Shown here piece after piece: positions 1 through 38,353 of a stretch of DNA of 38,353 bases. Within the stretch, counting starts at the first letter, position 1; every line of letters begins with the position of its first letter. The position numbers and the translations under genes were made by a program. Origin of the DNA: Alphaproteobacteria bacterium (GTDB lineage: Bacteria; Pseudomonadota; Alphaproteobacteria; GCA-2731375). Under the pieces are notes generated by a model, which was given only the letters and a program-made list of their open reading frames with translations, had not been told where the DNA came from and did not search any database. The stretch covers positions 1 through 38,353 of the forward strand of contig JAJFGG010000042.1 of NCBI GenBank assembly GCA_021776235.1. Reading direction: 5' to 3'.

Positions 1-1812
1 CCTATGTTTGTGGACCGGATCAAAGCCGGCGAGCTGGCAGCCGTCAGTGCGCGGCTGCCAAAGGTACCCTCCGTCGTAAAGTTTACCGGCAAGCGCAAGA
101 TCGGCAAGCAGGGTGGCGAAATGCGCACCCTGATCGGACGGGCCAAGGACGTTCGCCTGTTCGTGGTTTATGGCTATGCCCGGTTGGTCGGCTATAACGA
201 GAAGTTCGAAATCAAGCCGGATATCCTTCTCTCGGTCGATGTCAAGGAGAACCGGCAATTCACCTTCAAGCTACGGCCCGGCCACAAATGGTCCGACGGC
301 CATCCCTTCACGGTGGAGGATTTCCGTTATTGGTGGGAAGACGTCGCCAATAATCCAAAGCTCGCGCCAGCCGGACCGCCGCGCCTGATGTTGTCCGATG
401 GCCAGCCACCGGCTTTCGAGATCCTGGACGAGACCACGGTGCGCTATACTTGGCCCAAGGCCAATCCATTTTTTCTGCCCCGCCTGGCCGGCGCTTCACC
501 CCTGTTCATCTATCGCCCGGCGCATTACCTGAAACGCTATCACGGCCAATATGCCGAGCCTGGGAAGCTGAAAAAGTTGCTGCGAAAAAAGCGCACCCGC
601 AGCTGGGCCTCGTTGCATAACCGCTTTGACAACATGTACCGCTTCGACAATCCGGAACTGCCAACCTTACAGCCCTGGGTCAATCTTACCCGGCCGCCGG
701 CGACCCGCTTCATCGGGGTGCGTAACCCGTATTATCACCGGATCGATGAAAAAGGCCGGCAGCTGCCCTATATCGACAAGTTCATCTTGTCTGTGTCTGA
801 CGGCAAGCTGATCGCCGCCAAGGCGGGCACTGGCGAGGTGGATCTGCAGGCCCGCAACCTGGCCTTCAATAATCTGACTTTTTTGCGGGAAAACGAAAAA
901 GACGGAGAATTCGATACTTATTTATGGCGCATCGCCAAGGGCGCCCATGCGGCCCTGTTTCCCAATATGAACGTGGATGATCCGGTCTGGTCAAAGATCA
1001 TGCGGGATGTGCGTTTTCGCCGGGCCCTGAGCCTGGGCGTAGATCGGGAGGCTGTCAATGATTCGCTGTATTTCGGCCTGGCCCTGACCGGCAACAACAC
1101 CCTGCTGCCTGATAGCCCCTTGTTCCGGGAGGAATATCAGAAGCAATGGGCCGAATACGACCCTGACATGGCCAACGAGCTTCTGGACGAAATGGGCCTG
1201 ACCAAATACGACGATGATAATATCCGCCTGCTGCCCGACGGCCGGGCCATGGAGATCATAATCGAAACCGCGGGCGAGGAAACGGAACAGACAGACATTT
1301 TGGAACTGGTCGCCGAAGCCTGGGCCGAAATCGGCGTCAAGCTGTTCATTAAGCCCTCGCAACGGGAAGTTTTCCGTAACCGCATATTCTCGGGCCAGGC
1401 CCAGATGTCGATCTGGAGCGGCCTGGAAAACGGCGTTGCCTCCGCCGAGACTTCGCCGGATGAGCTCGCCCCCACGTCGCAATATCAATTGATGTGGCCG
1501 AAATGGGGCCAGTATTACGAAACCTCCGGCAAATCGGGCCAAGCCCCGGACCAGCCGGAGGCCCAGGAATTGGCCGCCCTGGCGAAGGAATGGGTATCGG
1601 TGAGCGAGTCGGGCCGGCGGGAGGAAATCTGGCACCGCATGCTGGCCATTCATGCCGAGCAGATCTATTCCATTGGTGTCATTGCCGGCGTTCAGCAACC
1701 CATCGTGGTCAAGCATGGCCTGAAGAACGTGCCTGCCGAAGGCATCTATAACTGGGACCCTGGCGCCCATTTCGGCATCTACCGTCCCGATACCTTCTGG
1801 CTTGATCGATAG
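1..1812 (+). CDS. ABC transporter family-5 solute-binding protein, 5'-truncated by window edge
   Basis: This is a periplasmic binding protein of the SBP_bac_5 type, which captures peptides, opines or similar solutes for an ABC importer. The visible part is about 600 residues. The core contains a GYARLVGYNEKFEI stretch and the RPGHKWSDGHPFTVEDFRYWW block, typical of the family, and a late RRALSLGVDREAVN block (about residue 340). The reading frame is open to base 1. No signal peptide is visible, so the true start lies upstream and the ATG at base 4 is probably internal. It is large for the family and belongs to the roughly 600-residue proteobacterial subgroup. Permease and ATPase genes are not in the window downstream; if present they lie upstream. 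The substrate cannot be told from sequence. Confidence 0.85.
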   Translation, partial: PMFVDRIKAGELAAVSARLPKVPSVVKFTGKRKIGKQGGEMRTLIGRAKDVRLFVVYGYARLVGYNEKFEIKPDILLSVDVKENRQFTFKLRPGHKWSDGHPFTVEDFRYWWEDVANNPKLAPAGPPRLMLSDGQPPAFEILDETTVRYTWPKANPFFLPRLAGASPLFIYRPAHYLKRYHGQYAEPGKLKKLLRKKRTRSWASLHNRFDNMYRFDNPELPTLQPWVNLTRPPATRFIGVRNPYYHRIDEKGRQLPYIDKFILSVSDGKLIAAKAGTGEVDLQARNLAFNNLTFLRENEKDGEFDTYLWRIAKGAHAALFPNMNVDDPVWSKIMRDVRFRRALSLGVDREAVNDSLYFGLALTGNNTLLPDSPLFREEYQKQWAEYDPDMANELLDEMGLTKYDDDNIRLLPDGRAMEIIIETAGEETEQTDILELVAEAWAEIGVKLFIKPSQREVFRNRIFSGQAQMSIWSGLENGVASAETSPDELAPTSQYQLMWPKWGQYYETSGKSGQAPDQPEAQELAALAKEWVSVSESGRREEIWHRMLAIHAEQIYSIGVIAGVQQPIVVKHGLKNVPAEGIYNWDPGAHFGIYRPDTFWLDR

Positions 1813-1972
1813 CGGCGGCACCGGGTGCAAATAACTGAGGGGCGTCGGCCTGCGGGATGTTCGTTGCCGGATCATAGCAAAATGATTCTGGATGGCGCAG
1901 GGCAACGACTGTATCCTTAATGCAGGCTACGCTACCTCAAGCCTCCATCACCAAGAATCGGGTACGTCTCCC

Positions 1973-2860
1973 ATGCAATCGAGTACACCGCAGTCCGGCA
2001 TTCTTGCACCTGTGCCAAGTTTCTCCCGCTATTTAGAGTTCGGCGCTATTCCTGACCGCGACATTGCCCCTGTCCTCGGACAACTGGCATCCCGGCCTGT
2101 CGACCAGGAACTGGTCCTAGGCATCGGCCCGGGTCTGGTTCAGGGTCTGGGCCAATCGATCAAGGGTTTGCGCCCCTTCCCTGGCCTGAGTGGGCCCGGC
2201 TGCGAAATTCCGTCCACCCAGGCGGATATTTGGTGCTGGGTCAGGGGCGATGACCGTGGACGGATCACACATGCGGCCCGTGCCGTTGTACGCCTGCTTC
2301 AGCCGGCGTTCCGGTGTGACAGGCTGGTCGATGGCTTCAAATATGAGCAAGGGCTGGATTTGACCGGATACGTGGATGGGACCGAGAATCCAGAGGGAGA
2401 CGCGGCCATCGACACGGCGATCCTCAAAGACGCCGGTGCCGGCCTTGATGGTTCTTCTTTCGTCGCAACGCAACAATGGGTGCATGATCTCGACCACTTC
2501 GAGGCGTTGCCTCAGCAGGAACGAGACAACATCATCGGGCGCCGCCAAAGCGATAACGAGGAGTTTGATGACGCGCCGATCTCGGCGCACGTCAAGCGGA
2601 CGGCGCAGGAAAGCTTCGAACCCGAGGCCTTCGTTGTCCGCCGGTCAATGCCGTGGGCGGATGCGGATGGAGAAGGCCTGGTTTTCGTGGCATTCGGCGC
2701 GTCTCTTGATCCATTCGAGGCCCAACTTGGGCGGATGATTGGGCAGGAAGACAATATCCTGGATGGCCTCTTTCGCTTCACGCGCCCGATTACCGGCAGC
2801 TATTTTTGGTGTCCGCCCACCTTAGACGGCTGTTTGGACCTTTCCGCCTTGGGTATATAG
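1973..2860 (+). CDS. Dyp-type (dye-decolorizing) heme peroxidase
   Basis: This is a heme peroxidase of the Dyp family, which uses hydrogen peroxide to oxidise dyes, phenolics or metal ions. The protein has 295 residues from the ATG at 1973; the frame is open upstream to 1892 but those residues look non-conserved. The diagnostic GxxDG motif is present as GYVDGTENP (catalytic Asp135). The proximal heme ligand is His206 in AHVKRT, and the distal arginine lies in VVRRSMPW (223-224). The C-terminal FGASLDPFEAQLGRM and ITGSYFWCPP blocks are also typical. I see no Tat or Sec signal, so it is probably cytoplasmic. I also see no clear C-terminal encapsulin-targeting peptide. It converges on a peroxiredoxin gene that is divergent from oxyR, so the three may form a peroxide-defence neighbourhood. 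That grouping is inferred from position only. Confidence 0.9.
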   Translation: MQSSTPQSGILAPVPSFSRYLEFGAIPDRDIAPVLGQLASRPVDQELVLGIGPGLVQGLGQSIKGLRPFPGLSGPGCEIPSTQADIWCWVRGDDRGRITHAARAVVRLLQPAFRCDRLVDGFKYEQGLDLTGYVDGTENPEGDAAIDTAILKDAGAGLDGSSFVATQQWVHDLDHFEALPQQERDNIIGRRQSDNEEFDDAPISAHVKRTAQESFEPEAFVVRRSMPWADADGEGLVFVAFGASLDPFEAQLGRMIGQEDNILDGLFRFTRPITGSYFWCPPTLDGCLDLSALGI

Positions 2861-2862
2861 CG

Positions 2863-2893
2863 GCCGGCACTCCCCGGAATGGGAGATGCCGGC
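2863..2893. terminator. Hairpin between the convergent peroxidase and peroxiredoxin genes
   Basis: A GCCGGCA-CTCCC arm (2863-2874) pairs with GGGAG-A-TGCCGGC (2881-2893), giving 12 base pairs with one bulged A and a six-base loop. It starts two bases after the peroxidase stop codon and lies 34 bases beyond the peroxiredoxin stop on the other strand. It is well placed as a shared terminator. The tail on the plus strand is T-poor, so termination may be weak or factor-assisted. Confidence 0.5.
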
Positions 2894-2926
2894 GCTGTGT
2901 TGTCGGGTAGGCTGGGCGATATCAGG

Positions 2927-3460
2927 TCAGGCAGCCTTGCGGTTTTCCTTCAGGAAACCCAACATGGTATCGGCGTCCGAGACCGCGAACGGGTCGGTTG
3001 GGCAGTTGTCCGAATATCCGTCCTCGATGAACATTTTGACGATCTCGCCATCCTCGACAAGCATGGAATAGCGCCAGCTGCGCATGCCAAAACCCAGGTT
3101 CGACTTGTCCACCAGCATGCCCATCTTGCGGCTGAATTCGCCGCTGCCATCGGGCAGCAGGAAGACATTTTTTGCGTTCTGAGACAGACCCCACTGATAC
3201 ATCACGAAGGCGTCGTTGACGGATAAACAGACGACCTGATCGACGCCATGGCTGCGGAATTCGTCGTAAAGTTTCTCGAAACGCGGCAGATGCGAGGTCG
3301 AACAGGTTGGCGTGAAGGCGCCCGGCAAGGCGAACAGGACAACCCGCTTGCCTTTAAATATCTCGGCGCTGGTCAGATCCTTCCATTCGAACGGATTGGG
3401 GACTTTCAGGGCATCGTTGCGAACCCGTGTCTTAAAGGTAACGTTAGGGACGGCGTTCAT
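2927..3460 (-). CDS. Peroxiredoxin, Prx5-like
   Basis: A thiol peroxidase that reduces hydrogen peroxide or alkyl hydroperoxides in the cytoplasm, normally recharged by glutathione/glutaredoxin or thioredoxin. The protein has 177 residues with the Prx5 signature PGAFTPTCS, where Cys53 is the peroxidatic cysteine. The GMRSWRYSM block (125-133) supplies the conserved arginine of the active site. Cys153 in SDNCPTDPF is a candidate resolving cysteine and Cys78 is a third. Two ATGs are possible, at 3466 and 3460. The Shine-Dalgarno GAGAAGGA leaves one base before the first and seven before the second, so I chose 3460. The gene diverges from an oxyR-like gene across 147 bases, which suggests direct OxyR control. 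Confidence 0.9.
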
Positions 3461-3542
3461 TTTCATATCCTTCTCGTTGCGTGGTTTGGCGTGGCCTTTT
3501 GACTGTATGACCGGTTGTCCTGATAAATATGATGATGATTAT

Positions 3543-3566
3543 ATAATTAGTAAAATTAGTAATTAT
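3543..3566. promoter_or_regulatory. AT-rich inverted repeat between peroxiredoxin and oxyR, candidate OxyR site
   Basis: Inside the divergent promoter region lies ATAATTA-N10-TAATTAT, a perfect 7-bp inverted repeat. It has the T-Nn-A geometry expected for LysR-family operators. The segment from about 3525 to 3600 is far more AT-rich than its surroundings. OxyR sites are usually degenerate arrays of four ATAG-type elements spaced seven bases apart, and I cannot show a full array here. Its position about 40 bases before the oxyR ATG fits autoregulation plus control of the peroxiredoxin gene. The function is inferred. Confidence 0.4.
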
Positions 3567-3607
3567 GATGATATTAATCGTTTTTATCACTTATAAAGAA
3601 ATCACCT

Positions 3608-4537
3608 ATGCAACCTGAGCCCAGCCTGCGTCAGCTCCGTCATTTTCTTAGTCTGGCCGAGCATTGCCATTTCAGTCGCGCGGCAGATGCGTGCCTGGTC
3701 ACCCAGTCATCGTTGAGCGCCAGCATCAAAGAACTGGAAAACATCCTAGGCGCCAACTTGTTCGAACGGACCAAACGTTCCGTCATGCTGACGCCGCTGG
3801 GCCATGACATGGTGGACCTGGCCAGGGCGGTGATCGTCAGGATCGACGATTTAACTGACGCGGCAAAGGGCGCGGGCGTGCCATTGGCGGGCGATCTCCG
3901 CATGGGGGTCATTCCCACTATTGGGCCTTTTCTGCTGCCCCGTGTATTGCCGGGGCTGCGTCAATCCTATCCCGATTTACGCCTATACCTGCGTGAGGAA
4001 CAGACTGACGTGCTACTGCGGCAGTTGGCCGACGGCGGGCTGGACCTGGTGTTATTGGCCCTGCCCCATGGGATGGAGAAGCTGGAAATTTTTGCCTTTG
4101 CCGATGATCCTTTTTTGGCCGTTTTCCCGCGGGGCCATGCCCTGGGCAAATTCGAGACAATGACACCGGCGCGAATCGATCGGAAATCATTGCTGGTACT
4201 GGAAGACGGCAATTGCCTGACCGCACAAACCCTGGCCATGGGTAAGCTGGGCCAAGACCCGCATATTTCACAGTTTCAGGCGACCAGTCTGCATACCCTG
4301 GTGCAGATGGTCGATAACGGCCTGGGAGTGACGGTGCTGCCGAAAATGGCCGTGGATGCCGGCATTTTACGTGGGCTCAAGTTGGATTTCCGGCCCTTCT
4401 CAAGTCCCAAAGCATCGCGCCGCGTTGCCTTGGTTTGGCGTCAGACCTCGCGGCGGGGCGACGAGTTCCGGCTGCTGGGCCAATGCCTGCGCGATGAACT
4501 GGGAACGCCGGTTCATAGCCGCCAATGCTCCAACTAA
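3608..4537 (+). CDS. oxyR: LysR-family regulator, OxyR-like
   Basis: A peroxide-sensing LysR-type activator of 309 residues. The N-terminal winged helix-turn-helix spans about residues 6-65 (RQLRHFLSLAEHCHFSRAAD, then a TQSSLSASIKELE recognition region). The substrate-binding-like domain follows from about residue 94. OxyR character comes from LLVLEDGNCLTAQTL, which matches the E. coli LEDGHCLRDQ segment, so Cys203 corresponds to sensing Cys199. The QATSLHTLVQMVDNGLGVTVLP block is also OxyR-like. There is no cysteine at the position of E. coli Cys208; Gly212 stands there, and the next cysteine is Cys293. A short GCTTTT/AAAAGC hairpin (4540-4560) follows the stop. The divergent peroxiredoxin is the likely primary target. 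I am confident of LysR family membership and fairly confident of the OxyR subtype. Confidence 0.8.
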   Translation: MQPEPSLRQLRHFLSLAEHCHFSRAADACLVTQSSLSASIKELENILGANLFERTKRSVMLTPLGHDMVDLARAVIVRIDDLTDAAKGAGVPLAGDLRMGVIPTIGPFLLPRVLPGLRQSYPDLRLYLREEQTDVLLRQLADGGLDLVLLALPHGMEKLEIFAFADDPFLAVFPRGHALGKFETMTPARIDRKSLLVLEDGNCLTAQTLAMGKLGQDPHISQFQATSLHTLVQMVDNGLGVTVLPKMAVDAGILRGLKLDFRPFSSPKASRRVALVWRQTSRRGDEFRLLGQCLRDELGTPVHSRQCSN

Positions 4538-4580
4538 GCGCTTTTACGACCGACAAAAGCCATCATTGTGGACGGCTCCG

Positions 4581-5138
4581 TCAGTCGCTATCCGGCTCGG
4601 GGACAGAGGCGTTCTCGATCACCTCGGCGACGCCGCGGCTTTCATCATAGCGCAGGCGTTGCACCGCGTTCAGGTCGGTACCGGTGACCCGAACGAAACG
4701 GGCGTCGGCGGGGTGGTCAATGGTATGGATTTCGCCGACATCGAACAATCCGGCCATACCCGGGTTAAGGCGAAATTCCTTGATCACTTCCAACTTCGCA
4801 TCGCCGGCGCCGTCGCCGCCGTCGACCCGGCTGTACATCTTCATATCCGTATGAAGCTGGGCCTGGCCGTAAATTGCCCAGGACGCGCCATGATCATGGG
4901 GTGGCGATTTGTGCCCGGCGCCGGCCCGGTAGGCCAGGACGCAGAACTCAAGATCGGGATCCTCGTACAATGTGCGGACACCCTTGGCCTGCTCCTCGCC
5001 CAGGGTCGTCGACACAAAATCCGGATCCACCAATAATTTTTCCAGTTTGCCGCGCGCTATGTCGCGGCCTTCGTGGCCCGGATTGCCGGTCAAGGCGTCG
5101 CGGCAGTCCTGACAGAAATCTTCCAGTGAATAGCTCAT
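4581..5138 (-). CDS. Cysteine-dioxygenase-like cupin protein (three-histidine type)
   Basis: A 185-residue single-domain cupin. The first cupin motif is PPHDHGASWAIYGQ, with His81 and His83. The usual glutamate after HxH is missing. The second motif is VGEIHTIDHP, giving His138. Two histidines plus a later one without glutamate is the metal-ligand pattern of thiol dioxygenases such as cysteine dioxygenase. The substrate is unknown. I chose the start at 5138 because AGAAGGGG lies nine bases upstream. An alternative ATG at 5186 overlaps the otnC stop by one base (TGATG) and would add 16 residues. It is the third gene of the otnK-otnC operon, so a role with the same sugar acid is possible. Nothing in the sequence proves catalysis. 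Confidence 0.7.
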   Translation of the reverse strand: MSYSLEDFCQDCRDALTGNPGHEGRDIARGKLEKLLVDPDFVSTTLGEEQAKGVRTLYEDPDLEFCVLAYRAGAGHKSPPHDHGASWAIYGQAQLHTDMKMYSRVDGGDGAGDAKLEVIKEFRLNPGMAGLFDVGEIHTIDHPADARFVRVTGTDLNAVQRLRYDESRGVAEVIENASVPEPDSD

Positions 5139-5185
5139 GATATTGCCCCTTCTTTCTCTACTGTTGAATTCGATCCGACATCGCA

Positions 5186-5824
5186 TCAGGCCTGGACCGG
5201 ATAGGCCGCGCGCAGCGAAGCCACCTGTTCTTCCGTAAGATAACGGGTTCGCTGCCCTTGTAAAAGCATGAACAGACGCGCTGTCTCTTCCAGTTCCTCG
5301 GTTGCATCCAGGGCCGCCGACAAGTCCGCTCCTGCTACCACGGGACCATGATTGGCCAACAACATGGCATGATGGGCCTGAGCGGTCTCCGCCACCGCCT
5401 GGGCCAGCTTGGCGTCGCCTGGGGCAAAAAAGGGCACCAGAGGCAATTTTCCCACCCGCATCACATAATAGGCTGTAATGGGCGGCAGCAGATCCGCCGG
5501 ATCCAAATCCGCCAGCACGGATACGGCGACGGAGTGGGTCGCGTGCAAATGCACCACCGCGCCACTGCCCGCCCGTTGCTCATAGACCGCCAGATGCAGA
5601 AAGCTCTCCTTGGTCGGTTTATCGCCGGCGATATGTTTGCCGTTTTCATCAAGGCGCGAGAGGCGGCCGGGATCAAGCCGGCCAAGGTTCGAACCGGTTG
5701 GCGTCATAAGCCAGCCGTCATCGAGACGGGCGGAAATGTTGCCGGTCGCCCCATGGGTCAGGCCCCGGCCATGGATCGAGGCCCCGATGTCGCAGATTTC
5801 CTGGCGCAGATGAGTTTCATTCAT
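5186..5824 (-). CDS. otnC: Class II aldolase family, 3-oxo-tetronate 4-phosphate decarboxylase (OtnC)
   Basis: A zinc-dependent class II aldolase/adducin-family enzyme of 212 residues. In the characterised OtnC family it decarboxylates 3-oxo-tetronate 4-phosphate to dihydroxyacetone phosphate. Visible active-site residues are GNISAR (29-34), a PTGSNLG phosphate-binding segment (42-48), Glu73 in TKES, the zinc ligands His92 and His94 in VHLHATHS, and His159 in NHGPVV. The start is the ATG at 5824, which overlaps the otnK stop codon as ATGA and implies translational coupling. The frame extends upstream to a TTG but without reason to use it. Adjacency to a DUF1537 kinase is the standard context for OtnC and supports the name over fuculose-phosphate aldolase. 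Confidence 0.85.
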   Translation of the reverse strand: MNETHLRQEICDIGASIHGRGLTHGATGNISARLDDGWLMTPTGSNLGRLDPGRLSRLDENGKHIAGDKPTKESFLHLAVYEQRAGSGAVVHLHATHSVAVSVLADLDPADLLPPITAYYVMRVGKLPLVPFFAPGDAKLAQAVAETAQAHHAMLLANHGPVVAGADLSAALDATEELEETARLFMLLQGQRTRYLTEEQVASLRAAYPVQA

Positions 5825-7089
5825 GGCGCACAATCCAATGCCTTCAGGAAGAAATCCTCTGTGCCAAAATTGCCAGACTTCAGGGCCAGCGCCAATGCCG
5901 GTTGCCCCAGGGTGGTTGTCCAGGGCACACCGGGATCGATTTGCGGGCCGATGCGAATCCCATGTACGCCCAAAGCCTGAACCACGGCGCCGGAGGTCTC
6001 TCCCCCTGCGACCACAAGACGGCGCACGCCGGCGGCGACCAGACCCTTGGCAATCTTTGCCATGGCCGCCTCCAACAGTTCGCCGGCCCGGGCCCGGCCC
6101 AGTTTATCCTGCGCCGCGCGCACAGTCTCCGGCGCGGCTGAGGCATAGATCAAAGGCGGTCCTTCGGCTAAATGATCCATGGCCCAGGCCAGCGCCGCGC
6201 CGGCCTGATCCTCACCTGCCGCCAGCGCCATGGCGTCCAGCTGAAATGATGGCCGGCTTCGCCGCATATGCGCCACCTGGGACAGGGTCGCTTGCGAGCA
6301 AGAGCCCGAAAGTACCACCGCCGGGCCCGGCACGGAGGGCAACTGGTCGGCCACCGCGTCAGCAGGCAGTTTGCCGCGCCGGCGAAAGTTCTCCGGCAGG
6401 CCAAGCGCAACGCCGGAACCGCCTGTTAGCAGTTTCAAATCAGCGCAGGCCGCGCCAATGGTCAACAGATCATCGTCGCCCAAGGCGTCAATAATGGCGT
6501 GATATTTGCCCTCTGCCTGCAAGGCCGAAAAGGCCGCCCGCACCTGGTCCGGCCCCGCCGCGACCGTGCGGTGATCGACCAGTCCGACCGCATGGCGGGT
6601 TTGCGCCCCCAATACCCGTACCAGAGAGGAATCCGTCATGGGTGTCAGGGGATGATCCCGCATACCGGATTCCGAAAGCAACTGCGCACCAACGAACAGA
6701 TAGCCATAACAAATCGTGCGGCCGTTCTCGGGGAAGGCCGGACAGGCAATGGTGAAATTTTGTTGCAAGGCATCCAACAAGGCCTCGGTTACCGGACCAA
6801 TGTTTCCCTGGGGCGTGGAATCAAAAGTCGAGCAATATTTGAAAAAGAACTGCTCTGCGCCCGCACCCTGCAACCAATTCAGCGCGGCCAGGGATTGCGT
6901 AATCGCCTCGTCAACCGGATTGGTTCGCGATTTCAGGGCAATGACCACGGCCTCTGCCTCGGGAACTTCAATGTCCGCGCCCGGCGGCGCAAACAATTGC
7001 ACCGTACGCATACCCTGGCGGACCAGGGTGTTGGCCAAGTCCGTGGCGCCGGTATAGTCGTCGGCGATACAGCCAAGCAGTATGGTCAT
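5821..7089 (-). CDS. otnK: 3-oxo-tetronate kinase (DUF1537 family, OtnK)
   Basis: A four-carbon acid-sugar kinase of 422 residues, the usual length for the family. OtnK phosphorylates 3-oxo-tetronate at C4 in D-erythronate or L-threonate catabolism, and OtnC then decarboxylates the product. The N-terminal substrate domain begins with GCIADDYTGATDLA (6-19), the DUF1537 hallmark. KYCSTFDSTPQGNIG (84-98) is the second conserved block. The C-terminal nucleotide-binding domain includes VVLSGSCSQATLSQ and VAGGETSGAVVQALG. The ATG at 7089 has GAGGAG six bases upstream. It is the first gene of otnK-otnC-cupin. The usual partners, an LtnD/DenD dehydrogenase and an OtnI isomerase, are not in the window, so the exact substrate is open. 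Confidence 0.9.
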   Translation of the reverse strand: MTILLGCIADDYTGATDLANTLVRQGMRTVQLFAPPGADIEVPEAEAVVIALKSRTNPVDEAITQSLAALNWLQGAGAEQFFFKYCSTFDSTPQGNIGPVTEALLDALQQNFTIACPAFPENGRTICYGYLFVGAQLLSESGMRDHPLTPMTDSSLVRVLGAQTRHAVGLVDHRTVAAGPDQVRAAFSALQAEGKYHAIIDALGDDDLLTIGAACADLKLLTGGSGVALGLPENFRRRGKLPADAVADQLPSVPGPAVVLSGSCSQATLSQVAHMRRSRPSFQLDAMALAAGEDQAGAALAWAMDHLAEGPPLIYASAAPETVRAAQDKLGRARAGELLEAAMAKIAKGLVAAGVRRLVVAGGETSGAVVQALGVHGIRIGPQIDPGVPWTTTLGQPALALALKSGNFGTEDFFLKALDCAP

Positions 7090-7111
7090 TCCCGCTCCTC
7101 AAAAAAGCTCC

Positions 7112-7144
7112 CATGCAGTCTGGACCGCCGGTCCATTTTGCATG
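7112..7144. promoter_or_regulatory. Two-tier 33-bp palindrome between otnK and the DUF1028 gene, candidate operator
   Basis: The 94-base divergent intergenic region contains CATGCA-N3-TGGACC-N3-GGTCCA-N3-TGCATG. Both tiers are perfect inverted repeats sharing one centre, base 7128. It lies 22 bases before the otnK ATG and 39 bases before the DUF1028 ATG, where one repressor could control both transcription units. The symmetry suits a dimeric or tetrameric regulator of sugar-acid genes such as a GntR- or LacI-type protein. No such regulator gene is adjacent. A hairpin role in the otnK leader is an alternative. Confidence 0.55.
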
Positions 7145-7183
7145 ACAGTAGCACGGCAGCAATGACTGCAAAGGGGGGATTGG

Positions 7184-7888
7184 ATGACCTGGTCGATTAT
7201 TGCCCGGGACAGAGAAAATGGCAGCTTGGGTATAGCTGTGGCCTCGCGCTTTTTTGCGGTCGGTGCCATCGTGCCATGGATCAGAAGCGGGGTCGGCGCC
7301 GTGGCCAGCCAGGCCATGGCCAATCCCATGCTGGGCCCGGCCATCCTTGATCGCCTGCAGGCGGGTGAAACGGTCGAGGCGGCCCTGGATGGCGCCTGGG
7401 GTGGTGACGATGGCCGTGCGGTTCGCCAGGTCCACGTTCTGGACAGCCACGGTAACCGGGCCGCGCACACCGGGGGCGATTGCATCGATTGGTGCGGTGA
7501 CATGGCGGGTGTAGACGTTTCCGTAGCGGGCAACATGCTGGCCGGAAAGGCTGTGCTGCAGGCCTGTCTGGATGAATACCGCGATCACGGCGACCGGCCC
7601 TTTGGCGAGCGGCTGTTGCGAAGCCTGTTGGCGGGTGACGCCGCGGGCGGCGACAAGCGCGGCCGGCAATCGGCGGCATTGCAGATCTACACGACCGAGG
7701 ATTATCCCGACTGGGACATCCGGGTTGACGATCACCCCAACGCGCCGGCCGAACTGGCCCGCGTCTTCGCTGTTGGCCAGACCGCCTTCGCCGCCTACAA
7801 GCCCCTTATTCCTACCCATGCCAACCCTGCCGGGATCACCGATCGCGCGCGGATGGCCCAGGTCCGGGAAAAGGCAGACCCTCAATAG
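7184..7888 (+). CDS. DUF1028 family protein, putative Ntn-hydrolase fold
   Basis: A 234-residue DUF1028 protein. The family begins with a conserved SIIARD-type segment, here TWSIIARDRENGSLGIAVAS (2-21). VGAIVPWIRSGVGAVASQAM follows, then a GGD-type segment AHTGGDCIDWCGD (94-106) and the VAGNML block (115-120). The fold is thought to resemble N-terminal-nucleophile hydrolases, but I know of no confirmed reaction for the family. No signal peptide is visible. The start follows an AAGGGGGG stretch. It precedes the sulfatase-like gene by 43 bases on the same strand, so the two are probably co-transcribed. Both diverge from otnK across the palindrome at 7112-7144. Confidence 0.8.
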   Translation: MTWSIIARDRENGSLGIAVASRFFAVGAIVPWIRSGVGAVASQAMANPMLGPAILDRLQAGETVEAALDGAWGGDDGRAVRQVHVLDSHGNRAAHTGGDCIDWCGDMAGVDVSVAGNMLAGKAVLQACLDEYRDHGDRPFGERLLRSLLAGDAAGGDKRGRQSAALQIYTTEDYPDWDIRVDDHPNAPAELARVFAVGQTAFAAYKPLIPTHANPAGITDRARMAQVREKADPQ

Positions 7889-7931
7889 GCAGCCCCCTGC
7901 CCTGACCCTGTTTGCGTGGAGAAAGATTATT

Positions 7932-9509
7932 ATGGCCAAGACCAAGAACATTCTGTTTATCATGTACGATCAGTTGCGGGCGGATTATCTGGGCTGCGCG
8001 GGCCATCCCACCCTGAGCACGCCTCATATCGATGCCTTCGCCCAGCGTGGCGTACGTTTTAATCGGGCCTATTGCCAGGCCCCGGTTTGCGGCCCGTCCC
8101 GGGTCTCGTTCTACACCGGGCGTTATATGTCCAGTCACGGCGCCGGCTATAACAGCGTGCCGTTCTCCGTTGCCGAATGGACCATGGGCGATTATCTGCG
8201 CCAGGTTGGCATGCGCTCGGTCCTGGTAGGCAAAACCCACATGGTGCCGGACCGGGCCGGCATGGAGCGTTTGCAAATCGCCGCGGCATCGGAACTGGGT
8301 GTTTGGGTCAGCCAATGCGGCTTTGAGCCGTTTGAACGGGATGACGGTTTGCATCCCGATCAGTCCTTGGATCCCAATCTGGCATACAACAACTATCTCC
8401 GCGCCATGGGTTATGTTTCCGACAATCCATGGCACGATTTCGCCAACTCGGCCGAGGGTCCGAATGGCGAAGTGTTGAGCGGCTGGCAGATGCGCCATGC
8501 CCGCCTGCCGGCGCGGGTCAGGGACGAGGATTCAGAGACACCCTATATGACCCGGCGGGCCATGGAATTCATTGAGCAGGCGAAGGACGAACCCTGGTGC
8601 CTGCATCTCTCCTTAATCAAGCCGCATTGGCCATATATGGCGCCCGCACCCTACAACGAGATGTACAGCGCCAACCAGATTTTGCCGGTCAACCAGAGCA
8701 GCGAGGAATTCGATAATCCGCACCCTGTCGTGGCGGCCTTTCAGGGCCATGAAGGCAGTGTAAATTTCCGCCGTGATGAAGTGCGGCAAACGGTGATCCC
8801 CACCTATATGGGTCTGATCAGCCAAATCGATGATCAGTTGGGCCGGCTGATGGTATTCCTGGAAGAACAGGGCCGCATGGATGACACCATGATCGTTCTG
8901 ACCTCGGACCACGGGGATTATCTGGGCGATCATGGCCTGGGCGAGAAAGACCTGTTGCACGAAGAGGTGGCCCGTATTCCCATGCTCATTTACGATCCGG
9001 ACCCCGCCGCGGACAGCCGCCGTGGCGCCGTGGACGAACGGTTGGTCGAAGCCATTGATCTGATCCCGACCTTTCTGGACAGTCAGGGTGGAGATCCAAA
9101 CAGCCATCGCCTGGAAGGGCGGTCCCTGTTACCGCTGCTGCGCGGCACCGGTGAAGTGGCGGCGTGGCGCGATGCGGCATTTTCAGAGACGGATTATACC
9201 TTTCATCCGGCCCGGCGCACCTTGAACCTGGGCCCCGAACAGGCCCGCGCCTATATGGTTTGCACCGTCGCCTGGAAGTACATCTTTTATGAAGGCTTCC
9301 GCCCGCAATTGTTCCATCTGGCGGAAGATCCGTGCGAGCAAAACGATCTGGGAACGGATCCGGACCATGCAGAACAGCGGGCGCTTTTGCATGAAAGACT
9401 GTTCCACTGGCTGCGCAACCGCCGTATGCGCACGACCCTGACCCATGAAGCGGTGGAGCAGCGCACGGGCGGCGCCAAGGCGCGCGGTTTCGTCTTCGGT
9501 GTCTGGTGA
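7932..9509 (+). CDS. Sulfatase / phosphonate monoester hydrolase-like enzyme
   Basis: An alkaline-phosphatase-superfamily hydrolase of 525 residues, predicted to cleave sulfate esters or phosphonate/phosphate mono- or diesters. Asp13 in MYDQLRAD starts the metal site. CGPSR at 53-57 fits the C-x-P-S-R formylglycine motif, so Cys53 would be converted to formylglycine by a maturase encoded elsewhere. KPHWP (230-234) and TSDHGDYLGDHG (324-335, metal ligands Asp326 and His327) complete the active site. The SLIKPHWPYMAPAPYNEMY region and overall length recall the phosphonate monoester hydrolase/choline-sulfatase branch. No signal peptide is seen, so it is likely cytoplasmic. The ATG at 7932 has GGAG ten bases upstream; the frame is open further upstream but overlaps the DUF1028 gene there. 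The precise substrate is unknown. Confidence 0.85.
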   Translation: MAKTKNILFIMYDQLRADYLGCAGHPTLSTPHIDAFAQRGVRFNRAYCQAPVCGPSRVSFYTGRYMSSHGAGYNSVPFSVAEWTMGDYLRQVGMRSVLVGKTHMVPDRAGMERLQIAAASELGVWVSQCGFEPFERDDGLHPDQSLDPNLAYNNYLRAMGYVSDNPWHDFANSAEGPNGEVLSGWQMRHARLPARVRDEDSETPYMTRRAMEFIEQAKDEPWCLHLSLIKPHWPYMAPAPYNEMYSANQILPVNQSSEEFDNPHPVVAAFQGHEGSVNFRRDEVRQTVIPTYMGLISQIDDQLGRLMVFLEEQGRMDDTMIVLTSDHGDYLGDHGLGEKDLLHEEVARIPMLIYDPDPAADSRRGAVDERLVEAIDLIPTFLDSQGGDPNSHRLEGRSLLPLLRGTGEVAAWRDAAFSETDYTFHPARRTLNLGPEQARAYMVCTVAWKYIFYEGFRPQLFHLAEDPCEQNDLGTDPDHAEQRALLHERLFHWLRNRRMRTTLTHEAVEQRTGGAKARGFVFGVW

Positions 9510-9523
9510 CATAGCGGTCACCA
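9504..9523 (+). terminator. Hairpin overlapping the sulfatase-like stop codon
   Basis: TGGTGAC (9504-9510) and GTCACCA (9517-9523) form a perfect 7-bp stem with a six-base loop; the stop codon TGA lies inside the left arm. It sits between convergent genes and is followed only by a weakly AT-rich tail, so termination strength is uncertain. Confidence 0.35.
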
Positions 9524-9544
9524 TATTCCGGTATAAATTCTGTC

Positions 9545-10447
9545 CTAAAGAATGGCGACGGGCCGAACAGGGCAACCAGTGGCGCCCTTGAATTTGACTG
9601 GCAGCAGGACAAAACAGAAACTATTGATGCCGTCCCGGGCCAGATCGGCCAGGACAAGATTCTCGATGATATGGACACCGGCCTCGACCAGGCAATGCTG
9701 GTGCACCGGCATCATAATCTCCGGGTGATTGGTGCCGGGCAGGACTTCCAGGGCCATATTGTCGGCGCCAATGGCCACCACCCCTTTTTCGGTCAGCCAC
9801 TGCGCCGCGCCGACATCCAGGCCCGGCTCGCCTTCCAGGTACTTGCTGTTGTTGACCATGAAAAAACGGCCCCAACCCGTATTGACCAACACCGCGTCGC
9901 CGGCCTGAAGCTCTATGTCCCTGGCTTCGCAGCATCGTTTCAAGTCGTCGGTGGTGACAGCCCGGCCCACGCCCAGATATTCGCCGCCGTCCAGGCCGGA
10001 AACATCCAGACATACGCCGCGTGTGATCATCGGCGGAATATGTTCGATGCCCAGATTGAGCAGGCCAAAATCGCCGACACTCTCGTCAACCGTATGGTCG
10101 CCGTACAGATGCTCGCCGATGCTGAAATGGCCCAGGGCATCGATATGGGTGCCCACGTGCATGGTCATTCCGACCCGTTCCAGATTGGCGCCAACCTGGT
10201 TGGTGGCCCCCATGCCGGCCCTGATCCGCATACTGTTGCGCGCGGTGGCACCGGAATGGATCACATAAGGCGTTTGATTGGGCGCCATGAACGGCGCGCC
10301 GTTTTCGATTACATGGCTCAGATCCAGCACCTGGCCGGATTTCGCCAGTGAGAGGGCCGCCAGCGTCGTTTCGGGCCCCAACTGATTGGCCGCGCCAAGC
10401 TGATCGCCAGCCCCCCAGCTGCCATGATCGTGGACACAATTGTTCAT
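9545..10447 (-). CDS. Cyclase family protein (kynurenine formamidase-like metal hydrolase)
   Basis: A 300-residue protein of the putative-cyclase family (PF04199), which includes bacterial kynurenine formamidase and isatin hydrolase. The metal-binding motif HxGTHxD is seen as MHVGTHIDALGHF (His97, His101, Asp103, with His107 following). The N-terminal DQLGAANQLGPE and the LDLSHVIENGAPFM block (41-54) are typical of the larger, roughly 300-residue subfamily, which is not true KynB. The ATG at 10447 has AGGGG seven bases upstream. It lies downstream of a XylD-like dehydratase gene, separated by the repeat element at 10458-10562. It may hydrolyse a lactone, amide or cyclic ketone of the same pathway, but this is inference. 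Confidence 0.85.
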   Translation of the reverse strand: MNNCVHDHGSWGAGDQLGAANQLGPETTLAALSLAKSGQVLDLSHVIENGAPFMAPNQTPYVIHSGATARNSMRIRAGMGATNQVGANLERVGMTMHVGTHIDALGHFSIGEHLYGDHTVDESVGDFGLLNLGIEHIPPMITRGVCLDVSGLDGGEYLGVGRAVTTDDLKRCCEARDIELQAGDAVLVNTGWGRFFMVNNSKYLEGEPGLDVGAAQWLTEKGVVAIGADNMALEVLPGTNHPEIMMPVHQHCLVEAGVHIIENLVLADLARDGINSFCFVLLPVKFKGATGCPVRPVAIL

Positions 10448-10457
10448 ATCATTCCCC

Positions 10458-10562
10458 TAGAGCAACCTGCGTTCATTTGAGCGCAGACAAGTTGCGCTAA
10501 CTCTTTAAAATTGATCAAATTATCAGCCCAAAAATGATGCCATTTTTGGGCTGTTTGATCTA
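10458..10562 (-). repeat. Bipartite palindromic repeat, copy B
   Basis: Two stem-loops joined by a short linker fill the gap between the dehydratase stop and the cyclase gene. One stem pairs AGAGCAAC-CTGCG with CGCAG-ACAA-GTTGCGCT (10459-10498, one mismatch). The other pairs GATCAAA and GCCCAAAAAT with ATTTTTGGGC and TTTGATC (10513-10560), with a perfect 10-bp inner stem. Read on the minus strand, the linker contains TTAAAGAGT. The same layout and linker occur at 35973-36077 on the plus strand. The element resembles dispersed palindromes of Rhizobiales genomes with an AGAGCA...TGCTCT outline. Confidence 0.7.
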
Positions 10563-12359
10563 ATGCGAATCCCGGGCTTCGCCCCGCTCCTCGATGACAT
10601 TGACGAACATGGTCGCGGGTTCCAGACAGGCGCCGGTTTCCAATTGACCCACCATGGAGCGGTAAATGTCCTCCCACGGTGTCTGGGAGCCAGGGAAGTT
10701 GGCGATCCAGGCGGCCTTGCGTTTCTCTATCTCGTCCGCCGGCAGCATCACATCAACGGTGCGTTTGTTCAAATCAACCCGCACCTTGTCACCGGTTACC
10801 AGTATCGCCAAACCGCCACCGACCGCGCTTTCGGGTGAGACATTGAGAATTGACGGACTACCGGACGTGCCGCTTTGCCGGCCATCACCCATGCAGGCCA
10901 AATCCTCGATCCCCTGCGCCGCCAGGGCGTCGGGGGGTGTCATATTGACCACCTCGGCCGAGCCGGGATAACCCACGGGGCCACTGCCCCGAATGACCAG
11001 GATGCTGTGCACGTCAATTTCCAGGGATGGGTCGTTGATCCGTGCGTGATAATCTTCCGGCCCCTCAAAAACGATCGCCCGGGCCTCAAAGGCATCTTCA
11101 TCACCAGATTTGGAGAGATAGCGGTTGCGGAAATTGTCGTCGATGACGGACGTCTTCATCACCGCGCTATCGAACAGGTTGCCCGACAACACCACGAAGC
11201 CGGCCTTGGCCATCATCGGCTGGTCGTAGGGTTTGATGACGTCGCGGTTGATATACGGGCTGGCGGCATGGGCGGCATCCAGATTTTCACCCATGGTCTT
11301 GCCAGTGACAGTCATGGCGCGTTCAATCAATTTACCGGCGTTTTTCAACTCCAGCATCACGCCGGGCACACCACCGGCCTTGTGATAGTCTTCGCCCAGA
11401 TACTCACCGGCGGGCTGCAGATTGACCAACAGGGGAATATCATGGCCATGGCTTTGCCAATCTTCCAATGACAGCTCCACGCCCATATGACGCGAGATGG
11501 CGGCCAGATGGATCGGGCAGTTGGACGATCCGCCGATGGCCGAGGACGTAACAATGGCGTTCAGAAAGGCGTCACGGGTCATCACGTCCGAGGGGCGCAA
11601 ATTTTCCCGCACCATATCCACTATCCGCAGACCGGTGCGATAGGCGCATTGGCCCCGTTCCCGATAGGGACCCGGGATCGCCGCGGCACCCGTAAGGGTC
11701 ATCCCCAAAGCCTCGGCCAGCGAGTTCATGGAGGTTGCCGTCCCCATGGTGTTGCAATGGCCTACGCTTTGTGCCGAAGAAGCAACTAGTTCGACAAATT
11801 TATCGATATCAATCTCGCCCGCGGCAAGTTTGACGCGCGCCTCCCAGACGATGGTGCCCGAGCCCGTATTCTTGCCTTCGTGATGACCGTTCAGCATCGG
11901 GCCGCCGGGCAGCGCGATGGCCGGAATATTCACCGTCGCGGCCCCCATCAGCATGGCCGGCGTGGTCTTGTCGCAGCCCGTGGTCAAAACCACGCCATCG
12001 ATGGGATAACCGTGCAGGACTTCCACCAGGGATAGATATTGCAGATTGCGGTCCAGGGCAGCCGTTGGCCGCTTGCCGGTCTCTTGAATAGGGTGCACGG
12101 GAAATTCGATCGGTACGCCGCCGGCAAAAATTATGCCGTCCCGTACACGCTTGGCCAATTCAACATGGTGGCGGTTGCAGGGCGAGAGATCGCTACCGGT
12201 CTGAGCGATGCCGATGATGGGGCGGCCCGATCGCAATTCCTCGGGCGTCAGGCCGAAATTGAGATAACGCTCCAGATACAGCGCCGACATTTCCTGATGA
12301 TCGGGATCATTGAACCAGCGTTGGCTGCGCAGTTTCAATTTTGTTTCGTCTTTTGCCAT
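10560..12359 (-). CDS. IlvD/Edd family dehydratase, D-xylonate dehydratase-like
   Basis: An iron-sulfur dehydratase of 599 residues that removes water from a sugar acid to give a 2-keto-3-deoxy acid. Cluster cysteines are visible at Cys61 (SPCNRHH), Cys129 ([10 protein letters not shown]) and Cys202 (GHCNTMGTA). The segments [37 protein letters not shown] and [17 protein letters not shown] closely recall Caulobacter XylD, so a pentonate or hexonate substrate is more likely than the dihydroxyacids of branched-chain amino-acid synthesis. The start at 12359 is preceded by GGGAG; the frame extends 14 codons further but lacks a reason to start there. The gene diverges from an amidohydrolase gene, and a cyclase-family gene follows. 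The exact sugar acid is not determined. Confidence 0.88.
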
Positions 12360-12511
12360 CACCCATCTCCCTATTCCTGTAACACACGAACTATCGACCA
12401 TCGCTTATAGCAGACCGGCGCCCGCAGGCGCCATTATTCCGGCCGATTTGCTGGTGCCGGGCATAGACCCATGGCAAAATGGCGCCTGGATTGTTCAGGA
12501 GAGCATAATAC

Positions 12512-13678
12512 ATGCCGTATGTAACCGGCCGCGCCATTCATGACGCGGATGCCCATATCATGGAGACGCCCGAGATGCTGGCGGATTTCGCGGATCCGGA
12601 CGTACGCGAACGCATTGGCAGCCAGCAATTCTCGCATCTGATGGGTGGCGAGGGCGCGGCGGCAATGTTTGCCGAAGTCCGGCGCAATCATACCGATCCG
12701 GCTTACCGGGCCAGTGACGAGACGGATATCATGCACCGCAAGAACTGGCATGCCACCGGATCGTTCTTAAAGGAAGACCGTGCCGGCGCCCTTGATCTGC
12801 TGGGCTTCAAAAGCCAACTGATGTTCAACACATTCTGGAACGCCTATCTGCTGGACCTGGAAATGGGCGATGACCCCGACCTCGCTTATGGCGCGGCACG
12901 GGCCCATAACCGGGCAATGCTGGATTTTTGTTCCGTCGACCGGCGCCTGTTGCCTGCCTGCTACGTACCGCTGATGGATTTTGACCGAACCGCGGCCTTT
13001 ACCGCCGAGGCGATCAAGGCCGGTGCCAAGGCTATCCTGGTGCCATCCGCCTGCCCGGCCAACCATTCACCCAGCCACACGGGCCTGTTCCCCGTCTGGC
13101 GTCAGGCCGAGGAAGCCCGGCTGCCCATCGTCATGCATGTCGGCGGCGGCGGACAGTTGCTGGACCCAAGATATTTCGATAATGGCCTGGCGCCCGTAAA
13201 GGACTTTCACGGCGGTGCCGAGAACTTCCGCTCGGTCGATTATATGGCCATTCCCCGCCCCACGGCGCAAACTCTGGCGACCCTGATCATCGATGGGATC
13301 TTCGAGGCGCACCCGGATCTGAAATTCGGCATTATCGAACTGGGCTCGGTCTGGCTACCAGGCATGATGCAGCAGCTGGACGCGGCGCATGAGGCGTTCG
13401 CCCGCCATGAAGAGCGCCTGCAAAGACTAAGCCTGCGGCCCAGCGAATACGTCAAACGGCAAATTCGCATAACCCCCTATCCGACCGAGGATGCCGGCTG
13501 GGTTATTGATCAGGTGGGCGAGGAAGTCTGTCTGTTTTCCTCCGACTACCCCCACGTAGAGGGCGGCCGGGCGCCCATCAAACGCTTTGACGCCAGTCTG
13601 GAGAAAGCCACGCCGCAGGCACGGCAACGCTTTTACCATGACAATTTCGTCGATCTTATGGGCGCCGGTCTGGCCTGA
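12512..13678 (+). CDS. Amidohydrolase family 2 protein (ACMSD-like fold)
   Basis: A metal-dependent hydrolase or decarboxylase of 388 residues in the amidohydrolase-2 family (PF04909). The first metal motif appears as DADAHIME (11-18), a D-x-H variant of the usual HxH. MHVGGGG gives His209, and SSDYPHVEGG (343-352) contributes Asp345, the conserved late aspartate. FGIIELGSVWLPGMM (272-286) is another family block. Members include aminocarboxymuconate-semialdehyde decarboxylase and resorcylate decarboxylases; the reaction here cannot be told. AGGAGA precedes the ATG at 12512. It diverges from the XylD-like dehydratase across 152 bases and converges on livF with an 18-base gap. Confidence 0.85.
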   Translation: MPYVTGRAIHDADAHIMETPEMLADFADPDVRERIGSQQFSHLMGGEGAAAMFAEVRRNHTDPAYRASDETDIMHRKNWHATGSFLKEDRAGALDLLGFKSQLMFNTFWNAYLLDLEMGDDPDLAYGAARAHNRAMLDFCSVDRRLLPACYVPLMDFDRTAAFTAEAIKAGAKAILVPSACPANHSPSHTGLFPVWRQAEEARLPIVMHVGGGGQLLDPRYFDNGLAPVKDFHGGAENFRSVDYMAIPRPTAQTLATLIIDGIFEAHPDLKFGIIELGSVWLPGMMQQLDAAHEAFARHEERLQRLSLRPSEYVKRQIRITPYPTEDAGWVIDQVGEEVCLFSSDYPHVEGGRAPIKRFDASLEKATPQARQRFYHDNFVDLMGAGLA

Positions 13679-13696
13679 TCATGGATACTGATGGCT

Positions 13697-14404
13697 CTAA
13701 AGGCCCAGGTATTGTTGGCGGATTTCTTCGTTTTCCTGCAATTCATCGATGGTACCGCCAAAGCGGACCTGGCCTTTTTCCAGGATATAGGCGCGGTCGC
13801 TGAGACCGGTGGCGAATTTCGCATTCTGCTCGCACAACAGAATAGTCATGCCTTCGTCCTTCAAACGCGCGATTTGCGTGCCCAGGTCCCGGACCACCAA
13901 GGGGGCCAGTCCTTCCGAGGGTTCATCGAGCAGCAACAGGTCCGGATTGCCCATAAGAGTGCGGCCCACGGTCAGCATCTGCTGTTCACCGCCGCTTAAA
14001 TAACCGCCCTTGCGGCTGGCGAGGCCTTCAAGAACAGGGAAAATTTCGTGCACCCGGTCGATGGTCCATTCCTTGGCATGGGGCGTGGCCGCGGCTTTAC
14101 GTCCCGCTTCCAGGTTTTCGCGGACCGAAAGATCAGGGAAGATACGCCGTTCCTCGGGGACGAAACCAACGCCCAACTTTGCAATGCGAAATGCGGCCTT
14201 GCCGGTGATATCGGCGCCCTTGTAAATCACCGAACCCTGGCGCGGCGCGGTCAGGCCCATAATGGAGCGTAAGGTCGTCGTCTTGCCGACGCCGTTACGG
14301 CCCAGCAGAGCGACACACTCGCCCTCATCCACATTGATGGAAATGCCGAACAATATCTGGCTCAGGCCGTAGGAGGTGTAGATATCGTTGACTTCCAGGA
14401 TCAT
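13697..14404 (-). CDS. livF: Branched-chain amino acid-type ABC transporter ATPase LivF
   Basis: The second ATPase of a HAAT importer, 235 residues. Walker A is GRNGVGKT (35-42), the signature is LSGGEQQM, and Walker B is LLLLDEPSEGLAP. EERRIFPDLSVRENL is the LivF-type Q-loop region. The ATG overlaps the livG stop as ATGA, so the two ATPases are translationally coupled. It is the last gene of the five-gene cluster, and its stop lies 18 bases from the convergent amidohydrolase gene. Confidence 0.93.
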   Translation of the reverse strand: MILEVNDIYTSYGLSQILFGISINVDEGECVALLGRNGVGKTTTLRSIMGLTAPRQGSVIYKGADITGKAAFRIAKLGVGFVPEERRIFPDLSVRENLEAGRKAAATPHAKEWTIDRVHEIFPVLEGLASRKGGYLSGGEQQMLTVGRTLMGNPDLLLLDEPSEGLAPLVVRDLGTQIARLKDEGMTILLCEQNAKFATGLSDRAYILEKGQVRFGGTIDELQENEEIRQQYLGL

Positions 14405-15141
14405 GCCGCCTCTCCCAGATAGATCCGTTGTACGTCCGGATTATCCCTCACATCCTCGGGCTTGCCTTCGGCCAGGACTGCACCCTGGTGAAAAACGGTG
14501 ATCTTGTCGGCGACGGAAAAGACAACATCCATATCGTGTTCGGTGAACAGCAACGTCAGATCTCTCTCCTGGGCAATCCGTTCAACCAATTCGATTGTGC
14601 TGGTGGTTTCCTGGGGCGACATGCCGGCCGTGGGCTCGTCCAGCAGCAGGATTTCCGGTTCGCTGGCCAGGGTAATGGCCATTTCAAGCTGCTTTTGAAA
14701 GCCATAGGACAAGGTACCACTGATCGAATGGGCTTCATCTACCAAACCGACATCCCCCAGCAAGGCGTAGGTCTCCTCCTGCACCAGATCCTTGGCCGGT
14801 GTGAAAAAATTAAACGACTTGCGGGCATGTGCGAGAACCGCGACCTGGACGTTTTCGAAGACGGACAGGCGGGGAAAGATATTGGTGCGCTGGAAGGAAC
14901 GCCCCATGCCTTTCTGACAGATGGTATGGGGGGCCAGGCCCGTAATATCCTCGTCATGGAAAAAGACCCGGCCCTCGGTCGGCGTCAAATGACCCGTGAT
15001 AAGGTTGAACATGGTTGACTTGCCGGCGCCGTTGGGACCGATAATGCAGGCCATCTGACCTTTTTCGACAGTCAGGTTGACGTCGTTGATGGCAATGAAA
15101 CCATCGAATGACATGGTAGCGTTTTCAACACGAAGCAACAT
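14401..15141 (-). CDS. livG: Branched-chain amino acid-type ABC transporter ATPase LivG
   Basis: The first ATPase of the HAAT importer, 246 residues. Walker A is GPNGAGKS (35-42), the signature is LSYGFQKQLE, and Walker B is ILLLDEPTAGMSP. FQRTNIFPRLSVFENVQ is the family Q-loop region. I chose the ATG at 15141 because GGGAGGT lies eight bases upstream; the frame runs back to 15171 but those residues are not family-like. It follows livM by about 30 bases and overlaps livF. This type of ATPase lacks substrate specificity, which is set by the binding protein and permeases. Confidence 0.92.
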   Translation of the reverse strand: MLLRVENATMSFDGFIAINDVNLTVEKGQMACIIGPNGAGKSTMFNLITGHLTPTEGRVFFHDEDITGLAPHTICQKGMGRSFQRTNIFPRLSVFENVQVAVLAHARKSFNFFTPAKDLVQEETYALLGDVGLVDEAHSISGTLSYGFQKQLEMAITLASEPEILLLDEPTAGMSPQETTSTIELVERIAQERDLTLLFTEHDMDVVFSVADKITVFHQGAVLAEGKPEDVRDNPDVQRIYLGEAA

Positions 15142-15174
15142 CCCTGGAACCTCCCAAACCGCTTGCGGCACTAT

Positions 15175-16671
15175 TCAATCGGCGGCTTCCCGCGCAGCGT
15201 CCTCTGCAGCCGCCGGGACGCCATCGCTAAACGCCTGTCTGATGTCGTCCTGGAAAAGAACGTAGAAGCAGTAGATATTCCACAGGAAGACAATGGCCAG
15301 GCCGGACAAGGGCGTTTCCAGATACATCTGTAGAACCAGAGACAGCACCGTGAACGCCAACAGCAACCAGCGGAAAAGCAGCTGGTACGAGCGCACGCCC
15401 CGCAACAGCCACCACAGCAACGCGGCGCCGACAACTGCCTGCAGCACTGTCCGCGGTATGATGCCCCAGGTGACCAGAGACAATAGCTCGAAATCCCAGT
15501 CTTCTGAGATCCACCAGGAATCCGGAGCCTGCAGGATCGCAAAGAATGCCGTGAAAACGACCGCGCCAATAAAGAAATACCAGGTCTTACGGCTAAATTG
15601 CGCTATCAGCTTGTTCATCTTGGTGACTTGGTCGTCGGCCGAGGTCTCATCCCGCTCCTGAATAAAGCCAACAATGCCTCCCGGTAGCCCAAACAATATG
15701 AGTACCAGGATGCCGCCGAGGAATAGTTGCCAGATCTCAGGATAATTCTGCGTGATGTCGGCATCCAGTGTCAGCAACAAGAAGGCCCCGACGACGGGCC
15801 CGAAGAAAGTGTAAACCCCGCCCAGCAGACTCATCAATAGAACCTGGGTCGACTGTGTCCAATGGGCAAGATCAGGATAGACGCTGCGCTCGTTGATCAT
15901 GATCAGGGCCCCGGCCAGACCCGAGAAAGCACCGGCGATCATAAAAGCATAAAGCTTGAAGCGCTGCACATCGACACCGACGAAATCCGCCCGTACCTCG
16001 TTTTCCCGTATTGCCGTCAAGGTCTTGCCGAATGGCGAGTTAACGATCCGCCAGAGCAAATATACTGCGATCATGGTGATCACCAGCACGAACTTGTAGT
16101 AGTTGGCGAAGGTCGGGTCCTTAACCCAATCGGGCACCGGAATCCCGATCAGACCGTTGTCGCCGCCGGTAAAATCGTACCATTTGAAGGCAATGAGATA
16201 GACGATATGGCCAAAGGCCAGGGTCAGAATGGCGAAATAGATGTGTGTGCGGCGAATACAGAAATAGCCGATCACCAGCGCCGCCAGCGCGCCGCCAATG
16301 GGGGCGGCGATCAGGGCCACGTAAAAGTTCATCCAAACGATATACTTCAACAACAAACCGGCCGTATAGCCGCCGATGCCGAGATAGGCGGCCTGACCAA
16401 ACGAGATCAATCCGCCATAACCCATCAACAAATTGAAGGCGACGGCGAACAGGGACCAGATGAAGACTTCCGTCAGAAATATGATCCAGAAATCGGCCCA
16501 TCCCATATAGATAATCAGTTCCGGCACCCAGAACATCAACGCCATGACCGCCAAAAAGCACCAGAGCACAGGATCCCGGTACGCCGCCCGTGCCTGCGAC
16601 AGCGGCTCCATATTTTGCTGTAATGTGTCTTGTGAAGATGCCACACCGGCCCCCTGAAATTTCTGGTTCAC
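15175..16671 (-). CDS. livM: ABC transporter permease LivM with C-terminal membrane extension
   Basis: A permease of the HAAT importer. The LivM domain spans about residues 35-340 and includes GYGGLISFGQAAYLGIGGYTAG and the cytoplasmic ENEVRADFVGVDV coupling segment (224-235). Most LivM proteins end soon after the FGLPGGIVGF block (327-336). Here about 160 further residues follow, with four likely membrane segments near 364-381, 408-424, 432-449 and 456-473, then an acidic alanine-rich tail. Start choice is uncertain. The GTG at 16671 has AGGA only three bases upstream; a GTG at 16644 has AGGGGG six bases upstream; an ATG lies at 16611. The core assignment is firm; the role of the extension is unknown. 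Confidence 0.88.
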   Translation of the reverse strand: MNQKFQGAGVASSQDTLQQNMEPLSQARAAYRDPVLWCFLAVMALMFWVPELIIYMGWADFWIIFLTEVFIWSLFAVAFNLLMGYGGLISFGQAAYLGIGGYTAGLLLKYIVWMNFYVALIAAPIGGALAALVIGYFCIRRTHIYFAILTLAFGHIVYLIAFKWYDFTGGDNGLIGIPVPDWVKDPTFANYYKFVLVITMIAVYLLWRIVNSPFGKTLTAIRENEVRADFVGVDVQRFKLYAFMIAGAFSGLAGALIMINERSVYPDLAHWTQSTQVLLMSLLGGVYTFFGPVVGAFLLLTLDADITQNYPEIWQLFLGGILVLILFGLPGGIVGFIQERDETSADDQVTKMNKLIAQFSRKTWYFFIGAVVFTAFFAILQAPDSWWISEDWDFELLSLVTWGIIPRTVLQAVVGAALLWWLLRGVRSYQLLFRWLLLAFTVLSLVLQMYLETPLSGLAIVFLWNIYCFYVLFQDDIRQAFSDGVPAAAEDAAREAAD

Positions 16672-16701
16672 AATTCCTACAGTTCAGTCAATGATTTGCG
16701 A

Positions 16702-17595
16702 TCAATGACCGCCTTCGACCTTCTTGCCCAACAGGCCTTGTGGCCGGGCGACCAGAACGACGGCCATGAGGACATAAATGAACACGGACTCCAACTCCGG
16801 TACGAACAGAATGCCAAAGGATTTCAATTCCCCATAAATCAGCGCCCCCAGCGCCGTCCCGGCCATGGAGCCAAGGCCGCCCAGCACCACGACCAGGAAA
16901 ATTTCGATGATGACGTCAAAATCCATGCCCGGATATAGCGCCCCCATGGGTGCGAGCACCGCGCCACCCAGACCGCCCAGAAAGGCGCCAATGGCAAAGA
17001 CGCCCGTATACAGCAGCCGTACATTGACGCCCAACGCGCCGATCATCTCGCGGTCCTGGGTCGCGGCGCGCACGGTGCGTCCCACCGCGGTGCGGTTGAG
17101 AAACAGGTATAGTCCGATCAGCGTCAGAAAACCGGCAGGCAGCAGCACGAATATCTGATAACTGGGAAACAGGCTGCCGGCGATCGTTACCGTGCCTTCA
17201 AAACCTTCCGGCCGCGCCACGGATTGGTTTTCGGCCCCCCAGATCAGTTTCACCAGATCACCAAATATCAAGACCAGGCCATAGGTCAGCAAAAGCTGAT
17301 AGAGGGGATCGGCTTTATAGATCGGTCGTAAAAAGATGATTTCCATGACGATGCCCAGAACCACCACCGCCAAGGGCGCAATGAACAGCGCCGGCCAAAA
17401 ATCACCGGCCGTAAAACCGACATAGGTAAAAACAAAAAAAGCGCCGTACATATAAAGCGAGCCATGCGCGAAGTTGAGAATTCCAAGCACGCCGAAGACC
17501 AAGGACAGGCCTGATGCCACCAGATAGATGCCGGCGGCGATAAACAATCCGTTGACCAGTTGGACAAAAAACACGTTCGTCATGAAATCGGCCAT
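16702..17595 (-). CDS. livH: Branched-chain amino acid-type ABC transporter permease LivH
   Basis: An inner-membrane permease of 297 residues with the typical LivH pattern of about eight hydrophobic segments. Conserved blocks are GLSLVFGVLGILNFAHGSLY (29-48), the RAATQDREMIGALGVNV coupling region and VVLGGLGSMAGTALGAL near the C-terminus. GGAG lies six to seven bases before the ATG at 17595. It follows the binding-protein gene after a 206-base spacer with a strong hairpin and precedes livM by about 30 bases. It forms the transport channel with LivM. Confidence 0.93.
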   Translation of the reverse strand: MADFMTNVFFVQLVNGLFIAAGIYLVASGLSLVFGVLGILNFAHGSLYMYGAFFVFTYVGFTAGDFWPALFIAPLAVVVLGIVMEIIFLRPIYKADPLYQLLLTYGLVLIFGDLVKLIWGAENQSVARPEGFEGTVTIAGSLFPSYQIFVLLPAGFLTLIGLYLFLNRTAVGRTVRAATQDREMIGALGVNVRLLYTGVFAIGAFLGGLGGAVLAPMGALYPGMDFDVIIEIFLVVVLGGLGSMAGTALGALIYGELKSFGILFVPELESVFIYVLMAVVLVARPQGLLGKKVEGGH

Positions 17596-17715
17596 ACTAG
17601 TCTCCGTAATTTGACGCCCCAGTCGAATGGGTCACGCTGTAGGGCAAATGCAAAGTTCTGATCGGCGTGGGAGGCAATGCTGGTTATCGTGAGCAACGAG
17701 AGGCTCTAAGGGTAT

Positions 17716-17748
17716 CCGGGGACCCGGCCGAACCAGACAGGGCCCCGG
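17716..17748 (-). other. Intercistronic hairpin between binding-protein gene and livH
   Basis: CCGGGG-A-CCC (17716-17725) pairs with GGGCCCCGG (17740-17748): nine GC pairs, one bulged base and a 14-base loop. It lies about 55 bases past the binding-protein stop and has no T-run on the minus strand. It is more likely an mRNA-stabilising or attenuating element than a full terminator, which would let the binding protein be made in excess of the permeases. Confidence 0.5.
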
Positions 17749-17801
17749 AACATTGCGCTGGCAAAGCCGCGCGACAGTAATTGATACCGCCGAACGAAGC
17801 C

Positions 17802-19049
17802 TTAGCTGCCTTTCTTGTTGTACATGGCCCGCGCCTTTTCGACTTCCATCTTGGTGCGCAACACGTCCATGCCTTCGGCCCGGGTAACGTCTTTCAGGCG
17901 TTTGAAAGGATACTTTGGATCCACATAGGTAAATCCGGCGTGGTAGGCAAACGTCGCCTGCCCGTCGATCTTCCGGATTTCCACGTCACCCAACAAGGTA
18001 TCGAATTTGGCGCCGCGCAAAGCCTTGCTCATGGACTTCGAGTCCGCCGCGCCGGCCGCATTCATCGCCTGCGCCATCATATAGGTGGAGACGTAACCGA
18101 TGACGTCACCGGACTTTGGCAGGTATCCGGCCCGTTTTTTGAATTCAGCGATGAACTTCTTGTTCTGGGCCATCTTCACCGGGTTGGTATCAAAGGCATA
18201 GAAATATGTCGCCATGATGCCATCCGGCATTTCCTTGCCCAGAGGCTTGAGGATATCCAGGTCGCCGGCGCCGGTGGATATGAACTGCAATTTGTCAAAC
18301 AAGCCATAGGCGTTGGCCTGCTTGATGAAAGCAATCAGGTCGCCGCCCCAGAGCGAGGAAAAGACTGCATCCGGCTTGGCGTTCAGCAAGGCGGTGATGT
18401 GTGCGGAATAGTCACGCTCGCCGAGCTTTGGCCACAGATCGCCCTTTTTGGAAACGTCGCCGCGTTTCGTCTGTAGAAATTCCCAGAAGTCGGCATTGAC
18501 GCGATGGCCGTATTCGTAATCCGGGCCGATGAAATAATAGCTTTTCCAAGGCCCCTTGGATGCGGCCAGGGCGGCGGTGCGGCCCATTACCGTCGTATTG
18601 GTATTGGTACGGACCACATAATCATGCCCCTGTTCGCCGGTCAGCGCCGCCGTCTGGGCGATGGTGTCCACGAACAGCACCTTCATCTCCTTGGCCACTT
18701 GTGAAACCGCCAGGGCGACGCCGCTGCTGATCACGCCCATGACGAAATCAACCTTGTCCCGGGTCACCAGGCGGCGGAATTCTTTCACTGCGATGCCGGG
18801 TTTCAATTTATTGTCGCGGACTACGAACTTGATCTTGCGTCCGCCCAGAACGCCGCCAGCGGCATTGATCTCTTCGGCAGCAATCTGGTGGCCAATAACG
18901 GTGCCCTTGGTATAAACCGCCGCCAGGCCGGAAAGGGCGTACAAAAGGCCGATCTTGACGGGTTGCTTTTTGGCTGCCATGGCCGGCGTGGCAATCAACG
19001 CCAACGCCATAGTTGGGATCAATAATTTTGAGAACATTCCTCTATTCAT
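17802..19049 (-). CDS. Branched-chain amino acid-type ABC transporter substrate-binding protein
   Basis: A periplasmic binding protein (Peripla_BP_6 / LivK-like) of 415 residues. A Sec signal peptide is clear: MNRGMFSK, a hydrophobic core, then ATPAMA with likely cleavage before Ala26. There is no lipobox cysteine. The mature protein starts with PVKIGLLYALSGLAAVY, and EEINAAGGVLGGRKIKFVVR (59-78) is diagnostic of the family. YDYGH-like YFIGPDYEYGHRV supports amide or short-chain acid binders rather than leucine, but the ligand cannot be assigned. GGAGGT lies just upstream of the ATG at 19049. It heads the importer cluster. Confidence 0.9.
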   Translation of the reverse strand: MNRGMFSKLLIPTMALALIATPAMAAKKQPVKIGLLYALSGLAAVYTKGTVIGHQIAAEEINAAGGVLGGRKIKFVVRDNKLKPGIAVKEFRRLVTRDKVDFVMGVISSGVALAVSQVAKEMKVLFVDTIAQTAALTGEQGHDYVVRTNTNTTVMGRTAALAASKGPWKSYYFIGPDYEYGHRVNADFWEFLQTKRGDVSKKGDLWPKLGERDYSAHITALLNAKPDAVFSSLWGGDLIAFIKQANAYGLFDKLQFISTGAGDLDILKPLGKEMPDGIMATYFYAFDTNPVKMAQNKKFIAEFKKRAGYLPKSGDVIGYVSTYMMAQAMNAAGAADSKSMSKALRGAKFDTLLGDVEIRKIDGQATFAYHAGFTYVDPKYPFKRLKDVTRAEGMDVLRTKMEVEKARAMYNKKGS

Positions 19050-19286
19050 AGCTACCTCCCCTGAGCGCCTATATGCTTGATACGATTATGTTCCTTCTTA
19101 TTCCCACATATTTTCCATAACCGCGCACAAACCGTAGACGTTAACCCGCACCTAGACAATAGCTAAAATTGACATAACCAGTCCGCATGCCGTGTGCTTT
19201 TGAGAAACGTGCGAGTACGAAGGGTCGCTGACGGCGGCGGGGCGGACGGAAGCTCAGATGGAAAATCCAGCGCGGGACCGGTGATT

Positions 19287-20114
19287 TTAGCTGTCGTCGG
19301 CCATTTCGCGTTCCGCCCGTTTCTTTTCCACCATGCGGGCGCCAAGAATGGAAATCTCGTAGAGCAGGAGAATGGGAACGCCCAGGCCAATCTGGCTGAT
19401 CACATCCGGGGGGGTCAATATGGCGGCCGCGGCAAAGGTGATGATAACGGCGTATTTACGTTTTTGCGCCAGTCCCTTGGCGGTCACCAGACCGGCCCGG
19501 GCCATGAGCATCAGGATCACGGGAAGCTGGAAGGACAGGCCGAAGGCAAAGATCAATTTCATCACCAGGGACAGATACTCGTTGACCTTGGGCTCCATCT
19601 GAATTGCCAGCATGCCGGCCCCGCCAGTCGTTTCAAAACTGAGGAAGAACTGCCAGGCCAGAGGAAATATCAGGTAATAGACCAGGGAAGCACCCAACAG
19701 GAACAGCACCGGTGTCGCCAGTAAAAAGGGTAGGAATGCGCGGCGTTCCTGTTTGTACAGGCCCGGCGCGACAAAGGCCCAGATCTGTCCGGCAACGATC
19801 GGAAAGGTCAGACAGACGGAGCCGAAAAAGGCCACTTTCAGATAAGTGAAGAAGGCCTCGTGCAGGCCTGTATAGATCAGACGCCGGCCCTCCTGGCCCT
19901 CCATCACGTCCGCCAGGGGCTGTACCAGGAAGGCATAGATTTGTTCCGCCACCAGATAGCAAAGGACAAAGCCGATCACCAAGGCGCCGATGGACCAGAG
20001 CAGGCGGTTGCGCAGCTCTACCAGATGCTCGATCAGGGGCATCTTTTCGGCTTCAACTTCGTCTTCGATTTCGGCCTCGAATTCCGGGTCGTCCGTGATT
20101 TCTTCCTGTGACAC
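19287..20114 (-). CDS. tatC: Sec-independent protein translocase TatC
   Basis: The six-helix inner-membrane receptor of the twin-arginine export system, 275 residues. MPLIEHLVELRNRLLWS (25-41) is the canonical TatC start. The conserved periplasmic and loop blocks FPIVAGQIWAFVAPGLYKQER and LSFQLPVILMLMARAGLV follow. The GTG at 20114, two bases after the tatB stop, gives an acidic 24-residue leader before the conserved region. An internal ATG at 20042 would start exactly at MPLIEHL. Both are possible; coupling to tatB favours the GTG. TatC recognises folded, cofactor-bearing precursors together with TatB. Confidence 0.93.
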   Translation of the reverse strand: MSQEEITDDPEFEAEIEDEVEAEKMPLIEHLVELRNRLLWSIGALVIGFVLCYLVAEQIYAFLVQPLADVMEGQEGRRLIYTGLHEAFFTYLKVAFFGSVCLTFPIVAGQIWAFVAPGLYKQERRAFLPFLLATPVLFLLGASLVYYLIFPLAWQFFLSFETTGGAGMLAIQMEPKVNEYLSLVMKLIFAFGLSFQLPVILMLMARAGLVTAKGLAQKRKYAVIITFAAAAILTPPDVISQIGLGVPILLLYEISILGARMVEKKRAEREMADDS

Positions 20115-20116
20115 GG

Positions 20117-20566
20117 CTAGGCGTCCGGAACTTTGGCTGGCGGGCTGCTTGTGGCCTCGTCATCGCCAGTAATGTCCGGCCTCTGCGCCGCGGCTTCCGC
20201 CATCGCCGCATCGTCGTCGTCATCAGGCGGCCATTTCATCGGCGTCGGCGGCGGCGTGGGATAGTCGCCCGACTGCGCACCGGACTCGCTTTGCCCGTCT
20301 GTCGGCAAGGCGCCGCTATCGATTGCCGGATTCAGATAGCCCTCTGGGCTAAAATCATCAATGCTGTTGGAAGCCTTGCGCAATTCGTCCAATTCGGATT
20401 CGGAAATCATGTCGTTGACGCTGTTCTGCAGATCGCGGGTCATGGCGCGTGCCTTGCCGATCCATTGCCCGATCGTACGCAAAGTGCGCGGCAGATCCTT
20501 AGGCCCGATCACGACGATCGCCACGACGGCGATCATCAACATTTCGCTCCAACCTATGTCCAGCAT
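20117..20566 (-). CDS. tatB: Sec-independent protein translocase TatB
   Basis: A 149-residue TatB. It has one N-terminal membrane segment (about 5-21) in MLDIGWSEMLMIAVVAIVVI, then the GPKDLPRTLRTIGQW amphipathic helix that separates TatB from TatA. The C-terminal half is acidic and proline-rich with a DDDDD run, as is common in alphaproteobacterial TatB. GAGGGG lies about 11 bases before the ATG. It sits between tatA and tatC in the usual order and forms the receptor complex with TatC. Confidence 0.93.
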   Translation of the reverse strand: MLDIGWSEMLMIAVVAIVVIGPKDLPRTLRTIGQWIGKARAMTRDLQNSVNDMISESELDELRKASNSIDDFSPEGYLNPAIDSGALPTDGQSESGAQSGDYPTPPPTPMKWPPDDDDDAAMAEAAAQRPDITGDDEATSSPPAKVPDA

Positions 20567-20631
20567 GGCGCCAGATCCCCTCGGGCCGTAGCAAGCCTCA
20601 AACTTCAGCCTGCGGCGCGGTGAAGGGAACC

Positions 20632-20862
20632 CTAACTTTTTGCGGCCTCGTCCTTGGTGGCGCTGGCCTGTACCGGTTTGGCATCATCGCCGTCAAGGGT
20701 CTCATGCGAGGTGGACGCCACTTTGTCGTCCTCTGCCATACCGGATTTGAAGCTTTTGATGCCCTTGGCCAAGTCGCCCATCAGGGAAGAAAGTTTGCCC
20801 CGACCGAACAGCAATACAACCAGCAAGACAACGATCGCAATTTGCCAAAAACTCAAACCCAT
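20632..20862 (-). CDS. tatA: Sec-independent protein translocase TatA
   Basis: A 76-residue TatA, the pore-forming subunit. A short membrane segment, [17 protein letters not shown] (4-20), is followed by [20 protein letters not shown], the TatA amphipathic helix with the conserved FGxGK hinge. The tail is charged and low in complexity, as usual. GGAG lies nine bases before the ATG. It is 65 bases upstream of tatB and 156 bases downstream of scpB. Confidence 0.93.
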
Positions 20863-20969
20863 GGGTAAAACTCCGTGTTCCGGGGCGCACCGTCACGCCC
20901 GCCAAATCTGCGGCAATATGGCAGAAGGACCGCCATGAAGCAATGTAACCGACATATGGGCCTTGCCGC

Positions 20970-20990
20970 CGATTTCGTCGAGCGAAATCG
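20970..20990 (-). other. Intercistronic hairpin between scpB and tatA
   Basis: CGATTTCG (20970-20977) and CGAAATCG (20983-20990) form a perfect 8-bp stem with a five-base loop in the 156-base gap between scpB and tatA. No T-run follows on the minus strand. It may mark an mRNA processing point or attenuator that lets tat genes be expressed differently from scpAB. I see no convincing gene in this gap. Confidence 0.35.
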
Positions 20991-21018
20991 TACTGTCAGT
21001 GCCGGTCCCTGGCTGACG

Positions 21019-21753
21019 TCAACCTTGGATATCGATGATTTCAGCTGATTGCGCGCGTATCTCCGTGTCGCCTGCCGGCGGAACCTCGGGCAGGATGGGC
21101 GTGCTGCCGTCATCGCCGTCTTCCAGGGGGTCTTCCGGTTCCCGATGGGACAGTGGCAAAAGATCAGTGCGCGCCTGCCCTTCCAACAATCCCGATGCCT
21201 TCAATTCGTCCAGTCCGGGCAGGTCCTTGATGCTCTGAAAGCCGAAATGTTCCAGAAAACCATCGGTGGTGCCGTAGGTTACTGGCCGCCCCGGCGTTCG
21301 CCTGCGGCCGCGAATGCGCACCCAGCCCAGTTCCATCAATAAATCCAAAGTGCCTTTGGAGAGGCTGACCCCCCGCACCTCTTCGATCTCGGCCCGCGTG
21401 ACCGGCTGATGATAGGACGTGATGGCCAGGGTTTCCAGCGCCGCACGGGATAGTTTGCGGTGCTGCTGACGGTGCTCCTGCAACAGGAAATGCAGATCGG
21501 GCGCCGTCCGCATGGCCCATTTTCCAGCGACCTGCACCAGGTTGACGCCTCGATTGGCATAGGCGGATGCCAACTGGCTCAGCAGGCCGGGGATATCGGC
21601 GTCATCCGGCAGGCGCGCTGCCATACTGGCTACATCCAACGGCTCCGTTGCTGCGAATAACAATGCCTCGACCATGCGTTGATAGCCCGCCTCTTGTTCA
21701 GTGGCTGGCGCCGTGGGGGATGTATTCTCAGTGGGCGCGATGTCCGCGGTCAT
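21019..21753 (-). CDS. scpB: Segregation and condensation protein B (ScpB)
   Basis: The winged-helix kleisin-associated subunit of the bacterial SMC condensin, 244 residues. MVEALLFAATEPLDVASMAARLP (29-51) and LSRAALETLAITSYHQPVTRAEIEEVRGVS are the diagnostic ScpB blocks; the second ends in the RGRRRTPGRPVTYGTTDGFLEHFG segment. The C-terminal tail is acidic and less conserved. The start overlaps the scpA stop as ATGA, so the two subunits are translationally coupled. ScpB dimers bind ScpA and stabilise the SMC complex during chromosome compaction. Confidence 0.93.
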   Translation of the reverse strand: MTADIAPTENTSPTAPATEQEAGYQRMVEALLFAATEPLDVASMAARLPDDADIPGLLSQLASAYANRGVNLVQVAGKWAMRTAPDLHFLLQEHRQQHRKLSRAALETLAITSYHQPVTRAEIEEVRGVSLSKGTLDLLMELGWVRIRGRRRTPGRPVTYGTTDGFLEHFGFQSIKDLPGLDELKASGLLEGQARTDLLPLSHREPEDPLEDGDDGSTPILPEVPPAGDTEIRAQSAEIIDIQG

Positions 21754-22595
21754 GAGCCTTTGGCCTCCTTGACATAAATGGGTCCGAAAGTCTGACCTTG
21801 GCGCAGGTTAAGGCGCCCTTGTTTCGCCAGTTCCAACGACGCGGTAAAGGTCGACGCCAAGGCGGAGCGCAATTCCATACCGGCCTTCAACTCGGTCGGC
21901 AGAAAGGCCTCCAAACTGGCCCAATCAGGCATTTTGCCCAGAAACATTGATAGTCGGCGCAGCGCCTCCTCCACTGACAAAATGGCCGGGGGGCGTGGCG
22001 TGATCGACATCACCTCCGATCGGTCGACCTGGCCCACATAGGCCATCAACAGATCATAAAGGCTGCAGTCATAGAGGGATTTTCGGATCACCGTCACCCC
22101 CTCCGGGGCGCCGCGGGAAAAGATGTCTACGCCCAGGCGTTGCCGCTGCATTAAGGTTTCGGCCGCTTCCCGCATGGCTTCCAGGCGTTGCAATTGATGT
22201 TGCAGGCGGGCGGCCAGTTCTTCGCCGGTGGGCTCGTCATCGCCGGGCTGGGCCGGCAACAATAAGCGGGATTTCAGATAAGCCAGCCAGGCTGCCATGA
22301 CCAGATAGTCCGCTGCCACCTCCAGGCGCAGGCGCCGGGCCTCGGCGACGAAGACCAGATACTGCTCCGCCAGATCCAGAATAGAAATATGGGTCAGATC
22401 AAGCTTCTGTTGCCGCGACAAGGTCAAAAGAACATCCAATGGTCCTTCATAGCCATCCAAGGTGACCTGGAAGCCCTCGACCCGCCCCGCGGCCAGCACC
22501 GCGTTCGGCGGCGGCCCTTCAAAGGGCTCGCCGGAGGCTGCTGTGGCGGCATCCGTCGAATTTACTACGGTGCCTGGTTTGCGGCGTTCGCTCAT
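21750..22595 (-). CDS. scpA: Segregation and condensation protein A (ScpA)
   Basis: The kleisin subunit of SMC condensin, 281 residues. FQVTLDGYEGPLDVLLTLSRQQKLDLTHISI is the N-terminal SMC-binding region, and ADYLVMAAWLAYLKSRLLLP is the conserved second helix block. The C-terminal winged helix follows near FTASLELAKQGRLNLRQGQTFGPIYV. I use the ATG at 22595 (MSERRKPG); an in-frame TTG at 22643 would add 16 residues without family support. GGATAGGG lies about 12 bases upstream. It overlaps scpB and follows nagZ by about 90 bases. Confidence 0.92.
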   Translation of the reverse strand: MSERRKPGTVVNSTDAATAASGEPFEGPPPNAVLAAGRVEGFQVTLDGYEGPLDVLLTLSRQQKLDLTHISILDLAEQYLVFVAEARRLRLEVAADYLVMAAWLAYLKSRLLLPAQPGDDEPTGEELAARLQHQLQRLEAMREAAETLMQRQRLGVDIFSRGAPEGVTVIRKSLYDCSLYDLLMAYVGQVDRSEVMSITPRPPAILSVEEALRRLSMFLGKMPDWASLEAFLPTELKAGMELRSALASTFTASLELAKQGRLNLRQGQTFGPIYVKEAKGS

Positions 22596-22686
22596 AGCAC
22601 GATTATACCCTATCCATACGGTCGACCAAGCTGATTTACGCAATATCTTGTGGCTGTCCTTAACCGTATCGCAAAATAGGCGTGGC

Positions 22687-23709
22687 TCACAAAAATTTCA
22701 GCAGATCATTCAATCGGTCCAGCAGCTCATCATATCTGACCGGTTGGGGTGCCCGCCGCCAGGCCAGAGCACGTTGCCAGCGGTCCTGGGCTGGCGCGGA
22801 AAGGGCTGGGCAGGCATCGGCCACGGCCTGCATTTCAACCCTGTTGCCGTTGCAATGCAGGGCCACGTCACAACCCGCCGCCAGGGCGTTGGCCGCCCGC
22901 TGCCCCAGGTTTCCGCCCAAAGCCTGCATGGACAGATCATCTGTGAACAAGAGGCCATCAAAGCCAATTTCACCCCGGATTACCTCGTCGATAACGATTT
23001 TGGACATCGTTGCCGGAAAATCAGGATCGAGGGCGGGAAAAAGCAGATGGGCGGTCATTCCCATGGGTAGATCGGCCAGGGCCGCGAAAGGTCGAAAATC
23101 CCGCTCAACTAACTCATGCCGGCTGGCCGAGACGACGGGCATCTCCAGGTGGCTGTCGACTTGGGTACGGCCATGGCCGGGCATATGTTTGATCACCGGC
23201 AAAATACCGCCGTCGCGCAAACCATCCGCTTGGGCACGGCCCAGGCTCGCCACCAAATTCGGATCAGCGGAAAAGGCGCGGTCGCCGATGACCTGGTGCC
23301 CAGTCGGGTCATGCACGTCGAGGCAGGGCACGCAGTTAACGTCAACACCCAAAGACGCCAATTCCAGAGCCATCAAGCGGGCATTCAGGTTCACCGCTTC
23401 CAATGCCAAGCTTGCTTCATTCAAGGCTAAACGGCCAAAAAATGCCGCCGGGGGTATCTTGCGCCATTGCGGCGGCGGCAATCGTTGTACACGCCCGCCC
23501 TCGTGATCCATCAGCACCGGCGCCGCGGGCCGGTCGACGGCGGCCCGCAAATCGGTCGTCAGTTTGCGGATTTGTTCCGGATTGTCGCAATTCCGGGCAA
23601 ACAGGATAAAACCCAGAGGATTGGTGGCGCGAAAAAACGCCGCTTCATCAGGCTGCAGCTCCGGCCCCGCGCAACCGAATACGACCGCCCGGGGGGTGGC
23701 CGATGTCAT
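22687..23709 (-). CDS. nagZ: Beta-N-acetylhexosaminidase NagZ
   Basis: A cytoplasmic family-3 glycoside hydrolase, 340 residues, which removes N-acetylglucosamine from anhydro-muropeptides during cell-wall recycling. The signature KHMPGHG (174-180) carries the catalytic histidine loop, and TDDLSM (256-261) holds the nucleophile Asp257. DHEGGRVQRL (68-77) binds the sugar. No signal peptide is visible, as expected. The ATG at 23709 lies 12 bases after the SPOR-protein stop. Confidence 0.93.
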   Translation of the reverse strand: MTSATPRAVVFGCAGPELQPDEAAFFRATNPLGFILFARNCDNPEQIRKLTTDLRAAVDRPAAPVLMDHEGGRVQRLPPPQWRKIPPAAFFGRLALNEASLALEAVNLNARLMALELASLGVDVNCVPCLDVHDPTGHQVIGDRAFSADPNLVASLGRAQADGLRDGGILPVIKHMPGHGRTQVDSHLEMPVVSASRHELVERDFRPFAALADLPMGMTAHLLFPALDPDFPATMSKIVIDEVIRGEIGFDGLLFTDDLSMQALGGNLGQRAANALAAGCDVALHCNGNRVEMQAVADACPALSAPAQDRWQRALAWRRAPQPVRYDELLDRLNDLLKFL

Positions 23710-23721
23710 GATTTCGCCGCC

Positions 23722-24765
23722 TCATTGCGGCGGGACAATGAAGCAGTCCTGCCGTTTTGCCTTCAATTTTACGCAGGCCGATCTTGCCTTGGCCGCGGTT
23801 TCAAAAAATCCTGCCTGAACCCGATAATAAATGCCGCGTTTGCCCAGTTCCACGCGCGCCGTGTGGCCAGATAGACCGCCCAAAATGTCTGCATGGGTTT
23901 TCTGAAGACGGCGCCAGGCCGCATCCGCAAGTTTGGCCTTGCGGTAGGCCACCATTTGAATGCGATAACCGGATTTCACTGTTTTTACCGCCGCCGATTT
24001 AGTAACCGGTGTCGCGCTCTCGGGAGCTTTTGTTGGGGTGGCGACTGATACTTTTGCCTTGGTAGCCGGCGGCGCCTTTGCTTGAGCGGTTGGCGTTGGC
24101 GAGGATTTTTCGCTGACCGTGGCCTTTATTTCACTGACCGTGGCCTTTGGCCCGCTGTCGGTGGACTTGGGCGCGACCCTAGCGGCAGGCAGTAGACTCT
24201 CCACCTTGGAGGTCTTGGCGGCCTCCGCTTTTGCGGGGATTGCCGGCGGCGCGGCATGTGTCCGCGCAGTGGCGGGGCTGGGCGTCGTTTCCGCCGCCTT
24301 TTCTGCCATTGGTTCAGTTGCCGCCATCGCCTTCGCCGTTGCTGGATTGACCGGATTGGCTGGGGCATCAGCCGGTAAGTCAGTGATTGCAGGCGCCTCC
24401 GGAGCGGAGGCCTTGGCCATGGGCTCCTCAGGTTCCGGCGCCAGTTTTTCCACCATGGGGGCTTGAGGTTTTGGCGTAATACGCTCAAACACCAGCTTAT
24501 CCTGGTTGGGAATTTTCAGGCCGCCGGGATCGTCAGGCTTTTCCTTAACCGCTCCCGGCTCCGCCTTGACCAATGGCACTTCCGCCGTTGCCCCTGGCTG
24601 CATATCCGAACGTTGCAGCGCATACCAGGCCGCCGCGGCGAAAACCACGGACATTCCTAGTGCGGCGGCAATGCCGACCAAACGGCCCCATTGGCGCGGC
24701 TCGCCGCGTTCCGGATTGCCGTCATCCTGTTCCGGCCAATCACCTTCTGGTTCAACAGCGGACAT
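23722..24765 (-). CDS. SPOR domain-containing membrane protein
   Basis: A bitopic inner-membrane protein of 347 residues. An acidic N-terminus (about 1-27) is followed by one membrane helix (about 29-50). A long, low-complexity Ala/Pro/Lys-rich linker (about 55-260) precedes the C-terminal SPOR domain (about 265-347: GYRIQMVAYRKAKLADAAWR, then RGIYYRVQAGFFETAAKA). SPOR domains bind glycan strands lacking stem peptides at division sites, so a role in septal wall metabolism is likely. I chose the ATG at 24765, preceded by GAGGGAAGGG, over the GTG at 24804 that overlaps the argS stop. This protein between argS and nagZ is a common alphaproteobacterial arrangement. Confidence 0.88.
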   Translation of the reverse strand: MSAVEPEGDWPEQDDGNPERGEPRQWGRLVGIAAALGMSVVFAAAAWYALQRSDMQPGATAEVPLVKAEPGAVKEKPDDPGGLKIPNQDKLVFERITPKPQAPMVEKLAPEPEEPMAKASAPEAPAITDLPADAPANPVNPATAKAMAATEPMAEKAAETTPSPATARTHAAPPAIPAKAEAAKTSKVESLLPAARVAPKSTDSGPKATVSEIKATVSEKSSPTPTAQAKAPPATKAKVSVATPTKAPESATPVTKSAAVKTVKSGYRIQMVAYRKAKLADAAWRRLQKTHADILGGLSGHTARVELGKRGIYYRVQAGFFETAAKARSACVKLKAKRQDCFIVPPQ

Positions 24766-24803
24766 CAATCCCTTCCCTCGGCAATCGTATTGCCTGTCGT
24801 TCA

Positions 24804-26555
24804 CTACATGGCCTCGACCGGTTCGACGCCCATGATCGCCAATCCAGACGCCAAGACAAAAGCCACGCCCTGGATCAAGGCAAGTCGCGCCTGAGTGAGG
24901 TCCCTGTCTTCAACTATGATAAAGCGGAGCTGTGGTTCCGCGTTACCTTTGTTCCATAGCGCATGAAAAGCCGACGCTAACTCATTCAAATAAAAGGCAA
25001 TTCTATGCGGCTCCCTTGCCAGGGCAGCAATCTCGACAGCCCGGGGCCAACTGGCCAATTGCTTGATCAGCTCCATTTCCGCCGAATCAGTCAGGCGGTT
25101 CAGATCCGCGCCGGCTAGGTTTTCCGGTTCCCGGGGCAGTTCGGGCAGTTCCTCGGCTACCCGGCGTAAGACGGAACGGATGCGGGCATGAGCGTATTGC
25201 ACGTAGAAGACCGGGTTATCCTTGGATTGTTCCATGGCCACGTCAAAATCGAAATCCAGCGGCGCGTCGTTCTTTCGGGTCAGCATCATGAAGCGCACCA
25301 CATCACGGCCAACTTCGTCCACCAGTTCGCGCAAGGTGACGAAGTTACCGGCCCGTTTCGACATGCGTACGACCTGGCCGCCGCGCAAAAGGCGTACCAT
25401 CTGGCAAAGACGTACATCCAAATTTGCCTGGTCGTCGCTCAAGGCCCGCACGGCGGCCTTCATGCGCTTGATATAGCCGCCGTGGTCGGCGCCCCAGACA
25501 TCCACCATTTGCCTGTAACCGCGCTCTACCTTGTTGTGGTGATAAGCGATATCGGCGGCGAAATAGGTCCAGCTGCCGTCGGATTTTTGCAAGGGCCGGT
25601 CCACGTCGTCACCGAACTGGCTTGCCTTGAACAAGGTCTGCGGCCGTGGTTCCCAGTCATCGGGAGTTTTGCCCTTGGGCGGCTCCAGGATGCCGGTGTA
25701 AATCAGATCCTTTTTTTGCAGGGCCGCCAGGGCGCTGTCGATGCCGCCATCACTGTGCAGACTGTCTTCTGAAAAAAAGACCTGCTGTTCGATTCCAAGG
25801 CTGGCCAAATCGCCGCGCACCAGATCCATCATGGCGGAGACGGCAAAGCGCCGGAATTCAGCCAACCAGTCTGCTTCGGCCAGGCCAAGCCATTTGTCAC
25901 CATCACGGTCGGCCATGGCTTGTCCCGCGGGAACCAGATAGTCCCCTGGATATAAACCTTCGGGAATGTCTCCAATCGCCTCACCCAGCGCCTCCCGGTA
26001 GCGCAAATGCAGGGACCGCGCCAGTACATCGACCTGCGCACCGGCGTCGTTGATGTAATATTCCTTGCATACCGTGTAGCCGACCTTGGCCAGCAGATTG
26101 GCCAGGGCATCACCATAAACCGCGCCACGGACATGGCCGATATGCAACGGTCCCGTGGGATTGGCGGAAACATATTCGATGTTGATCTTCTCGCCCGCCG
26201 CCATCTGGGAATCGCCATAGGCGATGCCAGACCTCAACACGTCGCCCAACCGGGCCCGCCAAAACTCGGCCGAAAGACGCAGGTTGATGAAACCCGGCCC
26301 AGCAATTTCGGCCGCCGCCACCTCGCCCAGGCCCGCTAGACGCTCGGCCAGGGCGGCGGCAATATCCCGCGGTTTCATCCCAGCTTGTTTCGTTAGCACC
26401 AACGCGGCGTTGGTCGCCACGTCGCCATGTGAGGAGTCGCGCGGCGCCTCGACCGCCAGGTTGGAGAGATCCAGGCCCGCCGGCAGGACACCATCGTCGG
26501 CCAGGCTGCCAACCATGGCAATCACCTGTTCACGGATATAGGTAAAGGGATTCAT
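24804..26555 (-). CDS. argS: Arginyl-tRNA synthetase
   Basis: A class I aminoacyl-tRNA synthetase of 583 residues that charges tRNA-Arg. The N-terminal additional domain spans about 1-115. The HIGH motif is [12 protein letters not shown] (133-144), and [10 protein letters not shown] just before it is ArgS-specific. RMSKRAGN (near 370) is the KMSKS-type loop. The C-terminal DALR anticodon-binding domain covers about 450-583. The ATG at 26555 is a family-typical start ([11 protein letters not shown]). It lies 45 bases downstream of dgt. Confidence 0.96.
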
Positions 26556-26600
26556 GATTTTCGGGTCGTTCCTCGGGCAATGATCTTGGGCAAAGTGGTA

Positions 26601-27746
26601 TTAGGTAACTTGGCCAAAATGGCGACGGTGTGCTTCCAGAGCGAAGCGGTCGGTCATGCCGGCGATGAAATCAGCAACCCGGCGCGGTGTATCGGGCATA
26701 TCGGTGCCGCGAGCGACCGGCAGCCGTTCCGGTTGGGCCGTATACAACCCGAACAAATCGCTGACAACCCGGCCGGCTTTTTCGGTCATGCGGTTAACCC
26801 TTGGATGGCGATACATCTTCTCGTAGAGAAATGATTTCAAGACCTTTTGCGCCACGGTCATGGTGTCGGAAAACGCGATTACCGGATGGGACAAAGCGCG
26901 AATATCCTCTACCTTTTGCGCCCCTGTACTGGACAGTCTGGTCCGGCTTTCAGAAATGACATCATCGACCATGGCGCCGATCAGACGCCGCACGGTTTCA
27001 TGCACCAACTGCTCCCGGCTTAAATCCCTGTACCGCGCCCGCAGTTCCGCCAACACAGGGGCAACCAGCGGCACCTGCACCAGATCATCGGCGGAAAACA
27101 ATTCGGCCCGCAGACCATCGTCGATATCATGATTGTCGTAGGCAATATCGTCGGCCAATGCGGCCACCTGTGCTTCCGGGCCGGCATAGGTCGCTAGTTC
27201 CAGGTCATGGCGGGCAGTGTATTCCGCCGTCGCCAGTGGTAACGGTAGGTCCAGCACCGGGCCATTGTGTTTCACAGTGCCTTCAAGGGCCTCCCAGGTC
27301 AGATTCAAGCCGGCAAAATCCGCATAGCGATGTTCCAGGAGAGTGATGACGCGCAAGGCCTGGGCATTGTGATCGAAGCCGCCGTAGGGCTGCATCAGTT
27401 CGTTCAGTACGTCTTCACCGGCATGGCCAAACGGCGTGTGGCCCAGATCATGGGCCAGGGCGAGGGCTTCAGCCAAATCCTCGTTCAGGTCCAAGGCACG
27501 GCAGATGGAACGGGCGATCTGCGCCACCTCCAGGGAATGGGTCAGACGGGTGCGGTAATGATCGCCTTCGTGATAGACAAAGACCTGGGTCTTGTATTGC
27601 AGGCGGCGAAAGGCGGCGGAATGGATAATGCGGTCCCGGTCTCTCTGAAATGCGGTTCTGGTTGCGCTTTCGGGCTCGTCAAATAACCTTCCCCGGCTGT
27701 TTTCCGGACGGCTGGCATAAGCGGCGAGGGTCTTTGAATCGGCCAT
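26601..27746 (-). CDS. dgt: Deoxyguanosinetriphosphate triphosphohydrolase-like protein
   Basis: An HD-domain dNTP triphosphohydrolase of 381 residues that removes tripolyphosphate from dNTPs to control nucleotide pools. RDRDRIIHSAAFRRLQYKTQ (35-54) is the dGTPase hallmark. HD-domain metal ligands are His70 in TRLTHSLEV and His99-Asp100 in ALAHDLGHTPFGHAGE; a later aspartate is in ALADDIAYDNHDIDDG. I use the ATG at 27746 (MADSKTLAAY); an in-frame GTG at 27773 would add nine residues. It leads the long minus-strand block and diverges from erpA across 98 bases. Confidence 0.92.
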   Translation of the reverse strand: MADSKTLAAYASRPENSRGRLFDEPESATRTAFQRDRDRIIHSAAFRRLQYKTQVFVYHEGDHYRTRLTHSLEVAQIARSICRALDLNEDLAEALALAHDLGHTPFGHAGEDVLNELMQPYGGFDHNAQALRVITLLEHRYADFAGLNLTWEALEGTVKHNGPVLDLPLPLATAEYTARHDLELATYAGPEAQVAALADDIAYDNHDIDDGLRAELFSADDLVQVPLVAPVLAELRARYRDLSREQLVHETVRRLIGAMVDDVISESRTRLSSTGAQKVEDIRALSHPVIAFSDTMTVAQKVLKSFLYEKMYRHPRVNRMTEKAGRVVSDLFGLYTAQPERLPVARGTDMPDTPRRVADFIAGMTDRFALEAHRRHFGQVT

Positions 27747-27786
27747 GACCGGCAACCTAACGCCATTTGCCACAGGGGGGAACCGA

Positions 27787-27814
27787 TTGACTTTTCAGTT
27801 CCTGATCTTACATT
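27787..27814 (+). promoter_or_regulatory. Candidate sigma-70-type promoter of erpA
   Basis: TTGACT (27787-27792) and TACATT (27809-27814) are separated by 16 bases, about 30 bases before the erpA ATG. The match to the consensus is partial, and it was found by eye. Confidence 0.35.
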
Positions 27815-27844
27815 CAGTTAACTTATTGGGGATAAGGTGAGTAG

Positions 27845-28201
27845 ATGTCTGATAGCACGCAAATTGATGCAGCGGGGGGCGATGTAACCCTCACGGGGGA
27901 CGCTGCCAAACGTATTGCCTTTCTCATGCAGCAGGAAGGCGAGGACGCGAAGCTGCGGATTGAAGTGCAGGGCGGCGGTTGCTCCGGCTTCAGTTACGGC
28001 TTCCGCTTTGACACCCAGGTCAATGATGATGATCTGATCATTGAACTGGATGAGGCCGTGGTTCTGATTGATGAAACTTCGTTGCAGTTTCTGGGTGGGG
28101 CCAGGATCGATTATGTTGAAGATCTGATGGCCGCCGCGTTCCGCATAGATAATCCGAACGCGTCATCCGCCTGCGGTTGCGGCACCTCCTTCGCCATCTA
28201 G
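27845..28201 (+). CDS. erpA: Iron-sulfur cluster insertion protein ErpA (A-type carrier)
   Basis: An A-type Fe-S carrier of 118 residues that passes clusters to apoenzymes. The three ligand cysteines are Cys46 in GGGCSGFSYGF and Cys110/Cys112 in the C-terminal ACGCGTSF. The block LRIEVQGGGCSGFSY and the ending CGCGTSFAI place it with ErpA rather than IscA, although the two are hard to separate by eye. AAGGTGAG lies a few bases before the ATG. It diverges from dgt, a recurrent arrangement in alphaproteobacteria, and is followed by xthA after 36 bases. Confidence 0.88.
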   Translation: MSDSTQIDAAGGDVTLTGDAAKRIAFLMQQEGEDAKLRIEVQGGGCSGFSYGFRFDTQVNDDDLIIELDEAVVLIDETSLQFLGGARIDYVEDLMAAAFRIDNPNASSACGCGTSFAI

Positions 28202-28237
28202 CTTAGGCCTTGCCTTTGCCGTGCAGGCCATGGCTCT

Positions 28238-29017
28238 ATGGCGCTCATGGAAATTGCCACCTGGAATGTCAATTCGATCAAGGCGCGGCTGCCCCGCGTC
28301 CTGGAATGGCTGGAACAGGCCCAACCGGACGTGGCGTTGTTGCAGGAATTGAAGGTCACGGATGAGGCCTTTCCTTATCAGCCCATCGAAGATCTTGGCT
28401 ACAACACTGCCGTGCATGGGCAAAAAACCTATAATGGTGTCGCCATCCTGGCGAAACGGCCAATTGAGGATGTGCAGCGCGGTTTGCCCGGCGATGACAG
28501 TGACGAGCAGGCCCGTTATATCGAAGCCGTCGTCGATAAGGTGCGGGTCGCTTCCATCTACCTGCCCAACGGCAACCCGACCGACAGCGAAAAATTCCCT
28601 TACAAACTGGCCTGGATGGACCGATTGGTGGCCCATGCCAAAGAGCTGTTGGTGTTCGAGGACGCGACGGTTCTGGGGGGCGACTACAACATTATTCCAG
28701 AAGACCGGGACTGCCATGACCCGGCCGGTTTTGCCAGCGATGCCTTATGCCTGCCGGAAAGCCGCGCCAGGTGGCGGCAGTTGCTTTACCTGGGTCTGAC
28801 GGAGGCATTCCGGGCCCGGCATCCCGATATGACCGCTTACAGCTATTGGGACTACCAGGCCGGGGCCTGGCAAAAAGACAACGGCGTCCGCATCGACCAT
28901 CTATTGCTAAGCCCGCAGGCCGCCGATCGCCTGGGCGCCGTGGAGATCGACCGCACCCCGCGCGGCAAGGAACGCCCGTCGGACCACACGCCTGTATGGT
29001 GTGAGATCGAAGAATAG
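28238..29017 (+). CDS. xthA: Exodeoxyribonuclease III
   Basis: An AP endonuclease / 3'-5' exonuclease of the exonuclease III family, 259 residues, for base-excision repair. ATWNVNSIKARL (7-18) holds the Asn of the metal site. LLQELKV (34-40) holds Glu37, and GGDYNIIPEDRD is the conserved DxN segment. The C-terminal GVRIDHLLLS and PSDHTPVW supply the catalytic Asp-His pair. The ATG at 28238 (MALMEIATWN) and the ATG at 28247 (MEIATWN) are both plausible; neither has a strong Shine-Dalgarno. It is probably co-transcribed with erpA. Confidence 0.94.
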   Translation: MALMEIATWNVNSIKARLPRVLEWLEQAQPDVALLQELKVTDEAFPYQPIEDLGYNTAVHGQKTYNGVAILAKRPIEDVQRGLPGDDSDEQARYIEAVVDKVRVASIYLPNGNPTDSEKFPYKLAWMDRLVAHAKELLVFEDATVLGGDYNIIPEDRDCHDPAGFASDALCLPESRARWRQLLYLGLTEAFRARHPDMTAYSYWDYQAGAWQKDNGVRIDHLLLSPQAADRLGAVEIDRTPRGKERPSDHTPVWCEIEE

Positions 29018-29055
29018 GTAATATTCACGGCAGCGATGCGAACCCGATGGCCGCC

Positions 29056-29844
29056 TTAGAGCATGTCGCTTGGATCCCGAAGCCGGAAATCGTTGCCGAC
29101 TGACCGGTCTTTGCCGCGCAGCAGAAACAACGAGTGGTTCGATAAATCAAAGCCACCGCGCGCGTCGTGCATTTTCCTGGCCACTTCACGGTCGTAGAGG
29201 GATGACGTCGGCATCAGGCGCAGGGTCATGCCGCGCCGGGGCCGCGCAGAGCAGTTTGCTTCCGAACCATGGGCCAAATAGACATCGTGAAAAGACATTT
29301 GACCGGCTTCCAGGATCAAATTTTCGGCCGCGGCGCCGTCGTATTCGTCAGCCTGCAATTCCTGTTGCAAAGTGTAGTTGGGATCGCTTTTCTGCTCGTG
29401 TGCCATCAGGCGCCGTGGCTTGTGGGAGCCTGGAATAATACGCAGGCAGCCGTTCTCGGTCGTGGCATCGTCCACAGCAATCCAGACGGTGCAAGTCGCC
29501 AGCGGCCGGATCGGCCAATATTCCCCGTCTTGATGAAAGGGCGTTTTCTTGCCATTGATGGCAGGCTTGGCGAAAAAGCTCATGTTCCATAGGGCGATAT
29601 CCGGGCCGATCAACTGTTCCGCCATATCCAGGATATTTGCGTCGCGGGCAAAATTCAGAAAAGCCAGATCGTAAGACAACAATGCCGGGCAATTATCCCT
29701 GAACTGGGGATAGCTGGCCAGCAAACGGTCATGGTCGCGACCGATTGCTGCCAAGGTTGCCGCCGGCAGACGATAGTCGGGGATCACATAACCTTTTTCT
29801 TGGTAATCAGCGATTTGCGCCGTACTCAACATGGGAATTGCCAT
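29056..29844 (-). CDS. Phytanoyl-CoA dioxygenase family protein
   Basis: A non-heme iron, 2-oxoglutarate-dependent oxygenase-like protein of 262 residues (PhyH family). The iron ligands appear as His104 and Asp106 in PFHQDGEYWPI and His192 in VYLAHGSEAN. Arg203/Arg204 in RPRRGMTLR would bind 2-oxoglutarate. Members hydroxylate many lipids and secondary metabolites, so the substrate is open. The ATG at 29844 was used; an in-frame TTG lies two codons upstream and another ATG at 29832. It converges with xthA and diverges from the acidic hypothetical gene. Confidence 0.85.
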   Translation of the reverse strand: MAIPMLSTAQIADYQEKGYVIPDYRLPAATLAAIGRDHDRLLASYPQFRDNCPALLSYDLAFLNFARDANILDMAEQLIGPDIALWNMSFFAKPAINGKKTPFHQDGEYWPIRPLATCTVWIAVDDATTENGCLRIIPGSHKPRRLMAHEQKSDPNYTLQQELQADEYDGAAAENLILEAGQMSFHDVYLAHGSEANCSARPRRGMTLRLMPTSSLYDREVARKMHDARGGFDLSNHSLFLLRGKDRSVGNDFRLRDPSDML

Positions 29845-30033
29845 TTGCAAACATTGCCGCGGCGGTCAGCACAGAAATTGGCACGAACTGGCTCAATCAG
29901 CGCGCTAATGGGCAACCAAAATATCTTAACCATTAATTTGCTCCTTTGCTTCTATTACTGGTCTTTATATTGCGGCCACAATCATCGGTTCGCGCTTGAC
30001 GCCTCCGTGATAACGCTGCGGGAGTAGAGCAGA

Positions 30034-30684
30034 ATGCTTGCGATACATCATATTCATGGAAATGTCCTAACGCCGCAACACAAGCGGACAAAAGGTGCCG
30101 GCCAGGATAATAACACGCCCGCCTTGGCGAGTAATCGCGATCCATTGCCGCCGCCCGCCGATACCAACACAATAACGTCCGCGGGACCGGCCAAGTCGGT
30201 GCAATCATCTTCGCCCGTGGCGCGTCTGGCCGCCATCGATATGGCAGCACTTGCCGAGGTGCGCCTGATGTTCGGGAAAATTTTTTCCGTCCTGGCCCGT
30301 GGCTTGAGTCTGGGTTTGTTGCGGCCAACCGTGGAAGCGGCGGCGCCAAACCTGCCTGAAAATTCAGGGGCCCCTAACGTCGTTGAAACCGCCAGAATGC
30401 CCTTGGCTGTCGTTACCCCCGCTTTGTTGGCAGGTGAGGACAACGATGCCGGTGAGAGTGAGGATGGCGTTGACGAAGAGAAACGGGGCGTACAGGGGGA
30501 TGAGAATGAGTACGAGGATGGTGAGGAAGATACCGATGAAAATATTGATGAAGATACCGAGGAAGATGGCGTCAAGCTGCCCCTGACAATTCAGGCCAAA
30601 GGCGCACCAGTGCCCGCGCAAGGAGATGATGTGTCAGAGCGCGCGGCATCGCCGGAGGATATCGCTCTAAATATCGTCGTGTAG
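30034..30684 (+). CDS. Hypothetical protein with highly acidic C-terminal segment
   Basis: I do not recognise this 216-residue protein. The N-terminal 60 residues are polar and proline-rich. Residues 61-100 (ARLAAIDMAALAEVRLMF, then SVLARGLSLGLLRP) could form one or two amphipathic helices. Residues 135-179 are more than half Asp/Glu, with DEDTEED-type runs, and may bind cations or a basic partner. No signal peptide or membrane helix is seen. The ATG at 30034 has GGAG about 12 bases upstream. A GC stem with a T-run follows the stop, which supports a real transcription unit. The opposite strand also has open frames here, but they look like mirror images of the acidic codons. Confidence 0.5.
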   Translation: MLAIHHIHGNVLTPQHKRTKGAGQDNNTPALASNRDPLPPPADTNTITSAGPAKSVQSSSPVARLAAIDMAALAEVRLMFGKIFSVLARGLSLGLLRPTVEAAAPNLPENSGAPNVVETARMPLAVVTPALLAGEDNDAGESEDGVDEEKRGVQGDENEYEDGEEDTDENIDEDTEEDGVKLPLTIQAKGAPVPAQGDDVSERAASPEDIALNIVV

Positions 30685-30718
30685 TAAAAGGTAGAGTTCT
30701 CGCCGGAGGGCAGATAAA

Positions 30719-30756
30719 GGGCCGACTCACACACGGCGGGCCGGCCCCTGTTTTTT
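30719..30756 (+). terminator. Rho-independent-type terminator after the acidic hypothetical gene
   Basis: GGGCCG (30719-30724) pairs with CGGCCC (30742-30747), followed within three bases by TTTTTT. The stop of the hypothetical gene is about 35 bases upstream. On the minus strand the same stem is followed by a shorter TTTAT, so it may also end the acyl-CoA dehydrogenase transcript. Confidence 0.6.
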
Positions 30757-30766
30757 GATTAAACTG

Positions 30767-31897
30767 TTACAGATCTGCGTAGCGTTTCAGGTGGTGATCC
30801 TTGTTGCCAAACATGGTGTCGATCATGGTCAGGCGCTTGAAATAGTGGCCCACGTGCAATTCGTCCGTCATGCCCATGCCGCCGTGTAATTGCACCGATT
30901 GCTGGCCCACGTAGCGGCCGGAATTGCCGATCTGCACTTTCGCGGCAGAAACGGCCTTGGCGCGCTCTACCGGGTCTTCGTCGCCGATTTTCAGGGTTAC
31001 CATATAGCACATGGACCGGGCCTGTTCGCATTCCATGAACATGTCCACCATGCGGTGCTGAAGGACCTGAAATTTTGACAAGGGCACGCCGAACTGCACC
31101 CGTGTCTTGAGGTATTCGTTGGTAGTTTCCTGCAAAACGTCCATGCAGCCAACGGACTCCGCGCAGATGGCGGCAATGGCCTGGCCAACCACCTCTTCCA
31201 TCAGTGCCGCACCGCCGCCAACCGCGCCTAAAACCGCATCTGCACCAACCGCGACGCCATCCAGTTCCAATTCCGAGGCGCGCAAGCCGTCCACGGTGGG
31301 ATAGTCTCGCCGGCTCAAGCCGTTGCAATTGTTGTCGACCAGGAACAAGGTAATGCCATCGGCATCACGGCTGCCGCCCGAGGTGCGGGCCGAAACGATA
31401 ATCTTGTCCGCGGTGGCGGCGTGAAAGACCACGCCCTTGTGGCCGTTCAGGATGTAACCGTCGCCGCTTTTCTCAGCCTTGCATTCCACGTCGTTGAGAT
31501 CAAAGCGCGATTGCCGTTCGGCATAGCCAAATGCCAACTTCAATTCGCCGGCACCGAGCTTGGGCAGCAGTTCGGTTTTATGTTTCTCGCTACCCCCCGC
31601 CATGAGAAAGCCGCCGCCTATGATCACCGATGACATATAAGGCTCCACCACCAGGCCGCGGCCGAATTCTTCCATCAAAACCATGGTATCCACGGCGCCA
31701 CCGCCAATGCCGCCATATTCTTCCGGCAGGGGCAGCGCCAACCAGCCCAGTTCGGCCATTTTGGCCCAATTGTCCTCGCTGTAGCCAATGTCAGTGGCGA
31801 CCAGCTTACGGCGCGATTCCAGCTCGTATTCCTCGCGCACAAACCGCTGCACACTGTCTTTCAGCAGTTGTTGTTCTTCGCTGAGGGAAAAATCCAT
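30767..31897 (-). CDS. Acyl-CoA dehydrogenase family protein, likely non-catalytic partner subunit
   Basis: An acyl-CoA dehydrogenase-fold flavoprotein of 376 residues. The N-terminal helical domain begins DFSLSEEQQLLKDSVQRFV. The flavin-binding middle is LAFGYAERQSRFD, and VQLHGGMGMTDELHVGHYFKRL (336-357) is the C-terminal FAD/dimer block. The usual catalytic glutamate is not evident: the C-terminal end reads TMFGNKDHH, and the helix-G position where the two neighbours have Glu-Arg reads Gly238-Gln239. This fits the non-catalytic subunit of alpha2-beta2 enzymes such as FadE26/27. AGGAGA precedes the ATG by six bases. It is last in a three-gene run, 93 bases after its neighbour. Confidence 0.88.
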   Translation of the reverse strand: MDFSLSEEQQLLKDSVQRFVREEYELESRRKLVATDIGYSEDNWAKMAELGWLALPLPEEYGGIGGGAVDTMVLMEEFGRGLVVEPYMSSVIIGGGFLMAGGSEKHKTELLPKLGAGELKLAFGYAERQSRFDLNDVECKAEKSGDGYILNGHKGVVFHAATADKIIVSARTSGGSRDADGITLFLVDNNCNGLSRRDYPTVDGLRASELELDGVAVGADAVLGAVGGGAALMEEVVGQAIAAICAESVGCMDVLQETTNEYLKTRVQFGVPLSKFQVLQHRMVDMFMECEQARSMCYMVTLKIGDEDPVERAKAVSAAKVQIGNSGRYVGQQSVQLHGGMGMTDELHVGHYFKRLTMIDTMFGNKDHHLKRYADL

Positions 31898-31990
31898 GAC
31901 GCTCTCCTAGCAATTTTTTATATCCATCAACTAGCATGATCAGGCGGCGCCGCAAAGCATGCATCTCCCGCCGTCCGCGATTACGGCTCG

Positions 31991-33172
31991 CTACATGCCC
32001 AGCACGGCCTTTGAAAGAATATTACGCTGGATCTCGTTCGAGCCCGCGTAGATCGCGGTCTTGCGGTAATTGAAATACTGCGGTGCCGCAGGCGCCGCGT
32101 AATCCGGCCCCACGGACGGCTCGTTGTAGCCATGGACCAGGGCGTCACTGATATGGGGATTGCCGTAATAGGCGACCGCCTGCAAGGTCAGTTCCGAAGC
32201 CAATTGCTGCAGGTCGGTGCCGATGATTTTCAGATATGATGCCTCGGCGCCCGGACGGCTGTTGCCCAAGGTGCGCAGCTCGAGAAATTCATAACTGCGC
32301 AATTGCACTTCATAGTCGGCCAATCGGGCTGCAAAGGCCGGATCGGCGCAGAGCGGCGCGCCACCGGTCAGTTCCTGTCGGGCGACGCCGCGCAGTCGAT
32401 GCAGCTGCTGTTTCAAACTGCCCGTCAAACTGTTGGACCGTTCGAACAGCAACAGAAATTTGGCATAGGTCCAACCCTGGTTCTCCTGACCGATCAGATT
32501 TTCCGCAGGCACCCTGACATCCGTGAAGAACACGCTGTTGACTTCATGCGAGCCATCGATGGTTATGATCGGCGTAACGTCAATGCCTGGACTATTCATA
32601 TCGATTAACAGGAATGAAATTCCTTCCTGAGGCTTGCCCTCGGTCGACGTACGGACCAGGCAGAAAATCCAATCGGCATACTGCGCCAGTGTGGTCCAGG
32701 TCTTGGTGCCATTGACGATGTAGTCATCCCCGTCCCGCACCGCTTTGGTCTGCAGCGATGCCAGGTCCGAGCCGGAACCTGGTTCCGAGTAACCCTGGCA
32801 CCACCAGGCCGTGCTATCCAATATATCGGGCAAGAAGCGTTGCTTCTGTTCTTCACTGCCATAAGTGAAGATGACAGGCGCCACCATGCGCACGCCAAAG
32901 GGAATGACCGGTGGGCAGCACCCTTCGACCTGTTCGTTCTGAAACAGATAATGCTGGGTGGGGTTCCATTCCACGCCACCCAGCGCAACCGGCCAATGGG
33001 GCGCGAACCAGCCTTGCTCATTCAACTTCTTTTGCCAGAAGACAAAATCTTCCTTGTCCAGGTGCAAGCCGCGCCGGACTTTATCCGCCAGGTCCGCGGG
33101 CAAATTTGCCTGGATAAACTGGCGTACTTCAGCCTGAAAAGCCAAATCCTCCGGGCGGTAATGCATGTCCAT
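31991..33172 (-). CDS. Acyl-CoA dehydrogenase
   Basis: An acyl-CoA dehydrogenase of 393 residues. WWCQGYSEPGSGSDLASLQT (123-142) is the flavin-binding signature, and NGTKTWTTLAQYADW follows. The C-terminal segment is YAGSNEIQRNIL: Ala occupies the position of the catalytic Glu of medium-chain enzymes. A candidate base is Glu244 in LLLFERSNS, matching the helix-G glutamate of isovaleryl-CoA dehydrogenase and FadE26-type enzymes. AGGAG lies six bases before the ATG at 33172. It aligns without gaps to the next gene over at least the first 250 residues, so the two are paralogues. The substrate may be a branched, steroid-like or CoA-linked ring compound. Confidence 0.9.
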   Translation of the reverse strand: MDMHYRPEDLAFQAEVRQFIQANLPADLADKVRRGLHLDKEDFVFWQKKLNEQGWFAPHWPVALGGVEWNPTQHYLFQNEQVEGCCPPVIPFGVRMVAPVIFTYGSEEQKQRFLPDILDSTAWWCQGYSEPGSGSDLASLQTKAVRDGDDYIVNGTKTWTTLAQYADWIFCLVRTSTEGKPQEGISFLLIDMNSPGIDVTPIITIDGSHEVNSVFFTDVRVPAENLIGQENQGWTYAKFLLLFERSNSLTGSLKQQLHRLRGVARQELTGGAPLCADPAFAARLADYEVQLRSYEFLELRTLGNSRPGAEASYLKIIGTDLQQLASELTLQAVAYYGNPHISDALVHGYNEPSVGPDYAAPAAPQYFNYRKTAIYAGSNEIQRNILSKAVLGM

Positions 33173-33380
33173 AGCGGGCTCCTAAAACGAGAAAAAAGCG
33201 CGGGTATCGGTATGCCCCATGGTCAGGGCAATTCCGCCAATTGACGATAGGCGACCGCGCCGGCACCCGGCAATGCGGCTGGTATTGCGCGCGGCGAGGA
33301 CGGTGCCGCCGGCTGGGCGCTAGGGCGGCCGGTTCGTTTTGCTGCTTGTCGGCGTTGTTTAAGATTCATGGCAGCAGATT

Positions 33381-34577
33381 TTAGAGACCCAGAACCATTT
33401 TCGCGATGATATTGCGCTGGATCTCGTTACTGCCGCCATAGATCGTCGCCGCCCGGCTGAATAGATACTGCGGCATTTGCGCGGCGGCATAGTCGGGACC
33501 GATTGAAGGTTCATTCCATCGGTCGGACATTTGCTCCATCTCGAACGGCGCAGCGTAATAACCCAAGGCCTCGATCGTCAATTCGGTCAATTGCTGGCGG
33601 ATCTCTGTGCCGCGGATTTTCAACATCGAGGCCTCGGCCCCAATGGGCCGCCCGGCGGCTTCTTCGGCCAGAAATCGAAGGCTGAGATATTCCAGCGTCG
33701 TCAAGGCGATTTCCGCGTCGGCCAGCTTACCGGCAAAATCCGGTTCGTCCAAAAGCGTCTTGCCGCCGGTGCGCTCTTCCTCAGCGATGCTCTTCAGCCG
33801 GCGCACCCGCTGTTTGGACAGGCCCACCTCGGTAATAGAATTACGTTCGTGTCCAAGCAGAAATTTGGCATAGGTCCAACCCTTGTTCTCTTCACCGATG
33901 CGGTTGGCCACTGGCACCTTTACATCTGTGTAATAGGTCATGTTCAAGTGATGCGCGCCATCAATGGAAATTATGGGCTTGGGTTCAATCCCCGGCGTGT
34001 TCATATCAATCAACAGGAAGGAGATACCTTCCTGTTGCTTGCCCTCGCTCGAGGTCCGCACAAGACAGAAGGTCCAATCGGCTATGTGGGCCGATGAATT
34101 CCAGGTTTTGGTGCCGTTGACCAGATAATGATCACCGGTCAACACAGCCTTGGTCTGCAGCGAGGCAAGGTCAGAGCCTGATCCCGGCTCTGAATAACCC
34201 TGACACCACCACTCCTTGCCATTCAGTATTTTTGGCAGGAAACGTTCTTTTTGGGCATCGGTGCCGAAGGTGTAGATCAGCGGACCGACCATCAGCAGAC
34301 CAAATGGAATGGTTTCTGGCGTATCGAATTCAGCCATGACTTCATCGAAAATATAGCGTTGCGTGGCGTTCCAGCCGGTACCGCCAAATTCCACGGGCCA
34401 ACCAGGCGCCGCCCAGCCGCGATTGTAAAGAATCAACTGCCAGCGCTGGATATCCGCCTTGGCAATGGGACGGCCCCGGCGCACCGATTCGGCGATATCC
34501 GCAGGTAAATGCGCCTTCACGAAAGTGTGAACCTCGTCTCGAAATGCTAGGTCATCGTTGCTGAAAGCCAAATCCAT
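33381..34577 (-). CDS. Acyl-CoA dehydrogenase (paralogue of the adjacent gene)
   Basis: An acyl-CoA dehydrogenase of 398 residues, first of the three-gene run. It carries the same WWCQGYSEPGSGSDLASLQT signature at 123-142 and the same CLVRTS-EGK-QEGISFLLIDMN core as its neighbour. The C-terminal segment is YGGSNEIQRNI, again without the medium-chain-type catalytic Glu; Glu244 in LLGHERNS is the candidate base. I chose the ATG at 34577, with AGGCGG six bases upstream; the frame runs back to 34676 without family-like residues. The following gap to the next dehydrogenase is 208 bases and holds a GCCGCC/GGCGGC stem (33305-33329) but no clear gene. Confidence 0.9.
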   Translation of the reverse strand: MDLAFSNDDLAFRDEVHTFVKAHLPADIAESVRRGRPIAKADIQRWQLILYNRGWAAPGWPVEFGGTGWNATQRYIFDEVMAEFDTPETIPFGLLMVGPLIYTFGTDAQKERFLPKILNGKEWWCQGYSEPGSGSDLASLQTKAVLTGDHYLVNGTKTWNSSAHIADWTFCLVRTSSEGKQQEGISFLLIDMNTPGIEPKPIISIDGAHHLNMTYYTDVKVPVANRIGEENKGWTYAKFLLGHERNSITEVGLSKQRVRRLKSIAEEERTGGKTLLDEPDFAGKLADAEIALTTLEYLSLRFLAEEAAGRPIGAEASMLKIRGTEIRQQLTELTIEALGYYAAPFEMEQMSDRWNEPSIGPDYAAAQMPQYLFSRAATIYGGSNEIQRNIIAKMVLGL

Positions 34578-34809
34578 TGCATGCCGCCTGATAAGCCATC
34601 GGAATATTTGGCGGAATCCTAGAGCTACCGGGACCCGATGACAAGAGAGCACAGAATCCCCGTTATGGTTAACCAAAATGGGCCTCAGGGCGCCTTGGAG
34701 TCAGCGGCAAATCATGCTAAATTTTCGGTTAGGTTCTGGGCTGAAGTATTCAGTTGGTTTTGGCGAGAAACATGCCGCCTCATGTCCTCTAGCGCGAGTT
34801 GAATTATTG

Positions 34810-34995
34810 ATGACGAGTCCATATTTACAGCTGCGCCTACGCACATTCGACGAGGCTCTGGAAGATAAACAGCTCAAGGATCTCGGTCGCCGCCAGAAAA
34901 ATATCCAGTTGGCCAACGAACGTGCCGACTTGAAGGGCGATAATGTTTATCGCCTGGGGCAGCGCCTCACCACAAAAATCGGCGGAAAACCCTGA
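34810..34995 (+). CDS. Small hypothetical protein
   Basis: A possible 61-residue basic, helix-rich protein (FDEALEDKQLKDLGRRQKNI in the middle). I do not recognise it. The frame is open further upstream, but the ATG at 34810 gives the only natural-looking N-terminus; no strong Shine-Dalgarno is visible. If it is not real, the region from 34578 to 35061 is a 484-base gap between the dehydrogenase and ribokinase genes in which I see nothing else except an ATGGTTAA octamer (34665-34672), which reads TTAACCAT on the minus strand. Confidence 0.35.
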   Translation: MTSPYLQLRLRTFDEALEDKQLKDLGRRQKNIQLANERADLKGDNVYRLGQRLTTKIGGKP

Positions 34996-35061
34996 TCAGG
35001 GTATTTGCTCAAGGTATCTGATCACAAAGCTTGATTACGGCGCTAAAGAAGGCTGCTTGTC

Positions 35062-35976
35062 TTGATCATTGTGTTCGGTTCCATCGGCCTGGATATTGTC
35101 CAGTCGGTAAAGCACTTGCCGCGACCGGGCGAAACAGTGTTGACTGCGGACTATGTCATGTTGCCAGGGGGCAAAGGCGCTAATCAGGCGTTGGCCGCGG
35201 CCCGGGCGGGCGCGACCGTCCGCTTTGCCGCCTCAATTGGCGATGATGATTTCGGACAGCGCGCCTTGCTCAACCTGGATCTGGCGGGTGTCGATCTCAC
35301 AGATGTGGTGCGCCGCGGCCGTCCCACGGCATGCGCCACGATTTCAGTTGATAGCGTTGGCGAAAATCAGATCGTGGTTTCGTCTGGTGCCAATCTTGAT
35401 ACTGTGGCCGAACAATTGAATCCAGCTGCAGGGGATCTTGTCTTGCAACAGATGGAAATCCTGCCATCGGAGATCTGGGCCGGGCTTGATCTGGCCCGGG
35501 AACGCGGCGCCAGGACGATATTGAATGCGGCGCCGTATCAATCCATCCCTCTGGCTGCCCTGGCCAAAATTGATGTCCTGATCTTGAACGAGGTGGAGGC
35601 ATCCATGTTGGCCCATGACTTGGGCCTGGATACATCCGATTTGCCTGGTGTCTGTGGCGGGGTCCAGGGACGTTTTGACACAACCGTTGTGTTGACCCTT
35701 GGGGCGGGAGGCGCCATGGCCTTCGCCCATGATGAAGCCTTGCAGGCCGGCATCCTGCCCATACGGGCCCTGGACACCGTTGGTGCCGGAGATGCCTTCG
35801 TGGGCGCCTATGTCGCTGCCCAGTCCGGTGGGATGGCCCTGGCAGACCGCCTGCGCTGGGGTAGTGTTGCTGGCGGCCTCGCCTGTCTGAGGCCTGGCGC
35901 TCAGGACGGAGTGCCCGAGCGCGCCGCCATCGAAGCCCGCCAGGACGAGATTACCATCACGCCGATTTCAATATAG
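35062..35976 (+). CDS. rbsK: Ribokinase-like PfkB family sugar kinase
   Basis: A PfkB-family carbohydrate kinase of 304 residues. GSIGLDIV (6-13) and PGGKGANQALAAARAG (35-50) form the sugar-binding N-terminal motif. LDTVGAGDAFVGAY (237-250) is the second signature, with Asp244 as the catalytic base. The size and GGKGANQA form are those of ribokinase, but other pentoses, deoxyribose or inosine cannot be excluded. The start is a TTG at 35062 with AAGG about ten bases upstream; a GTG lies three codons in. No rbs transport genes are adjacent. The stop codon falls inside the repeat element that begins at 35973. Confidence 0.82.
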   Translation: MIIVFGSIGLDIVQSVKHLPRPGETVLTADYVMLPGGKGANQALAAARAGATVRFAASIGDDDFGQRALLNLDLAGVDLTDVVRRGRPTACATISVDSVGENQIVVSSGANLDTVAEQLNPAAGDLVLQQMEILPSEIWAGLDLARERGARTILNAAPYQSIPLAALAKIDVLILNEVEASMLAHDLGLDTSDLPGVCGGVQGRFDTTVVLTLGAGGAMAFAHDEALQAGILPIRALDTVGAGDAFVGAYVAAQSGGMALADRLRWGSVAGGLACLRPGAQDGVPERAAIEARQDEITITPISI

Positions 35977-36077
35977 AGCAATTTTCAATTAATCGTGGTC
36001 GCTCGCGCGACCTAAGTAATTGGTTCAATTGCTCTATCTTAAAGAGTGGGAGCACATTTTTTTCAAATGTGCTCTAG
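35973..36077 (+). repeat. Bipartite palindromic repeat, copy A
   Basis: The 102-base gap between the convergent ribokinase and aldolase genes is filled by two stem-loops. The first pairs ATAGAGCAATT (35973-35983) with AATTGCTCTAT (36027-36037), a perfect 11 bp. Nested inside are AATTA/TAATT and GGTCGC/GCGACC. A linker with TTAAAGAGT (36039-36047) leads to GAGCACATTT (36050-36059) and AAATGTGCTC (36065-36074), a perfect 10-bp stem. The ribokinase stop is inside the first arm. It has the same layout as copy B at 10458-10562, read on the other strand. Confidence 0.75.
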
Positions 36078-36078
36078 T

Positions 36079-38124
36079 TCAGCGCAGGGCGGCGGCGATA
36101 TTGCCGCCGTCGACCGTCAGCGCCGCGCCGGTGGTTTTTTCCGCTTTCGCCAGGGCGACGAAGGTGCGCGCCACATCCTCTGCGGTAACTTCCCGGCGCA
36201 GCAGGTTCCCGGCCATATAGTCCGCCGTTGACACACCGCGTGCCTTTGAGCGCGCCGCGACCATGGTTTCGGTCAAAAGGCCGCTGCGGATGCGGTCCGC
36301 GTTGACCGCATTGGAACGAATACCCTGATCGCCATAATCTACCGCGTATTGCCGCATCAGCGACAAGGTAGCTGCCTTTGGCAGGCCATAGGGGCCAAAA
36401 TCCGGGCCCGGATTGACCGCTTGTTTTGAGGCATTGAACAATAACACGCCGCCCGTCGCCTGTTGTTGCATGATCGCCACGGCGGTTTTTGCCACCAGTT
36501 GGTGGGCGAAAAAATTCAACTCAAAACTGCGGCGCAACAGGCTATCGTCTACTTCACCAATCTTGCCTTGCCAGGCCGCGCCCGCGTTGGAGACAACAAT
36601 ATCCACGCCGCCATAATGGGCGCAAACATGATCGAAAGCCGACCCTACGGCGCTCGCATCGGTGACATCACAGGCCAGCCCCAAGCCGCCAAAGCCAGCC
36701 GCGGCTGCCGCCGCCTGGTCGCCATCCAGATCCAGAACGGCCACGGCCGCGCCTTCCGCCGCAAAAGCCGCGGCAGTGGCAGCGCCAATGGCCCCGGCCC
36801 CGCCGGTTACCGCGACGACGTGGCCGGCCAAAGCCGATTCCGGCGTCCGGCCCAATTTTGACTGTTCCAGGGACCAATATTCGACGTTGAACAGATCCGT
36901 CTCGTCGACACTTTCAAACCGGCCCAGATGTTCCGCCGCAGCAATCACCGCCATGGCGCTGGCCGCAATATCGGCCACCATTTCCGCATCATGGGCCGTC
37001 CTGTCCGCCGTGAACAGGCCAACGCCGGGCACCAGGATGACTTTGGGCAGCGGGTTCAACATGACCAATTCCGGCCTCTTGTGGCGCCCGAAATAGTCAC
37101 CATAAGCGGCCGCATAATGCGCCGTGGCAGCCACTGCCTCTGCTGCGAATTCAGCTAAATCGGCACCCTCAGGGGCGGGCAGAATAAGCGGCAGCCGTTT
37201 GGTGCGGATGGCATGATCGGGCGTGACCACACCAACCTGGCTATAACGGCCAAGATCCTTGCCATTGACGTATTTCATCACCTCGTCGTCGCCGCGGTAC
37301 GACAGCACAACCCGGCGATAACCACCCGGCATGGCCTCGTCGGCCCGGGCCAGCGCCGAGCGCAGGATGGGGCCTACTTCCGCCGCGGTCGGCGGTGTCC
37401 GCGGCAGGGCGATGGAGGCAAAGATCTTGCGCCGGCCCTGGCGCAAACGGCCCTCGGCCAGATTGACCAGCGCAATCGTTCTGGCATAGGATTCTGCCGC
37501 TGTTTCGCCAAAACTGACCATGCCGTGTTTTGACAGAATCATCCCAATACAGTTCGGTTGTCCGGCATAGGCCTTCGCCGCCGCCTTCGCCAGGGCCAGT
37601 CCCGACATTTCGTAGGGCACCACGACAGCCATTTCGGCAAACGTTTCAGCACAGATCGCGTCGCCGTCGGGCTGGTTCGTTAACGCCAGAATGGCTGATG
37701 CGTGGGTATGGTCCACGTAGACCTGGGGCAGAAAGGCATGCAGCAGGGTCTCCACCGATGGATCCGGCGCCTGCACCTCCATCAGGCTGCCCCGGAGCAG
37801 ATTGACCATGCTCAGATCATCCAACGCCGCCAGTGTCTGTAAACGGCGCAACGGTTCCAATCGTACGGCCGGCATGCCCGCGGCCTCGATTTGCGCCATG
37901 TCCCAACCGCTTCCCTTGATGTGCATGAGTGCCAGCTCATTCCCATAGAGGTCCGTTGCTTTGACCTTTAGGGACGCGTTGCCACCGCCATGCAGGACCA
38001 AATCCCGGTCGTGGCCCAATAACCGGGCGCTGTACAGACGCAGGGCCAGGGCTTCACCAACGCCGGCCGCAGCGCAACGGTCTATGCAGTCTTGGGCGTC
38101 TATATCGGACCAAAGATTATCCAT
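36079..38124 (-). CDS. Bifunctional class II aldolase / short-chain dehydrogenase fusion
   Basis: A 681-residue two-domain protein of the RhaD-SDR type. The N-terminal class II aldolase (about 1-420) has zinc ligands in VDHTHAS (His139, His141) and LSKHGMV (His200). It would split a ketose 1-phosphate to dihydroxyacetone phosphate and an aldehyde. The C-terminal short-chain dehydrogenase (about 430-681) has TGGAGAIG (440-447), SNAG (512-515), Ser566 and the YxxxK pair Tyr579/Lys583. It would oxidise or reduce the aldehyde. The usual name is rhamnulose-1-phosphate aldolase/dehydrogenase. I chose the ATG at 38124, one base after the stop of the mtnA-like gene, which means strong coupling. That partner suggests a 5-deoxy- or 5-thio-sugar rather than rhamnose. 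Confidence 0.88.
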   Translation of the reverse strand: MDNLWSDIDAQDCIDRCAAAGVGEALALRLYSARLLGHDRDLVLHGGGNASLKVKATDLYGNELALMHIKGSGWDMAQIEAAGMPAVRLEPLRRLQTLAALDDLSMVNLLRGSLMEVQAPDPSVETLLHAFLPQVYVDHTHASAILALTNQPDGDAICAETFAEMAVVVPYEMSGLALAKAAAKAYAGQPNCIGMILSKHGMVSFGETAAESYARTIALVNLAEGRLRQGRRKIFASIALPRTPPTAAEVGPILRSALARADEAMPGGYRRVVLSYRGDDEVMKYVNGKDLGRYSQVGVVTPDHAIRTKRLPLILPAPEGADLAEFAAEAVAATAHYAAAYGDYFGRHKRPELVMLNPLPKVILVPGVGLFTADRTAHDAEMVADIAASAMAVIAAAEHLGRFESVDETDLFNVEYWSLEQSKLGRTPESALAGHVVAVTGGAGAIGAATAAAFAAEGAAVAVLDLDGDQAAAAAAGFGGLGLACDVTDASAVGSAFDHVCAHYGGVDIVVSNAGAAWQGKIGEVDDSLLRRSFELNFFAHQLVAKTAVAIMQQQATGGVLLFNASKQAVNPGPDFGPYGLPKAATLSLMRQYAVDYGDQGIRSNAVNADRIRSGLLTETMVAARSKARGVSTADYMAGNLLRREVTAEDVARTFVALAKAEKTTGAALTVDGGNIAAALR

Positions 38125-38125
38125 C

Positions 38126-38353
38126 TCAAGGCGCAGCGTTTGCCGCTTGTTCCGGGTACAAGCCCAACAAACCGTCACGGCTGGCCGGGCAAACCCCGCG
38201 TTCCGTGATCAACCCGGTCACCAAACGGGCCGGCGTGACATCGAAGGCGTAGTTTCCCACCGCGGCGCCTTCAGGGACAAGGCGCACGGTGGCAGCCTGA
38301 CCCGCGTCAGTGACACCATGAATATGGGAAACTTCTTCGCCATCGCGCTGTTC
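38126..38353 (-). CDS. mtnA: MtnA-like S-methyl-5-thioribose-1-phosphate isomerase, C-terminal part (cut by window edge)
   Basis: The minus strand is open from the window end to a TGA at 38128-38126, giving the last 75 residues of an eIF-2B-like isomerase. [11 protein letters not shown] (near the edge) and [20 protein letters not shown] (34-53) are characteristic of MtnA, where FDVTPA closes the active site. The enzyme converts 5-methylthioribose 1-phosphate, or 5-deoxyribose 1-phosphate in the salvage shunt, to the ketose. The aldolase-dehydrogenase ATG starts one base after this stop. The N-terminal catalytic Cys and Asp are outside the window, so the assignment rests on the C-terminus. Confidence 0.72.

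Follow-up and report, generated by a model that had tools for sequence, protein, structure and literature searches.

The CcrM-associated intergenic repeats (CIR) of Caulobacter and many other alphaproteobacteria are intergenic elements of about 110 bp in which a linker connects two long arms; they fall into several families and carry GANTC at or near the terminal loop (PMC2229807). The passages of that review that treat them note only a partial resemblance to MITEs and state that more information is needed on the mechanism of their mobility. Similar palindromic repeats, known as RIME, occur in Rhizobium and Sinorhizobium (PMC2573895, PMC2873474). In Streptococcus pneumoniae the RUP element, which is about 107 bp long and targets TA, has been proposed to be mobilized by an IS630 element (IS630-Spn1) (PMC2229807, PMC3049150), and BOX elements supply the stop codons of genes in 36 cases, for which truncation is, in the part of the source that describes them, not strongly evidenced (PMC3049150).

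Here we describe two related families of elements, A and B, in the genome of an alphaproteobacterium. One copy of each lies in the window, by which we mean the whole stretch of 38,353 nucleotides that was analyzed. Set against the review's description of CIR, both families fit: they are 104–106 nt long, have two arms and a linker (as judged by folds and, for A, by covariation), are intergenic, contain GANTC at the level of the family and reside in a host with a RAMA/CcrM-like gene. Beyond what the review's passages describe for CIR, TA duplication and stop-codon reuse are seen here. RUP is described, in the corresponding passages, without the twin-hairpin plan or the stop-codon reuse that are both present here, and its ends are closely similar to the ends of its IS, whereas the likeness in our case extends over about six bases (PMC2229807, PMC3049150). 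BOX elements differ in structure and source, and the rebuilding of a stop codon from TA plus G does not figure in the part of the source that describes them (PMC3049150). The kind of element is already known. What is new, within the literature searched, is the mode of insertion, by which the stop codon is rebuilt; titles and the opening parts of abstracts (with subscription journals mostly outside the search) yielded no account of this mode for CIR or RIME.

Results

The genome (G000) measures 6.36 Mb in 174 contigs, of which the window is one (C111). Judged by the aldolase/dehydrogenase gene beside copy A, the closest named relatives are alphaproteobacterial genomes from marine metagenomes, among them BS150m-G9 (locus L055) and casp150-mb.302 (locus L056). 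No Rfam family matched the window above its curated score, and a search of plasmids with copy A as the query returned no match. TAG is a common stop codon in the window, where the 37 predicted genes end in TAG (14), TGA (16) or TAA (7).

Copy A occupies positions 35974–36076 of the plus strand, including the TA at each end (element proper 35976–36074), and matches the family A model over 35973–36076 with 124 bits, being itself one of the 12 copies in that model. It is flanked by a gene for a PfkB-family carbohydrate kinase upstream (35062–35976, plus strand; PF00294, E = 5.9e-43) and by a convergent aldolase/short-chain dehydrogenase gene, whose stop codon (36079–36081) stands just outside the right-hand TA (36075–36076). 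Folding placed hairpin 1 at 35974–36036 and hairpin 2 at 36050–36074, separated by a linker (36037–36049) that contains TTAAAGAGT. Copy B lies on the minus strand at 10458–10562 (element proper 10560–10460; family B model match 10458–10563, 123.3 bits, copy B being one of the 14 copies in the model) between two genes read in the same direction, an upstream gene of the dihydroxy-acid/6-phosphogluconate dehydratase family (IlvD/Edd-like; 10560–12401, minus strand, start uncertain; PF00920, E = 5.4e-101) and, just downstream, a cyclase-family gene (9545–10447, minus strand; PF04199, E = 3.3e-30). Its hairpin 1 (10513–10560) has a 4-nt bulge on the 3' strand, its linker (10500–10512) again contains TTAAAGAGT, and its hairpin 2 (10458–10499) has a 4-nt bulge on the 5' strand. 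In comparison with shuffled sequences the two copies folded with z scores of −6.88 (A) and −6.33 (B), which none of 200 shuffles reached in either case.

The original prediction had placed both copies correctly to within one or two bases, and the hairpin-linker-hairpin architecture that it proposed for both is borne out by the folds and by the cross-family model scores given below. It counted 20 matches over 28 linker bases; we obtained 16–21 depending on the placement anchored on TTAAAGAGT, with 20 in several placements. Its statement that both copies abut a stop codon is true but understated: the TAG of either element itself serves as the stop of the gene upstream. In copy A this TAG (35974–35976) is the stop of the PfkB-family gene and, at the same time, the 5' end of the element, made up of the TA duplication and the element's first G; in copy B the TAG at 10560–10562 of the minus strand likewise ends the IlvD/Edd-like gene and begins the element.

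The prediction also treated the two as copies of one element. They are indeed related and built on one plan, but each is a member of its own sequence family. A model built from A copies alone gave window copy B 27.5 bits (E = 0.047 for the genome), and a model of B copies alone gave window copy A 30.4 bits (E = 0.022). Model R1 was built from 12 A copies, with the truncated copy L005 and copy L018 left out, and model R2 from 14 B copies. With the 150 best candidates scored, R1 found, in its own genome, 22 matches above 80 bits (strong A), 10 of them outside the model set, and at least 67 at E ≤ 1, a figure that includes antisense matches and B copies; R2 found 20 above 89 bits (strong B), six of them outside the model set, and at least 71 at E ≤ 1. 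At that threshold R1 weakly picked up at least 15 strong B copies out of the 20, and R2 at least 15 strong A copies out of the 22; these cross-family scores exceed what chance would give. Thus, covariance models did uncover many further copies, in this genome as in its congeners, and none of 60 loci in our genome fell within a called gene, so that the copies are intergenic.

Several arrangements of copies deserve mention. Short versions of 64–65 nt (L056:18802–18866 and G000:C140:49333–49396) have a reduced hairpin 1 and keep the linker and hairpin 2. Three A copies stand head to tail in G002 (C31:107526–107831) with a period of 101 bases, neighbors overlapping by 3 bases, and in G009 (C368:11242–11448) a B copy lies beside an A copy with a 3-base overlap, as if one had inserted in the TA of the other. 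In contigs C34, C101, C53, C42 and C85 of our genome several copies lie no more than 300 bases from a contig end; the assembly may therefore be interrupted by the repeats, and their numbers underestimated.

R1 found matches in all 11 genomes of the genus, our own included, in numbers from five to at least 150 (the latter in G002). R2 found matches in the same 11, with 122 in G009, 95 in G004 and a single weak match in G006. Neither model matched any of four genomes from other genera of the family. Copy numbers thus vary more than 10-fold between congeners, and the R1 and R2 counts indicate that different families have been amplified in different genomes. In a sample of 190 genomes of the class, searched with stricter filters, R2 had matches at E ≤ 1e-4 in six (our own included), the five others representing five other families of the class. 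Nine copies from these five genomes mostly keep feet like TAGATCA or TAGAGCA, have GATTCTAAAGAGCC or TATCTTTCAAAGAGT, for instance, as their linker, and close hairpin 2 with GCTCTA, but their stems are unrelated and at times longer; one of them (L301) is decayed.

A likeness to palindromes of Rhizobiales had been proposed from the start, and it gains some support from a single R2 match in 200 kb of Sinorhizobium pSymB (four pieces of 50 kb) and from a similar layout there. The match scored 25.9 bits (E = 0.0014 in the first 50 kb, 0.0058 in 200 kb) and belongs to a small repeat family with five copies of at least 81 aligned bases, the seed included, plus fragments. In these repeats a TAGATCA..TGATC hairpin is followed by GATTCCAAGAAGTT as the linker and then by a second hairpin, which closes with GCTCTA; their stems and part of the second hairpin differ from those of our element. 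They are probably the annotated RIME1; RIME was reportedly described by Osteras in 1995 as a 108-bp repeat with two palindromes. The resemblance suggests a RIME-like kinship.

The prediction that the stems vary in sequence but stay paired holds for family A. When 59 A matches were aligned, giving 58 distinct rows, standard pairs made up 96.1% of cells, a percentage that leans upward because the alignment was fitted to the model, and pairing fell to 32–38% when partner positions were slid. Compensatory changes were found in the stems: 16 of 31 pairs had changed on both sides, and none of 500 shuffles reached any of five measures. No change on both sides was seen in the nine outermost pairs of hairpin 1. 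The plan of the fold extends beyond a single family. Among 21 folded elements, several of them from one family, 13 have a 3–4-nt bulge on the 3' strand of hairpin 1, 7–9 bp from the predicted foot, and five A copies have a 1x3 loop at this position; three (L057, L305 and one pSymB copy) do not match the plan. Nine of the 21 have a 3–4-nt bulge on the 5' strand of hairpin 2, 8–9 bp from the foot, which is absent from A copies, L306, L305, L299 and the copies of pSymB. Both bulges point toward the linker in B-type members, whose stems are otherwise unrelated. Stems have thus been swapped wholly between families while the plan was kept, which points to a requirement on a folded single strand, whether RNA or DNA, and we infer that the element makes use of its folded form.

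GANTC was present in 18 of 25 A copies (7.6 expected by shuffling) and 18 of 20 B copies (6.1 expected) of our genome and in 39 of 40 A copies of G002 (12.0 expected), an excess that is inflated by shared descent; among family representatives it was present in eight of nine (p = 0.0016) and was the commonest of the 16 motifs of that form. It stands at the hairpin 1 loop in B and in the linker and an inner stem in A. Neither window copy contains it. A RAMA-domain gene was found in 10 of the 11 genus genomes, and the RAMA protein of L308 matched the NCBIfam CcrM model with 617 bits, below that model's cut-off of 830. The CcrM-like gene of L307 and L308 adjoins a reading frame on the other strand, presumably MutY-like.

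Comparison with relatives uncovered empty sites for both window copies and so bore out the mobile nature that the prediction had suggested as a possibility. Copy A is absent from the PfkB/aldolase junction in all 10 relatives. The junction in the window reads ATTTCAATA-TA-[GAGCA..TGCTC]-TA-GTTCAGCGCA; minus the element and one TA it measures 21 nt, equal to the junctions in L056 (ATTTCGGAATAGATCAGCGCA) and L055 (ATTTCGAATTAACTCAACGTA), whereas the spacing differs in the other eight relatives. Copy B is absent from the dehydratase/cyclase junction in all nine congeners that have this junction (G007 had no cyclase match), and in all nine the dehydratase terminates at the same codon, TAA or TAG, as for example in L218 (CATTAAGGGAGG), to be compared with CAT-TA-[GATCA..GCTC]-TA-GGGGAA in the window. 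Both copies thus sit in the TA of the upstream stop codon, and the TA is duplicated, as is expected of a MITE of the IS630 type. Further sites came from the relatives themselves. An A element in L055 supplies TAG where L056 has TAA, and a B-like element in L057 ends, in the opposite orientation, on the stop of the same gene. The 65-nt short version in L056 has a counterpart without an element in L055 and in the window; the site at L056:8809 is not clean.

Among B copies with both TA intact, A follows the right-hand TA in 11 of 17, from which we conclude that the duplication is TA and not TAG. Targets conformed to YTAR in 25 of 28 copies of our genome and 28 of 30 of G002 with both TA intact, as compared with 125 of 473 intergenic TA. 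One TA or the other is missing from 14 of 25 A copies and three of 20 B copies of our genome, which may reflect decay.

The element proper starts with G and ends with C, so that TA plus G makes TAG at one end and, symmetrically, on the other strand at the other end. A TAA or TAG stop codon struck in its TA is therefore rebuilt as an in-frame TAG in either orientation, and stop codons are harmless landing sites. To count such cases we used 45 strong copies of our genome (the 60 loci minus 15 short, weak or decayed copies, L050–L054 and L155–L164) and, save a few, the 40 strongest A copies among the matches listed for G002. The terminal TAG was the exact stop of a neighboring gene in 24 of the 45 (12 of 25 A and 12 of 20 B) and in 22 of the 40 (24 gene ends); the remaining 21 and 18 copies, respectively, had no stop overlap. 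Counted by gene ends, 24 were exact and 20 others lay within 50 bp in our genome, as compared with an expectation of 28% exact (64 background genes provided 31 TA in stop codons and 81 TA downstream; p = 1.6e-4), and 24 were exact and 16 within 50 bp in G002 (p = 1.9e-5, reusing the background of our own genome). These p-values are rough, because genes were called by a codon-usage script rather than taken from annotation and because copies share descent, and part of the excess stems from the YTAR preference; in a looser count, 66 of 539 non-coding or stop TA fall in stop codons. At nine loci of the wider class, five of 14 intact terminal TAG, at five loci, close a frame of at least 325 codons, as compared with one of 142 other TAG in the same loci. 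In pSymB two copies were caught by pattern, and no long frame terminates on the TAG of either. Over all 60 loci of our genome, exact gene ends were at the left in 13 cases and at the right in two for A, and at the left and right in nine cases each for B; for both genomes together, the shared stop was at the 5' end of the element for 35 gene ends and at the 3' end for 13 (p = 0.002).

The DDE domain of IS630-type transposases (PF13358) was found in nine of the 11 genus genomes. It had no match in G002, despite the at least 150 A matches there, or in G004, so that the enzyme may be lost, unseen or of another family in these two. An IS630 gene in L192 (NCBIfam IS630) is bounded by CTAGAGCATTTCCGAC and GTCGGAAACGCTCTAG, which have TA-GAGC ends like those of the element; the likeness covers about six bases, TA-GAGC[AG], and is common to L192 and a few others. 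Among 20 PF13358 loci of the genus we found no autonomous partner with long A or B ends. A-type matches occur near IS630 genes in L197, L204, L210 and L211, and in L197 a B-like element abuts an IS end. As the IS630 of L197, L198 and L204 has its own ends (CTAGTGGTCTGA..), we interpret these cases as separate insertions with a shared TA and reject a single unit of IS and element. In L285, from G002, an A element is directly followed by a near-perfect palindrome of 57 nt (positions 703–759), whose ends are IS630-like (TAGAGCGTTACCGG..CCGGTAACGCTCTA) and which shares the TA of the A element.

Discussion

We consider that the element, about 100 nt long, is probably a non-coding transposon that is not autonomous, targets TA and reuses stop codons, and that is presumably moved in trans by an enzyme of the IS630 type. 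The original prediction, that the two copies belong to a family of possibly mobile elements, is supported by the further copies, the covariation and the empty sites. The element would insert at TA, mostly within YTAR, and duplicate the TA in the mode of IS630/Tc1-mariner. A TAA or TAG stop codon hit at its TA in either orientation would be turned into an in-frame TAG and the gene would be left unharmed. Of the strong copies that were examined, about half lie on a stop codon. The twin hairpins and fixed linker would be kept as one architecture because a folded single strand is presumably needed. An IS630-type source of the transposition is likely, and action of the transposase in trans would complete the scheme.

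A folded form conserved across families would also suit an enzyme that acts on single strands, such as the Y1/HUH REP-associated tyrosine transposases that spread REP-like elements by way of single-stranded DNA hairpins, with no target duplication. Our genome has four matches to PF01797 above the cut-off and one weak match, and the protein of L130 scores 70.2 bits (cut-off 80) against the model for REP-associated tyrosine transposases. But the junctions fit a duplication of TA, the loci of about 3 kb around the Y1 genes (L130–L134) contain no A or B match, and the Y1 genes of our own genome (L130–L133) are flanked by different repeats, such as AAAGGGGAC and GGGGTCAG, so that we regard an origin of this sort as unlikely. 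It is, in our judgment, quite improbable that the element is instead a vertically kept and now immobile RNA element, whose hairpins stabilize or end messages at their 3' ends. Covariation and the exclusion of all 60 loci from called genes would agree with such a role, and the excess of shared stops at the 5' end could reflect selection for the sense strand, although it may also stem from A preferring YTAG as its target. However, none of the relatives examined has an element at either window site, the more than 10-fold differences in copy number between congeners speak against vertical maintenance, and the copies read have no run of T after hairpin 2. Copies may nevertheless act at the level of RNA once they have inserted.

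The shared stop codons themselves might have arisen by chance, if random insertions had truncated genes in a frame that met the element's TAG; as the terminal TAG has a fixed place, about one frame in three would end there. Chance truncation predicts about twice as many genes reading past the TAG, whereas in the two genomes 48 gene ends were exact and only six genes read into an element. Moreover, homologs without the element end alike, at the same codon in nine of nine for B and within a few residues for A, whose gene has a variable C-terminus. We therefore reject a chance frame as the source of the shared stops, an explanation that we hold to be very improbable.

Unlikely, to our mind, is the broader proposal of a class-wide superfamily of alphaproteobacterial twin-hairpin transposons whose G and C ends have evolved so that TAG is restored after TA insertion into a stop codon in either orientation. 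In this proposal the fixed single-strand plan, with bulges directed at the linker, and a GANTC open to methylation by CcrM would couple movement to the folded strand or to DNA that is hemimethylated after replication. If it were true, the cell cycle would set the time of transposition, with landing at harmless sites.

Finally, the syntenic empty sites address the gap, stated in the review's passages on CIR, as to how these repeats move, and they do so by way of TA duplication (PMC2229807). A fold that is conserved while its stems are swapped makes it possible to tell selection on shape apart from selection on sequence. Any alphaproteobacterial genome can be inspected for TA ends and shared stop codons, and the stop-codon trick allows a transposon to insert into a compact genome and do no damage there.
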